Shown here: piece by piece, positions 1 to 51,149 of the stretch
Numbering within the stretch: position 1 is the stretch's first letter
How the letters are laid out: every line of letters starts with the position of its first letter
Assembly: GCA_026988975.1 (NCBI GenBank)
Contig: JALSKH010000129.1
Span: 1-51,149, forward strand
Reading direction: 5' to 3'
Source of the DNA: Campylobacteraceae bacterium
GTDB lineage: Bacteria; Campylobacterota; Campylobacteria; Campylobacterales; Sulfurospirillaceae
DNA length: 51,149 nucleotides
Position numbers and translations under genes: made by a program
The notes under the pieces: generated by a model
Database searches by the model: none
What the model was told of the DNA's origin: nothing
The model's input: only the letters and a program-made list of their open reading frames with translations

Positions 1-374
1 TGACTCATCGGTCTCTGCCCTACGACTTCGCCTGTAACTAAAAAAGAAGCATCATATCTATCTAATAGTTCCATAGCAATTCTAAACATAAAACCATGAC
101 AGTCTATACAAGGATTGAAGTTTTTGCCATAGCCAAATTTTGGGTCAAAAAGTATGTTTTTTATATAGTTGTCTCGTACATCTATGATTTCAAATTTAGC
201 TCCAGCCATTTGGGCTCTCTTTTGCATTATGGAGCTCATATCTGTTTTGGAGCCGAAGCCGATGTTCATATTTAATGCTATAACTTCTATGTTTTGAAGT
301 GTCATCAATTTTATAGCTAGCATACTGTCCAATCCACCACTGAAGAGCGCTAGGCATCTTTTTTTGTTACTCAT
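1..374 (-). CDS. PP-loop ATP pyrophosphatase, MnmA/ThiI-like (partial, 3' end outside window)
   Basis: This is the N-terminal part of an adenylating PP-loop enzyme of the kind that activates tRNA uridines or other acceptors for thiolation. The product begins MSNKKRCLALFSGGLDSMLA; residues 12-17 (SGGLDS) are the PP-loop ATP-binding signature. Further on there is NPCIDCH, resembling the N-P-C..C region of MnmA-type thiouridylases, and then GEVVGQRPMS. The reading frame runs off the left edge, so the C-terminal domain cannot be seen. The ATG lies inside the end of dnaG (8-nt overlap), so the two are co-transcribed. A homologous gene is next to dnaG, rnhA, rnc and aroC in Campylobacter (from memory, Cj1633). 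The exact substrate is not known to me; the family assignment is firm, the function is not. Confidence 0.8.
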   Translation of the reverse strand, partial: MSNKKRCLALFSGGLDSMLAIKLMTLQNIEVIALNMNIGFGSKTDMSSIMQKRAQMAGAKFEIIDVRDNYIKNILFDPKFGYGKNFNPCIDCHGFMFRIAMELLDRYDASFLVTGEVVGQRPMS

Positions 375-2004
375 AACTTACTAATTCTCCCTTTTTCAAT
401 CTAAAAAGCTTCTCTTGATATGATCTTATGCGAAACTGTTTCTGCTTATAGTCTAGTGTTTTATCACTTTTTACCTGTTGCAGTTTTTCACTGTAAAATC
501 TAAACAGAAATCTAATCATAGCAGAAATCAGCTCATTTTCATCATAAGTTTTTATGTCATCCCATAGAACTATCTCCCTTAAAAGCGGATGTACTAGCTC
601 ATTGTTCAGCAAAAGTGCGAACTCTTGGGAGTGTGTTTTAAACATACTTGTATCTACGCTGTCTAAGAGTGTATCTATGAGTGATGGCTTTGAAAGTATC
701 GTTTTTATGATTGTCAATTCTAGTACATCTATAAAACTCTCTTTTGACTCTCTTCTTCTGACATCTCTTTTGACTTTGACCAAGTTTTGAGGCAGGTTTA
801 GCACTCCGCTTAGCACTCCCCTGTAACTCTCTTGCAGAGTTGAGGGCAGACTTTGTAGGTATGCCATTCCTTCTTTGAGGGCCTTTTGCTTCTCTAATCC
901 ATCGTGCAGATTATACTTTTTTGCGATTTGCTCTATCGTAAACTCTACAAATGGTTGCGCTTCGCTAAAGAGCCTGCTTAGCTTTTGCTCTTCACCATTT
1001 TTTACCATATCCGCAGGATCTAAATCCCCACCAAAGATCACAACGCCACCTCTAAAAGAGTGGCGACTCAAAAGTATAGAAGCTTTAAGAGCGGCTGCTA
1101 TGCCGGCACTATCTCCATCATATGCGAGTATAACTTCAGGTTCCATCTTGGAAATGAGTGGAAGATGCTCTGTAGTCAATGCCGTTCCGAGTGTAGCAAC
1201 CGCATTTGTAAATCCTGCTTGATGGAGCATGATGGTATCCATATACCCCTCTGTTATGATGATTTTTTTCTGTTTAAATATCTCATCTTTTGCAAAAAAG
1301 TAGCCATAAAGAAGTCTGGATTTATTAAAGTATCTGGTTTGCGGAGAGTTGATGTACTTTGCAGGGTGATTTGTGATGGTTCTGCCACCAAATCCTACAA
1401 ATTTGCCACTTCTTGAGCGAATCGGATAGATGATCCTCTCTATAAATCTACAATATGCCCTGTCGCTATTGGTAGATATATCCGCAACTCCAAACTCTTT
1501 TGCTTCGCCTATGGAGTACCCGTGACCTCTTAAAAAGTTGAGCGTTTCATCAGAACTTGGTGCAAATCCTAGTTCAAACTTCTCAATGCTAGCTTGTCCG
1601 ATACCTCTTTCTATCAGGTATTTTTTTGCTATTTTGTTATCATCTAGTTTTTTTCTAAAAAACAGAGTAAGATTTTCCATCAATTTTCTGTCTATGGTTT
1701 TGTTTTTCTCATCCGTGTAAGATAGCGAGAAATTGTACATATTTGCAAGTTTTTCTATGGTTTCTGGGTAGTTTAACTTCTCATACTCCATCACAAATTT
1801 TATAGAGTCTCCCCCGGCACCACAACTAAAACAGTGGTAAATCTGCTTTGATGGGCTGATCACTAAACTAGGGTTAGAGTCACTGTGAAATGGGCAAATA
1901 GCCTTAAAATTCGCACCATTTTTTCTCAGCTCCAAGTAGCTTCCGACAACATCGACTATATCTAATCTGCTTTTTAAATTTTCTATTGATTGATTATCTA
2001 TCAT
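367..2004 (-). CDS. dnaG: DNA primase
   Basis: Synthesises RNA primers for chromosome replication. The 545-aa product has the bacterial DnaG layout: an N-terminal zinc-binding domain with C37, H40, C58 and C61 (CPFH...CFSC), the catalytic core, and a TOPRIM fold with the acidic motifs EGYMD at 252-256 and DGDSAG at 296-301. A C-terminal region for helicase binding follows. The start MIDNQSIENLKSRLDIVDVV matches the family. A TATAAT hexamer on the minus strand ends only 5 nt before the ATG and no Shine-Dalgarno is visible, so the mRNA may be leaderless. The gene is divergent from the TPR gene; the intergenic space holds a large hairpin element. Confidence 0.97.
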   Translation of the reverse strand: MIDNQSIENLKSRLDIVDVVGSYLELRKNGANFKAICPFHSDSNPSLVISPSKQIYHCFSCGAGGDSIKFVMEYEKLNYPETIEKLANMYNFSLSYTDEKNKTIDRKLMENLTLFFRKKLDDNKIAKKYLIERGIGQASIEKFELGFAPSSDETLNFLRGHGYSIGEAKEFGVADISTNSDRAYCRFIERIIYPIRSRSGKFVGFGGRTITNHPAKYINSPQTRYFNKSRLLYGYFFAKDEIFKQKKIIITEGYMDTIMLHQAGFTNAVATLGTALTTEHLPLISKMEPEVILAYDGDSAGIAAALKASILLSRHSFRGGVVIFGGDLDPADMVKNGEEQKLSRLFSEAQPFVEFTIEQIAKKYNLHDGLEKQKALKEGMAYLQSLPSTLQESYRGVLSGVLNLPQNLVKVKRDVRRRESKESFIDVLELTIIKTILSKPSLIDTLLDSVDTSMFKTHSQEFALLLNNELVHPLLREIVLWDDIKTYDENELISAMIRFLFRFYSEKLQQVKSDKTLDYKQKQFRIRSYQEKLFRLKKGELVSYE

Positions 2005-2009
2005 ATGGT

Positions 2010-2015
2010 ATTATA
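2010..2015 (-). promoter_or_regulatory. -10 box of dnaG, predicted leaderless
   Basis: Read on the minus strand this is TATAAT, followed by 5 nt and then the dnaG ATG. There is no convincing -35 box, which is usual for Campylobacterota sigma-70 promoters. The geometry puts transcription start at or within about two bases of the start codon. Confidence 0.5.
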
Positions 2016-2035
2016 ACATTTAAAAACTAATTTGG

Positions 2036-2041
2036 TATAAT
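2036..2041 (+). promoter_or_regulatory. -10 box for the TPR gene
   Basis: TATAAT in the sequence ttggtataatggg. A transcript starting about 7 nt downstream would begin inside the left arm of the hairpin element at 2040-2123, so part of the hairpin would lie in the 5' leader of the TPR protein mRNA. Confidence 0.45.
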
Positions 2042-2123
2042 GGGTTTCTTTTGAAACTATTTCGTGAGGCTCAGACCAACGGGAGGATTTGCCCTCTAAG
2101 AAATAGTTTCAAAAGAAACCCAT
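2040..2123 (+). repeat. Short stem-loop element, copy 1 (conserved 36-nt loop)
   Basis: The arms 2040-2063 and 2100-2123 are perfectly complementary over 24 bp. The 36-nt loop (2064-2099) starts GTGAGGCTCAGACC, contains GGGAGGATTTG and ends CCTCTAA. The same loop, with four substitutions, is at 28497-28532, where the arms have a different sequence except for the innermost ATTTC/GAAAT. It lies between divergent dnaG and the TPR gene, so it is not serving as a terminator of either. Function unknown. Confidence 0.85.
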
Positions 2124-2143
2124 AAAATATATAAGGCAAATCA

Positions 2144-3187
2144 TTGAACAACTTTTTTATAGAGTATAGAGATCCGGCATTTGGGTTCATCATACTTTTT
2201 GCTATCATCTTTGTTATCTCATTCGCGAATTATTGGTGGGGCGTTTTTAAGAGCAAAGAAGAGAAAGATAGTATCAAAAAATTTATCAAAAAATTTGAAA
2301 TTATCAGCGATGAAGAGGAGTATAAAAAGCTACTCCAAGACTCAAATATTCCTATTGAGTCTCTAGCACTTCTTGCAGATGCTTATGGGAAGAGTGGAGA
2401 TTATGAAAAAGCTATCAGCATATATCTAGTCGCACTTAAAAGAGTCAAAGGAAAGGATAAAAAGCAATATCTTCTTTCGAGTCTTGGCAAGATATATTTT
2501 AAAGCAGGATTTTTAAGAAGAGGCGCGGAGATCTTCTTGGAGTCACTTAGACTGCATCCTCGAAATGCAGAATCCTTGAAGTATCTTAGCGTTGTTTATG
2601 AGAAGCTCAAGGAGTATGACAAAGCTATCGAAGTGCTTGATGCTCTTGAGGAGTTAGGAGCTAGCACTAAAAAACAAAAACTCTATCTTCAAGCTTTGCA
2701 GATCATCGAAAACTCCAAGACAGACAATAAAACAAAAGAGGAAAAGTTAAAAAAGATTTGTAAAAAAGAGAGGTTTTTACAGAGGAAGTATTTTGAATTT
2801 ATGCAACAAAATAGACTAGAAGTATCGATTGATGACTTTAAAAATTTTGATTTCAAAAATCTGACTGATCTGCTATGGTATAGTGATAAAAAATGGATAG
2901 ATTTGACTCTTTTTGATGAGCAAATCCCTAGGCAAATTGCCATGGCAAAGGGGTTGTTGGATTATAAAAAAGAGAGTGGAGGCGTTTTTGCTCTTGAGGC
3001 GTTAGGAGCTTTGAAAAAAGAGGGAAGTGTGCAGGCTGAGCTTAGTTTTCACTACATGTGTAAAGAGTGTAAAAATGTCTATCCTCTATACTTTTACAGG
3101 TGTCCAAATTGTCTCTCTATAGGAAATGTGAAGATACAAAGCTATATAGTAAAAGCAAACCATGAAGAAAATATACCTTTTCTCTGA
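2144..3187 (+). CDS. Membrane-anchored TPR protein with C-terminal zinc ribbon (LapB/YciM-like architecture)
   Basis: The 347-aa product has one hydrophobic segment at about residues 12-32, then helical TPR-like repeats from about residue 70 to 170 (LADAYGKSGDYEKAISIY and similar), and a C-terminal four-cysteine knuckle C306, C309, C320, C323 (CKEC...CPNC). This order is the one found in LapB/YciM, the inner-membrane protein that controls LpxC proteolysis and LPS synthesis in enterobacteria. Whether it has that role here is inference. Translation starts at TTG preceded by AAGG; no in-frame ATG would keep the membrane segment. Its last 26 nt overlap rnhA, implying coupled translation. Campylobacter has a periplasmic/membrane protein at the same place. 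Confidence 0.75.
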   Translation: MNNFFIEYRDPAFGFIILFAIIFVISFANYWWGVFKSKEEKDSIKKFIKKFEIISDEEEYKKLLQDSNIPIESLALLADAYGKSGDYEKAISIYLVALKRVKGKDKKQYLLSSLGKIYFKAGFLRRGAEIFLESLRLHPRNAESLKYLSVVYEKLKEYDKAIEVLDALEELGASTKKQKLYLQALQIIENSKTDNKTKEEKLKKICKKERFLQRKYFEFMQQNRLEVSIDDFKNFDFKNLTDLLWYSDKKWIDLTLFDEQIPRQIAMAKGLLDYKKESGGVFALEALGALKKEGSVQAELSFHYMCKECKNVYPLYFYRCPNCLSIGNVKIQSYIVKANHEENIPFL

Positions 3188-3584
3188 TGGCTCATCGCTT
3201 GGCAATCCAGGCGAGGGCGGGTATTGTGCTATTTTGAGATACAATGAAAATGAGAAGATTGTGAGTGGCGGACAAAAGCTAGCGACAAATAATCAAATGG
3301 AGTTAAAAGCAGTCATAGAGGGGCTAAAAGCACTCAAAGAATCTTGTGAAGTTGAGATAGTGAGTGACTCTAGCTATGTAGTCAGAGGGATAAACGAGTG
3401 GCTAAAAAATTGGATAAAAAAAGGCTTTGCAAAGGTGAAAAACCCAGAACTTTGGCAAGAGTATATAAAAGCAGCAAAAAACCATAAAATCAAAGCAACA
3501 TGGGTAAAAGGACACGCAGGACACGAAGAGAATGAGATTTGTGATAAAATAGCAAAAGAAGAAGCGCTAAAGCTAAAGAAATAG
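3162..3584 (+). CDS. rnhA: Ribonuclease HI
   Basis: Degrades the RNA strand of RNA-DNA hybrids. The 140-aa protein has the catalytic residues of type I RNase H: D9 (LFSDGSS), E47 (QMELKA), D69 (VSDSSYV) and D128 near the C-terminus, plus the WVKGHAG loop with the conserved histidine. It starts inside the upstream TPR gene. Gene order TPR-rnhA-rnc-aroC is conserved in the phylum. A second, type II RNase H (rnhB) is encoded 1.9 kb further on. Confidence 0.96.
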   Translation: MKKIYLFSDGSSLGNPGEGGYCAILRYNENEKIVSGGQKLATNNQMELKAVIEGLKALKESCEVEIVSDSSYVVRGINEWLKNWIKKGFAKVKNPELWQEYIKAAKNHKIKATWVKGHAGHEENEICDKIAKEEALKLKK

Positions 3585-3693
3585 TGCAAGGAATTTGTCA
3601 GGAATTTATTTCCGCATTAAATAGTTTTCTCGCCAAAGGCGTAGCTTTAGTGCGAGGAATTTTTACGGAATTTACTTCCGTAAAAAGGGGACA
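3584..3693 (+). repeat. Paired REP-like hairpin repeat upstream of rnc
   Basis: Two related units lie in tandem. Unit 1 begins GTGCAAGGAATTTG and unit 2 GTGCGAGGAATTTT; both contain GGAATTTAYTTCCG. In unit 2, 3660-3670 and 3676-3686 form an 11-bp perfect stem (TTTTTACGGAA / TTCCGTAAAAA) around loop TTTAC. Between them is CTCGCC-AAA-GGCGTAGCTTTAGT-GCGAG, which can fold as a second hairpin. The same organisation is found upstream of infA at 22421-22546. The element ends about 20 nt before the rnc start codon and fills the whole rnhA-rnc gap. Confidence 0.75.
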
Positions 3694-3713
3694 TAAAAAT
3701 AGAAGGAGTGTAA

Positions 3714-4394
3714 GTGGGCGATAATGTTAAGATATTGCAAAAGCGTTTGGATTATCAGTTTAAAGATCAAGATCTGATAATCGAAGCTCTAACGCATAAA
3801 AGTTACAAGAAACCTTACAATAATGAAAGGTTAGAGTTTTTAGGTGATGCCGTTTTGGATCTGATAGTCGGAGAGTATCTTTATCATAAGTTTCCAAATG
3901 TGGCAGAGGGTGAGCTTTCCAAGCTTAGAGCCTCGCTTGTCAATGAAAAAGGTTTTGAAAAGTTGGCGCAAATACTAAATCTAGGCGAACATATATATAT
4001 CTCTTTGGCAGAAGAGAACAATAAGGGCAGAGAAAAGCCATCTCTGCTTTCAAATGCTTTTGAAGCTTTGATGGGCGCACTCTATCTTGAAGCTGGTTTG
4101 CAAAAGAGTAAAGAGGTTTGTATAGATTTACTAAATCAAGCATACCCCATCATAGATATGAATGCTGTTTTTAGGGACTTTAAGACGACACTTCAGGAGC
4201 TAACCCAGGCAAAATTTGGAGAAACTCCAGAGTATAGACTTATAAGAGCTTATGGACCAGATCACAAAAAAGAGTTTGAGATGGCAGTTGTGGTGCAGGA
4301 TAAAGAGATATCAAGAGCAACAGGTAAAAGCAAAAAAGAGGCACAACAAGCCTCGGCTAAAATAGCTTTGGAAACTTTAAAAAAGAGAAAATAG
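3714..4394 (+). CDS. rnc: Ribonuclease III
   Basis: Cleaves double-stranded RNA, processing rRNA precursors and many hairpins. The 226-aa protein has the family signature [14 protein letters not shown] from residue 37, with catalytic E41 and D45 and the second acidic site near E117 ([11 protein letters not shown]). A double-stranded RNA-binding domain fills about residues 155-223. Translation starts at GTG with AGAAGGAG upstream. The leader contains the REP-like hairpin pair, and RNase III is known in other bacteria to cleave its own leader, so autoregulation is possible. The stop is followed after 2 nt by aroC. Confidence 0.97.
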
Positions 4395-4396
4395 AT

Positions 4397-5476
4397 ATGA
4401 ACAAATTTGGAAGAAGATTTAGTTTTAGTACCTTTGGAGAGTCGCACGGTAAGGCTATCGGATGTTTGATAGATGGAGTTCCAGCAGGCATTAAGCTTGA
4501 TATGGATTTTATCCAAAGTGAGCTAGGCAGAAGAAGACCAGGGCAAAACAGCTTTGCAACAGCCAGAAAAGAGGGCGACAAAGTTGAGATTTTGAGCGGA
4601 GTTTTTGAAGGCTTAAGCACTGGCACACCCATAGAACTTGTTATTTTTAATGAAGACCAAAAGAGTAGAGACTATGAAAATATAAAAGAGATCTTTCGCC
4701 CGGGGCATGCTGATTTTACATACTATAAAAAGTACGGAGTGCGAGACTATAGAGGTGGTGGCAGAAGTAGTGCTAGAGAGACTGCAGCTAGAGTGGCAGC
4801 AGGGGCAGTTGCAAAGTTGATATTAAGTGAGTTAGATATCAAAGTCTCTAGCGGAGTTTGCGAAATCGGTGGAGTAGGAGCTGATGATTTAAACTTTTCA
4901 TACCCTGTGCAAAGCCCGATATATGCACTTGATCCTGATAAAGATAAAATTTGGCAAGAGATGATACTAAAAGCCAAAAATTCACACAATTCCATCGGTG
5001 GAGTTGCCCAAATCAGAGTTCAAAATGCTCCAGTTGGATTAGGAGAGCCGATATACTATAAATTAGATGCTTTGCTAGCCGATGCGATGATGGGCATAAA
5101 TGGAGTAAAAGCCGTAGAGATTGGAGATGGTATAGAGGCTGCGAAAACTCTAGGTTCTCAAAATAATGATCAAATCTCAAAAGATGGTTTTTTAAGTAAC
5201 AAAAGTGGAGGTATTTTAGGCGGTATCTCAAATGGTGAAGATATAGATCTGAGAGTCTATTTTAAGCCGACGCCATCTATTTTCATGGAGCAAAAAACTA
5301 TAGATAAAGATGGAAACGAGATGGATTTTTCATTAAAAGGCAGACATGACCCGTGTATAGCAGTCAGAGGAAGCGTGGTAGCAGAATCCATGGCATCTTT
5401 AGTTATAGCGGATATGCTTCTTTTAAATATGAGCTCAAAAATTGAGAATCTTAAAAAAGTTTACTTAGAAGAGTAA
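4397..5476 (+). CDS. aroC: Chorismate synthase
   Basis: Last step of the shikimate pathway: conversion of EPSP to chorismate, with reduced FMN. The 359-aa length and the motifs FSTFGESHGKAIG near the N-terminus, DYRGGGRSSARETAARVAAG, and GRHDPCIAVRGSVVAESM near the C-terminus are diagnostic. It starts 2 nt after rnc. Its last 12 nt overlap the 3' end of rnhB on the opposite strand, so the two transcripts converge with no room for a terminator between the genes. Confidence 0.97.
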   Translation: MNKFGRRFSFSTFGESHGKAIGCLIDGVPAGIKLDMDFIQSELGRRRPGQNSFATARKEGDKVEILSGVFEGLSTGTPIELVIFNEDQKSRDYENIKEIFRPGHADFTYYKKYGVRDYRGGGRSSARETAARVAAGAVAKLILSELDIKVSSGVCEIGGVGADDLNFSYPVQSPIYALDPDKDKIWQEMILKAKNSHNSIGGVAQIRVQNAPVGLGEPIYYKLDALLADAMMGINGVKAVEIGDGIEAAKTLGSQNNDQISKDGFLSNKSGGILGGISNGEDIDLRVYFKPTPSIFMEQKTIDKDGNEMDFSLKGRHDPCIAVRGSVVAESMASLVIADMLLLNMSSKIENLKKVYLEE

Positions 5477-6022
5477 AGGTTCTCTTAATGCCTTGATTTT
5501 GAAGCTTTTTCTATGTATATTTGAGTAGCCATACTTTCTTATCTCCTCTACATGTAGGGCTGTTCCATATCCTTTGTGCTTTGCAAACGAGTACTCTGGG
5601 AACTCATCGCATATACTGTACATGTAGGAGTCTCGGCTCACTTTTGCCAAGATGCTCGCAGCACTCACTTGTGGCACTTTTGCGTCTGCTTTTATCATGG
5701 TTTTTATGTCGCTGACACCAAATGTACTATTGCCGTCCATTAAGATTTCATACTCACTAAAAAACTCTTTTATCTCCTTTATGGCGTATCCTAAACAGTA
5801 GCTCAAACCATGCTTATCTATCATGTTGTTATCGCAAAAGATAATTTTGTATTTTGAGTGTTTTTTTATTAGAGGAAATAGTTCATCTCTCCTCTTTTCG
5901 CTCAAGATTTTAGAATCAGCCAGTCCATCAATAGGAGTTAAGAGTGCAACTCCTGCTACGACCAAAGGACCTGCTATACAGCCTCTACCTGCTTCATCAA
6001 TTCCACATAACTCTTTTTCCAT
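5465..6022 (-). CDS. rnhB: Ribonuclease HII
   Basis: Cleaves RNA-DNA junctions and removes misincorporated ribonucleotides. The 185-aa protein carries the DEAGRG signature (GIDEAGRGCIAGPLVVAGVAL) near the N-terminus, and MIKADAKVPQVSAASILAKV with the further acidic residue. It starts 1 nt after the end of the AAA ATPase gene upstream, suggesting a shared transcript. The codons for LHVE near the C-terminus coincide with one copy of the CTACATGTAGAG motif. Confidence 0.96.
   Translation of the reverse strand: MEKELCGIDEAGRGCIAGPLVVAGVALLTPIDGLADSKILSEKRRDELFPLIKKHSKYKIIFCDNNMIDKHGLSYCLGYAIKEIKEFFSEYEILMDGNSTFGVSDIKTMIKADAKVPQVSAASILAKVSRDSYMYSICDEFPEYSFAKHKGYGTALHVEEIRKYGYSNIHRKSFKIKALREPLLF
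5546..5557 (-). repeat. CTACATGTAGAG motif (in rnhB)
   Basis: Twelve bases of the 14-bp palindrome CTCTACATGTAGAG; reads CTA CAT GTA GAG (LHVE) in the rnhB frame. Confidence 0.7.
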
Positions 6023-6023
6023 G

Positions 6024-7100
6024 CTAATCCCCTAAAGCCCATTCCCAAAATGTGATTTGTTCAAAGTTTATACTTTTTATGCTAAATTTCTCTTCATTTC
6101 CTATGGTTATGATTTTGATATTTTTAACTCCTAGAGATAAAAAATGCTCTATCTGTTTGTTTAGTCTAAGTTTCAAATTTTCTATAGGTGTAAAAGGCGA
6201 GCATATTATGCCTTCATTTTTTTGAGGTATATAAAAATCCAAATAATCACTATAATAGAGTTTCTCATTTTTTTTATAGAGTTCTGCAAATACCATATTT
6301 TCAAACCTCTTTAAAAAATCCTTTTTGTAAGTTAGTGCATTTTTGATAGCAAAGTCGAATAGATAGATTTTTTTAGTAGCTTTTTTGTGGGCATATTTCT
6401 CCAAAAAAAAGATGATTTCCTGATCTTGCAGTTTTTTGCTAACACTGTATAGAAAATCTTTAGAGATTTTTGTTTTAGTTTTAAGTTGGTTGTAGATTTG
6501 AAAAAGAGATGCTTTGGTGCTTTGTAGTTCGCAAAATTTTTTAAATACCAAGTATTCATTGTTAGAATCAAACAGTTCACGAGCAACTCTTTGTAATTTT
6601 TGCAGATAATTCTCTTCAGTAAAAAGAATAATCTCAGCAAGAGAACCCCTATTTGAGTAGATATTAAATAGCTGCTCAGCATTTAAAAATCTCTTATTAA
6701 AAGCGATAAACTCTTCAAAATCAAGAGGGTATAGAAAAAGTCTCTCAAAGTTCTCTACATGTAGAGTTTTATTTGATGAAGTTATGATAATCTCCTCAAC
6801 AAAAGGAATATCAAAGTAGAAATCAAAATTTTCCAAAACCAAAAGCTTTATATGGTTCTTTGCGATAAATTTTTTTAGTTTAAGATAGTCGATTTCACTC
6901 TTGTCAACCCTTGTATCTTCAAAGTCAATGTACAAATATTCACTAGCATCAAAATTTTGTAGATAATCAACAATAAGATGAGTCTTGCCACTTTTCCTAG
7001 GACCTAACAAAAGAGTTTTTTTATGAGTAATCTTAACTTTTCTATCATAAAATAGAGAGTTCTTAAGTTTAACACCATAAAGAGTTTCAAGTAAATTCAT
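6024..7100 (-). CDS. AAA-type ATP-binding protein, Campylobacterota family of unknown function
   Basis: The 358-aa product has a Walker A motif at residues 33-40 (GPRKSGKT) and a hydrophobic strand LLVLENFDFYF as candidate Walker B. The rest resembles the helical part of DUF4143-type AAA proteins such as the one at 7863-9170, but shorter and divergent. The C-terminal part has no DUF4143 nuclease-like signature that I can recognise. It lies immediately upstream of rnhB, which it may be co-transcribed with. No Shine-Dalgarno is visible before the ATG; a repeat (7111-7170) sits 10 nt upstream. Role unknown. Confidence 0.6.
   Translation of the reverse strand: MNLLETLYGVKLKNSLFYDRKVKITHKKTLLLGPRKSGKTHLIVDYLQNFDASEYLYIDFEDTRVDKSEIDYLKLKKFIAKNHIKLLVLENFDFYFDIPFVEEIIITSSNKTLHVENFERLFLYPLDFEEFIAFNKRFLNAEQLFNIYSNRGSLAEIILFTEENYLQKLQRVARELFDSNNEYLVFKKFCELQSTKASLFQIYNQLKTKTKISKDFLYSVSKKLQDQEIIFFLEKYAHKKATKKIYLFDFAIKNALTYKKDFLKRFENMVFAELYKKNEKLYYSDYLDFYIPQKNEGIICSPFTPIENLKLRLNKQIEHFLSLGVKNIKIITIGNEEKFSIKSINFEQITFWEWALGD
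6753..6766. repeat. CTCTACATGTAGAG palindrome
   Basis: Exact copy of the 14-bp palindrome, inside the AAA ATPase gene, where it encodes LHVE. Confidence 0.8.
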
Positions 7101-7110
7101 AAAATAAACA

Positions 7111-7170
7111 GGGTCAGGTATTTACTTTTAACTAAAAACTGAACTAAGTCAAAAGTAAATCTCTGAGTCC
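7111..7170. repeat. GGGTCA-headed repeat, copy C1 (complete hairpin form)
   Basis: The left arm starts GGGTCAGGTATTTACTTTTA (7111-7130). The right arm (7147-7170) reads AGTCAAAAGTAAAT followed by CTCTGAGTCC and is an imperfect inverted copy. Related left halves are at 7815-7865 and 9241-9291. It separates the AAA ATPase from the toxin gene. Confidence 0.75.
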
Positions 7171-7178
7171 TTACTTCC

Positions 7179-7505
7179 TTAAAATAGTACATCACAAAAA
7201 AGCGTTTTTATATTTTTGAGTAGATTTTCTGTAACTATTGCTATTTTCTTGTCAATAATTTCAGCATTGATGGTAAAACATTTGTCATATTTAACATAAG
7301 AGACTATAGAAAAAATACTCTCTTTTAGATCGGTGTCATTAAGTCTCATCAGATGAGATTGATTATCATTGGAAGTAATTTGTAAACAGATTGCATCGTT
7401 CAGATCATTTTGAGCTTTAACAATCAATACAGGGCGTTTTTTTGCCTCTTTAAGATTGGTAAAAGGAAATTTTACAAGTACGATATCACCTACTTTATAG
7501 CTCAT
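7179..7505 (-). CDS. MazF/PemK-type toxin of a type II toxin-antitoxin pair
   Basis: The product starts MSYKVGDIVLVKFPFTNLKE and continues KKRPVLIV, the N-terminal pattern of the MazF/PemK/CcdB fold, whose members are mRNA interferases. I place the start at the ATG at 7503-7505, which gives 108 aa; an upstream ATG at 7524-7526 would add seven residues unlike the family. The gene overlaps the last 11 nt of the antitoxin gene. The partner is of RelB/DinJ type, so the pair mixes a RelB-class antitoxin with a MazF-class toxin. Confidence 0.75.
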   Translation of the reverse strand: MSYKVGDIVLVKFPFTNLKEAKKRPVLIVKAQNDLNDAICLQITSNDNQSHLMRLNDTDLKESIFSIVSYVKYDKCFTINAEIIDKKIAIVTENLLKNIKTLFCDVLF

Positions 7506-7758
7506 CCCAAGCCTTATCTTTTTCATTATCCCAACTTTTTTTCATTGAAGACTCTTGGAGTTGTATGAAATCGTCTTCTAAATTTTTTGCCTGTTTTAGT
7601 TGCGGAATACTTAGTGCAAAAGGAATGGCTTGTTCCATAGAAACTTTTGATAAAAAAAGGTTGACAGCATCCCCAAATGTTAAACCAAATCTTTTAAATA
7701 CCTTTGTTGCTTCTTTGTAAAATTCATCTTCTACTCGTACGCTCGTTTGTATCTTCAT
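7495..7758 (-). CDS. RelB/DinJ-type antitoxin
   Basis: The 87-aa protein begins MKIQTSVRVEDEFYKEATKV and continues with LTFGDAVNLFLSKV, a ribbon-helix-helix segment typical of RelB/DinJ antitoxins; the C-terminal part, rich in charged residues, would wrap the toxin. The ATG is preceded by GAGGAG and by a good sigma-70 promoter. Antitoxin-first order and the overlap with the toxin gene are usual for type II modules. Such antitoxins normally repress their own promoter. Confidence 0.75.
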   Translation of the reverse strand: MKIQTSVRVEDEFYKEATKVFKRFGLTFGDAVNLFLSKVSMEQAIPFALSIPQLKQAKNLEDDFIQLQESSMKKSWDNEKDKAWDEL

Positions 7759-7777
7759 ATCCTGCTCCTCATATCGG

Positions 7778-7807
7778 ATTATACTCCAAATGAAGTATTT
7801 TTGTCAA
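7778..7807 (-). promoter_or_regulatory. Sigma-70 promoter of the RelB/MazF-type operon
   Basis: On the minus strand TTGACA is followed after 18 nt by TATAAT, a near-consensus promoter. It lies about 20-50 nt upstream of the antitoxin ATG, where the antitoxin would be expected to bind. Confidence 0.7.
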
Positions 7808-7814
7808 CAATAGA

Positions 7815-7865
7815 GGGTCAAGTATTTACTTTTAACTAAAAATTGGTACATATTTTACACCATTA
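7815..7865. repeat. GGGTCA-headed repeat, copy C2
   Basis: Starts GGGTCAAGTATTTACTTTTA and ends ACACCATTA. It matches 9241-9291 at 45 of 51 positions and is a direct repeat of it. The two copies bracket the AAA ATPase gene at 7863-9170; this one overlaps its last codon. Confidence 0.8.
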
Positions 7866-9170
7866 TGAAAGTAGTAAAAAGTCTAAAATATTTACTATTT
7901 TTATTTCCATGCCATTTTGTTTTATGATTTTAGAGCTATCAAATGTTATAAGTATCATTTCAAGATTGCCTCTAAGCTCTTTCTTGGCTTCCTCAAAAAC
8001 TCTTAACTCTCTCTTTTTGGTCTCTTCGTTTTCTAAAGTTGCAGAGACTTGTATAAGTTTTGTTAAGCCATCTTTAGACACTAAAAAATCTATCTCGAAA
8101 CCTTTTTTACTTTTAAAATAATATATCTTCTCGCCTCTTCTTTTGAGTTCTAAAAAAACGATATTTTCCAAATTTGCACCTATTTTTTTAGAGATATTAA
8201 ATGATACGACATTTGCAAATCCTGTATCTATAGCATAAAACTTTTTAGGATTGGCTATCTGTTTTTTAAAAGAGTAGTCAAATTTGTTGATTGATAAGAT
8301 GATATAGGCATTTTCCAAATATTCCATATAGTCTCGTATCGTCTCAAATGAGCTTGAAAAACTATTTTTGAGTTTATTGTAGGCGTTGATAGTTGCATTA
8401 TTTGATAATATAAACAAAGCAAGCTCATGAAGTGTCTGATAATTTTTTAACTTATATCTTGCCACGATATCTTTAAGCAATATAGAATCATAATAACTTC
8501 TAATAGTCTCTTTTTTTAACTCCTCGTCTTTAACCAATACAACTTTAGGAAAACCACCAAATGCTATATATGCGTTAAAGTGCTGTTGGAGCAATATTTT
8601 ATAGTGTAAAAGTTTTGCCTTCGATTTTATCTTGATATCATTAAATAAAAGATACTCTTTAAAAGAGAGTGGAAAAACCTCTATATCTAGATATCTACCA
8701 CTAAGTGCCGTTCCAAACTCTGCACCCAATAAATGCGAATTTGATCCGGTTACATATAGACGATTATTATTTAACTGATACTCTTTCAGTACCCACTGCT
8801 CCCAATCACTTATGTTCTGTACTTCATCTAACATGATGACTATGTCACCTACGGGCTTAATATACTCAAGATAGATATTTTTTATATCCTCGAGCAGAGT
8901 TTTATCATCAAACATTCTAAATCGTTGATCCTCGAAATTGACAAAAAGTACATTTTTGATATCAACTCCCTGGGTTGTAAGCCGTTTTATTTCATTTATA
9001 AGAAGTGTTGATTTACCACTACGACGAACCCCTTTTATGACTATCACTTCACCTGTAGAAGATTTTTTTGCTATTTCCTCTTCATACCGCTTTCTTTTAT
9101 GTGTCTTAGGAAGTGGCTTATACCAAAAGTTCCAATCATTGATTATCTCAAATATTTTATCTTTATTCAT
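7863..9170 (-). CDS. AAA_14/DUF4143 family ATPase
   Basis: The 435-aa protein has a Walker A motif in VIKGVRRSGKSTLLINEI near residue 45, a Walker B region IVIMLDEVQNISDWEQWV, the sensor-like YVTGSNSHLL, and SGRYLDIEVFPLSFKEYLLF. In the C-terminal half, DTGFANVV and KRRGEKIYYFKSKKGFEIDF are characteristic of the DUF4143 domain, which has a restriction-endonuclease-like fold. Proteins of this family are common in variable regions of bacterial genomes and their function is unknown. A GGAG ribosome site precedes the ATG. The gene is bracketed by direct repeats C2 and C3, suggesting that it arrived as a cassette. Confidence 0.85.
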   Translation of the reverse strand: MNKDKIFEIINDWNFWYKPLPKTHKRKRYEEEIAKKSSTGEVIVIKGVRRSGKSTLLINEIKRLTTQGVDIKNVLFVNFEDQRFRMFDDKTLLEDIKNIYLEYIKPVGDIVIMLDEVQNISDWEQWVLKEYQLNNNRLYVTGSNSHLLGAEFGTALSGRYLDIEVFPLSFKEYLLFNDIKIKSKAKLLHYKILLQQHFNAYIAFGGFPKVVLVKDEELKKETIRSYYDSILLKDIVARYKLKNYQTLHELALFILSNNATINAYNKLKNSFSSSFETIRDYMEYLENAYIILSINKFDYSFKKQIANPKKFYAIDTGFANVVSFNISKKIGANLENIVFLELKRRGEKIYYFKSKKGFEIDFLVSKDGLTKLIQVSATLENEETKKRELRVFEEAKKELRGNLEMILITFDSSKIIKQNGMEIKIVNILDFLLLS

Positions 9171-9193
9171 ATTATCTCCAATTAACTGACTGA

Positions 9194-9199
9194 ATTATA
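9194..9199 (-). promoter_or_regulatory. -10 box of the DUF4143 ATPase gene
   Basis: TATAAT on the minus strand, about 24 nt before the ATG; no clear -35 box. Confidence 0.45.
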
Positions 9200-9240
9200 T
9201 AAAAATTACTCTTTATACCGACTGAAATATACAATAAAGA

Positions 9241-9291
9241 GGGTAAAGTATTTACTTTTAACTAAAAATTAGCACATATTGCATACCATTA
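9241..9291. repeat. GGGTCA-headed repeat, copy C3
   Basis: Starts GGGTAAAGTATTTACTTTTA and ends ATACCATTA, a direct repeat of C2 (six mismatches in 51 nt). It lies between the DUF4143 ATPase and the VapBC-type pair. Confidence 0.8.
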
Positions 9292-9300
9292 ATTTTTAGC

Positions 9301-9329
9301 TTTACATGTAGAGATATTTACTGTATAAT
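9301..9329 (+). promoter_or_regulatory. Promoter of the VapBC-type operon
   Basis: TTTACA (9301-9306), a 17-nt spacer and TATAAT (9324-9329). The -35 region overlaps a degenerate copy of the CTACATGTAGAG motif. Confidence 0.6.
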
Positions 9330-9371
9330 CCAAACATACAAATACTATACATAATAAAAAAGGAGTTTTAT

Positions 9372-9638
9372 ATGAATACACTTAAAATCCGTAAAAATTT
9401 TGTTTTTAACAAAGATGTGATAGAACAGACAAAAGAGATACTTAAAAACAATAAAAAAAGTTTCACCGAAGCCATAAATCTCTATTTTAAAGCTATCATT
9501 AAAGAGCCAACTTTGATAGAAGAGATAGAAAAAAAAGCCAACAAAAGAACAGGAAATTTTATAGGTATGCTTGATGGCAAGATAGGGAAAGAAGACTTTA
9601 AAGATATGAAAAGAGAGCACCATGAAGATATTTCTTGA
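9372..9638 (+). CDS. Small antitoxin-like protein of a VapBC-type pair
   Basis: The 88-aa protein (MNTLKIRKNFVFNKDVIEQT...) is highly charged and lies directly upstream of a PIN-domain toxin gene, with which it overlaps by 17 nt. I do not recognise the family with certainty; an N-terminal ribbon-helix-helix (strand TLKIRKNFVF, then helices) and a toxin-wrapping C-terminal tail are plausible. The ATG is preceded by AAAAAAGGAG. Position and size are the main evidence for an antitoxin role. Confidence 0.6.
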   Translation: MNTLKIRKNFVFNKDVIEQTKEILKNNKKSFTEAINLYFKAIIKEPTLIEEIEKKANKRTGNFIGMLDGKIGKEDFKDMKREHHEDIS

Positions 9639-10038
9639 TGCAAATATATGTTTGGATTTGCTAGATACTACGAGACCTACTTCCAAAAACTCAGTAGATT
9701 GGTATATGTCAAACAAAGACAAAGAGAATTTTGAATTTTTCTTTTCATCAGATTTTATTACCACTTTTTATTATATTTTGACACAAAAGAGACGATACCC
9801 ACCAAAAGAGACTATATCTGCTATAGATGCACTTTGTTGTGAAGTAACACCTTGGTATATAAGTCATCATGATTTTTTTCTTGCGAAGAGTGATTTTTTT
9901 GATAAAATATTTAATGATTTTGAAGATTTGATAATCCTAAATAGTGCAGCAAGACTAAACTGTGATGAATTCATAACAAATGATAAAAAGTTGTTAAAGC
10001 TCAAGATTTTTAAGGGTATTGTTATTAGTAAACCTTGA
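9622..10038 (+). CDS. PIN-domain toxin (VapC-like ribonuclease)
   Basis: The 138-aa product starts MKIFLDANICLDLLDTTRP, the first acidic strand of the PIN fold with D6, and later has FEDLIILNSAARLNCDEFITND, giving D102, D115 and D121 as further acidic metal ligands. PIN toxins are Mg-dependent endoribonucleases, often acting on tRNA. The start overlaps the antitoxin gene by 17 nt, implying translational coupling. No terminator is obvious downstream. Confidence 0.85.
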   Translation: MKIFLDANICLDLLDTTRPTSKNSVDWYMSNKDKENFEFFFSSDFITTFYYILTQKRRYPPKETISAIDALCCEVTPWYISHHDFFLAKSDFFDKIFNDFEDLIILNSAARLNCDEFITNDKKLLKLKIFKGIVISKP

Positions 10039-10078
10039 AGATAAGTGCTCTCTTGCTAATTTTCTCTTAAATTCTCAA

Positions 10079-10836
10079 TTATCTGCTTGAGAGTAACCCT
10101 TTTTCTGTTTCGCTTCTTTTGACATTTGAATAATATACTTTTTGAGCAGGTACTTTTTGGACACCATACTCGTTTTTGTATCTGGATAGAAAGGAGCGAT
10201 ATATTCCATATTTAAAGTAAACTTGGTTTGCATCCATCGTTTGACCTATGTATTTTACTTTTTGTTTTTCATCTATCCAAACATAAAAAAAACCATCGTT
10301 ATTTTTGGACCATTTGACATGTAGCTTGATCGTGTGCCATCTGCCCTTGAACTCTGTTTTTGCTATAAGAGGATAGTATTTTTCTGTATAACCATGCACT
10401 TGCTGATCGAGGTATAGTCCTCCTGTTGAATTTTGAAACATCCAGACAGGGTGTGAGCCTTTTTGATGAAATTGCCCAAGAGCTGTTTTAGTGGGATAAA
10501 CATTAATATAACTTTTTGGGATATATATAGACCATCCATACCAATATTCATCGCCTGGATAATTATCTTTAGAGCCGGATAGTTCACTTCTTTCTCTATC
10601 ATTCGCACAGTCACTCCAGCCTGAGTTGGAGGAGCAATCTCCAGGGCGCACTTCAAAAATTTCAATATAATCTGTCGGTGCAGTTTTGGTAATATCTTTT
10701 ACAACCTTATACCCGTATGAGGTATCATTTAAAGAGCGTTTAAAGGGTCCAAAGTTACCTTTGTCCAAAGTCGCACATCGCTAAAGACTATACTTGTAAA
10801 AAGTATTGCCATTACTTTTAAATTAAAGTTTTTCAT
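10079..10836 (-). pseudogene. Secreted heparin lyase I-like polysaccharide lyase, interrupted by a frameshift
   Basis: The mature domain (10079-10768) contains RERSELSGSKDNYPGDEYWY, GWSIYIPKSY, LGQFHQKGSHPVWMFQ and WHTIKLHVKWSKN, the pattern of the Polysacc_lyase (heparin lyase I-like) family with a beta-jelly-roll fold. No signal peptide is in this frame, and the only start is a TTG without a ribosome site. A good signal peptide, MKNFNLKVMAILFTSIVFS, begins at the ATG at 10834-10836 in another frame and runs into a stop after about 35 codons. The two halves are joined if one frameshift is assumed near 10770-10785. Either the gene is dead or there is a sequencing error. The ATG lies 14 nt inside the end of the EamA gene, so the two were probably translated together. 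Confidence 0.7.
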
Positions 10837-11731
10837 TTTCTTTTTCCTTGTTTTTTATACTGAGCCATATCCCAAGACCTATAAAAAGAGCACCTATAAG
10901 GTGAAAAGATTTGATTTTTTCACCTAGAAATATGATAGCCATCAGCGCTCCGAAAAAAGGCATGAGATGTATATATTGACCGCCTGTTGGTGCTCCAAGC
11001 TTTTGCATGCCATAGTTCCAAATGAGATAAGATATGATGGATGGGAAGATTGCTATATAAAAAAGAGTAAGTGAAACCCTGCTGTTCCACTCAATCGCAG
11101 GTTCATCTAGTGGATTTATATAAAGTAGCGGAATTAAAAAGAGGGTACCGATTAACATCATAACACCTAAAAAAGAGGTTGCACTCAGCTCTTTGGGTCT
11201 GAATTTTTTCAGTAGTATCGAGTATAGCGCCCAGTCAAGCGCAGCTAAAAGCATCCATAAGTCACCCCTGTTAAAATTTATATTTATGATGGTATTTGTA
11301 TTAAGTTTTGATAATATGACCAGAACTCCTGTGAGTGAAAGAAGTATGCCTAAGATTTGTATCTTTCTAATGTTTTCTTTAAAAAACACTGATGCTATAA
11401 AAAGAATAAATATAGGTATAAGTGAGTTAAGTAGAGTCGCATTTGTTGCTGAGGTATATTGGAGACTTACATATGCCAAGGAGTTAAAAGCAGTAATACT
11501 AAATAGTGCAAGGATAGTTATGCTAAAAAAATTTTGCTTTATTGTTTTATACTCTCTTAACATACTTTTTAAAGCAAAAGGGGTAAAAACTAGAGTAGCA
11601 AAAAACCACCTCCAAAAAGAGAGACCGATTGGTATATGTTGGTCGCTTACTGCTTTTCCGGCTATAAAATTACCAGCCCAAAAAAGTGGCGGCAGTAGCA
11701 TCAATAAATATGGCAGATAATGTTTTTTCAT
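10823..11731 (-). CDS. EamA/DMT family exporter
   Basis: An integral membrane transporter of the drug/metabolite superfamily, probably exporting small molecules. The 302-aa product has ten hydrophobic segments in two repeats of the EamA domain; typical stretches are LLPPLFWAGNFIAGKAV at the N-terminus and the second-repeat LWMLLAALDWALYSILLKK. I start at the ATG at 11729-11731 (MKKHYLPYLL). A TATAAT on the minus strand ends 7 nt before this ATG and overlaps any upstream extension, which supports this start and predicts a leaderless or nearly leaderless mRNA. Confidence 0.85.
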   Translation of the reverse strand: MKKHYLPYLLMLLPPLFWAGNFIAGKAVSDQHIPIGLSFWRWFFATLVFTPFALKSMLREYKTIKQNFFSITILALFSITAFNSLAYVSLQYTSATNATLLNSLIPIFILFIASVFFKENIRKIQILGILLSLTGVLVILSKLNTNTIININFNRGDLWMLLAALDWALYSILLKKFRPKELSATSFLGVMMLIGTLFLIPLLYINPLDEPAIEWNSRVSLTLFYIAIFPSIISYLIWNYGMQKLGAPTGGQYIHLMPFFGALMAIIFLGEKIKSFHLIGALFIGLGIWLSIKNKEKENEKL

Positions 11732-11738
11732 GGTCGCA

Positions 11739-11744
11739 ATTATA
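11739..11744 (-). promoter_or_regulatory. -10 box of the EamA gene, predicted leaderless
   Basis: TATAAT on the minus strand, 7 nt before the ATG; no Shine-Dalgarno fits in the gap. Confidence 0.5.
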
Positions 11745-11859
11745 ACAGTTTTAAGATGCATAGTAAAATGTCAGGCAAATTTACAGGAGAAATCAGTTAG
11801 ATGTTTCCTTGTAAAAAGGAAATAAAATACATATTTATCGACATAAAACCCCGTAAACA

Positions 11860-11888
11860 TTGACTTTTAAACTCTTTTTTAGTACAAT
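11860..11888 (+). promoter_or_regulatory. Promoter of the S10-spc ribosomal protein operon
   Basis: TTGACT (11860-11865), spacer of 17 nt, TACAAT (11883-11888): a near-consensus sigma-70 promoter about 57 nt upstream of rpsJ. No E. coli-like S10 leader hairpin is visible; the leader is only about 50 nt long. Confidence 0.8.
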
Positions 11889-11944
11889 CTCGTTCCTTAA
11901 TAGTCATACGAATAGAGATGACAAGTTCTTTTTTAGGGGTAATT

Positions 11945-12256
11945 ATGGAAAAAATACGACTTAAACTCAAGGCACATGACCATAGAGTTTTAGACAGATC
12001 TGTTGCAGCAATTGTAGAAGCTGTTAAGCGAACTGGAGCTGAAATAAAAGGCCCAATTCCTATGCCTACGAAGATAAAGCGCTATACAGTGCTTAAATCA
12101 CCACATGTAAATAAAGATTCAAGAGAGCAATTTGAGATAAGAATTCACGCTCGTATGATAGATATAGTATCTGCTACGACTGACACAGTTGACTCTTTGA
12201 TGAAGCTTGATCTTGCACCCGAGGTGAATGTCGAAGTAAGAGCAATGGGTAAATAG
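11945..12256 (+). CDS. rpsJ: 30S ribosomal protein S10
   Basis: First gene of the S10 operon; a small-subunit head protein that also serves as NusE in transcription antitermination. The 103-aa sequence [20 protein letters not shown]... with [20 protein letters not shown] is typical. The ATG at 11945 follows AGGGGTAATT; an in-frame extension upstream lacks family residues and is rejected. rplC follows after 10 nt. Confidence 0.98.
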
Positions 12257-12266
12257 GGGAGTAATG

Positions 12267-12845
12267 ATGGAATATATAGTAGAAAAAATCGGAATGAGCA
12301 GAACTATTGAAGTTCCTAGCGTTCCTGTAACATTACTAAAAGTTGTAGAAGCAAAAGTTTGTGAAGTTGACGCTGACAAAAGAGCTATCGTAGCTTATGC
12401 CAGTGGCAAGAAGATGAATCGCGCAATCGCAGGAAAACAAAAAAAGTACAATCTAACTGCTCAGTTTAATCGTTTTGCTACACTAAATGTTGCAAATGAA
12501 GAGGCTGGTGATTTAGATGTAACTCCTTTAAATGAAGTAAAAGTTGTAAAATCTTCTTTTGATTCAAAAGGTAGAGGTTTTGCTGGTGTTATGAAAAGAT
12601 ACAATTTTGCTGGTGGTCCAGGAGGACATGGTAGTCGTTTTCACAGAGCTCCAGGTTCAATCGGTAATGCTGAGTGGCCAGGCCGTGTTCAAAAAGGTAG
12701 AAGAATGCCAGGACACTATGGAAATGCAAAAACAACAGTTAAAAATGAAGTTCTCTCTTTTGACGCACAAAACGGTATATTAACCGTTAAGGGACCAGTT
12801 CCAGGCGCAAATGGAGCACTTGGAAGAGTGAGGATAGTTAAATGA
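12267..12845 (+). CDS. rplC: 50S ribosomal protein L3
   Basis: L3 binds near the 3' end of 23S rRNA and reaches the peptidyl transferase centre. The 192-aa product has [18 protein letters not shown] and [16 protein letters not shown], which form the long extension. Two ATGs are in tandem; the second (12267) has GGGGAG at a 5-nt spacing and is preferred over the first (12264). Overlaps rplD by 4 nt (ATGA). Confidence 0.97.
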
Positions 12846-13456
12846 GTAGTGCAATCGTACTAAATGAAAAATTTGAGAATGCCGGAGAGTTGGCACTTCC
12901 TGAAAATTATGAAAATATAAGCTCACACAACTTATACCTTTATGTTAAATCATATTTAGCAAGCATTCGTGCAAATACTGCAAGTTCTAAAACTAGAGCA
13001 CAAGTAAGTGGTGGTGGTAAAAAACCATGGGCACAAAAAGGTAAAGGTGGAGCTCGTGCAGGTTCAAGCAGAAGTCCTGTTTGGGTTGGCGGTGGAGTTG
13101 CATTTGGTCCAAAAGCAAATAGAAACTATAACCAAAAAGTTAATAAAAAACAGAAAAAACTTGCACTTGAGTATGCTTTAAATGAAAAAGCTAGCAAAAA
13201 TGCACTTTTCGTTGTTGATTCAGTAACAGTTGAGTCAGGCAAAACAAAAGATGCAGCTGCTTTGATAAAGACTTTGGGTGCTAGAGATGCATTGATAGTA
13301 AAAGAGTTGGTAGATGAAAAGACATTTTTAGCATTTAGAAATCTAAAAAATTGCTATCTTATAGAAGCAAATGAGCTAAATGCTTATTTGACTACTGCAT
13401 ACTACACAGTAGTGATTGAAAAATCAATACTAGAAACTATAACAAAAGAGGGCTAA
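12842..13456 (+). CDS. rplD: 50S ribosomal protein L4
   Basis: L4 lines the exit tunnel; in enterobacteria it also represses the S10 operon. The 204-aa sequence has the tunnel loop region [20 protein letters not shown] followed by [20 protein letters not shown]. It starts within the rplC stop (ATGA) and ends 2 nt before rplW. No L4-binding leader was recognised upstream of rpsJ. Confidence 0.97.
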
Positions 13457-13458
13457 TT

Positions 13459-13740
13459 ATGGCAGATATAACTGATATAAAAGCAATCCTTTATACTGAA
13501 AAGAGCTTGAGCCTTCAAGAGAACGGAACAGTTGTTATTCAAACTTCGACAAGAATGACAAAAAATGGTCTTAAAGAGGTTTTAAGAGAGTATTTTGGTT
13601 TTACACCACTTAAGATAAACTCTATGAGAGTCTTGGGAAAAGTAAAAAGATTTAAAGGAATTGCTGGTAAAAGAAGTGATTCAAAGAAATTTTATGTTCA
13701 GCTGCCAGAAGGCGCTAAACTAGAAAATTTGGAGGCGTAA
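13459..13740 (+). CDS. rplW: 50S ribosomal protein L23
   Basis: L23 sits at the tunnel exit and docks SRP and trigger factor. The 93-aa protein begins [20 protein letters not shown] and contains [19 protein letters not shown]. It is followed by rplB after 1 nt. Confidence 0.96.
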
Positions 13741-13741
13741 T

Positions 13742-14572
13742 ATGGCAATAAAATCATATAAACCATACACTCCGAGTCGTAGATATGTAACTGGCTTGGA
13801 TTCAAGCGATATTACTGCTAAAGCGAGCGTGCCTGGCCTTTTGAAAAAATTGCCTGTAACTGCCGGTAGAAATAACAATGGTAGAATCACATCTCGTCAT
13901 AAGCAAGGTGGCGCAAAGCGTCTATATAGAATTATAGATTTTAAAAGAAGAAAATTTGACATCGAAGGCGTAGTTAGCGCAATCGAATATGATCCAAATA
14001 GAAACTGTAGAATCGCACTTATCACCTATGTAGATGGTGAGAAAAGATATATAATTCAACCTTCAGGTTTGAGCGTTGGAGACAAAGTTCAAGCTGCAGA
14101 GTCAGGACTTGACATCAAACCTGGAAATGCTATGAAGATGAAAAATATACCAGTTGGTACTATTATCCACAACATCGAGATGAAACCAGGTCATGGTGCT
14201 CAGATGGCAAGAAGTGCGGGCGGATATGCTCAGCTTATGGGTAAAGAAGAGAAGTATGTAGTTCTAAGACTCCCAAGTGGTGAGATGAGACAAGTTTTAG
14301 GTGAATGTATGGCAACTATCGGAACAGTCGGATGTGAAGATTGGGCAAATGTTGTTATCGGAAAAGCGGGTCGTAATCGTCACAGAGGAATTCGTCCTCA
14401 AACAAGAGGTAGTGCTATGAACCCAGTTGATCACCCACACGGTGGTGGTGAAGGTAAAAAGAATTCAGGTCGTCACCCTGTTACTCCTTGGGGTAAACCA
14501 ACTAAGGGTGCTAAAACTCGTAGAAAAAAAGCGAGTGATAAACTGATTATTTCTAGAAGAAAAGGAAAATAG
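13742..14572 (+). CDS. rplB: 50S ribosomal protein L2
   Basis: L2 is required for subunit association and peptidyl transfer. The 276-aa product contains [20 protein letters not shown] and, near the C-terminus, [17 protein letters not shown] with the functionally important histidine. The stop TAG is immediately followed by the ATG of rpsS. Confidence 0.98.
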
Positions 14573-14854
14573 ATGGCAAGAAGTCTAAAAAAAGGTCCTT
14601 TCGTAGATTCTCACTTGGCTAAAAAGGTTGAAGTTGCAAAAGCTGAAAAATCAAACAAGCCGATTAAAACTTGGTCAAGAAGAAGTACTATTACTCCTGA
14701 TATGATCGGATTAACATTTAATGTACACAATGGAAGAAATTTTATTCCTGTATATATAACAGAGAATCATGTTGGATATAAATTGGGTGAATTTTCTCCT
14801 ACAAGAACATTTAAAGGCCATAAAGGCTCAGTTCAGAAGAAAATTGGTAAGTAG
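14573..14854 (+). CDS. rpsS: 30S ribosomal protein S19
   Basis: S19 forms part of the 30S head with S13. The 93-aa sequence [19 protein letters not shown]... with [18 protein letters not shown] and the C-terminal [12 protein letters not shown] is typical. It abuts rplB; rplV follows after 8 nt. Confidence 0.98.
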
Positions 14855-14862
14855 GTGTAGTT

Positions 14863-15195
14863 ATGAGTAAAGCAATATTAAAATTTATAAGATTATCCCC
14901 TACAAAAGCAAGATTAATTGCAAGAGAAGTACAAGGTATGAATGCAGAAATTGCACTTGCAAGACTTGAGTTTACACCAAATAAAGCGGCTCGCGTTATC
15001 TCTAAAGTTATCGCATCAGCTGTAGCAAATGGTGGTTTTGAACCAGAAGAAGTCATAGTATCTTCTTGTCGTGTTGACGCTGGTCCTGTACTTAAAAGAT
15101 TTAGACCAAGAGCCCGTGGAAGTGCTAGTGGTATTAGAAAGCCTACTTCACATGTAATGGTAGAAGTTAGCGAAGCTGCAAAGAAGGAAGACTAA
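14863..15195 (+). CDS. rplV: 50S ribosomal protein L22
   Basis: L22 lines the polypeptide exit tunnel; its beta-hairpin region is recognisable as [20 protein letters not shown], the loop where macrolide-resistance changes occur in other bacteria. 110 aa, one nucleotide before rpsC. Confidence 0.97.
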
Positions 15196-15196
15196 G

Positions 15197-15889
15197 ATGG
15201 GTCAAAAAGTAAATCCAATTGGTTTAAGACTTGGAATCAATAGAAATTGGGATTCAAGATGGTATCCGGGTGCAAACTTAGCCGTAAATATAGGTGAAGA
15301 TCATAAGATTAGAACATTTCTTAAAAAAGAGTTATATTACGCAGGTGTTAGCCAAATTATTATAGAGAGAACTGCAAAAAAACTTAGAGTTACAGTTGTA
15401 GCTGCTCGTCCTGGTATCATCATAGGTAAAAAAGGTGCAGATATCGAAAAGCTTAGAGTAAAACTAAATAAGCTTATCGGTAAAGATGTAAATGTAAATA
15501 TCAAAGAAGAGAGAAAAGCTCAAGCATCAGCTCAATTAGTAGCAGAAAATGTTGCTATGCAATTAGAGAGAAGAGTTGCATTTAGAAGAGCCATGAAGAA
15601 AGTTATGCAAGGCGCACAAAAATCTGGAGCAAAAGGTATAAAAGTATCTGTTGCAGGAAGATTAGGTGGTGCTGAGATGGCAAGAACAGAGTGGTATCTT
15701 GAGGGAAGAGTTCCTCTTCATACACTAAGAGCTAAGATTGATTATGGGTTTGCAGAAGCTCATACAACTTATGGAATCATCGGTGTAAAAGTATGGATAT
15801 TTAAAGGTGAAGTTTTAAGTAAAGGCGTTCCAACTGAAAAAGCGGAGCCTAGAGAAAACAGAAGACCAAGAAGAAGAGGTAGAAACTAA
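15197..15889 (+). CDS. rpsC: 30S ribosomal protein S3
   Basis: S3 lies at the mRNA entry site and helps unwind mRNA. The 230-aa protein starts [20 protein letters not shown], has the KH-domain GXXG loop in [18 protein letters not shown] and an arginine-rich C-terminal tail. Its stop TAA overlaps the rplP start by one base. Confidence 0.98.
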
Positions 15890-16314
15890 TGTTAATGCCA
15901 AAAAGAACAAAATACAAAAAGCAGATGAAGGGCCGTAACCGTGGTAAATCTTTCAGAGGCAATACTATCGCTTTTGGTGAGATTGCACTAAAAGCTATAG
16001 AAGCTGGTAGAATAGATTCAAGACAAATTGAAGCGGCAAGAATTGCGATGACAAGAAAAGTAAACCGTCAAGCAAAAACTTGGATCAGAGTTTTCCCTGA
16101 TAAGCCTTTGACAGCAAAGCCACTTGAAACAAGAATGGGTAAAGGTAAGGGACCTGTTGACAGATGGGTTATGAATATCAAGCCAGGTCGTATAGTTTAT
16201 GAGATGGCAGGAGTTAGCGAAGAGCTTGCAAGAGCAGCTTTAACTCTAGCTATGCACAAGCTTCCATTTAAAACAAAAATTATAACTAAAGAGAGCGAAA
16301 ATGAAGTATATTGA
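15889..16314 (+). CDS. rplP: 50S ribosomal protein L16
   Basis: L16 positions the aminoacyl-tRNA in the A site. The 141-aa product [20 protein letters not shown]... with [19 protein letters not shown] is typical. ATG at 15889 is used by analogy to family members that start MLMPKR; a second ATG lies at 15895. The 3' end overlaps rpmC by 14 nt. Confidence 0.97.
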
Positions 16315-16486
16315 TTTAAAAGAGAAAAATGCTTCAGAACTTTTGGAGTTATTAAAAGAGAAAAAGGTTCTTCTGTTTACTGTAAAACAGAAGTTAAAAA
16401 CAATGCAACTAACTAATCCAAATGAATTAAGAGAAGTTAGAAGAGATATCGCGCGTATTAATACGGCTATTTCCGCTCAAAAGTAA
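16301..16486 (+). CDS. rpmC: 50S ribosomal protein L29
   Basis: A 61-aa two-helix protein near the tunnel exit. [20 protein letters not shown] and [18 protein letters not shown] match the family. The start is inside the end of rplP. Confidence 0.96.
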
Positions 16487-16503
16487 GTAATTAGGGGTAA
16501 ATA

Positions 16504-16755
16504 ATGGCTTTAAAACGAGAGATTCAAGGCGTAGTTGTACAAAAAGCTGGTGATAAAACAGCGACGATTTTAGTTGAAAGAAGAGTAATGCACCCGCGAT
16601 ATCGCAAGTTCGTTAAACGATTCAAAAAATATCTTGTACACGACGAGAAAAATCAAGTAAAAGCAGGCGATGAGATAATCGCAATAGAGTGCAGACCACT
16701 ATCTAAAAATAAATCTTTTAGATTAAAAGAAATCGTATCTGTAGGAGTTGAGTAA
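16504..16755 (+). CDS. rpsQ: 30S ribosomal protein S17
   Basis: Primary 16S rRNA-binding protein. The 83-aa sequence includes [20 protein letters not shown] and the signature [20 protein letters not shown]. Preceded by AGGGGTAAATA; overlaps rplN by one base. Confidence 0.97.
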
Positions 16756-17123
16756 TGATTCAAAGTTTTACAAGACTCAAAGTTGCTGACAATACTGGCG
16801 CAAAAGAGATTATGTGTATAAAAGTATTGGGCGGTAGTAAAAGAAGATATGCAAGTGTTGGTGATATCATAGTAGCTTCAGTAAAAAAAGCTATTCCGAC
16901 TGCTAAGGTTAAAAAAGGTCAAGTTGTAAAGGCTGTAGTTGTTAGAACTAAAAAAGAGATCCAAAGAGAAAATGGTTCTTTGATTAGATTTGACGAAAAT
17001 GCTGCTGTTATACTTGATGGTAAAAATGAACCAATGGGTACAAGGATTTTTGGACCTGTTAGTAGAGAAGTAAGATATGCAAACTTCATGAAGATTGTTT
17101 CACTTGCTCCGGAGGTACTATAA
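16755..17123 (+). CDS. rplN: 50S ribosomal protein L14
   Basis: L14 sits at the subunit interface and is the site of RsfS binding. The 122-aa sequence starts [20 protein letters not shown] and contains [20 protein letters not shown], both diagnostic. Overlaps rpsQ and rplX by one base each. Confidence 0.98.
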
Positions 17124-17359
17124 TGTCAGTTAAATTTAAGATCAAAAAAGGCGATAGCGTAGAGATTATCGCTGGTGATGATAAAGGAAAAGTTGCAAAA
17201 GTTACAAGAGTTCTTCCAAAGAGTTCTCAAGTAATTGTTGAGGGTTGTAAGATGGTCAAAAAAGCTATCAAGCCTGATGACAATCACCCAAAAGGTGGAT
17301 TTGTAAACAAAGAGATGCCAATTCATATTTCAAATGTGAAAAAAGTTGAGGGTGAGTAA
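17123..17359 (+). CDS. rplX: 50S ribosomal protein L24
   Basis: Assembly initiator protein of the 50S subunit. The 78-aa product has the KOW motif in [20 protein letters not shown]. First gene of the classical spc-type order rplN-rplX-rplE after L14; overlaps both neighbours by one base. Confidence 0.97.
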
Positions 17360-17904
17360 TGAATAGATTAAAACAGAGATATAGTGCAGAGATTAAAGAT
17401 GCGCTAGTAAAAGAGTTTGATATTAAAAACCCTATGTTAATTCCTGCAATAGAAAAAGTTGTTATAAGCGTTGGTGCTGGAGAAGAGGGAAAAGATAACA
17501 AGATGATTCAAAATATCGTCGATACTATCTCCTTGATAGCTGGACAAAAAGCTGTCGTAACAGTAGCAAAAAAATCAGTAGCAGGTTTCAAAGTTAGAGA
17601 AGGTTATCCTGTAGGCGTAAAAGTTACGCTTAGAGACGAGAATATGTATACGTTCTTAGATAAATTGATCGCAGTGGCACTTCCTCGTGTGAAGGATTTC
17701 CGTGGTCTTCCAAGAAATGGATTTGACGGAAGAGCAAACTATAACTTTGGTTTAGATGAGCAGTTGATGTTCCCAGAAGTTGAGTATGATAATATTTTGA
17801 AAACTCACGGAATGAACATAACAATTGTAACAACAGCCGGTGATGACAAGCAAGCATTTAAGCTTCTTGAGCTAATCGGGCTACCATTCGCAAAGGGTCG
17901 TTAA
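17359..17904 (+). CDS. rplE: 50S ribosomal protein L5
   Basis: L5 binds 5S rRNA. The 181-aa protein contains [57 protein letters not shown] and [20 protein letters not shown], all typical. Followed by rpsZ after 1 nt. Confidence 0.98.
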
Positions 17905-17905
17905 G

Positions 17906-18091
17906 ATGGCAAAAAAATCAATGATAGCTAAGGCAAAGAGAAAAGCAAAATTTAGCACAAGAGCATACACTAGATGTCAGATTTGTGGTCGTCCACACTC
18001 TGTTTATAGAGATTTCGGTATATGTAGAATTTGCCTAAGAAAAATGGCAAACGAGGGTCTGATTCCAGGTCTCAAAAAAGCAAGTTGGTAA
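17906..18091 (+). CDS. rpsZ: 30S ribosomal protein S14, zinc-binding type Z
   Basis: The 61-aa short form of S14 with a zinc knuckle: RCQICGRPH and [10 protein letters not shown] supply the two CxxC pairs. This C+ type contrasts with the longer zinc-free S14 of most Gammaproteobacteria and is normal for Campylobacterota. Position between rplE and rpsH is the conserved one. Confidence 0.97.
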
Positions 18092-18100
18092 GGAAATATA

Positions 18101-18496
18101 ATGATAAATGATCTCGTAGCAGATTCTATAACCAGAATCAGAAATGCAGCCATGAGAAAATTGGATGTTACTACACTCATGCACTCAAAGCTAGTAGAAG
18201 CAGTTATGGTTGTATTTAAGAACAAAGGCTATATCGAAAGCTTCAATGTTGTAACTGATGGTAACAAAAAGTTTATAAAAGTTGTCATCAAGTATGATAA
18301 CAGTGGCAAAAGTGTTATAACAGAAGTTAAAAGAATTTCAAAACCAGGCAGAAGAGTTTATAAGGGCAGAAATGAACTAAAACGCTTCAAAAATGGTTAT
18401 GGAACTATAGTGGTTAGTACATCAAAAGGTGTACTTAGCAATGAAGATGCGCACAAAGCAAATGTTGGTGGCGAACTTCTTTGTAGTATTTGGTAA
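18101..18496 (+). CDS. rpsH: 30S ribosomal protein S8
   Basis: S8 binds the central domain of 16S rRNA and represses the spc operon in E. coli. The 131-aa sequence starts [20 protein letters not shown] and ends with the conserved [21 protein letters not shown] 73-nt gap before rplF has no strong hairpin. Confidence 0.97.
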
Positions 18497-18569
18497 GAAG
18501 TTTTCTTTTTATGGTATTCGATATCCATTTTAAGATGTAGACTTATCGTAGACAAGTAAAAGGAAAAAA

Positions 18570-19106
18570 ATGTCTCGTATTGGAAAACAACCAGTAAATA
18601 TACCAAGTGGCGTTGAGGTAAAACTCGATGGCGACAGTTTGGTATTTAAAAAAGGAAGTGTTCAAAAGAGTTTGGACACTAAGGGAAATGTTGTCGTAAA
18701 GATTGAAGATGGAAATATCATCTTTTCACCTAAGAGTGATGAGAGAAAAGATCGTGCATTTTGGGGAACTTATAGATCACTTAGTCAAAATATAATAGTT
18801 GGTCTAACAGAGGGTTTTTCAAAACAGTTAGAGATAAATGGAGTTGGTTATAGAGCTGCCGTAAAAGGTAACACTCTTGAACTTCAACTCGGTTTTTCTC
18901 ATCCTGTTAATTATGAATTTCCAAAGGGTCTTCAAGTAACGGTAGAAAAAAATCTCATAACAATCAAAGGCGATGACAAGCAAGTCGTCGGTCAAGTTGC
19001 AGCAGAGGTTAGAGCTTTCAGACCACCTGAGCCATACAAAGGCAAAGGTGTTAAGTATTCTGATGAAGTTATTATCCGCAAAGCCGGAAAAACAGCTAAG
19101 AAATAG
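18570..19106 (+). CDS. rplF: 50S ribosomal protein L6
   Basis: L6 lies near the factor-binding site. The 178-aa protein begins [20 protein letters not shown] and contains the family signature [18 protein letters not shown] near the C-terminus. Preceded by AAAAGGAAAAAA. Confidence 0.98.
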
Positions 19107-19114
19107 AGGTTAAA

Positions 19115-19471
19115 ATGAGACAAAATATTTTAAAACGCAAGTTAAATTTAAGAGCTAAGCGTAAAAAAAGAGTAAGAGCTAAAATTTCTGGCACTAGTGA
19201 GTTAGTTAGAGTATCAATTTTCAAATCAAACAGAGCTATATATGCTCAAGCGATTGATGATGTAAATGGTGTAACACTAGCAAGCGTTGATGGCAATAAG
19301 TTGGGATTTAAAGCAAATATCAGTGGTGCGAGTGAGCTTGCAAAAGTTTTTGCTGAGACTTTGAAGTCTAAAGACTTAAACAAGATTGTATTTGATAGAA
19401 ATGGATATCTCTATCACGGAGTTGTGGCTTCTTTTGCTCAGGGCCTTAGAGATAACGGTATTACACTGTAA
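19115..19471 (+). CDS. rplR: 50S ribosomal protein L18
   Basis: Binds 5S rRNA with L5. The 118-aa product has RLSVFKS-like [19 protein letters not shown] and the C-terminal [20 protein letters not shown]. Follows rplF after 8 nt. Confidence 0.97.
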
Positions 19472-19487
19472 ATAAAGGAACGATATA

Positions 19488-19931
19488 ATGGAAAAATATA
19501 ATAGAGAAGAGTTTGAAGAAGTTATCGTGAACATTGGTCGTGTAACAAAAGTTGTCAAAGGTGGTAGAAGATTTAGATTTACTGCACTAGTAGTAATTGG
19601 CAACAAGAAGGGACTAGTGGGATACGGATTTGGTAAAGCCAAAGAAGTTCCAAATGCGATCAAAAAAGCTGTTGATGATGCTTTCAAAAATATCATGGAA
19701 GTAAATGTTAAAGGCTCAACTATAGCTCATGATGTAGAGGTTAAGTTCAATTCAAGCAGAATTCTACTAAAACCAGCTAGTGAGGGTACTGGTATCATCG
19801 CTGGTGGTGCAACTCGTCCTGTTGTTGAATTAGCTGGTATCAAAGATATCTTGACAAAATCATTGGGTTCAAATAATCCTTCAAATGTTGTAAGAGCGAC
19901 TCTTAAAGCTCTTAGTATGTTGAAAAGCTAA
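19488..19931 (+). CDS. rpsE: 30S ribosomal protein S5
   Basis: S5 affects decoding fidelity. The 147-aa sequence has the signature [20 protein letters not shown] followed by [17 protein letters not shown]. In many bacteria rpmD (L30) comes next; here rplO follows after 13 nt and no L30 is present, as in other Campylobacterota. Confidence 0.98.
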
Positions 19932-19944
19932 AGGGGAGATAAAT

Positions 19945-20349
19945 ATGGCATTAGATAATTTAACACCAGCATCTAACTCTACACATAAATCAAAAAGAAA
20001 AGGTAGAGGTCAAGGTTCTGGTATGGGAAAAACCGCAAGTCGTGGTGCAAATGGTCAAAAATCTCGTACAGGCTATAGCATAAAAAGAGGTTTTGAAGGT
20101 GGTCAGCAACCACTTCAAAGAAGACTTCCAAAAGTAGGATTTTACTCTGGCCTTGTTAAGCCGTATGTGATTAACATAAACAAAATAAAATCTGTTGCAA
20201 ATCTTGAAGAGATAACAATGGAGACTATAAGAAGTGTTCATAAAATAGCAAATTCTGTAAAAAAAGTTAAATTGATTGGCGCAGGCGTTAAAGAGTTGGC
20301 ATCTAAAATCAAAGACGAAAATGTACTATATAGCGGAATGGCTGAATGA
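19945..20349 (+). CDS. rplO: 50S ribosomal protein L15
   Basis: Late-assembling 50S protein. The 134-aa product contains [20 protein letters not shown] and [18 protein letters not shown], both typical. It is separated from secY by 48 nt that hold a perfect hairpin. Confidence 0.96.
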
Positions 20350-20359
20350 AACAACAAAA

Positions 20360-20384
20360 TTTCAAAGATATAGCATCTTTGAAA
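20360..20384 (+). promoter_or_regulatory. Hairpin between rplO and secY
   Basis: TTTCAAAGAT / ATCTTTGAAA, a perfect 10-bp stem with loop ATAGC, 13 nt before the secY ATG and close to its ribosome site. It lacks a T-run, so it is more likely to modulate secY translation or mRNA stability than to terminate transcription. Confidence 0.6.
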
Positions 20385-20397
20385 AGGAGACTTTAGG

Positions 20398-21660
20398 ATG
20401 AGCAAGGATTTAACAAGAAAGATTTTGATTACCTTAGGTTTCATCTTTGCATACAGGATACTGGCTTATGTGCCGGTTCCTGGTGTAAATTTAGATGTTG
20501 TAAAAGAGTTTTTTGATTCAAATAGCTCAAATGCACTAGGCATGTTTAACATGTTTAGTGGAAACGCTGCAAAAAGATTGAGTATAATCTCACTAGGTAT
20601 CATGCCTTATATCACCGCTTCTATCGTTATGGAACTACTAGCCGCTACTTTTCCTACTCTTGGCAAAATGAAAAAAGAGAGAGACGGAATGACTAAGTAT
20701 ATGCAGATTATTCGTTATGCAACTATTGGTATCACTATCGTTCAAGCAATCGGTGTATCTATGGGGCTTGGAAGTCTGACAGGTCGTGGTGGAGAGAGTG
20801 CTGTTATGATTGATAGAGGTACTTTTATGGCGATTGCAGCAGCATCAATGCTAACAGGAACTATGCTTCTTATGTGGATTGGTGAGCAGATAACTCAAAG
20901 AGGTATCGGAAATGGTATCAGTTTGATTATCTTTGCAGGAATTGTATCTGGTATTCCTCATGCGATTGGTGGAACTATAAACTTAGTAAACACTGGTGAG
21001 CTAAATTTTTTAGTAGTTTTAGCGATACTAGTGGTGATACTAGTGACGGTTGGAGTCATTATATATGTAGAGATGGGTGAACGAAGAGTGCCTATATCCT
21101 ACTCAAGAAAAGTGATGATGCAAAACCAACATAAGAGAATAATGAACTATGTACCTATAAAAGTAAACTTAAGTGGTGTTATTCCACCTATTTTTGCTAG
21201 TGCAATTTTGATGTTCCCATCAACTCTGCTTCAAGCGAGTACAAATCCGATAGTATTGAGTATAAAAGATTTTTTAAGTCCAGGAAGTTATGTATTTAAT
21301 GTCTTAACTTTCTTGTTCGTAATCTTCTTTTCATACTTTTATGCTTCGATTGTATTTAATGCGAAAGATATATCTGAAAACTTAAAAAAACAGGGTGGTT
21401 TTATACCAGGAGTTCGTCCGGGAATCCATACTGCTGATTTTTTAAATGATGTTGCAAGTCGTTTGACATTTTGGGGAGCTATATATCTAGGATTGATCTC
21501 AACTCTACCATGGGTTTTGGTAAAATTTATGGGAGTTCCATTCTACTTTGGAGGAACTGCCGTATTGATTGTGGTTCAAGTAGCGCTTGATACCATGAGA
21601 AAGATAGAGGCTCAGATATACATGAGCAAATACGAAACACTAAGTGCAGTAGGGCTATAA
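20398..21660 (+). CDS. secY: Protein translocase subunit SecY
   Basis: The channel of the Sec translocon in the inner membrane. The 420-aa protein has ten hydrophobic segments. Conserved stretches include FIFAYRILAYVPVPGVNLD near the N-terminus, SLGIMPYITASIVMELL, GERRVPISYSRKV in the ribosome-binding cytosolic loop, and the GGFIPGVRPG region. The last base of the stop is the first base of map. Confidence 0.98.
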   Translation: MSKDLTRKILITLGFIFAYRILAYVPVPGVNLDVVKEFFDSNSSNALGMFNMFSGNAAKRLSIISLGIMPYITASIVMELLAATFPTLGKMKKERDGMTKYMQIIRYATIGITIVQAIGVSMGLGSLTGRGGESAVMIDRGTFMAIAAASMLTGTMLLMWIGEQITQRGIGNGISLIIFAGIVSGIPHAIGGTINLVNTGELNFLVVLAILVVILVTVGVIIYVEMGERRVPISYSRKVMMQNQHKRIMNYVPIKVNLSGVIPPIFASAILMFPSTLLQASTNPIVLSIKDFLSPGSYVFNVLTFLFVIFFSYFYASIVFNAKDISENLKKQGGFIPGVRPGIHTADFLNDVASRLTFWGAIYLGLISTLPWVLVKFMGVPFYFGGTAVLIVVQVALDTMRKIEAQIYMSKYETLSAVGL

Positions 21661-22418
21661 TGGCGATACCAGTCCGAAGTGCCAAAGATATACAAAAATT
21701 ATCTAAAGCAAATAAGATAGTAGCCAAAACTTTGAAATATTTAGAAGATTTAGTTAAGCCAGGCATCTCTCTTTTAGAGTTAAATGCCTTAGGCGAAGAT
21801 TACATCCATTCACAAGGTGCGATACCGGCTTTTAAGGGTCTTTACGGATTCCCAGCTGGTGTTTGCACCTCTTTAAATGAAGTCATCATTCATGGAATTC
21901 CAACTGACTACAAACTAAAAGAGGGAGATATTTTAGGGCTAGATATCGGTAGTAAGATAGATGGATGGTATGGAGATGCTGCCGTAACTGTGGGTGTTGG
22001 AAAAATTTCAAAAGATGACGAAGAGCTTATAGCTTGCTCTAAAGATACACTATATCATGCTATAGACTATATAAAGGCAGGCATGAGATTTAAAGAATTA
22101 AGTTATGAGATAGAGAACTTCATACTCTCAAAAGGCTATGTTCCACTTAGAAGTTTTTGTGGTCATGGGTTAGGAAGAAAACCACATGAAGAGCCTGAAA
22201 TACCAAACTATTTAGAGGGCAACAATCCAAAGCAGGGACCAAAAATAAGAAATGGTATGGTTTTTTGTTTAGAGCCTATGATATGTCAAAGAGAGAGTGA
22301 AGCAAAGATACTCGAAGATAAGTGGTCAGTAACTTCAACTGATGGTCTGCATGGAAGTCATTATGAGCATGCAGTAGCGATAGTTAACAACAAAGCAGAG
22401 ATACTCTCAGTAGAGTAA
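21660..22418 (+). CDS. map: Methionine aminopeptidase, type I
   Basis: Removes the N-terminal methionine from nascent proteins. The 252-aa protein has the five metal ligands in expected contexts: D in GDILGLDIG, D in WYGDAAVT, H in GHGLGRKPHEEP, E in FCLEPMI and E near the C-terminus in YEHAVAIV. Type Ia size, no extra zinc finger. ATG overlaps the secY stop by one base. Confidence 0.97.
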   Translation: MAIPVRSAKDIQKLSKANKIVAKTLKYLEDLVKPGISLLELNALGEDYIHSQGAIPAFKGLYGFPAGVCTSLNEVIIHGIPTDYKLKEGDILGLDIGSKIDGWYGDAAVTVGVGKISKDDEELIACSKDTLYHAIDYIKAGMRFKELSYEIENFILSKGYVPLRSFCGHGLGRKPHEEPEIPNYLEGNNPKQGPKIRNGMVFCLEPMICQRESEAKILEDKWSVTSTDGLHGSHYEHAVAIVNNKAEILSVE

Positions 22419-22420
22419 AG

Positions 22421-22546
22421 TATAATTTTTGCGGAATTTACTTCCGTGAAAAGATGACAGTTAAAACGAAGTTCTCGGCGCAAGCCGTAGCTTTAGTAGA
22501 GCGTGAATTTTTGCGGAATTTACTTCCGTAAAAAGATGACAGTTAA
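22421..22546 (+). repeat. Paired REP-like hairpin repeat upstream of infA
   Basis: Two direct copies of a unit TTTTTGCGGAATTTACTTCC (22426 and 22508 starts), each continuing RAAAAGATGACAGTTAA, flank the central hairpin region CTCGGC-GCAA-GCCGTAGCTTTAGT-AGAGCG (about 22473-22502). The second copy folds into a near-perfect 11-bp stem around TTTAC. The element fills the map-infA gap and ends 9 nt before the infA ATG, with the AAGGAG ribosome site just outside. The upstream rnc repeat (3584-3693) has the same three-part design. Confidence 0.8.
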
Positions 22547-22555
22547 GGAGAATAT

Positions 22556-22774
22556 ATGGCGAAAGCGGATGTTATTGAGATTGATGGCAAGGTTATTGAG
22601 GCACTTCCAAATGCAACTTTTAAAGTTGAAGTGCAAAATAGCCATGTGATACTATGTCACATTGCAGGAAAGATGAGGATGCATTATATAAAAATAATGC
22701 CAGGAGATAAGGTGAAGGTGGAGTTGACGCCTTACAGCTTAGACAAAGGTAGAATTACATATCGATATAAGTAA
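22556..22774 (+). CDS. infA: Translation initiation factor IF-1
   Basis: Binds the 30S A site during initiation. The 72-aa OB-fold protein [20 protein letters not shown]... with [19 protein letters not shown] is typical. It sits between map and rpmJ as in many bacteria. Preceded by AAGGAGAATAT. Confidence 0.97.
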
Positions 22775-22793
22775 ATTATTAGCTTATTTTGGG

Positions 22794-22799
22794 TATAAT
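22794..22799 (+). promoter_or_regulatory. -10 box upstream of the alpha operon leader
   Basis: TATAAT in TTTGGGTATAATTC, 20 nt after the infA stop. A transcript from here would start near 22806 and carry the whole structured region 22811-23165 as the leader of rpmJ-rpsM-rpsK-rpsD-rpoA-rplQ. Confidence 0.6.
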
Positions 22800-22829
22800 T
22801 CATACCTTTTGTAAAACTGTGTGAAGAAG

Positions 22830-22859
22830 AATTGAAAAAAAACCACTATTTTTTCAATT
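22830..22859 (+). terminator. Terminator-like hairpin after infA
   Basis: AATTGAAAAAA (22830-22840) and TTTTTTCAATT (22849-22859) form a perfect 11-bp stem around loop AACCACTA. The A/T-rich stem makes it weak; it could be an attenuator in the leader of the alpha operon. Confidence 0.45.
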
Positions 22860-22871
22860 GTTGGTCTAGTA

Positions 22872-23140
22872 TATTGCCATTTTAGACCAAACTAGTGTAT
22901 AACAGCGATTAAAAAAGAGTGCAATTGCGAGGCACAAGTTTGCAGGAGCTACTAGTAGCTTCAAAAACTTGTAACGACTCAAGTGTACTTTTTTTAATCG
23001 TCCGAAGGATAAGTCAAAATCAAGCAACCTGTAAAGCATCTAGCTTTCAACTTAACTAGTTAGGTTATCAAGCTATCTACTTCACATCTTACTCGATTTT
23101 GACTTACTGTTATGCACTAGTTTGGTCTAAAATGGCAATA
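22872..23140 (+). ncRNA. Large structured element, copy L1 (34-bp outer stem enclosing two hairpin domains)
   Basis: The outer arms 22872-22905 and 23107-23140 pair over 34 bp with a single G-U wobble. Inside are domain 1 (stem 22906-22916 with 22990-23000; inner stem 22934-22941 with 22965-22972) and domain 2 (stem 23011-23021 with 23095-23105, 11 bp perfect). Unpaired motifs TGCGAG, AGGA-CTAC-GTAG-TTCAA, TAACG and the junction CGTCCGAAGG recur in the same order in copy L2 (43080-43352), while the stems differ in sequence. The element separates infA from rpmJ. There is no protein in it. It may be a cis-acting leader RNA, a free RNA released by RNase III, or a mobile element; I do not recognise the family. 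Confidence 0.75.
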
Positions 23141-23218
23141 ACATCGCTAAACCTGTGACAGTTTACTCAGTAGAGTTTAACTCTAAAAGCAGTGGAAAAA
23201 ACAGAAAAAGGCTGAAAA

Positions 23219-23332
23219 ATGAAAGTACGACCTTCTGTAAAGAAGATGTGCGATAAGTGCAAAGTGATCAAACGAAAAGGTGTCGTTAGAGTCATTTGCG
23301 TAAATCCAAAACACAAACAGAGACAAGGATAA
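23219..23332 (+). CDS. rpmJ: 50S ribosomal protein L36
   Basis: A 37-aa zinc-ribbon protein, [20 protein letters not shown] followed by [18 protein letters not shown]11, C14, C27 and H32 are the zinc ligands, the C+ form. It is the first gene after the structured element L1; rpsM starts 2 nt later. Confidence 0.97.
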
Positions 23333-23334
23333 CC

Positions 23335-23703
23335 ATGGCAAGAATTGCAGGTGTAGACCTTCCAAACAAGAAAAGAGTAGAGTATGCTTTGACATATATC
23401 TATGGTGTAGGCTTAACAAGCTCTAGAGCTATATTGAATGCTACTGGCATCTCATATGATAAAAGAGCTAGTGAATTAAGCGAAGAAGAGATAGCTTCTA
23501 TCCGAAATGAATTACAGCAGCATTATGCTGTTGAGGGTGACTTGAGAAAAGATGTTGCCATGAACATAAAAGCATTGATGGATATGGGAAGTTATAGAGG
23601 TCTTAGACATAGACGAGGACTTCCTGTAAGAGGTCAAAAAACAAAAACTAATGCGCGAACAAGAAAAGGTAAGAAAAGAACCGTCGGCGCAAAAGCTAAA
23701 TAG
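23335..23703 (+). CDS. rpsM: 30S ribosomal protein S13
   Basis: S13 contacts the P-site tRNA and the 50S subunit. The 122-aa protein begins [20 protein letters not shown] and ends in the basic tail with [23 protein letters not shown] at 23335; an upstream in-frame start inside rpmJ gives no family residues. Confidence 0.98.
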
Positions 23704-23721
23704 AGTCTCAAAGGGAAACAG

Positions 23722-24114
23722 ATGGCAAAAAGAAAAGTAGCTAGAAAAAAAGTTGTTAAGAAAAATATTGCAAAAGGTATAGTTTTTATATCAGCAACAT
23801 TCAATAACACTGTTGTGACTGTAACTGATGAGATGGGAAATGTTATAGCATGGAGTAGTGCAGGTAGCCTTGGTTTTAAAGGCAGTAAAAAGTCAACTCC
23901 ATATGCAGCTCAACAAGCAGTTGATGATGCATTGGCGAAAGCAAAAGAGCATGGCATCAAAGAAGTCGGTATAAAAGTTCAGGGTCCAGGATCTGGTCGT
24001 GAAACTGCAGTTAAGAGTGTAGGTGCATATGAAGGAATTAGAGTAACTTTCCTAAAAGATATTACTCCATTGCCTCATAATGGTTGCAGACCTCCAAAAA
24101 GAAGAAGAGTTTAA
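23722..24114 (+). CDS. rpsK: 30S ribosomal protein S11
   Basis: S11 lines the E site and the mRNA path. The 130-aa protein has [20 protein letters not shown], and the C-terminal [19 protein letters not shown] is the family signature. Followed by a 50-nt gap before rpsD with a small 6-bp hairpin at 24114-24129. Confidence 0.98.
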
Positions 24115-24164
24115 TTCTGATTGCAGAATAAAATAATTGATTATGTATAAAATTGGGAGAAATT

Positions 24165-24791
24165 ATGGCAAGATATAGAGGACCAGTTGAAAAGCTTGAG
24201 AGAAGATTAGGCGTAAGTCTAGCTCTTAAGGGTGAGAGAAGACTTGCTGGCAAAAGTGCGCTTGACAAGAGACCTTATGCACCTGGACAACACGGTCAAA
24301 GAAGAACAAAAATTAGTGAATATGGACTACAGTTAAGAGAGAAGCAAAAAGCTAAGTTTATGTATGGCGTTTCTGAAAAACAGTTTAGAAGACTATTTTC
24401 AGATGCAAACAAATCAGAAGGAAATACAGGAACTAACCTTATTCTTTTGATCGAAAGAAGACTTGATAATGTTGCATATCGTATGGGTTTTGCGACAACA
24501 AGAAGATTTGCTAGACAGTTAGTAACTCACGGACATCTACTAGTAAATGGTAGAAAAGTAGATATTCCATCATATAGAGTTAAGCCAGGCGATAAAGTAG
24601 AAGTTCGTGAAAAATCAAAAAACAATCCTCAGATAGTTCGTGCCTTGGAGCTTACAGCTCAAACAGGTATAGTTCCATGGGTTGATATAGATACAAGCAA
24701 AGCTTTTGGAATTTTTACTAGAATTCCAGATAGAGAAGAAGTAGTTATACCGGTTGAAGAGAGATTGATCGTTGAACTTTACTCAAAATAA
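24165..24791 (+). CDS. rpsD: 30S ribosomal protein S4
   Basis: Primary 16S rRNA-binding protein; in E. coli it represses the alpha operon. The 208-aa product starts [20 protein letters not shown] and has the S4 domain [20 protein letters not shown]. It lacks the N-terminal zinc-binding cysteines (C- type). ATG at 24165 follows GGGAGAAATT; a TTG four codons upstream overlaps the ribosome site and is rejected. Confidence 0.98.
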
Positions 24792-24800
24792 GGTAATATT

Positions 24801-25814
24801 ATGGATAGTATAAAAACATCAGCGTATATGCCAACAGAGATCGAAGTAGAAAATATTTCTAAAAACAAGATTAAAGTTATAGCATATCCATTTGAATCTG
24901 GCTTCGGAGTTACACTAGCACATCCTTTAAGAAGATTGCTATTTAGCTCTACTGTGGGATTTGCTCCGATAGCTGTTAAGATAGAGGGTGTTACCCATGA
25001 GTTTGATAGTATAAGAGGAATGTTGGAAGATGTTGCTCTTTTTATAATAAATCTGAAAAATATCCGCTTCAAAATCAAAAATGATGAAGAGAGAGTAGTT
25101 TTGAATTACTCTTTTAGCGGTCCAAAAGAGATAAAAGGTAGCGATTTAAACAACGATGAAGTTGAGATTGTAACACCTGAAAATTATTTTTGTACTATCA
25201 ATGAAGACGCTGAACTTAATTTTACAGTTATCGTAGAAAAAGGTATCGGTTATGTTCCTAGTGAAAATATCAGAGAAGATTTGGATGCTGACTTTATCGC
25301 GCTAGATGGCTTCTTTACACCTGTAAAGAAAGCAGTTTATGATATAGAAAATGTCTTAGTTGAAGATAATCCAAACTTTGAAAAAGTAGTTTTTACAGTT
25401 GAAACAGATGGTTTGATTACACCATTGGTAGCTTTTAAAAACTCTTTAGAAGCTATGTATTCACAAATGTCTGTTTTTAACGGCTTGCTAAATATAGAAG
25501 CAGTTGCAGTTGAAGAGACACAAAGTGTAAGTGTTGAACTTGGCAAATTACTACAGAGCGTAGAGGATCTAAACCTAAGCGCTAGAAGTTTTAACTGCTT
25601 AGATAGAGCGAACATAAAATTTATCGGTGAATTAGCATTGATGGACGAAAATGAACTTAAAAATCTAAAAAATCTAGGTAAAAAATCACTAGAAGAGATA
25701 AAACAAGTGATGGAAGATCTAGAATTTCCTGTAGGTTTCGAGTTTCAAGATGGAGCAAAAGAAGTGCTAGAAGAAAAAATTCAAGATTTAAAATCTGAAA
25801 AGAATGAGGGCTAA
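24801..25814 (+). CDS. rpoA: DNA-directed RNA polymerase alpha subunit
   Basis: Assembles RNA polymerase and contacts promoter UP elements and activators. The 337-aa protein has the N-terminal dimerisation domain with [20 protein letters not shown], and a C-terminal domain from about residue 255 with [20 protein letters not shown] and [12 protein letters not shown]. It lies between rpsD and rplQ as usual. Confidence 0.98.
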
Positions 25815-25816
25815 AA

Positions 25817-26167
25817 ATGAGACATAAGCATGGATATAGAAAGCTAGGCCGTACTTCAACACATAGAAGTGCGCTTTTAAAAAATCTAGCAATCGCAATT
25901 ATAAAATATGAAAAAATTGAGACAACTCTACCAAAAGCAAAAGAGCTTAGAGGATATATAGAGAAGTTGATAACAAGAGCTAGAAAAGGTGATTCTAACG
26001 CACATAGAGCTGTATTTGCATCTCTTCAAGATAAAGAGTGCACAAAGAGACTTGTAGAAGAGATAGCACCAAAGTATGTAGATAGAAATGGTGGCTACAC
26101 AAGAATAATAAAAACAAGAACCAGAAGAGGCGATGCAGCCGATATGGCATTTTTAGAATTAGTATAA
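25817..26167 (+). CDS. rplQ: 50S ribosomal protein L17
   Basis: Last gene of the alpha operon. The 116-aa protein starts [20 protein letters not shown] and contains [20 protein letters not shown], both diagnostic. A hairpin 9 nt after the stop probably ends the superoperon. Confidence 0.98.
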
Positions 26168-26175
26168 AATCAAAA

Positions 26176-26198
26176 GGAGACTATTTTTCATAGTCTCC
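26176..26198 (+). terminator. Terminator hairpin after rplQ
   Basis: GGAGACTAT / ATAGTCTCC, a perfect 9-bp stem with loop TTTTC. The T-run after the stem is poor (AACTTC), so termination may need another factor or the hairpin may protect the 3' end. Confidence 0.6.
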
Positions 26199-26255
26199 AA
26201 CTTCAAATAGACTTGCAAATATAGATACTCTGCAAAAAAATCTACTTCTTTTCAA

Positions 26256-26290
26256 TTGACATACTATAAGTCGGAATTATTATATATAAT
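26256..26290 (+). promoter_or_regulatory. Promoter of the nifU-like/murE gene cluster
   Basis: TTGACA at 26256-26261 and a TATATATAAT stretch ending at 26290. A 16-18 nt spacing fits TTATAT within the stretch; the canonical TATAAT lies 23 nt away. Which hexamer is used cannot be told by eye. Confidence 0.5.
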
Positions 26291-26360
26291 TTATCTTTTG
26301 TAATTCAGTCGTTTTTAACCAAATATTAGACAAAATAAGAAAAAAATATCAGGATAAAGC

Positions 26361-26636
26361 ATGATACCATTTTCAGATGAAGAATTAACCCCTGCAGTAG
26401 AGAAGTCTTTGGAAAAAGTTAAGCCTATGTTGGCTTTGGACGGTGGTGGTTTGACGCTGCTTGGCATAAAAAACGGAAAAGTTTTTGTTCAACTTCAAGG
26501 TGCTTGCCATGGGTGTGCGTCTGCTTCTCAAACACTAAAGTATGGCATAGAGAGACAGCTTAGGATTGACATTCATCCGGAAATCGAGGTCATAAGTATT
26601 CCATTGGGAACAGAATTTGATATCGAGGCACTCTAA
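26361..26636 (+). CDS. NifU C-terminal-like iron-sulfur scaffold protein
   Basis: Carries or transfers Fe-S clusters. The 91-aa protein has ALDGGGLTLLGIKNGKVFVQ and then QGACHGCASASQTLKYGIE with C49 and C52 as the CxxC cluster ligands, as in Nfu proteins and the NifU C-terminal domain. Gene order with murE and tkt is conserved in Campylobacter. A full-length NifU is not encoded in this window. Confidence 0.9.
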   Translation: MIPFSDEELTPAVEKSLEKVKPMLALDGGGLTLLGIKNGKVFVQLQGACHGCASASQTLKYGIERQLRIDIHPEIEVISIPLGTEFDIEAL

Positions 26637-26641
26637 AAAAT

Positions 26642-27208
26642 ATGAATCTACATGTAACGCTTGGTATTGATAGCTTTTACAAGAAAGATTATTCATTGGC
26701 TCTTTTTTATTTTTCATTGGTATTAGAAAAAGATCCCTTGAATGAAGATGCAAAGCTAGGTGCGATACTCTCTGACATGGCTAGTGAAAAAGAGGAAGAG
26801 GCAGTCGCATTACTAGAGTATTACCTTTTATCAAAAGAGTCTGACTATGAGGGAGAGAGGGTCAATATGCAAGAGATTATAGAGTTGATAGACAGTAGCG
26901 TAGAGTCTATATATACTCTAATCGAAGATAGGGAGTTAGAGAATGTAATTGCCCAAGAAAATGGCATTGAGTATGATGACTTTAAAGAACTTGTAAAAAA
27001 CAGGGGCAACTTCACTCAAGCTTTTGAAGATATAATGTTTTCAACAAAAGTTTTGATTTCTAAAAAAGAGGATTTTATAGATTTTTTGGATAAGCTTATA
27101 GAAAATGGGTTTAAAGATATATCGCTAAACTACTTAGAAAGCGCTATTAGCGTGTTTCCAAATGACAAAAAACTTCGTTCATTAGTCACAAAAGCACAAG
27201 ATTACTAA
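26642..27208 (+). CDS. Conserved Campylobacterota protein with TPR-like start
   Basis: The 188-aa product is acidic and helical. Residues 1-60 (LGIDSFYKKDYSLALFYFSL, then EKDPLNEDAKLGAILS) look like one TPR pair. No enzyme motif or membrane segment is visible. The gene overlaps murE by one base and starts 5 nt after the nifU-like gene, so the three form one operon. A gene in the same place exists in Campylobacter (from memory, Cj1640). Function unknown. Confidence 0.65.
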   Translation: MNLHVTLGIDSFYKKDYSLALFYFSLVLEKDPLNEDAKLGAILSDMASEKEEEAVALLEYYLLSKESDYEGERVNMQEIIELIDSSVESIYTLIEDRELENVIAQENGIEYDDFKELVKNRGNFTQAFEDIMFSTKVLISKKEDFIDFLDKLIENGFKDISLNYLESAISVFPNDKKLRSLVTKAQDY

Positions 27209-28500
27209 TGAAACAAAATAACTATGAATTCTCCTTTATAACCGATGATTCATCAAAATGTACCAAAGAGAGTGCATTTTTTCTAACAAAATTAAATGAA
27301 CGATACCTTGATGATGCAAAAAAGAGAGGTTGCACTCATATATTGGATGCGAGCGAAGTTTCCAAAATCATGGGCATAGAAGAGATAAAAATCATAGGAA
27401 TTACCGGCACAAATGGCAAAACAACAACAGCGGCTGCCATCTACTCTATACTTTTGGATTTGGGAAAAAAGGTAGCGCTTCAAGGTACAAGAGGTTGTTT
27501 TATAAATGAGACTCAAATTGCACCAAAGGGATTGACTACACCTACTATTTTTCAAACGATGTTGCATATAAAAAGAGCGATTGAAGAGGGTTGTGAATAT
27601 TTTGTGATGGAAGTAAGCTCTCATGCGATAGTGCAAAATAGGATAGATGGCTTGAAGTTTGAACTAAAAATTTTCACGAATGTCACTCAAGATCATTTGG
27701 ATTATCATAAAAGTTTGGAAAACTATATCGATGTAAAAAGTAGCTTTTTTAGTGATGAGACACCTAAACTCATAAATAAAGATGATAAAAAGATAAAATT
27801 CAATACAAAAAATTGCAGAACCTATGGTATAGAAAACAGTGCAACATATAAAGTGATGGCATACACCCTAAATGACGGCATAAGCGCAGCGCTATCTAAG
27901 ATAGAAAAGGTATATGAGTTTTCTAGTGATATGCATGGGTTTTTTAATCTCTACAATTTAACAGCAGCCATAAGCGCAGTAGATATGCTTCAAGTCGCAT
28001 CAATGGAGGAGATTTGTGAAGCAGTTGAGAATTTTGCAGGAGTTGCGGGCAGGATGGAGATAGTAACAAAAGAACCACTTGTTATAGTTGATTTTGCTCA
28101 TACACCTGATGGCATGGAGAAAGTACTAGATAGTTTCAAAAACAAAGATATCGTTGTTGTTTTTGGCGCAGGCGGAGACAGAGATAGAGACAAAAGAGCA
28201 AAGATGGGTTTTATCGCTAGTAAATATGCAAAAAAGATAGTCATAACAAGCGACAATCCAAGAAGTGAAGACCCAAAACAGATCATCAATGATATACTTG
28301 GAGGCGTGAAAAATTTAGAAAATGTAACTGTAGAAGTGAACAGAAAAAAAGCACTTCAAAAAGCTTTGCAGTGGCAAAATAGAGATGAAGTTTTGTTGGT
28401 CTTAGGAAAAGGTGATGAGACATATATGGAGATAAATGGTGAAAAAATTCCATTTGATGATAGAGAAATTTTGAAACTTTTGGCAAATAGCATTTCGTGA
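27208..28500 (+). CDS. murE: UDP-MurNAc-tripeptide synthetase
   Basis: Adds meso-diaminopimelate to UDP-MurNAc-L-Ala-D-Glu in peptidoglycan synthesis, in the cytoplasm. The 430-aa protein has the Mur-ligase P-loop GTNGKTT at 67-73, EVSSHAIVQNRIDGLKF with the conserved histidine, VDFAHTPDGM, and DNPR at 349-352, the motif that selects meso-DAP over lysine. It is about 50 residues shorter than the E. coli enzyme at the N-terminus, normal for the phylum. Its final codons and the TGA stop lie in the short stem-loop element S2. Confidence 0.95.
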   Translation: MKQNNYEFSFITDDSSKCTKESAFFLTKLNERYLDDAKKRGCTHILDASEVSKIMGIEEIKIIGITGTNGKTTTAAAIYSILLDLGKKVALQGTRGCFINETQIAPKGLTTPTIFQTMLHIKRAIEEGCEYFVMEVSSHAIVQNRIDGLKFELKIFTNVTQDHLDYHKSLENYIDVKSSFFSDETPKLINKDDKKIKFNTKNCRTYGIENSATYKVMAYTLNDGISAALSKIEKVYEFSSDMHGFFNLYNLTAAISAVDMLQVASMEEICEAVENFAGVAGRMEIVTKEPLVIVDFAHTPDGMEKVLDSFKNKDIVVVFGAGGDRDRDKRAKMGFIASKYAKKIVITSDNPRSEDPKQIINDILGGVKNLENVTVEVNRKKALQKALQWQNRDEVLLVLGKGDETYMEINGEKIPFDDREILKLLANSIS

Positions 28501-28555
28501 GGCTCAGACCGTAGGGAGGATTTGTCCTCTAAGAAATGCTATTTGCCAAAAGTTT
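28474..28555 (+). repeat. Short stem-loop element, copy 2 (conserved 36-nt loop)
   Basis: Arms 28474-28496 and 28533-28555 pair perfectly over 23 bp, extendable by a G-U and two A-U pairs to about 26 bp. The 36-nt loop 28497-28532 begins GTGAGGCTCAGACC, contains GGGAGGATTTG and ends CCTCTAA, as at 2064-2099. The left arm is coding sequence for the last residues of MurE and the stop TGA is in the loop. No T-run follows the right arm. Confidence 0.85.
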
Positions 28556-28584
28556 TAAAAATATGATAAATTAGGATAAAATAG

Positions 28585-28953
28585 ATGACATTCGAGATGT
28601 TATACAGTAAAATTCATAGAGCCGTCGTGAGTGATGCAAATCTTAACTATATAGGTTCGATTACGATAGATAGAGATTTGATGGATGCAGCTAAACTTAG
28701 AGTTGGACAAAAAGTAGAGATAGTCAATATAAATAACGGCGAAAGATTTAGCACTTATGTGATAGAAGGTGCCAGAGGGAAAAAAGAGATTTGCCTCAAT
28801 GGAGCAGCAGCGAGAAAAGCAGAGATCGGAGATAGGGTTATCATCATCTCGTATGCTAGCATGAGTGAAGAGGAGCTTGAGAGTTTCAAGCCATCAGTGG
28901 TTCTTGTGGATGAAAATAACCACATAGAAGAGATAAGAGATTTTGTAGGATAA
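28585..28953 (+). CDS. panD: Aspartate 1-decarboxylase proenzyme
   Basis: Makes beta-alanine for pantothenate. The 122-aa proenzyme has the self-cleavage site G24-S25 in [18 protein letters not shown], where the pyruvoyl group forms on S25. K9 of SKIHRA and the later [20 protein letters not shown] and VIIISYA are typical. Family members start a few residues before SKIHRA, so the ATG at 28597 is also possible. Confidence 0.95.
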
Positions 28954-28957
28954 TAAA

Positions 28958-29269
28958 ATGTTTGAAAATATGGATTTCTCCAAGATGGGAGAGATGTTGG
29001 AGTTGGCGCAGAAACAGGCAAAGAAGATGGAAGAGGATGCAGGAAATAAGGAGTTTACCGCAAAAAGTGGTGGTGGACTTGTAAAAGTGAGTCTAAATGG
29101 ACATGGTGAAGTTATCGATTTGAGTTTTGATGATTCACTGCTTGAAGATAAAGAGTCTTTGCAAATTCTTTTGATGAGTGCGATAAATGATGCTTATAAA
29201 ATGGTGGAAGAAGATAAAAAGATGGCAGCATCACAAATGCTCGGCGGTTTAGGCGGTTTGGGTAAATAA
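28958..29269 (+). CDS. YbaB/EbfC family nucleoid-associated protein
   Basis: A DNA-binding dimer of about 100 aa. The product MFENMDFSKMGEMLELAQKQ... with VKVSLNGHGEVIDLSFDDSL and a C-terminal glycine-rich GGLGGLGK matches the family. It starts 4 nt after panD. In other bacteria it is next to dnaX/recR; here the neighbours are panD, a PDZ protein and ispA, as in Campylobacter. Confidence 0.9.
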   Translation: MFENMDFSKMGEMLELAQKQAKKMEEDAGNKEFTAKSGGGLVKVSLNGHGEVIDLSFDDSLLEDKESLQILLMSAINDAYKMVEEDKKMAASQMLGGLGGLGK

Positions 29270-29283
29270 TATAAGGAGTTTTT

Positions 29284-30294
29284 ATGAAAATCCTGTTGAG
29301 TCTAATTTTTGGTATAAATCTGCTTTTTAGTGCTAGTTTTGTATATCCAAATTTCAAGCAGTGTTATAGAAAGGATATCAAATCTATCGTATATTTTGGA
29401 GATACAAAAGCTATAGCTATCTCTAAACATTATGCTGTGGCATATCTAAAAAAGAGACCAAAATACCCCTTTGTAAAACATGACCCTTTTTTGGATCTAT
29501 ATCTTTTTTATAGTCAAAAACCACTACACCCCGTAAGATTAAAAGATACAGACAAGCTAAGCCTAGGTGAGTGGCTTGCAAGCATAGATGAAAATTCACT
29601 ATATGTCGGCAACTTTGCTAAAAGAGGTCAGGGGCTAGATATATTTTTTAAGCAAAACAGTAAAACCCCGCCAAATAGTATGATCACATGTCTGTGCTGC
29701 GATGTTTATGGCGTTGGCATGGGAGATGGAAAATTTATATCATCAAAGTTTATAAAAAGATTTTTACACTCTACGGATATATTTTATGGAGACATAGGCG
29801 TTAGGTTTGATAAAAGAGGTAAGAGCGTGATAGTACTCTCTGCAAATCCACTATTTCCTCATCAGCTACTAAAGCGCGGTGATATAATCAAAAAGATAAA
29901 TGGCAAAAAAATTAACTCGATAGAAGATGCGCAAAATATAATCCTTTTTCAAAAGAGAAACAGTGTTATCAAAGTGAAATTTTTGAGAAATGGAAAGCTA
30001 CGAACAGCAAAGATAAAAGTACAAAAAAGATTTGGCGGTGGCGAACTGAGCGATACATTTTTGGAGACTAAAGGTCTGTTTTTTGATAAAAACTTAAAGA
30101 TTTTGGCTATATCAAAAGGCTCGTTTGGAGAGAAACTTGGCTTAAAAATAGGCGATAAACTACTCGAGGTCGATGGAAAAAGTGTGAAAAACGAGAATGA
30201 AATCAAATATATATTTTCAAAATTAAAAAACAAAGAGATTAGTCTTCTCTTTGATAGAGATAATTTTCAATTTTTTGTAAAGGTGCCTTTGTAG
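29284..30294 (+). CDS. Secreted PDZ-domain protein of the Campylobacterota
   Basis: The 336-aa product has an N-terminal signal peptide (MKILLSLIFGINLLFSAS). Two PDZ-like regions are visible: one around LSANPLFPHQLLKRGDIIKK (about residues 180-230) and one near the C-terminus, FGEKLGLKIGDKLLEVDGKS. A CLCCD cysteine cluster lies near residue 140. No protease catalytic triad is evident, so it is probably a periplasmic binding or scaffolding protein. It is located between ybaB and ispA, as in Campylobacter (from memory, Cj1643). Function unknown. Confidence 0.75.
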   Translation: MKILLSLIFGINLLFSASFVYPNFKQCYRKDIKSIVYFGDTKAIAISKHYAVAYLKKRPKYPFVKHDPFLDLYLFYSQKPLHPVRLKDTDKLSLGEWLASIDENSLYVGNFAKRGQGLDIFFKQNSKTPPNSMITCLCCDVYGVGMGDGKFISSKFIKRFLHSTDIFYGDIGVRFDKRGKSVIVLSANPLFPHQLLKRGDIIKKINGKKINSIEDAQNIILFQKRNSVIKVKFLRNGKLRTAKIKVQKRFGGGELSDTFLETKGLFFDKNLKILAISKGSFGEKLGLKIGDKLLEVDGKSVKNENEIKYIFSKLKNKEISLLFDRDNFQFFVKVPL

Positions 30295-30296
30295 AT

Positions 30297-31151
30297 ATGC
30301 AAGAGAAAATTTTAAAAGAGTTTGAAGAGTATTTAGAGAAAAATCTACCTGCCATAGAGGGTTTTCATCCCCATTTTCAGCGAGCATTGGGCGAGATTTT
30401 GTTGGCTGGTGGTAAAAGATTTAGACCTATGTTACTTTTGAGTGTGGTTGATGTTTGCGCACCACTTTTACTTAGAAATTCATTTCCAGTCGCTCTTGGA
30501 GTCGAAATGTTGCATACCTACTCTTTGATCCATGATGATTTGCCAGCCATGGATGATGCAGACCTTAGAAGAGGACACCAAACCCTACATGTAGAGTATA
30601 ACGAAGTGACAGCCATATTAGCAGGAGATGCGCTAAATACAGATGCTTTTTATATGATTGCAACTGCCCCATTAAGCGACAAAACAAGAGTCGAATTGGT
30701 AAAAATCTTGGCACAAAATGGCGGAAGTGGCGGTATGGTGATAGGTCAGGCGATTGATTGTGAGTTTGAAGGGCAGATTTTAAAACAGAGTCAATTAGAA
30801 TTTTTGCACTTAAACAAAACAGCAAAACTTATAGCTGCTTCCCTGCTGATGGGCGCTGTTATCTGTGAGCTTGATGAAAACTCAAAAGATGCGATATATA
30901 GTTTTGGTTTAAAGTTGGGTCTTCTGTTTCAGATTCAAGATGACATCATAGACGCAACTCAGAGCAAAGAGGAAGCAGGCAAGCCGACAGGAAACGATGA
31001 ACAAAAAAATTCGTTTGTAAATCTTTTAGGGTTAGATGAAGCTTTAAAATACAGAGACAATGCGTTGGAAGCTCTACATGCAGAGTTAAAAAAATTAGAT
31101 AAAAAATTAGCCGAAAGGTTAAATACTATAGTAAAGGGATACTTTGGATAA
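30297..31151 (+). CDS. ispA: Farnesyl/geranyl diphosphate synthase
   Basis: Builds C15 isoprenoid diphosphate for undecaprenyl and quinone synthesis. The 284-aa protein has GGKRFRPML, the first aspartate-rich motif DDLPAMDD at 80-87, and the second, DDIID, at 215-219. The two-residue insertion in the first motif is the bacterial type. It overlaps tkt by 8 nt. It contains one exact and one near copy of the CTACATGTAGAG motif. Confidence 0.95.
   Translation: MQEKILKEFEEYLEKNLPAIEGFHPHFQRALGEILLAGGKRFRPMLLLSVVDVCAPLLLRNSFPVALGVEMLHTYSLIHDDLPAMDDADLRRGHQTLHVEYNEVTAILAGDALNTDAFYMIATAPLSDKTRVELVKILAQNGGSGGMVIGQAIDCEFEGQILKQSQLEFLHLNKTAKLIAASLLMGAVICELDENSKDAIYSFGLKLGLLFQIQDDIIDATQSKEEAGKPTGNDEQKNSFVNLLGLDEALKYRDNALEALHAELKKLDKKLAERLNTIVKGYFG
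30585..30596 (+). repeat. CTACATGTAGAG motif (in ispA)
   Basis: Twelve bases of the palindrome; reads CTA CAT GTA GAG (LHVE) in the ispA frame. A near copy with one change, CTCTACATGCAGAG (31072-31085), encodes LHAE in the same gene. Confidence 0.7.
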
Positions 31152-33129
31152 TTTAGAAATGTTACAAAAACAGGCAGATACGATCAGATTTCTTTGTGCA
31201 GATATGGTGCAAAAAGCAAACAGTGGACACCCAGGAGCCCCTATGGGATTGGCAGATATTGTCACAGTTTTAAGCAAACACTTAAGACACAACCCGAAAG
31301 ATCCAAAATGGTTAGATAGAGACAGATTGGTCTTTAGTGGTGGACATGCCTCCTCTTTGATTTACTCATTTTTGCATTTGAGCGGATATGATATAAGCCT
31401 TGAAGATTTAAAAAACTTCAGACAATTAGGTAGTATTACTCCAGGACATCCAGAGTATGGGGATGTTCCAGGAGTTGAGATCACAACAGGACCGCTGGGT
31501 CAAGGTGTTGCAAATGCAGTTGGTTTTGCTATGGCAGAGAAGATGGCACAAAGCAGACTAAATAGTGAAACAGCGAAGATAATAGACCATAAAGTATATG
31601 CTCTTTGTGGGGATGGAGACTTGGAAGAGGGCATTAGTTATGAGGCTTGTGCGCTAGCAGGACATTTAGGATTGGACAATCTGGTTCTCATCTATGATTG
31701 TAACTCAATAACCATAGAGGGAGACACACAATTAGCTTGGAGTGAAGATGTCAAGATGCGTTTTGAAGCTCAAGGCTGGCAAGTTTCACGCATAGATGGT
31801 CATGATTATGAAGAGATAAACGAAGTGTTAGAAAATGCAAAAAACCAAACCAAACCATATCTCATAATAGCAAAAACCATCATAGGAAAAGGTGCGGTTG
31901 GGCTAGAGGGAACTAGTGCGACTCACGGGGCGCCATTGGGTGCTGAAGTGATAAGAGAGTCTAAGATAAAAGCAGGATTTGACCCTGACAAAGAGTTTTT
32001 CGTTAGTGATGATGTCAGAGCTAGATTTGAATGCGCAGTTGAAAAGGGAGACCTAGCACAACGGGAGTGGAAGAAACTTTTAAATGAAGCGCCATATATA
32101 GAGCAAAATGAAGCCCTAAAAGCACTTTTAAATCCAGATTTTTCCAAGATAGATTGGCCTAGTTTTGAAGATAGCAGTATGGTTGCTACTAGAGACAGCA
32201 ATGGACAGATTTTAAATGCCATCGCAAGAGCGATTCCAGGTTTTGTTGGCGGAAGTGCGGATTTGGCACCATCAAATAAGAGTTTTCTAAAAGATATGGG
32301 CTATTTTCCAGATGGTAGAAATATCCACTTCGGTATCCGCGAACACTCTATGGCAGCCATCACAAATGCTATAAGTTTATATGGTCTTTTTATCCCTTTT
32401 AGTTCCACATTTTTTATATTTAGCGACTACCTAAAGCCAGCAGCTAGACTTTCAGCACTCATGAAGATACAAAACTTTTTCGTTTGGACTCACGATAGCA
32501 TAGGCGTTGGAGAAGATGGACCAACTCATCAGCCTATAGAGCAGTTGAGCCAATTTAGAGCAATGCCAAACTTCTATACATTTCGCCCAGCAGATGCAAG
32601 TGAAAATGTAGAGTGTTGGAAAAAAGCACTCAGCATGAAAAACTCACCATCAGCTTTTGTTCTCTCTCGCCAAAAACTTCAGACTCTAAAAGCAGGCGAA
32701 GTAGAGTTTGGAGAAGTAGCAAAAGGTGGATATTTGGTTAAAAAAAGAGAAAATGCAACTCTTACGATCATAGCAAGTGGAAGTGAACTTATGCCATCAC
32801 TAAAAGCAGCCTGTCATCTGGAGTTAGCAGGCATAAATGCAAATGTAGTAAGTGTGCCTTGTTTTGACCTTTTCGTAGAGCAAGATAAAAGCTACATAGA
32901 CAAAGTAATCGACCCAAAAACAAAAGTTCTAACCGTAGAAGCAGCAAGTGGAAACGAGTGGTATAGATTTGCAGACGCCGTTCTAGGAATGACAACTTTC
33001 GGAGCAAGTGCTCCCGCAAATGAACTTTTCAAAAAGTTCGGCTTCACCATAAAAGGCATAAAACAAAGAGCCATGAGCCTAATGAACAAAGAGTACATAG
33101 AAACAGAAGCAAAAGGCGAAAAGATATAG
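31144..33129 (+). CDS. tkt: Transketolase
   Basis: Thiamine-dependent two-carbon transfer in the non-oxidative pentose phosphate pathway; also needed for ribose synthesis. The 661-aa protein has MVQKANSGHPGAPMGLADI at the N-terminus, the thiamine diphosphate/metal motif GDGDLEEGISYEA, FGIREHSMAAI, and DSIGVGEDGPTHQPIEQL. The best start is TTG at 31144, inside the end of ispA; an ATG at 31159 would drop five residues without loss of conserved sequence, so either may be used. Confidence 0.97.
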   Translation: MDNLEMLQKQADTIRFLCADMVQKANSGHPGAPMGLADIVTVLSKHLRHNPKDPKWLDRDRLVFSGGHASSLIYSFLHLSGYDISLEDLKNFRQLGSITPGHPEYGDVPGVEITTGPLGQGVANAVGFAMAEKMAQSRLNSETAKIIDHKVYALCGDGDLEEGISYEACALAGHLGLDNLVLIYDCNSITIEGDTQLAWSEDVKMRFEAQGWQVSRIDGHDYEEINEVLENAKNQTKPYLIIAKTIIGKGAVGLEGTSATHGAPLGAEVIRESKIKAGFDPDKEFFVSDDVRARFECAVEKGDLAQREWKKLLNEAPYIEQNEALKALLNPDFSKIDWPSFEDSSMVATRDSNGQILNAIARAIPGFVGGSADLAPSNKSFLKDMGYFPDGRNIHFGIREHSMAAITNAISLYGLFIPFSSTFFIFSDYLKPAARLSALMKIQNFFVWTHDSIGVGEDGPTHQPIEQLSQFRAMPNFYTFRPADASENVECWKKALSMKNSPSAFVLSRQKLQTLKAGEVEFGEVAKGGYLVKKRENATLTIIASGSELMPSLKAACHLELAGINANVVSVPCFDLFVEQDKSYIDKVIDPKTKVLTVEAASGNEWYRFADAVLGMTTFGASAPANELFKKFGFTIKGIKQRAMSLMNKEYIETEAKGEKI

Positions 33130-33133
33130 ATAT

Positions 33134-33178
33134 CAGGGTTTGGGATTTTGAAAAAATCAAAATTCAAACCCTGACCCC
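33134..33178. repeat. GGGTCA-type inverted repeat, copy C4
   Basis: CAGGGTTTG (33134-33142) pairs with CAAACCCTG (33165-33173), and ATTTTGA (33145-33151) with TCAAAAT (33157-33163), a long hairpin with a small bulge. On the minus strand it is headed GGGGTCAGGGT, like the repeats at 7111, 7815 and 9241. It lies 4 nt after tkt and directly before the antitoxin remnant; it may also act as a terminator for tkt. Confidence 0.65.
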
Positions 33179-33197
33179 ATTGTTCCATTGTTCCACC

Positions 33198-33356
33198 ATA
33201 AAAAATCAAAAAAAGAAAGCCATCTCTATCAGAGTATCCCAAAATGATATCTATGAATTAAAGAAAAAAGCTTTACAAAATGGTGTGCCTTATCAAAATA
33301 TCATTCAGATGCTTATACATCAATTTGCTTCCAATAAAATTCAGCTTAATATTTAA
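33198..33356 (+). pseudogene. Remnant of a CopG-like antitoxin gene
   Basis: An open frame without a start codon encodes KKKAISIRVSQNDIYELKKK and then ALQNGVPYQNIIQMLIHQFA before a stop at 33354. The pattern is the same as the C-terminal ribbon-helix-helix of the intact antitoxin on the opposite strand (NIRIPEFDMLMLKRKSAEMN, IPYQTILSSLIHQYV). The 5' part is missing and the C4 repeat stands in its place, so this looks like an older module that was truncated. Confidence 0.65.
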
Positions 33357-33384
33357 AATGCCGCAGATTGTGAATTTTAAATTT

Positions 33385-33657
33385 TTAAAAAGAGGGAGTG
33401 ATTCTCTTTGTGACATATTGATGGATTAGCGAGGAGAGTATCGTCTGATATGGGATATTCATCTCGGCACTTTTTCTTTTGAGCATTAGCATATCAAATT
33501 CAGGAATGCGAATATTTACATTTTTTGTCTTTTTTAGGAAATTTTTTGCAGCCATTTTTGCTTCCAATACCTCCTCTTCGAAATCTTCTACTCTTTGAAA
33601 TTCATCAACATTATCAACAGCTTCTAAAAGTTCTAATTCATATTTATCCATTTTCAT
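33385..33657 (-). CDS. CopG/BrnA-type antitoxin
   Basis: The 90-aa protein ends in a ribbon-helix-helix segment (VNIRIPEFDMLMLKRKSAEM, then PYQTILSSLIHQYV) that would bind the operator, while its acidic N-terminal half would bind the toxin. It overlaps the upstream toxin gene by 14 nt. Toxin-first order is the rule for BrnTA modules. A related remnant lies just downstream on the other strand. Confidence 0.8.
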   Translation of the reverse strand: MKMDKYELELLEAVDNVDEFQRVEDFEEEVLEAKMAAKNFLKKTKNVNIRIPEFDMLMLKRKSAEMNIPYQTILSSLIHQYVTKRITPSF

Positions 33658-33928
33658 GGTGATCTCCTGTATATAATTTATGCATTTTTCTACTAGGAAC
33701 TATAGTTTTTAAAAATATCTCATCACCCTCTTTTACAAAAGGTATCATATGCACATAGTTTTGAAGCACAATTATATATATGTGTTGTTTAGGATACTTC
33801 TCTTGATTTGGATGTTTGATGATGTCTAGAATATTGTCATCATAGATTTGTGCAATTACATCTTCAAAACAGACACCCCGTTCTTTTTTAAGAAGTTTAT
33901 TTTTTTCTAAGTTCCATTTAAAGTTCAT
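33644..33928 (-). CDS. BrnT-type (DUF497) toxin
   Basis: The 94-aa product begins MNFKWNLEKNKLLKKERGVC and continues FEDVIAQIYDDNILDI, the N-terminal pattern of BrnT ribonuclease toxins (F-x-W-D-x-x-K-N...H/R-G-V-x-F-E). The core ends in FLKTIVPSRKMHK, comparable to the catalytic arginine region. A near-consensus promoter ends 5 nt before the ATG, so the toxin mRNA appears leaderless, whereas the antitoxin would be translated from the overlap. Confidence 0.75.
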   Translation of the reverse strand: MNFKWNLEKNKLLKKERGVCFEDVIAQIYDDNILDIIKHPNQEKYPKQHIYIIVLQNYVHMIPFVKEGDEIFLKTIVPSRKMHKLYTGDHHENG

Positions 33929-33933
33929 GTTAA

Positions 33934-33962
33934 ATTATATTACAAAAAGTATTAAATGTCAA
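33934..33962 (-). promoter_or_regulatory. Sigma-70 promoter of the BrnTA-type operon, leaderless
   Basis: On the minus strand TTGACA, a 17-nt spacer and TATAAT, then only TTAAC before the toxin ATG. This is one of the best promoters in the window, and the spacing puts transcription start at the start codon. Confidence 0.75.
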
Positions 33963-33964
33963 TA

Positions 33965-35098
33965 CTAATCTGGTGCAAGGTCATAATCCACCGGTCCACC
34001 TTCTAGTGTTTTTAGAAAGGCTATTATTTGGCTTATCTGTTTTTTGGATAGTGTGATTCCTAGTTGGTGTTTTGCCATTATGCGGACTACCTCTTTTAGC
34101 TCTTTTACAGCCCCATTGTGGAAGTACGGGGTGGTTCTTGTTATGTTTCTTAGGATTGGAACTCTGAATTTGAAAGCACCATTTTTGCCATGAAATCCAC
34201 CTGTGTCTTTAAAGGGATATGGGGATGTTTTTTTACTTATAGATTGAAACTTAAACTTAGAAAATTGCACATGATTGTTTACAAAAATGGAGATAGGTAT
34301 GATAAATCCATCGTATCTTCTAAGTGGAAATTTTTGTATGCTTTGACCGCCGACACTCATGCCTGTATGGCAACCTTTGCATCCTAGATTTATAAATAAA
34401 GAGAGGCCCTTTTTTGCTTTTAAGCTGATCGCACTGTTGTTTCCGTCTAAGAAATCATCAAAACTTCCGCGGGTTAGCAGTGTCCTCTCGTAAGCTCCGA
34501 TTGCTTTGGTGATATTTGTAAACGAAACGCCAGTTTTTGGAAACAGCTCTTTTAGTGTTTGAGCATATAGCTCGTTTTGTTTTACTCTAGCGATGACCTC
34601 TTTTGGAGTCATATTCATCTCAAAAGGTGCTTGTATCGGACCTTTTGCTTGATCTTCTACGCTCGGACTTCTGCCGTCCCAAAACTCTCTTTTGGCTAAA
34701 GCTGCATTTAAAACGGTTGGTGAATTCAAATGTTTTGGATTTTTCTGATTATGATAGCCTATAGCGGTTGGTCGATTGTCATCTCCACCATCTTGGATTA
34801 AGTGGCAAGAGGCGCAAGTGATAGTCTCGTCCCTAGATAAAATAGGATCAAAAAATAGTGAACGACCAAGGCTAATCTTCTCAAAGGAGAGAGGGTTATC
34901 AGGAGTATCTACAATTTTCTTTGCATCTTCCCATTTCGCAGGAATCGCAGCCAACCCATGTGAGAGTGCCTCTTTTCTCAAGGCATTATCATCTATCTTT
35001 ATATCTCTGCTTTTTTCATTTGGTATAAAATCTCCAACATTAAAAAACAGCAATAGCATAACTAGTGATATAAAAATGATGATTATCTGATTTTTCAT
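33965..35098 (-). CDS. Di-heme cytochrome c peroxidase (CcpA/MauG superfamily)
   Basis: Reduces hydrogen peroxide in the periplasm with electrons from cytochrome c. The 377-aa protein has an N-terminal hydrophobic anchor or signal (IIIIFISLVMLLLFFNVG), a first heme site CASCH at 95-99 and a second CKGCH at 240-244, and FWDGRSPSVEDQAKGPIQAP, typical of the family. The stretch RVPILRNITRTTPYFHNG near residue 310 is also conserved. A TATAAT on the minus strand ends 5 nt before the ATG, predicting a leaderless mRNA. It stands alone between the BrnTA pair and the divergent racemase gene. Confidence 0.93.
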   Translation of the reverse strand: MKNQIIIIFISLVMLLLFFNVGDFIPNEKSRDIKIDDNALRKEALSHGLAAIPAKWEDAKKIVDTPDNPLSFEKISLGRSLFFDPILSRDETITCASCHLIQDGGDDNRPTAIGYHNQKNPKHLNSPTVLNAALAKREFWDGRSPSVEDQAKGPIQAPFEMNMTPKEVIARVKQNELYAQTLKELFPKTGVSFTNITKAIGAYERTLLTRGSFDDFLDGNNSAISLKAKKGLSLFINLGCKGCHTGMSVGGQSIQKFPLRRYDGFIIPISIFVNNHVQFSKFKFQSISKKTSPYPFKDTGGFHGKNGAFKFRVPILRNITRTTPYFHNGAVKELKEVVRIMAKHQLGITLSKKQISQIIAFLKTLEGGPVDYDLAPD

Positions 35099-35103
35099 GC
35101 TTT

Positions 35104-35109
35104 ATTATA
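35104..35109 (-). promoter_or_regulatory. -10 box of the cytochrome c peroxidase gene, leaderless
   Basis: TATAAT on the minus strand, then AAAGC, then the ATG. No space for a Shine-Dalgarno sequence. Confidence 0.55.
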
Positions 35110-35134
35110 ACATATTTTTGTGTAGCAAATGTGC

Positions 35135-35140
35135 TATAAT
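35135..35140 (+). promoter_or_regulatory. -10 box of the racemase/pgp/nnrS operon
   Basis: TATAAT in GTGCTATAATGTC, about 27 nt upstream of the proposed ATA start of the racemase gene; it allows a normal leader with the AAGGA site. Confidence 0.55.
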
Positions 35141-35166
35141 GTCATAAAAAAATATAAGGATTTACT

Positions 35167-35847
35167 ATAAAAACGATAGGATTATTAGGCGGTATGAGTT
35201 GGGAGAGTAGTGCTACTTATTATGAGATCATAAACCGATATTCAAACTCCATCTTAGGTTCGCAAAACAATGCAAAATCCATCATGGTAACTGTTAATTT
35301 TGATGAGATAGAGAAGTTGCAACATGCTGATAAATGGGAAGAGGCTACGGATATTCTCATCAAAGCTTGTCAAAATCTTCAAAAAGGCGGGGCGGATTTT
35401 ATAGTTATTTGCACAAATACAATGCATAAACTTTTACCCCAAATATCTCTACATGTAGAGCTCCCATTTTTGCATATCGCAGAGGCTACGGCTAAGGAGA
35501 TCAATGCAAATAACCATAAAAAAGTGTTGCTATTGGGTACAAAATTTACCATGCAAGAGGATTTTTATAAGCAAAAAATCGCAGAAGCCGGTATCGAAGT
35601 TGTTGTGCCAAACATTGAAGATATGGAGTTGGTGCATAAGGTTATATATGGTGAATTATGTTTAGGAAGCGTAAAAGATAGCTCCAAAGATGCTTTTTTG
35701 AAGATCATAAAACGTTTCAAAGATATAGATGGTGTCATTTTAGGTTGTACTGAGATTGGTTCGTTGATCAAGCAGAGTGATTTAGATATAAAAGTGTATG
35801 ATACGACTATCATCCACGCAAAAGAGGCTGTAAGGATGGCATTGTGA
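35167..35847 (+). CDS. Aspartate/glutamate racemase family protein (ATA start codon)
   Basis: Cofactor-independent racemase of the Asp/Glu family. The expected N-terminus KTIGLLGGMSWESSATYYE is present, with the two catalytic cysteines in VICTNTMHKL and LGCTEIGSLI. Between the in-frame stop TAA at 35155-35157 and the first ATG (35194) there is no ATG, GTG or TTG. Starting at 35194 would delete the first beta-strand IGLLGG. ATA at 35167 is at the position of the family's methionine and has AAGGA six bases upstream, so I take it as the start (226 aa). A sequencing error is the alternative. It overlaps pgp by 4 nt. The substrate, Asp or Glu, cannot be settled by eye. Confidence 0.8.
   Translation: MKTIGLLGGMSWESSATYYEIINRYSNSILGSQNNAKSIMVTVNFDEIEKLQHADKWEEATDILIKACQNLQKGGADFIVICTNTMHKLLPQISLHVELPFLHIAEATAKEINANNHKKVLLLGTKFTMQEDFYKQKIAEAGIEVVVPNIEDMELVHKVIYGELCLGSVKDSSKDAFLKIIKRFKDIDGVILGCTEIGSLIKQSDLDIKVYDTTIIHAKEAVRMAL
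35447..35460. repeat. CTCTACATGTAGAG palindrome
   Basis: Exact 14-bp copy inside the racemase gene, where it encodes LHVE (SLHVELPF). Confidence 0.8.
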
Positions 35848-36500
35848 GAAAAAAAGTTATAATTTTTGATTTGGACGGCACACTTCTTGACACTCTCGAA
35901 GATATCGCTTCTAGCGTGAACTATGTACTTTCAAAGTATAAAAAAGAGCCGATAGAAGTAGAAAAATACAGATGCCTAGTAGGCAATGGTGCTTTAAAAT
36001 TGATACAAGATGTTTTGCCGCAAGAGAGTGAGGAGAGTATAAAAGATGCTCTATCAATCTTCGAGAAGCACTACGCCACCCAATACGATAAAAATACAAA
36101 ATTATATGAGGGTATTGCCAAGCTTTTGACATTTTTGCAAAAAAGAGGTGTGAAGATGGCGATTTTATCGAATAAACCGGATAGTTTTACCAAGCTTTGT
36201 GCCCTGAAATATCTGCGAAATTGGAAATTTGAAGTAGTTTACGGCATCAGAGATGGAGTGCCGAGAAAGCCAGACCCAGCAGGAGCTTTTGAGATTATGA
36301 AAGAGCTTCAAGTTGAGCCTAAAGAGTGCTTGTATATGGGTGATACCAAAACAGACATGATAACAGCAAAAAGTGCAAATATAGACTCGATCGGAGTCTT
36401 ATGGGGCTTTAGAGACAAAGAGGAGTTGGAGCAAAACGGAGCTAAATATATCGCAACAAGCCCAAGTGAGACTATCAAGATGCTGAGTGAGATAGTTTGA
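35844..36500 (+). CDS. Phosphoglycolate phosphatase-like HAD hydrolase
   Basis: Haloacid dehalogenase superfamily phosphatase; Gph removes phosphoglycolate formed in DNA repair or by RuBisCO. The 218-aa protein has motif I IIFDLDGTLLDTLEDIASSV, motif II AILSNKP, and motif III/IV in RKPDPAGAF and YMGDTKTDMITAKSA. The start is GTG, overlapping the racemase stop, with AAGGATG upstream. The best match of the pattern is Gph, but HAD enzymes are hard to assign to a substrate. Confidence 0.85.
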   Translation: MRKKVIIFDLDGTLLDTLEDIASSVNYVLSKYKKEPIEVEKYRCLVGNGALKLIQDVLPQESEESIKDALSIFEKHYATQYDKNTKLYEGIAKLLTFLQKRGVKMAILSNKPDSFTKLCALKYLRNWKFEVVYGIRDGVPRKPDPAGAFEIMKELQVEPKECLYMGDTKTDMITAKSANIDSIGVLWGFRDKEELEQNGAKYIATSPSETIKMLSEIV

Positions 36501-37693
36501 TGATTTTTTCAAAAAGCGTAAAAAGAGAGAACTATTTCCTTTCACAACCTCACCAGCCATTTTTTCTTTTAGGTATCATAAATGCCGTAGTTTTTATGAG
36601 TCTGTTTGCTCTGGCTTACAGATCTTTGGTGGATATAACTATTAGCGTTACATTTCTTCATGTATATAGTCTTATGTTCTTGGTTTTTAGCAACTTTTTT
36701 ACCGGTTTTTTGTTCACAACATTTCCAAGATTTAATCAAGCCCAGATCGTTCATAAAAGCTACTATCTGAAGATATTTTTTGCTAATGTTATCTTTGAGT
36801 TTTTATTTTTGGTAGGAATATTTAGCTCGATTAATCTGGTAAAAATAGGGCTGTTTGCTCTTTTGGTTTCGCATCTCTTTGTTGTTGGAAAACTATATCT
36901 TATCTTTAAAAATGGCAAAAGCATAAATAAAAAAGATTCTTTTTGGATTTTAATAGCAAACTTTTTTGGGCTTTTGGGTGAAGCACTTTTTCTGCTCTAT
37001 TTGTTTGGTATCTTGGATTTAAGATTTGCTATAAATATCTCGTTTTACATGTATCTTATATTTTTGACTTTTAGTGTCGCTCAAAGAATGATACCTTTTT
37101 TCTCACACTCTTTAGAGCCGAAAGATCCTAGGTTTGTAGGTATGATATTTACTCTTTTTATCTTTAAAACTATAGCAAGTTTTTATGATACACTCGGCTA
37201 TGTGAAAATTTTTGAAGCTATTTTGGATCTGTGTATAGGGATATATATGTTAAGAGAGTTTTTAAGATGGAAACTTCCTTCGTTTAACTCTCCGGCGATT
37301 TTGTGGGTTTTGCATCTTGGTCTTTTTTGGCTACCTGTTGCTTTTTTGATCTCTGGTTTAACTCTTTTGGTTGAGTCTGTTTGGGGTATAAATTTCTATT
37401 TTATGGGTATTCATTTTTTATCACTTGGATTTCTAAGTACAGTTTTTGTGGGATTTGGAACAAGAGTTATACTTGGGCATTCGGGACAGCCTCCTCATAC
37501 AGATAGCTTTGCAAAAAATATATTTTTATTTGTGCAGGTAGTTTTACTTTTAAGGGTGTTGTACAGTGTAAGTATAGCTTTTGATTTAAAGTTGGAACCA
37601 CTTTTTGATATATCTGTCACAGCATGGCTGATTTTATTTATAGTTTGGGGCTTGAGATATGGAAAAATGTTGGTTTATAAGAAAAACATTTGA
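36500..37693 (+). CDS. NnrS family heme-copper membrane protein
   Basis: A polytopic membrane protein (397 aa, about twelve hydrophobic segments). NnrS proteins are linked to nitric oxide stress and denitrification. HQPFFLLGIINAVVFMSLFA at the N-terminus and FGTRVILGHSGQPPHTDSFA in the C-terminal third, with conserved histidines, are the family hallmarks. The ATG at 36500 shares a base with the pgp stop (TGATG). The gene ends in a strong hairpin shared with the convergent gene. Confidence 0.88.
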   Translation: MIFSKSVKRENYFLSQPHQPFFLLGIINAVVFMSLFALAYRSLVDITISVTFLHVYSLMFLVFSNFFTGFLFTTFPRFNQAQIVHKSYYLKIFFANVIFEFLFLVGIFSSINLVKIGLFALLVSHLFVVGKLYLIFKNGKSINKKDSFWILIANFFGLLGEALFLLYLFGILDLRFAINISFYMYLIFLTFSVAQRMIPFFSHSLEPKDPRFVGMIFTLFIFKTIASFYDTLGYVKIFEAILDLCIGIYMLREFLRWKLPSFNSPAILWVLHLGLFWLPVAFLISGLTLLVESVWGINFYFMGIHFLSLGFLSTVFVGFGTRVILGHSGQPPHTDSFAKNIFLFVQVVLLLRVLYSVSIAFDLKLEPLFDISVTAWLILFIVWGLRYGKMLVYKKNI

Positions 37694-37712
37694 GCCTTTT
37701 GGCTCAAATGTT
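37685..37712 (-). terminator. Intrinsic terminator between convergent genes
   Basis: AACATTTGAGCC / GGCTCAAATGTT, a perfect 12-bp stem with a four-base loop. In the minus direction the stem is followed by TTTTTC, so it is a proper terminator for the small TPR gene at 37720-38040; in the plus direction it covers the nnrS stop codon but lacks a T-run. Confidence 0.8.
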
Positions 37713-37719
37713 CGAGAGC

Positions 37720-38040
37720 TTAGCAACCCATAGAAGCATCGCCTGATGAGTCTGCTTGTGGTGAATCGCCACCATCTGCTTGGTATTTTTCATCCATCGC
37801 ATTTTTGTAGCATACATACCCTTTTTGGCTTTTTGGATCAGCTTGTATAGCTAATTTCGCATATTTTATAGCATTTGGTATATCTTCATTTTCCAGTGCA
37901 TCATCTGAAGCATTTACATACTTCATCACTATTGCATCTCTTTTGGCTAACATTTTTGCGCCATTGTTTGCTGACACATAAGAAAGTATCGAAGCTGCTA
38001 TCAGTAAAACTATGCCGACTATTATCGAAAGTTTTTGCAT
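37720..38040 (-). CDS. Small exported or membrane-anchored TPR-like protein
   Basis: The 106-aa product has an N-terminal hydrophobic helix (LSIIVGIVLLIAASILSYV) and one TPR-like pair (NEDIPNAIKYAKLAIQADPK), then a low-complexity acidic tail ending SMGC. I do not recognise the family. It starts within the stop codon of the second YeeE-like gene (1-nt overlap) and has AGGAG upstream, so it belongs to the thiosulfate-uptake operon. It could be a scaffold for sulfur handling, but this is inferred from position only. Confidence 0.6.
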   Translation of the reverse strand: MQKLSIIVGIVLLIAASILSYVSANNGAKMLAKRDAIVMKYVNASDDALENEDIPNAIKYAKLAIQADPKSQKGYVCYKNAMDEKYQADGGDSPQADSSGDASMGC

Positions 38041-38636
38041 TATTGTTTCTCCTTTTTATCTCTAATCGATTTCATTGTATTCATAAAAATGGCTAAAAAA
38101 GCACCTAAAAATATAGTAACAAGTAAAGATGAGGTATATATATCTCCTCCAATCAAGTCAGAAATAGTAAATCTCCCGACATATCCGCTATTTGCAAAAT
38201 CTGAAATAGAGTCGTAGATATCGAAGTAAAAGTACATTCCACACAGTAGCCCTAGCATAAAAACAGCTGCGTCAATCTTGCCAGACGCAAAACCAACTAC
38301 AGCAGTTCCAGGGCACCATCCAGACATAACCATTGCTCCACCAAACAGGACTCCTCCAAGCAGATAAGGCCATATATAAGTTTCTGGTATAAATACTTGA
38401 GTATAATCCAGCCAGCCAGCATAAGAAGCTATGACTATCAGGGTCGCGCATGTTACGATGGCTGAAACGATAGTTTGTGAAACTTTTAAGTTTTTGAAGT
38501 AAAATATCGGTGCTATATGTTTTGAGCTTCCAAACCCTGTTCGCTCCAAAACTACACCAAATAAGATACCAATTATCAAGCCATACAGCAGATTTTGATT
38601 GCTGTCTATCATGCCGGTTGTAAAAAGTGGATACAT
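38040..38636 (-). CDS. YeeE/YedE family transporter, second half-size subunit
   Basis: Membrane protein of the YeeE/YedE (TsuA-like) family, which takes up thiosulfate or other sulfur compounds. The 198-aa product has about five hydrophobic segments, ERTGFGSSKHIAPI near the start and GGAMVMSGWCPGTAVVGFAS, whose cysteine in the SGWCPG turn corresponds to the substrate-relaying cysteine of TsuA. It follows the first half-size gene after 12 nt. In full-length homologues both halves are fused. Confidence 0.85.
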   Translation of the reverse strand: MYPLFTTGMIDSNQNLLYGLIIGILFGVVLERTGFGSSKHIAPIFYFKNLKVSQTIVSAIVTCATLIVIASYAGWLDYTQVFIPETYIWPYLLGGVLFGGAMVMSGWCPGTAVVGFASGKIDAAVFMLGLLCGMYFYFDIYDSISDFANSGYVGRFTISDLIGGDIYTSSLLVTIFLGAFLAIFMNTMKSIRDKKEKQ

Positions 38637-38648
38637 AGATAAACCTTC

Positions 38649-39161
38649 TTATATTCCCCACTGTTTTTTAAACAGTGGTGCTATTATAAAGCCTGTACCA
38701 AACGCAGCGAGCATAAAGATCCAACTGCCTACGCTAAAAGTCGCAGCGCCATCGAGTGCTTGACCACTTGTACAACCCCTGGCAAGTCTTGTTGCTCCAG
38801 CCATGATAAAACCACCTACAAAAGCAAAAAAGAGTCTTTTGTAAGTAGGGTAGTTATATGCTTTATCTATGCCTTGCTTAACCCTTCCTGCAAGTATAGC
38901 GCTTAAATATCCGCCTAAAAATATACCAAATACTTCAACAACCGTCCAATTTGCCAGAGCATTTCCCTTGCCAAGATATTTTGCAACATATAGATTATTT
39001 GCAAAAGAAGAGTCATATAGATATGTAATTTGAGCTGTGATTCTTGAAAATGCACCGCTTGCACCCATACCTTGACCAGCAACCATAAAACTAATAAATA
39101 GCACAATACCAAGTATAACACCAGATACTAGAGGGTTCCAATAACCATCTTTACTGTTCAT
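38649..39161 (-). CDS. YeeE/YedE family transporter, first half-size subunit
   Basis: Partner of the gene above it in the operon. The 170-aa product has about four to five hydrophobic segments and the motif GATRLARGCTSGQALDGAAT, with the conserved cysteine of the RGCTSG turn. Together the two chains supply the paired cysteine motifs of a complete thiosulfate transporter. ATG preceded by AAAGGAATTTT. The operon fits a sulfur-oxidising lifestyle. Confidence 0.85.
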   Translation of the reverse strand: MNSKDGYWNPLVSGVILGIVLFISFMVAGQGMGASGAFSRITAQITYLYDSSFANNLYVAKYLGKGNALANWTVVEVFGIFLGGYLSAILAGRVKQGIDKAYNYPTYKRLFFAFVGGFIMAGATRLARGCTSGQALDGAATFSVGSWIFMLAAFGTGFIIAPLFKKQWGI

Positions 39162-39297
39162 AAAATTCCTTTAAATATTTGATTAAATAAGTTTTTATTA
39201 TAATATAACTAATATAAAGCTTTCTTTAAAGTGTAATAATTTTATTTCTTTACTCTATATAAAACCAATAATAAGTAAACAAAAAGATATTTTTGGA

Positions 39298-39318
39298 TAG
39301 AATGAAACGCTATAAAAT
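39298..39318 (+). promoter_or_regulatory. Promoter region of hisZ-purA
   Basis: Two -10-like sequences, TAGAAT (39298-39303) and CTATAAAAT (39310-39318), lie 17-35 nt before the hisZ ATG. The divergent yeeE gene has A/T-rich sequence but no consensus box. The rest of the 39162-39334 gap is A/T-rich without a clear hairpin. Confidence 0.4.
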
Positions 39319-39334
39319 TAAGTTAGGTAAAGTA

Positions 39335-41432
<2,098 letters not shown>

Positions 41433-41444
41433 GATATTTGAAAT

Positions 41445-41864
41445 ATGTCGGGCATATTTTTAAAAATTTCTAAAATCAATAAGCAAAAATTAGATAGGAT
41501 AGAGAGTGAACTTTTTATAATCAAATCAGAGATGAAGAGGATAAGCAGAGAGATACAACGAATCTATCTGTCTGTAGATGAGCTAGTAACTCCACAAACT
41601 GGAAGCGTAAAAGAGCTGGTGGAGTTTCAAGCTAGAAGAAGAGTTTTAAATACTCAAAAAGATATATTTACAAAAGAGTTGCATCAGAAAGATTTGGAGT
41701 TGGCGCAGAAGCAACAAGAGTATAAAAAAGCCAAACTTGAGTATGAAAAGATAAAGTATCTACACGAAGAGGAGCTTAAAAAAAAGCTTCAAAAGATAAA
41801 AAAAGATGAGCAAAAAGAGTTAGATGAGATATCTACGATGTTGCATAAAAGGAGTAGAGATTGA
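41445..41864 (+). CDS. Coiled-coil protein, FliJ-like
   Basis: The 139-aa product is almost wholly helical with heptad-like repeats and no hydrophobic segment (ELFIIKSEMKRISREIQRIY, LELAQKQQEYKKAKLEYEK). Size and composition recall FliJ, the flagellar export coiled-coil protein; the sequence alone does not prove it. It lies between purA and a MotE-like gene, with which it overlaps by 4 nt, a pairing conserved in Campylobacter. A flagellar role is therefore likely. Confidence 0.55.
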   Translation: MSGIFLKISKINKQKLDRIESELFIIKSEMKRISREIQRIYLSVDELVTPQTGSVKELVEFQARRRVLNTQKDIFTKELHQKDLELAQKQQEYKKAKLEYEKIKYLHEEELKKKLQKIKKDEQKELDEISTMLHKRSRD

Positions 41865-42388
41865 GAAAGATTTTTTTAGTATGTTCGCTTGTAGTTTTTG
41901 TAAATGCGGCTACGGTTGATTGTAATCAAGTATTTCAAGCTAGAAAATCAGAACTACTGAAAAATATAGAGAGAATAGACGAATCAAGACAATCTCTAGA
42001 AGCACTAAAAGCTGCCACAAATGCGCTTTTTGAAAAGCAAAAAGCTCACATAAATGAAGAGAATAAAAAACTAGATGAGAGAAAAGCAAAGCTAGATAAG
42101 CAGAAGAAAGATATACAAAACCTGATAGCCCAAAACAAAAAACTCTTAGAAATCATAAAAAGTGCAAAAAATGACAAAATAAGTGAAACTTATACCAAGA
42201 TGAAAGACTCAGCAGCAGCAAGTGTTTTTGAAGATATGAATACAAACGAAGCTTCAGCTATCATTTTCACTCTACCCGCAAAAAAGATATCGAAGATTTT
42301 TGCCAAGATGGATCCACAAAAAGCATCCAAAATCACACTAAGACTCAGACAGGGTCCCCCATTTGATACAAATTCTACCAAAAGATAG
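41861..42388 (+). CDS. MotE-like periplasmic protein (MgtE N-domain)
   Basis: The 175-aa product has a signal peptide (MRKIFLVCSLVVFVNA), a long coiled coil (about residues 30-110) and a C-terminal MgtE N-domain-like region, AASVFEDMNTNEASAIIFTL with KISKIFAKMDPQKASKIT. This layout is that of MotE, a chaperone of the flagellar motor MotC/stator system and its epsilonproteobacterial relatives. Start is TTG, with AAAGGAG upstream. Function by family analogy only. Confidence 0.75.
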   Translation: MRKIFLVCSLVVFVNAATVDCNQVFQARKSELLKNIERIDESRQSLEALKAATNALFEKQKAHINEENKKLDERKAKLDKQKKDIQNLIAQNKKLLEIIKSAKNDKISETYTKMKDSAAASVFEDMNTNEASAIIFTLPAKKISKIFAKMDPQKASKITLRLRQGPPFDTNSTKR

Positions 42389-42394
42389 CTCTAA

Positions 42395-43006
42395 TTGAGT
42401 ATCTTTACAATTTTTGCTTTTATCGCAGCAGCATTTGTATTTATGGCGACACCGGGACCTGGAACTTTGGCAGTCATCTCAAAAGCTCTTAGTTCAGGGT
42501 TTAAACATGCAATCTTCATGTCGATTGGCATGGTTTTAGGCGATATAATTTTTCTGCTTTTAAGTATATTCGGCTTAGGAGTGATCGCAAGTACATTTTC
42601 TACACTTTTTATCATCATAAAAATTATCGGTGGTATTTACTTGGTATATCTTGGCTTTAAAATATTTATGGCTAAAACTTCTCATTTTGACGTAGCCTCT
42701 CAAAAAAACAGCACACTTTTTTTGGATTTTACCGCAGGATTAGCTATAACTCTAAGTAATCCAAAAGTCATAGTCTTTTATGTCGGTTTCTTGCCCACTT
42801 TTATAGACCTTTCAAAGCTAAATGGAAGTGATGTAGTTCTGGTTGTCTTTTTGGTGCTAGCAACACTTAGCAGTATACTTTTTTTCTACGCATATTTCGC
42901 ATCAAGAGCAAAAGAGTTAATCAAAAAACCAAAAACACAGATGATACTAAATCGCACCGCAGGAGGAGTTATGGTGCTAGTAGGATGTTTTTTGATTTTC
43001 AAATAG
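42395..43006 (+). CDS. LysE family amino acid exporter
   Basis: Inner-membrane exporter of the LysE/RhtB superfamily. The 203-aa product has six hydrophobic segments, with FVFMATPGPGTLAVISKALS (the family PGP motif) and GLAITLSNPKVIVFYVGFLP. The start is TTG with only a weak ribosome site. The gene lies between the MotE-like gene and DUF507, neighbours that are adjacent in Campylobacter, so it appears to be a local insertion. It ends in a strong palindrome. Confidence 0.87.
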   Translation: MSIFTIFAFIAAAFVFMATPGPGTLAVISKALSSGFKHAIFMSIGMVLGDIIFLLLSIFGLGVIASTFSTLFIIIKIIGGIYLVYLGFKIFMAKTSHFDVASQKNSTLFLDFTAGLAITLSNPKVIVFYVGFLPTFIDLSKLNGSDVVLVVFLVLATLSSILFFYAYFASRAKELIKKPKTQMILNRTAGGVMVLVGCFLIFK

Positions 43007-43031
43007 CTCTACATGTAGAGCTATTTTTGTG
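43001..43031 (+). terminator. Intrinsic terminator after lysE, built on the CTCTACATGTAGAG palindrome
   Basis: 43001-43026 is a 26-bp perfect palindrome (AAATAGCTCTA-CATG-TAGAGCTATTT), followed by TTTTG. The stop codon of lysE is inside the stem. The central 14 bp (43007-43020) are the recurrent palindrome found in five other genes. Confidence 0.85.
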
Positions 43032-43079
43032 ACATTTTTTGCTATAAACAGATATTTACCTTACTTTAGATAGAATACA

Positions 43080-43352
43080 TAAGTACCTAGCCAAGAGACA
43101 CACCAACTAATAGCAAAAAGAGAACGGTGCGAGTACAAGGCAGATTTTAGTAGGACTACCCGTAGGTAATTCAAGAAAATCTAACGCAGTAATCGTGCCG
43201 TTATCTTTTCGCCCGTAGGGAAGCTCAAAAAGAGCACATCTGACTTCGTTAAAAACTTTTGATGTACAATAAGTACACCTACAAGTTTTTGCCTTGCATA
43301 TGCACTCTTTTTGAACTTCTATTAGTTGGTGTTTCTCTTGGCTAGGTACTTA
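43080..43352 (+). ncRNA. Large structured element, copy L2 (34-bp outer stem enclosing two hairpin domains)
   Basis: Arms 43080-43113 and 43319-43352 pair over 34 bp with one mismatch. Domain 1 (stem 43116-43132 with 43193-43209; inner stem 43142-43148 with 43176-43182) and domain 2 (stem about 43221-43234 with 43305-43318; inner stem AAAAACTT/AAGTTTTT) lie inside. TGCGAG (43128), AGGA-CTAC-GTAG-TTCAA (43152-43174), TAACG (43182) and the junction CGCCCGTAGG (43210-43219) match copy L1 in order, though stems differ. Flanking 43059-43067 and 43361-43369 form a further 9-bp stem that covers the AAGG ribosome site of DUF507. No protein is encoded; family unknown to me. Confidence 0.75.
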
Positions 43353-43376
43353 AAAATAAAAAAGTAAGGTTGAGTG

Positions 43377-43931
43377 ATGAAAGTTAGATTGCCTCATGCT
43401 CCCTATATTGCAAATAAAATCGCAATTGATATGTTAAATAGTGGATTTATAAAATTGTTGCAAGGCTTAGAGCCGATTGCTAAAATCTCTAGAGAAATCT
43501 TAGAAGAAGATATAAAAAAAGAGATAGCTCTTGAAGAGAGAGTTGATGATATACTCGATGACAACGATGATGAGATAGAGTTTCGCCAAGTTGATAGAAG
43601 AAGTATGTTTTGGCTTATAAAGAAAAAACTTGCCAAAGAGTATGGTGTGATTTTATCCTATGAAGATAGATTTAGTGATGTTTCGCATAAAATTCTCGAG
43701 ACTCTTTGGAAAGATGATCTTATAGATTATTCCGTCTCTGAAAATAGAGTAAAAAATGTTATATATACCTCTATCGAGAACTATTTGGAAAATTTTGAGG
43801 GTATAGAAGATGCTGTGGCTGACCAAATCGAAAACTATAAGAGAAAGCTTATACCAGGCTCAGTTGAGTATGATATGGTTTTTGAAAAACTCTATGAAGA
43901 GGAGCTGAAGAGAAGAGGCATGGCATTATGA
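43377..43931 (+). CDS. DUF507 family protein
   Basis: The 184-aa product is the two-copy DUF507 type: MKVRLPHAPYIANKIAIDML opens the first domain and a second begins near residue 85 with KLAKEYGVILSYEDRFSDVS. Biochemical function is unknown. I start at the ATG at 43377 because AAGG lies 7 nt upstream; a GTG one codon earlier is possible. It overlaps carA by 4 nt, as in Campylobacter. The ribosome site may be paired in the leader structure. Confidence 0.85.
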   Translation: MKVRLPHAPYIANKIAIDMLNSGFIKLLQGLEPIAKISREILEEDIKKEIALEERVDDILDDNDDEIEFRQVDRRSMFWLIKKKLAKEYGVILSYEDRFSDVSHKILETLWKDDLIDYSVSENRVKNVIYTSIENYLENFEGIEDAVADQIENYKRKLIPGSVEYDMVFEKLYEEELKRRGMAL

Positions 43932-45058
43932 GTTTGAAAAAAGCATGGATATATATCGAAGATGGTACTTTTTTGGAAGCTAGTAGTTTCGGCAGTGAGG
44001 GAACTAGAGTCGGTGAGATAGTTTTTAATACATCCATGAGTGGTTATCAAGAGATCATGAGCGACCCTAGCTATGCTGGACAATTTGTTGTTTTCACTAT
44101 GCCTGAAATCGGAATCGTCGGTGTTAATGATGATGACATGGAGAGTAAACGCATACATGCTAGTGGTATGATTGTGCGAAGTTTCAATAAAAACTACTCC
44201 AACTTTAGAGCTCAAGATTCATTGGACAATTTTTTAGAGAAAAATGAAGCTATAGGGATTTGTGATATAGATACTAGATATCTGACAAAAAATATCAGAG
44301 ACTTTGGTGCAAAGATGATGATCGCTTCAACTGAAATTTCAAACAAAAATGAACTTAAAAAGATACTAGAGTCATATCCACGCATTGAAGAGGTGGATTT
44401 TATACAAGAAGTAAGCACAAAAGAGGGTTACACACATAAAAGTGGCTCTTGGGATGAGAGAGAGTTAAGATATAAAGAGATCAAAAAAGAGCCTAAAAAA
44501 AAGGTTATAGTTGTAGACTTTGGCGTGAAAAGAAATATACTAAATGAGCTTTGTGAAGTTGGACTCGAAGTTGAGGTTATTCCTAGTGATTTTGATGCAG
44601 AGAGTTTGATAGCAAGATACAAAGATGCACAGATGGATGCGATTTTTCTCTCAAATGGTCCGGGAGACCCGATGTACTACAAAAAAGAGGTTGCCAAGAT
44701 AAAAAAATTGGTAGAGGCTAAAATCCCTATGTTCGCTATTTGCCTTGGACATCAGCTTCTTAGCATCGCACATGGTCATCCAACATATAAGCTGGCTTTT
44801 GGTCAGCATGGTGGAAATCACCCTGTGAGAAATGAGCACAGCAGAGTGGTCGAGATAACAGCGCAAAACCATAACTACAATGTGCCTGAGTCTATATGCA
44901 AAATCGCAAAAGTAACACATATAAATCTCTTTGATGATACGATAGAGGGCGTTGTTTATAATGACGAGCCGATATTTTCAGTACAACACCATCCTGAAGC
45001 TAGTCCGGGACCACATGACAGTAAGTATATATTTGAAAAATTCGCAAAGAGTATATAA
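43928..45058 (+). CDS. carA: Carbamoyl phosphate synthase small subunit
   Basis: Glutaminase subunit that feeds ammonia to CarB for arginine and pyrimidine synthesis. The 376-aa protein has the N-terminal EDGTFLEASSFGSEGTRVGE and NTSMSGYQEIMSDPSYAGQF, then a class I amidotransferase domain: FLSNGPGDP, the nucleophile in FAICLGHQLLS and the HHPEASPGPHDS triad region. carB is not in this window. The SafE-type gene follows after 12 nt. Confidence 0.97.
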   Translation: MSLKKAWIYIEDGTFLEASSFGSEGTRVGEIVFNTSMSGYQEIMSDPSYAGQFVVFTMPEIGIVGVNDDDMESKRIHASGMIVRSFNKNYSNFRAQDSLDNFLEKNEAIGICDIDTRYLTKNIRDFGAKMMIASTEISNKNELKKILESYPRIEEVDFIQEVSTKEGYTHKSGSWDERELRYKEIKKEPKKKVIVVDFGVKRNILNELCEVGLEVEVIPSDFDAESLIARYKDAQMDAIFLSNGPGDPMYYKKEVAKIKKLVEAKIPMFAICLGHQLLSIAHGHPTYKLAFGQHGGNHPVRNEHSRVVEITAQNHNYNVPESICKIAKVTHINLFDDTIEGVVYNDEPIFSVQHHPEASPGPHDSKYIFEKFAKSI

Positions 45059-45070
45059 GAGGAAAATTCT

Positions 45071-45760
45071 ATAGATACTATAAATTTTACCACCATAATC
45101 ATAGTAGCATTTTTGGGAAGTTTAGGACATTGTATCGGTATGTGCGGAGGTTTTATAGTAGCATACAGTAGCTCTAAAATTGATGCAAAATCTTCAAAAA
45201 CAAGACAGCTCGTAAGTCATGCATTTTATAGTCTTGGAAGAATCTCATCTTATGTTTTGATAGGTATGGCTTCTGGATTTTTAGGAAGTGTTGTTGCTTT
45301 TTCTAAAACATCTATGGGGTACTTTTACTTTTTTATTGGACTTTTTATGGTTTTGATGGGTCTTTCATTGATGGGGAAAATCAGATTTTTGACCTCTTTG
45401 GAGTCTTCACTTGCTACAAACTCTTTTGTCAAAAAGATATTTTCAAGTCTGTTGCATTCTAAAAGTATATTTAGTTTTTACGGTCTTGGCGCATTAAATG
45501 GTTTCTTGCCTTGTGGATTAGTTTACTTTTTTGCAGTCTCAGCAGCTGCAACTGGCTCTGTTTTTTGGGGCGGGGTTACTATGTTTGTATTTGGTATCTC
45601 TACAATGCCTGCACTTTTAGGATTTGGATATATAGTCGGTTTTTTAAAAGGTGGCAGTTTTAGAGAGATAATGATAAAAATTGCTTCGATAGTGATCATG
45701 CTCTACGGTGTATATATGGCGTATCTAGGGTATATGTCAGCTATAAGTGGGCTAAAATGA
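45071..45760 (+). CDS. SafE/UreH-like (DsbD_2) membrane protein (ATA start codon)
   Basis: A 229-aa membrane protein with six hydrophobic segments, SLGHCIGMCGGFIVAYSSSK near the N-terminus and GALNGFLPCGLVYFFAVSAA later, typical of the sulfite exporter TauE/SafE (UreH/DsbD_2) family. Members next to cbb3 oxidase genes are thought to help with copper or redox chemistry. After carA's stop (45056-45058) the frame has no ATG, GTG or TTG until TTG 45113, which would cut the first membrane helix. ATA at 45071 begins the expected sequence (I)DTINFTTIIIVAFLGSLGHC and has AGAGGA upstream. I take it as the start. It overlaps the kinase gene by 4 nt. Confidence 0.8.
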   Translation: MDTINFTTIIIVAFLGSLGHCIGMCGGFIVAYSSSKIDAKSSKTRQLVSHAFYSLGRISSYVLIGMASGFLGSVVAFSKTSMGYFYFFIGLFMVLMGLSLMGKIRFLTSLESSLATNSFVKKIFSSLLHSKSIFSFYGLGALNGFLPCGLVYFFAVSAAATGSVFWGGVTMFVFGISTMPALLGFGYIVGFLKGGSFREIMIKIASIVIMLYGVYMAYLGYMSAISGLK

Positions 45761-46839
45761 CCCTAGCTCAGTACAAAAGTGCGATAGAACAGAGCAATAT
45801 AGTCTCTAAAACAGATATAAACGGTATAATAACTTTTGTAAATGATGAATTTTGCAAAATCTTTGAATACACCAAAGATGAACTGATAGGAAAAAATCAC
45901 AATATAGTAAGGCATCCTGATGTTCCAAAGGAGATATTTAAATCTCTTTGGGATACGATTTTGGCCAAAAAAACATATAAAGCTATGGTGAAAAATCTCT
46001 CAAAAAACGGAAAGACTCTTTATGTAAATACTACTGTTATACCTATTTTAGATAAAAATGGGGAGATAGAGGAGTTTATAGCCATAAGGTATGATGTAAC
46101 CGAAGCGATAGAGTTGTCAAAGCAGATGCAAGCCAAAGATAGATTTATGTTTCAACAATCAAGACTTGCCTCCATGGGAGAGATGATAGGCAATATAGCT
46201 CACCAATGGAGGCAACCTTTAAATGAGCTAGGCATCACGATTTATGATATGAAAAAGAGTTTTTCAAAGTGTAAAGAGGATGAGTTTTTGCAGAGTTATG
46301 AACACTCTAAAGATGTGATCAAAAGAATGTCGCATACCATAGAGGATTTTAGAAACTTTTTTAGTCCAAATAAAGAAAAAGAGAAGTTTCTTGTAAAAGA
46401 TGCAATTGATGAGCTTTTGAGGATGTTGCAAGGAACTATCCAAAGACATGCTCTACATGTAGAGGTGAAACATCACAAGCAAGTGTGGATAGAGGGGTAT
46501 TTCAATGAATTTACACAGGTTTTGTTAAATCTCATAAATAACTCAAAAGATGCTTTTAACCAAAGAAAGATAGAGGCAAGAGATATAAAGATAGATGTAA
46601 ATATCAACCACGATAAAAATATAGTCATACTATTTAGTGATAATGCAAAAGGGATAGATGAAAATATAATAGATAAGATATTTGACCCCTACTTCACGAC
46701 AAAACACTCGAGTCAGGGTACAGGTTTGGGGCTATATATGAGTGAAATGATAGTGACAAAAAGTATGAGAGGGAGCATAAAAGTTTGCAATCACGCAGAC
46801 GGTGCAACTTTTGAGATAAAAATACCAGCAGGAGAATAA
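45757..46839 (+). CDS. PAS-domain sensor histidine kinase
   Basis: The 360-aa protein has an Aer-like PAS domain at about residues 10-118 (DINGIITFVNDEFCKIFEYT, VRHPDVPKEIFKSLWDTI) and then a histidine kinase core: H149 in GEMIGNIAHQWRQPLNEL, an N box in LLNLINNSKDAF and G boxes DNAKGIDE and GTGLGLYMSEMIV. No membrane segment is seen, so it is cytoplasmic and may sense redox or oxygen through the PAS domain. It is in one operon with the response regulator (1-nt gap), directly upstream of the oxidase genes, as in Campylobacter (from memory Cj1492c). Confidence 0.92.
   Translation: MTLAQYKSAIEQSNIVSKTDINGIITFVNDEFCKIFEYTKDELIGKNHNIVRHPDVPKEIFKSLWDTILAKKTYKAMVKNLSKNGKTLYVNTTVIPILDKNGEIEEFIAIRYDVTEAIELSKQMQAKDRFMFQQSRLASMGEMIGNIAHQWRQPLNELGITIYDMKKSFSKCKEDEFLQSYEHSKDVIKRMSHTIEDFRNFFSPNKEKEKFLVKDAIDELLRMLQGTIQRHALHVEVKHHKQVWIEGYFNEFTQVLLNLINNSKDAFNQRKIEARDIKIDVNINHDKNIVILFSDNAKGIDENIIDKIFDPYFTTKHSSQGTGLGLYMSEMIVTKSMRGSIKVCNHADGATFEIKIPAGE
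46451..46464. repeat. CTCTACATGTAGAG palindrome
   Basis: Exact 14-bp copy inside the kinase gene; encodes LHVE (HALHVEVKH). Confidence 0.8.
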
Positions 46840-46840
46840 T

Positions 46841-47512
46841 ATGAGCAATTTATCAAATCTAACCGTTTTATTTGTTGAAGATGAAGAGAGTATAAGAACA
46901 GCATTGAGCAGAGCTATCAGTGACGAATTTAAAAAGTTCATTATGGCTCGTGACGGCAGTGAAGGTTTGAAAAAGTTTCAAAAATATAGACCGGATATCG
47001 TCATTACAGACATCATGATGCCTATAGTTGATGGACTTGAGATGTCTAAAGAGATCAAAAATATCTCCAGAGATACGCCCATCGTAGTGCTGAGTGCCTT
47101 TGATGAAAAAGAGAGATTGATGAGCGCTATAAATATAGGTATAGATAAGTACCTTATGAAGCCCATTGACACAGATGAACTTTTGAGTACGCTTGGACAT
47201 ATATCCAAAGATATACTATCCATTGATGATATGGTTGAACTAGGAAGAGGATATGCTTTTGATAAAACAGCTAGAGTTCTTGTGCAAGATGAAAAAATTA
47301 TACCATTGACAAGAAAAGAGCTTCTGTTTATATCTATTTTGGTGAAAAATTTAGGGGCATTTGTCTTGCATGAAGAGCTTAAAAAGTATGTTTGGACAAA
47401 CAAGAAGGTAAGCGATGCAGCCATAAGGACATTTGTAAAGAGAGTTAGGGAAAAGACAGATAAAGACTTTATACAAAATGTTCCTGGACTCGGATATAAA
47501 ATTAACTTTTAA
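46841..47512 (+). CDS. OmpR-family response regulator
   Basis: The 223-aa protein has a receiver domain with the phospho-accepting D57 in DIVITDIMMPIVDG and the conserved K in DKYLMKPIDTDELL, then a winged-helix DNA-binding domain (LTRKELLFISILVKNLG, AIRTFVKRVREKTD, VPGLGYKI). It forms a pair with the upstream kinase. Its location immediately before ccoN makes the oxidase operon a likely target. Confidence 0.93.
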   Translation: MSNLSNLTVLFVEDEESIRTALSRAISDEFKKFIMARDGSEGLKKFQKYRPDIVITDIMMPIVDGLEMSKEIKNISRDTPIVVLSAFDEKERLMSAINIGIDKYLMKPIDTDELLSTLGHISKDILSIDDMVELGRGYAFDKTARVLVQDEKIIPLTRKELLFISILVKNLGAFVLHEELKKYVWTNKKVSDAAIRTFVKRVREKTDKDFIQNVPGLGYKINF

Positions 47513-47525
47513 ATTTAATATTTAT

Positions 47526-47578
47526 TTAATACAAATTTAATCCTATTAAGCTTTTTTGTATTAAGTTTGTACTATAAT
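47526..47578 (+). promoter_or_regulatory. ccoNOQP promoter with inverted repeat
   Basis: TATAAT at 47573-47578 is the likely -10 box; the -35 region is not consensus. Upstream, TTAATACAAA (47526-47535) and TTTGTATTAA (47555-47564) are a 10-bp perfect inverted repeat with a 19-nt spacer, and AAATTTAAT occurs twice in direct orientation around 47514-47541. These are candidate binding sites for the neighbouring OmpR-type regulator; this is inference. Confidence 0.55.
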
Positions 47579-47632
47579 TCTAATAATTATGTGATATTTG
47601 TGTGACATAAAAATATATTTTAGGAGGAATTG

Positions 47633-49096
47633 ATGCAGTCTAGTAATGCGATTAACTATGACTATACAGTTGCAAAATACTTTACAATTTCAGCAATCGT
47701 GCTTGGAATTGTGGGTATGAGCGTGGGTGTTCTCATAGCATTTCAATTGGCTTTTCCAGAACTGAACAATCTATTTGGTGAGTATGGAACTTTTGGAAGG
47801 CTAAGACCTATACATACTGATGGTGTTGCGTTTGGTTTTACGGTAAGTGGAATCTTTGCTACTTGGTTCTATGTAGGGCAAAGAGTTTTAAAAGTTTCTA
47901 TGGCAGAGTCAAAGTTTTTGATGTTTATAGGAAAACTACAGTTTTGGCTATATATTATAGGTGTGGCAGTAGCCGTTGTCTCTCTAGCTTTGGGTTATAC
48001 TACTTCAAAAGAGTATGCTGAGTTTGAGTGGCCGGTAGATATAGCTATCGTTGTAGTGTGGGTTTTATGGGGCGTAAGTATCTTTGGTCTTATCGGAATA
48101 AGAAGAGAAAAAGTGCTTTATATCTCTGTTTGGTACTATATAGCTACATTTTTAGGTGTTGCTATGTTGTATGTTTTCAATAATATGGAAGTTCCAACAT
48201 ACTTTGTTTCAGGCATGGGAAATTGGTTCCACTCTGTTTCGATGTATGCAGGAAGCAATGACGCGATGGTACAGTGGTGGTATGGGCACAATGCGGTTGC
48301 ATTTGTTTTCACAGTGCCGATTATCGCTATGATTTACTACTTTTTACCAAAAGAGTCAGGTCAGCCGGTATTTTCATACAAACTTTCACTTCTTAGTTTC
48401 TGGGGATTGATGTTTGTATATCTTTGGGCTGGTGGTCACCACCTTCTTTACTCAACTGTTCCTGATTGGGTTCAGACAATGGCTTCAATCTTCTCTATTA
48501 TTTTAATTCTTCCATCTTGGGGAAGTGCTATAAATATGCTTCTTACCATGAAAGGTGAGTGGGGACAGTTAAAAGAGAATCCATTAGTTAAATTTTATGT
48601 ATTAGCTTCAACTTTCTATATGCTTAGTACACTTGAAGGTCCTATCCAAGCTATCAAATCCGTAAATGCTCTAGCGCACTTTACTGATTGGATTCCTGGA
48701 CATGTTCATGATGGTACTCTTGGTTGGGTTGGATTTATGATTATCGGAGCAATTTTTCACATGGCTCCAAGAATGTTTAAAAAAGAGATATATAGTAAAA
48801 AACTTGTTGAGGCTCAGTTTTGGCTTCAAACAACAGGTATCGTTATGTACTTTACCAGCATGTGGATATCAGGTATCACTCAAGGTATGATGTGGAGAGC
48901 AACTGATCAATATGGTAACTTAGCTTACTCATTTATAGATACAGTAGAAGTTTTACACCCATACTGGACACTAAGAGCAGTCGGCGGTTCGTTTTATTTG
49001 ATAGGTGTGTTTATGTGGGCATATAACATCTATAAAACAGCAACTTCAAGCAAAGCTATTGAGAAAGAACCTCAATATGCTACACCTATGGCGTAA
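47633..49096 (+). CDS. ccoN: Cytochrome cbb3 oxidase catalytic subunit CcoN
   Basis: Reduces oxygen to water at the high-affinity heme-copper centre and pumps protons. The 487-aa protein has about twelve hydrophobic segments and conserved histidines in LRPIHTDGVAFGFTVSGIFA, VQWWYGHNAVAF (metal ligand region), LWAGGHHLLYSTVPDWVQ and HFTDWIPGHVHDGTLGWVG. The start is the ATG at 47633 with GGAGGAATTG upstream. ccoO follows after 11 nt. Confidence 0.97.
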   Translation: MQSSNAINYDYTVAKYFTISAIVLGIVGMSVGVLIAFQLAFPELNNLFGEYGTFGRLRPIHTDGVAFGFTVSGIFATWFYVGQRVLKVSMAESKFLMFIGKLQFWLYIIGVAVAVVSLALGYTTSKEYAEFEWPVDIAIVVVWVLWGVSIFGLIGIRREKVLYISVWYYIATFLGVAMLYVFNNMEVPTYFVSGMGNWFHSVSMYAGSNDAMVQWWYGHNAVAFVFTVPIIAMIYYFLPKESGQPVFSYKLSLLSFWGLMFVYLWAGGHHLLYSTVPDWVQTMASIFSIILILPSWGSAINMLLTMKGEWGQLKENPLVKFYVLASTFYMLSTLEGPIQAIKSVNALAHFTDWIPGHVHDGTLGWVGFMIIGAIFHMAPRMFKKEIYSKKLVEAQFWLQTTGIVMYFTSMWISGITQGMMWRATDQYGNLAYSFIDTVEVLHPYWTLRAVGGSFYLIGVFMWAYNIYKTATSSKAIEKEPQYATPMA

Positions 49097-49107
49097 GGGG
49101 GTATAAG

Positions 49108-49773
49108 ATGTTTCATTGGTTAGAAAAAAATCCATTCTTTTTTGCAGTAGGTGTATTTTTGGTTATCGCTTATGCAGGTATAGTAACTATTTTACCTGAT
49201 TTTATGGAGAGTGCAAGACCTCTTAAAGGTACAAAACCATACACAGTATTGCAGATAGCAGGAAGACAAGTATATATACAAAATGGTTGTAACACTTGCC
49301 ATTCACAGCTGATTCGTCCATTTAAATCTGAAACAGATAGATATGGAAAGTATTCACTAAGTGGTGAGTATGCGTATGATAGACCATTTCTTTGGGGAAG
49401 CAGAAGAATTGGTCCAGATCTTCACAGAGTTGGAAACTATAGAACAACTGATTGGCATGAAAATCATATGTTAAATCCAGCAGCTGTTGTGCCAGGTTCT
49501 GTTATGCCTAAGTATCCATTTTTGTTTAAGAAAAATATTGATTTAGATACTGCTTATGCAGAGGCTGAAACAGTTAAGAAAGTTTTTGATGTTCCTTATG
49601 ATAAACCAGGTATGCCAAAACTCGGCACATTTGCTCAAGCTAAGAAAGCGGTATTTGCAGATGCTGGTAAGATTGTAGCAGGTATGAAAAATCAAGATGT
49701 AAAAGATGCATATAAAAATGGAAACATTAAAGAGATTGTGGCATTAATTGCATATATGAATGGTTTAAAATAA
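49108..49773 (+). CDS. ccoO: Cytochrome cbb3 oxidase monoheme subunit CcoO
   Basis: Membrane-anchored cytochrome c that passes electrons to CcoN. The 221-aa protein has one N-terminal helix (FFFAVGVFLVIAYAGIVTIL), a CNTCH heme site with C61, C64 and H65, and LWGSRRIGPDLHRVGNYRTT, with a methionine ligand in PGSVMPKYPFLF. The order N-O-Q-P is the usual one. Confidence 0.97.
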   Translation: MFHWLEKNPFFFAVGVFLVIAYAGIVTILPDFMESARPLKGTKPYTVLQIAGRQVYIQNGCNTCHSQLIRPFKSETDRYGKYSLSGEYAYDRPFLWGSRRIGPDLHRVGNYRTTDWHENHMLNPAAVVPGSVMPKYPFLFKKNIDLDTAYAEAETVKKVFDVPYDKPGMPKLGTFAQAKKAVFADAGKIVAGMKNQDVKDAYKNGNIKEIVALIAYMNGLK

Positions 49774-49783
49774 GGATATAGTT

Positions 49784-50011
49784 GTGGATATGGAGTTTAT
49801 AAGAAATATACAGGGCTGGGGTTATGTGAGTATGATTTTTATCATTACGATAGGACTCTATGCCTATATATATCATCTTTACAAATCACAAAGAGACGGA
49901 GTAAAAGATTATGAAAAGTACTCTAACATGGCTCTAAATGATGAGATAGATGATACTTTAGTAGAAGCGAAAGATCCACAGAACGATGCAAAAGATAATA
50001 AGGAGCGTTAA
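49784..50011 (+). CDS. ccoQ: Cytochrome cbb3 oxidase small subunit CcoQ
   Basis: A 75-aa single-helix protein that stabilises the complex. IQGWGYVSMIFIITIGLYAY and YIYHLYKSQRDGVKDYEKY are typical of CcoQ/FixQ. Start is GTG with AAGGATATA upstream; ccoP follows after 2 nt. Confidence 0.9.
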   Translation: MDMEFIRNIQGWGYVSMIFIITIGLYAYIYHLYKSQRDGVKDYEKYSNMALNDEIDDTLVEAKDPQNDAKDNKER

Positions 50012-50013
50012 AA

Positions 50014-50868
50014 ATGAATTGGCTGAATGATAATGTTAATTTGCTGACACTAATAGGTGCAGCAGCTATTATAATTCTCACCGTCGGTGTTGCTGGTAAG
50101 TACATCAAACAGATGAAAACCGACAAAGCTACAGGTGAGTTAACAGGAGATAATTGGGATGGCATTGGCGAGTATAGCAATGAGCTTCCATATGGTTGGT
50201 CTCTTGCTTATGTAGGTACAATAGTCTGGGGACTTTGGTACTTTTTTATGGGTTACCCACTAGCGACTTTTTCACAAATAGGGCAGTATAACGATGAAGT
50301 AAAGGATTATACAGCAAGATTTGAGAGTAAATGGGCAAATCCAGACAAAGAGACCTTGATGGGCATGGGAGAGGGTGTATTTTTAGTACAGTGTGCACCT
50401 TGTCATGGTATCACAGGTGACGGCATGGGCGGAAAAGCAGCAGATCTTACCACATGGGGCTCAGAAGAGCATATAGTAAATATAGTTCTGAAAGGTTCAA
50501 AAGGTCAGGGCTATGCACTAGGTGAAATGCCAGCAGGTCTTTTGGATAAAGCGAGTGCAACAGCAGTTGCAGCTTATATAGTTCAAGATTTGGCAAAAAG
50601 CGGAAAAAGTAAACATCCTGAACTTGTAGCTCAAGGAAAAGCTCTTTGGGCAACATGTGGAGCTTGTCATGGTATGGATGGAAAAGGTATGGGAGGAAGT
50701 GCGCCAGCACTCGTAGACTACGGCAAAGCACAGTTTGTTGTAGATGTTCTTAACCGTGGAAAATTAGGAACAATCGGACAAATGCCTAAGTTTAATGATG
50801 GAAGATTAACAAACATCCAAAAAAGAGCAGTTGGCACCTATGTTGACTCTTTGAGTAGTGAGGAGTAG
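50014..50868 (+). CDS. ccoP: Cytochrome cbb3 oxidase diheme subunit CcoP
   Basis: Accepts electrons from periplasmic cytochrome c. The 284-aa protein has two N-terminal hydrophobic segments (TLIGAAAIIILTVGVAGKY, SLAYVGTIVWGLWYFFMGY) and two heme sites, CAPCH at 127-131 and CGACH at 215-219. The FixP N-terminal domain DNWDGIGEYSNELPYGW is also visible. Confidence 0.97.
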   Translation: MNWLNDNVNLLTLIGAAAIIILTVGVAGKYIKQMKTDKATGELTGDNWDGIGEYSNELPYGWSLAYVGTIVWGLWYFFMGYPLATFSQIGQYNDEVKDYTARFESKWANPDKETLMGMGEGVFLVQCAPCHGITGDGMGGKAADLTTWGSEEHIVNIVLKGSKGQGYALGEMPAGLLDKASATAVAAYIVQDLAKSGKSKHPELVAQGKALWATCGACHGMDGKGMGGSAPALVDYGKAQFVVDVLNRGKLGTIGQMPKFNDGRLTNIQKRAVGTYVDSLSSEE

Positions 50869-50871
50869 AAG

Positions 50872-51084
50872 ATGGAAAATACAAATAGAAGTGTTTTTAG
50901 TTTAAGTGGTGTTACTGGTATGTTGATAGCAACTGTGCTGTTACTGAGTATATTGGCAGGATTGACAGTTTGGGGCATCAAAGCACAACAAGAAGTAGCA
51001 AACAAACCATATACTATAAAAAATCCACAAACACTTAAGATGAGAGCTAGAGATAACTCTGATCAAAAAGTTATCGTCAAGTAA
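50872..51084 (+). CDS. DUF4006 family small membrane protein of the cco operon
   Basis: The 70-aa product has one hydrophobic helix (GMLIATVLLLSILAGLTVWG) and a short periplasmic tail. It occurs after ccoP in Campylobacterota (from memory, Cj1486c) and is probably an accessory subunit or assembly factor of the cbb3 oxidase. Function not known. Confidence 0.8.
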   Translation: MENTNRSVFSLSGVTGMLIATVLLLSILAGLTVWGIKAQQEVANKPYTIKNPQTLKMRARDNSDQKVIVK

Positions 51085-51093
51085 GGAGATATC

Positions 51094-51149
51094 ATGGAAA
51101 GTAAAATGGATGTAATTATAACATTAGGTATGATTGTGATGGCAGCTGT
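51094..51149 (+). CDS. Start of the next cco-operon gene (partial)
   Basis: ATG at 51094 follows AAGGAGATATC and opens MESKMDVIITLGMIVMAA, a hydrophobic N-terminus, before the window ends. By position it may be the FixH/CcoH-like assembly gene found here in Campylobacter, but too little is visible to say. Confidence 0.5.
   Translation, partial: MESKMDVIITLGMIVMAA

Follow-up and report, generated by a model that had tools for sequence, protein, structure and literature searches.

A mobile, multi-copy family of structured repeats built on a conserved hairpin unit in Campylobacterota and other bacteria

The analysed window, a stretch of 51,149 nucleotides from a Campylobacteraceae bacterium (Sulfurospirillaceae in the GTDB taxonomy; contig JALSKH010000129.1), contains two related elements, designated L1 and L2, to neither of which a strand is assigned. 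L1 (positions 22872–23140; 269 bp, end type TATTGCCATTTTAGACC) sits within a ribosomal protein operon, in the gap that separates infA from rpmJ; Pfam identified IF-1 and rpS11 as its neighbours. L2 (43080–43352; about 270 bp, end type TAAGTACCTAACC) is flanked by a LysE-type gene on one side and by a DUF507-carA pair on the other. Both are bounded by inverted arms, located at 22872–22915 and 23097–23140 in L1 and at 43080–43159 and 43273–43352 in L2. The RNA fold calculated for L1 has an energy of −118.8 kcal/mol versus a mean of −57.4 kcal/mol for shuffled sequences (z = −14.7), and that of L2 has −115.8 versus −57.6 kcal/mol (z = −14.1); in neither case was the native value reached in 200 shuffles. 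The original prediction, made from the letters of this DNA, had placed two structured elements of one family at these positions, and the folding scores, together with matches of a common covariance model in both, bear this out. A separate 14-bp inverted repeat followed by a T-rich tract is found just upstream of L1 (22827–22862) and may be the terminator of infA.

Reading of both strands revealed that the elements consist of an outer stem enclosing two head-to-head copies of one hairpin unit of about 87 nt, for which a single-unit covariance model, R1, was built. In L1, the left outer arm (22872–22910, no strand; an inverted repeat with 23097–23140) is followed by unit 1 on the plus strand (22911–22996; R1 match of 70.8 bits, E = 4e-16), a plus-strand linker GTCCGAAGGAT joining the two units (22997–23009) with homologues in other copies, a degenerate unit 2 on the minus strand (23010–23106), and the right outer arm (23107–23140, no strand), identified as an inverted repeat. 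Unit 2 of L1 was not detected by R1 at E ≤ 1 and was assigned on the basis of the inverted repeat, its position and the fold. In L2, assigned by its fold score, its sister copies with shared ends and its absence from congeners, outer arms at 43080–43118 and 43314–43352 (inverted repeats, no strand) enclose unit 1 on the plus strand (43119–43206; 90.8 bits, E = 1.5e-21), a plus-strand linker containing CCCGTAGGG (43207–43225, assigned by sequence), and unit 2, which is unit 1 on the opposite, minus strand (43226–43313; 90.7 bits, E = 1.6e-21). Both units of L2 and unit 1 of L1 are the only R1 matches anywhere in the window. The short pattern TTCAA...TAACG alone is not significant there (three occurrences versus 1.05 expected), whereas the R1 model is.

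Two domains are thus present in both copies, as had been predicted, but the second is the same motif on the other strand. Among the single-stranded motifs thought to be shared, AGGA, TTCAA and TAACG are homologous, while TGCGAG had been misaligned, since in L1 it aligns with TACAAG of L2 and not with the TGCGAG that L2 also contains. The inter-domain CGYCCGWAGG does occur, but as one form of the near-palindromic CCCGNAGGG linker of two-unit elements. In most copies, the two units are arranged head to head about 20 nt apart, and therefore most copies from Proteobacteria and Campylobacterota carry one unit on each DNA strand.

Alignment of ten units yielded the conserved block CRAGGCA-N7-YGYAGG-hairpin-TTCAA-N7-TAACG, which takes the form CRAGGCA-8bp-GYAGG-stem-TTCAA-8bp-TAACG in L1 and L2. 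An outer stem of 14–17 bp with G-T wobbles leads to a loop CAAGG-CA/TAACG-CAG, a stem of exactly 8 bp, a loop GYAGG/TTCAA, and a short capped stem. The loops are more conserved than the stems and are the most conserved part of the unit across phyla. The expectation of conserved loops enclosed by covarying stems was confirmed by two-sided changes in 23 of 28 pairs, with 96.4% of cells paired, a result obtained in none of 500 shuffles and abolished when the partner strand was slid. Further homologues with compensatory changes, on which the original prediction had depended, were retrieved by covariance-model search of the source genome and its relatives. For 66 units from the GTDB collection, mostly from outside the phylum but with some Campylobacterota included, 90.2% of cells were paired and the score was 0.82 versus 0.19 for shuffled sequences; the alignment had been fitted to the model, and these pair counts lean towards it.

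The stems of the unit are strongly asymmetric between strands. In stems P1 and P2, G-T is far commoner than A-C on the motif strand, at 158 to 8 for all distinct units and at 72 to 4 and 86 to 20 over non-redundant units. The excess falls mainly on three or four neighbouring pairs in the outer stem of the unit, where a wobble occurs in 31 of 38 and 29 of 35 units. The outer arms of the elements lack this asymmetry, which fits terminal repeats that are read as a duplex, and do not favour the transcribed strand either (20 to 16). Taken with the covariation and the stronger conservation of loops than of stems, the asymmetry shows that the unit is under selection as a folded single strand on the motif strand; RNA and single-stranded DNA both fit. 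One could instead regard the elements as plain palindromic MITEs with a functionless unit, in which structure is conserved merely through templated correction of near-palindromes. Such correction would generate paired stem changes, and the unbiased outer arms agree with it; however, it should erase mismatched loops, which are the very parts retained across phyla, and it does not account for the preponderance of G-T over A-C on one strand of the unit. We consider this explanation highly improbable.

The elements had not been recognised as a known class, and comparison with Rfam 15 at gathering and permissive thresholds revealed no credible match over them, the sub-threshold hits being nearly all plant or animal microRNA hairpins. 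Searches of the open-access literature by sequence and by topic yielded no description, although subscription papers could still hold one.

A pattern derived from the shared loops revealed many further copies in the source genome, falling into several subfamilies with different stems. R1 detected 54 matches at E ≤ 0.01 and 63 at E ≤ 1 in this 2.26 Mb genome, the latter at about 48 places by our count; the genome has about 45 copies of the element. Among a set of relatives, 29 of 60 genomes were R1-positive, while a complete congeneric genome (G009) contained no match; in a phylum-wide sample, matches were found in 61 of 397 genomes, representing 24 of 68 genera. The loop-only DNA pattern was found in at least 115 stretches of the GTDB collection, against roughly three expected by our own estimate from the length of the pattern. 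Oscillospiraceae, Faecalibacterium, Flintibacter, Shewanella, Marinomonas, Legionellaceae, Methylophaga, Sulfitobacter and Fibrobacter were among the matches listed, and R1 confirmed many of these stretches with E values of 1e-9 to 1e-17. Outside the phylum, Clostridia, Gamma- and Alphaproteobacteria and Fibrobacter have the unit, carried by elements whose ends differ. Folding of distant copies showed an unchanged architecture; those of Clostridia contain one unit, and most of the Proteobacteria examined have two. No unit matches were found in viral contigs, and no Shewanella copy was found on plasmids.

Two candidate vehicles were considered and rejected. Spaced unit pairs in L296 and L282 could suggest an autonomous element with the unit inside, but they look like independent copies flanking other genes. 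An element of about 1 kb in an Oscillospiraceae genome (L345, 1503–2500) is not a driver of the family; here the apex of a hairpin unit has received an insertion, an IS200-like Y1 transposase gene.

The idea that the elements might be mobile, one of several offered initially, is supported by the many copies in this genome and by empty orthologous sites. The infA-rpmJ gap is free of L1 in four congeners, L2 is missing from congeners, and empty orthologous sites were also found for several other copies. In their size of 264–272 bp, lack of coding capacity, multiple copies and empty sites, the elements agree with MITEs. The original prediction had argued that shared terminal repeats should be seen in a classical MITE, which found no support: the outer arms fall into discrete types, L1 and L2 belong to different ones, and copies within one type have common ends, as shown by the sister copies of L2 (L004, L009, L018, L027, L029 and L067). 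In one of them, the copy at 1414–1680 of L018, the element cuts into the beginning of a reading frame that resembles a c-type cytochrome. Outer stems of the L2 type (L004, L009, L029 and L026) contain a stretch of about 12 bp that varies far more than the sequence on either side but remains paired in every copy.

Of about ten end types in the family, three agree with the ends of IS5-type insertion sequences; the types of L1 and L2 are not among them. The ends GGGCACCTCTAAAAACCC delimit full insertion sequences of IS5 type in both L189 and L191 (PF05598 and PF01609; NCBIfam IS5); the ends TAGACTTCTTGCATAACCC bound a broken transposase remnant in the source genome (L208), are found in similar form in L216, and match those of elements L054 and L056; and the end TGAGACCACTGCACAGTAA adjoins an IS5-like transposase in L211. 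Direct 4-bp duplications flank copies of the GGGCACC (GGGCACCTCTAAAAACCC) type, namely TTTA/TTTA in L163 and L169 and ATAA/ATAA in L171, and TTAA/TTAA flanks the insertion sequence in L189. For the L1 and L2 end types, searches for a full insertion sequence with such ends and for a clean target duplication found neither. On the strength of the three matching end types, the elements are best read as MITEs. As in the IS5 family (NCBIfam transpos_IS5_4), terminal repeats are shared for these three types and AT-rich 4-bp duplications for one, but the insertion sequences encode a transposase and have no hairpin unit. The non-coding ends of the autonomous elements were searched and contained no R1-like unit, which means that the insertion sequence itself can do without the unit. 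Nor is it strictly required for persistence, given that the same arms occur in modular forms of about 270 bp with two units, about 163 bp with one, and about 56 bp as a bare stalk; in L374 (1501–1560) and L394 (1501–1556), the outer arms are joined and the units are missing.

Altogether, these elements constitute a real, mobile, multi-copy family with strong covariation, cross-phylum spread and IS5-type ends in three arm types.

The position of the copies relative to host genes bears on whether the unit acts in cis on host transcripts, as the initially suggested cis-acting leader would. Within host mRNAs, the unit could work in cis as an RNA signal, for instance for RNase III or for antitermination, and so make insertions into operons harmless. 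Twenty of 31 classified insertions are located between co-directional genes, several within 0–6 nt of both neighbours, L1 itself is located in a ribosomal protein operon, and the wobble pairs point to RNA; moreover, NEMIS and ERIC elements act as cis-acting RNA signals in host mRNAs (PMC2229807). However, with genes taken as the longest open frames rather than curated, the one-unit copies of Clostridia are oriented 9 sense and 10 antisense, and this lack of a sense-strand bias argues against a simple cis-acting leader. Likewise, where two-unit copies flanked by co-directional genes are asymmetric, the better unit is sense in three cases and antisense in four, and the outer arms lack a sense-strand wobble bias. 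A cis function on the host transcript is therefore not favoured, and we regard it as unlikely. Three species of a different genus (L052, L053 and L055, about 1501–1587) each have a single unit at an apparently shared gene junction; it has no recognisable mobile-element arms and is possibly kept for a host function.

The strand asymmetry would equally fit single-stranded DNA, and the inverted hairpin pairs resemble the layout of REPINs, so that the element could be recognised, like a REPIN or an attC site, by a Y1/RAYT or integron-type recombinase. Mobilisation by Y1/RAYT was rejected, as copy number does not track Y1 genes: the element-rich genomes G004, G005, G021, G042, G045 and G052 have no Y1 transposase genes. 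The REPIN/RAYT system is comparable in its two inverted hairpin-bearing halves forming a near-palindrome; the present elements differ in their length of about 270 bp, another motif, IS5-type ends and no link to Y1 transposase genes. In attC sites, paired R boxes RYYYAAC and GTTRRRY are located at the foot of the hairpin. An attC identity was rejected as well, because the unit carries ATCTAAC (GTTAGAT on the complement) on one strand while the partner reads GGCAGAT, leaving no R-box pair. Since, in addition, the ends match those of IS5 elements of the DDE type and direct 4-bp duplications flank some copies, recognition by such a recombinase appears quite improbable.

On balance, it seems probable that L1 and L2 are MITE-like non-autonomous elements mobilised in trans by IS5-type transposases, with a unit selected as a folded strand that serves propagation. 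The outer stem would represent terminal inverted repeats moved by IS5-type DDE transposases; for L1 and L2 this is presumed from matching ends that were found on other end types only. Within the arms, the one or two conserved units may bind a widely conserved factor, as RNA or as single-stranded DNA, and the positioned wobbles make RNA slightly preferable. The persistence of the unit within different ends, whatever the direction of host transcription, suggests that its role would lie in the propagation of the element itself. As the stems drift, selection or templated correction of one arm from the other could keep them complementary.

Bacterial MITEs are usually viewed as genus-level debris of single insertion sequences. 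That one loop-conserved, strand-specific unit recurs, from Campylobacterota to Clostridia, within elements whose ends differ suggests a reader other than the transposase. A hairpin of 87 nt with a fixed 8-bp geometry offers a sharp molecular target for finding this reader, and the unit would be a missing entry for RNA family libraries. One could hypothesise, as a bolder and rather doubtful proposal, that one ancient hairpin unit, folded as RNA or single-stranded DNA, spread across bacterial phyla by repeatedly acquiring various IS5-type ends, and that it binds a universally conserved cellular factor that aids movement or survival of the element. If so, a transposon-borne structured nucleic acid would behave as an independent module.

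The elements resemble Correia/NEMIS, ERIC and RUP (PMC2229807) in being small, non-coding and multi-copy, with terminal inverted repeats and long stem-loops often near or overlapping stop codons. Each of the MITEs covered by that review is found only in a single genus or in a few related taxa, and measures about 100–200 bp. Unlike Correia/NEMIS, ERIC and RUP, the loop-conserved unit described here spans phyla and several end types and occurs in one- and two-unit forms. Repeat structures of Borrelia plasmids (PMC2674063) likewise have compensatory stem changes, but they are short single stem-loops in a single genus, for which no insertion-sequence ends were shown. Another repeat, TTTCGTGAGGCTCAGACCAACGGGAGGATTTGTCCTCTAAGAAATAGC, about 70 bp long, is located at 2045–2118 of the window and has many copies in contigs of the source genome and in congeners.
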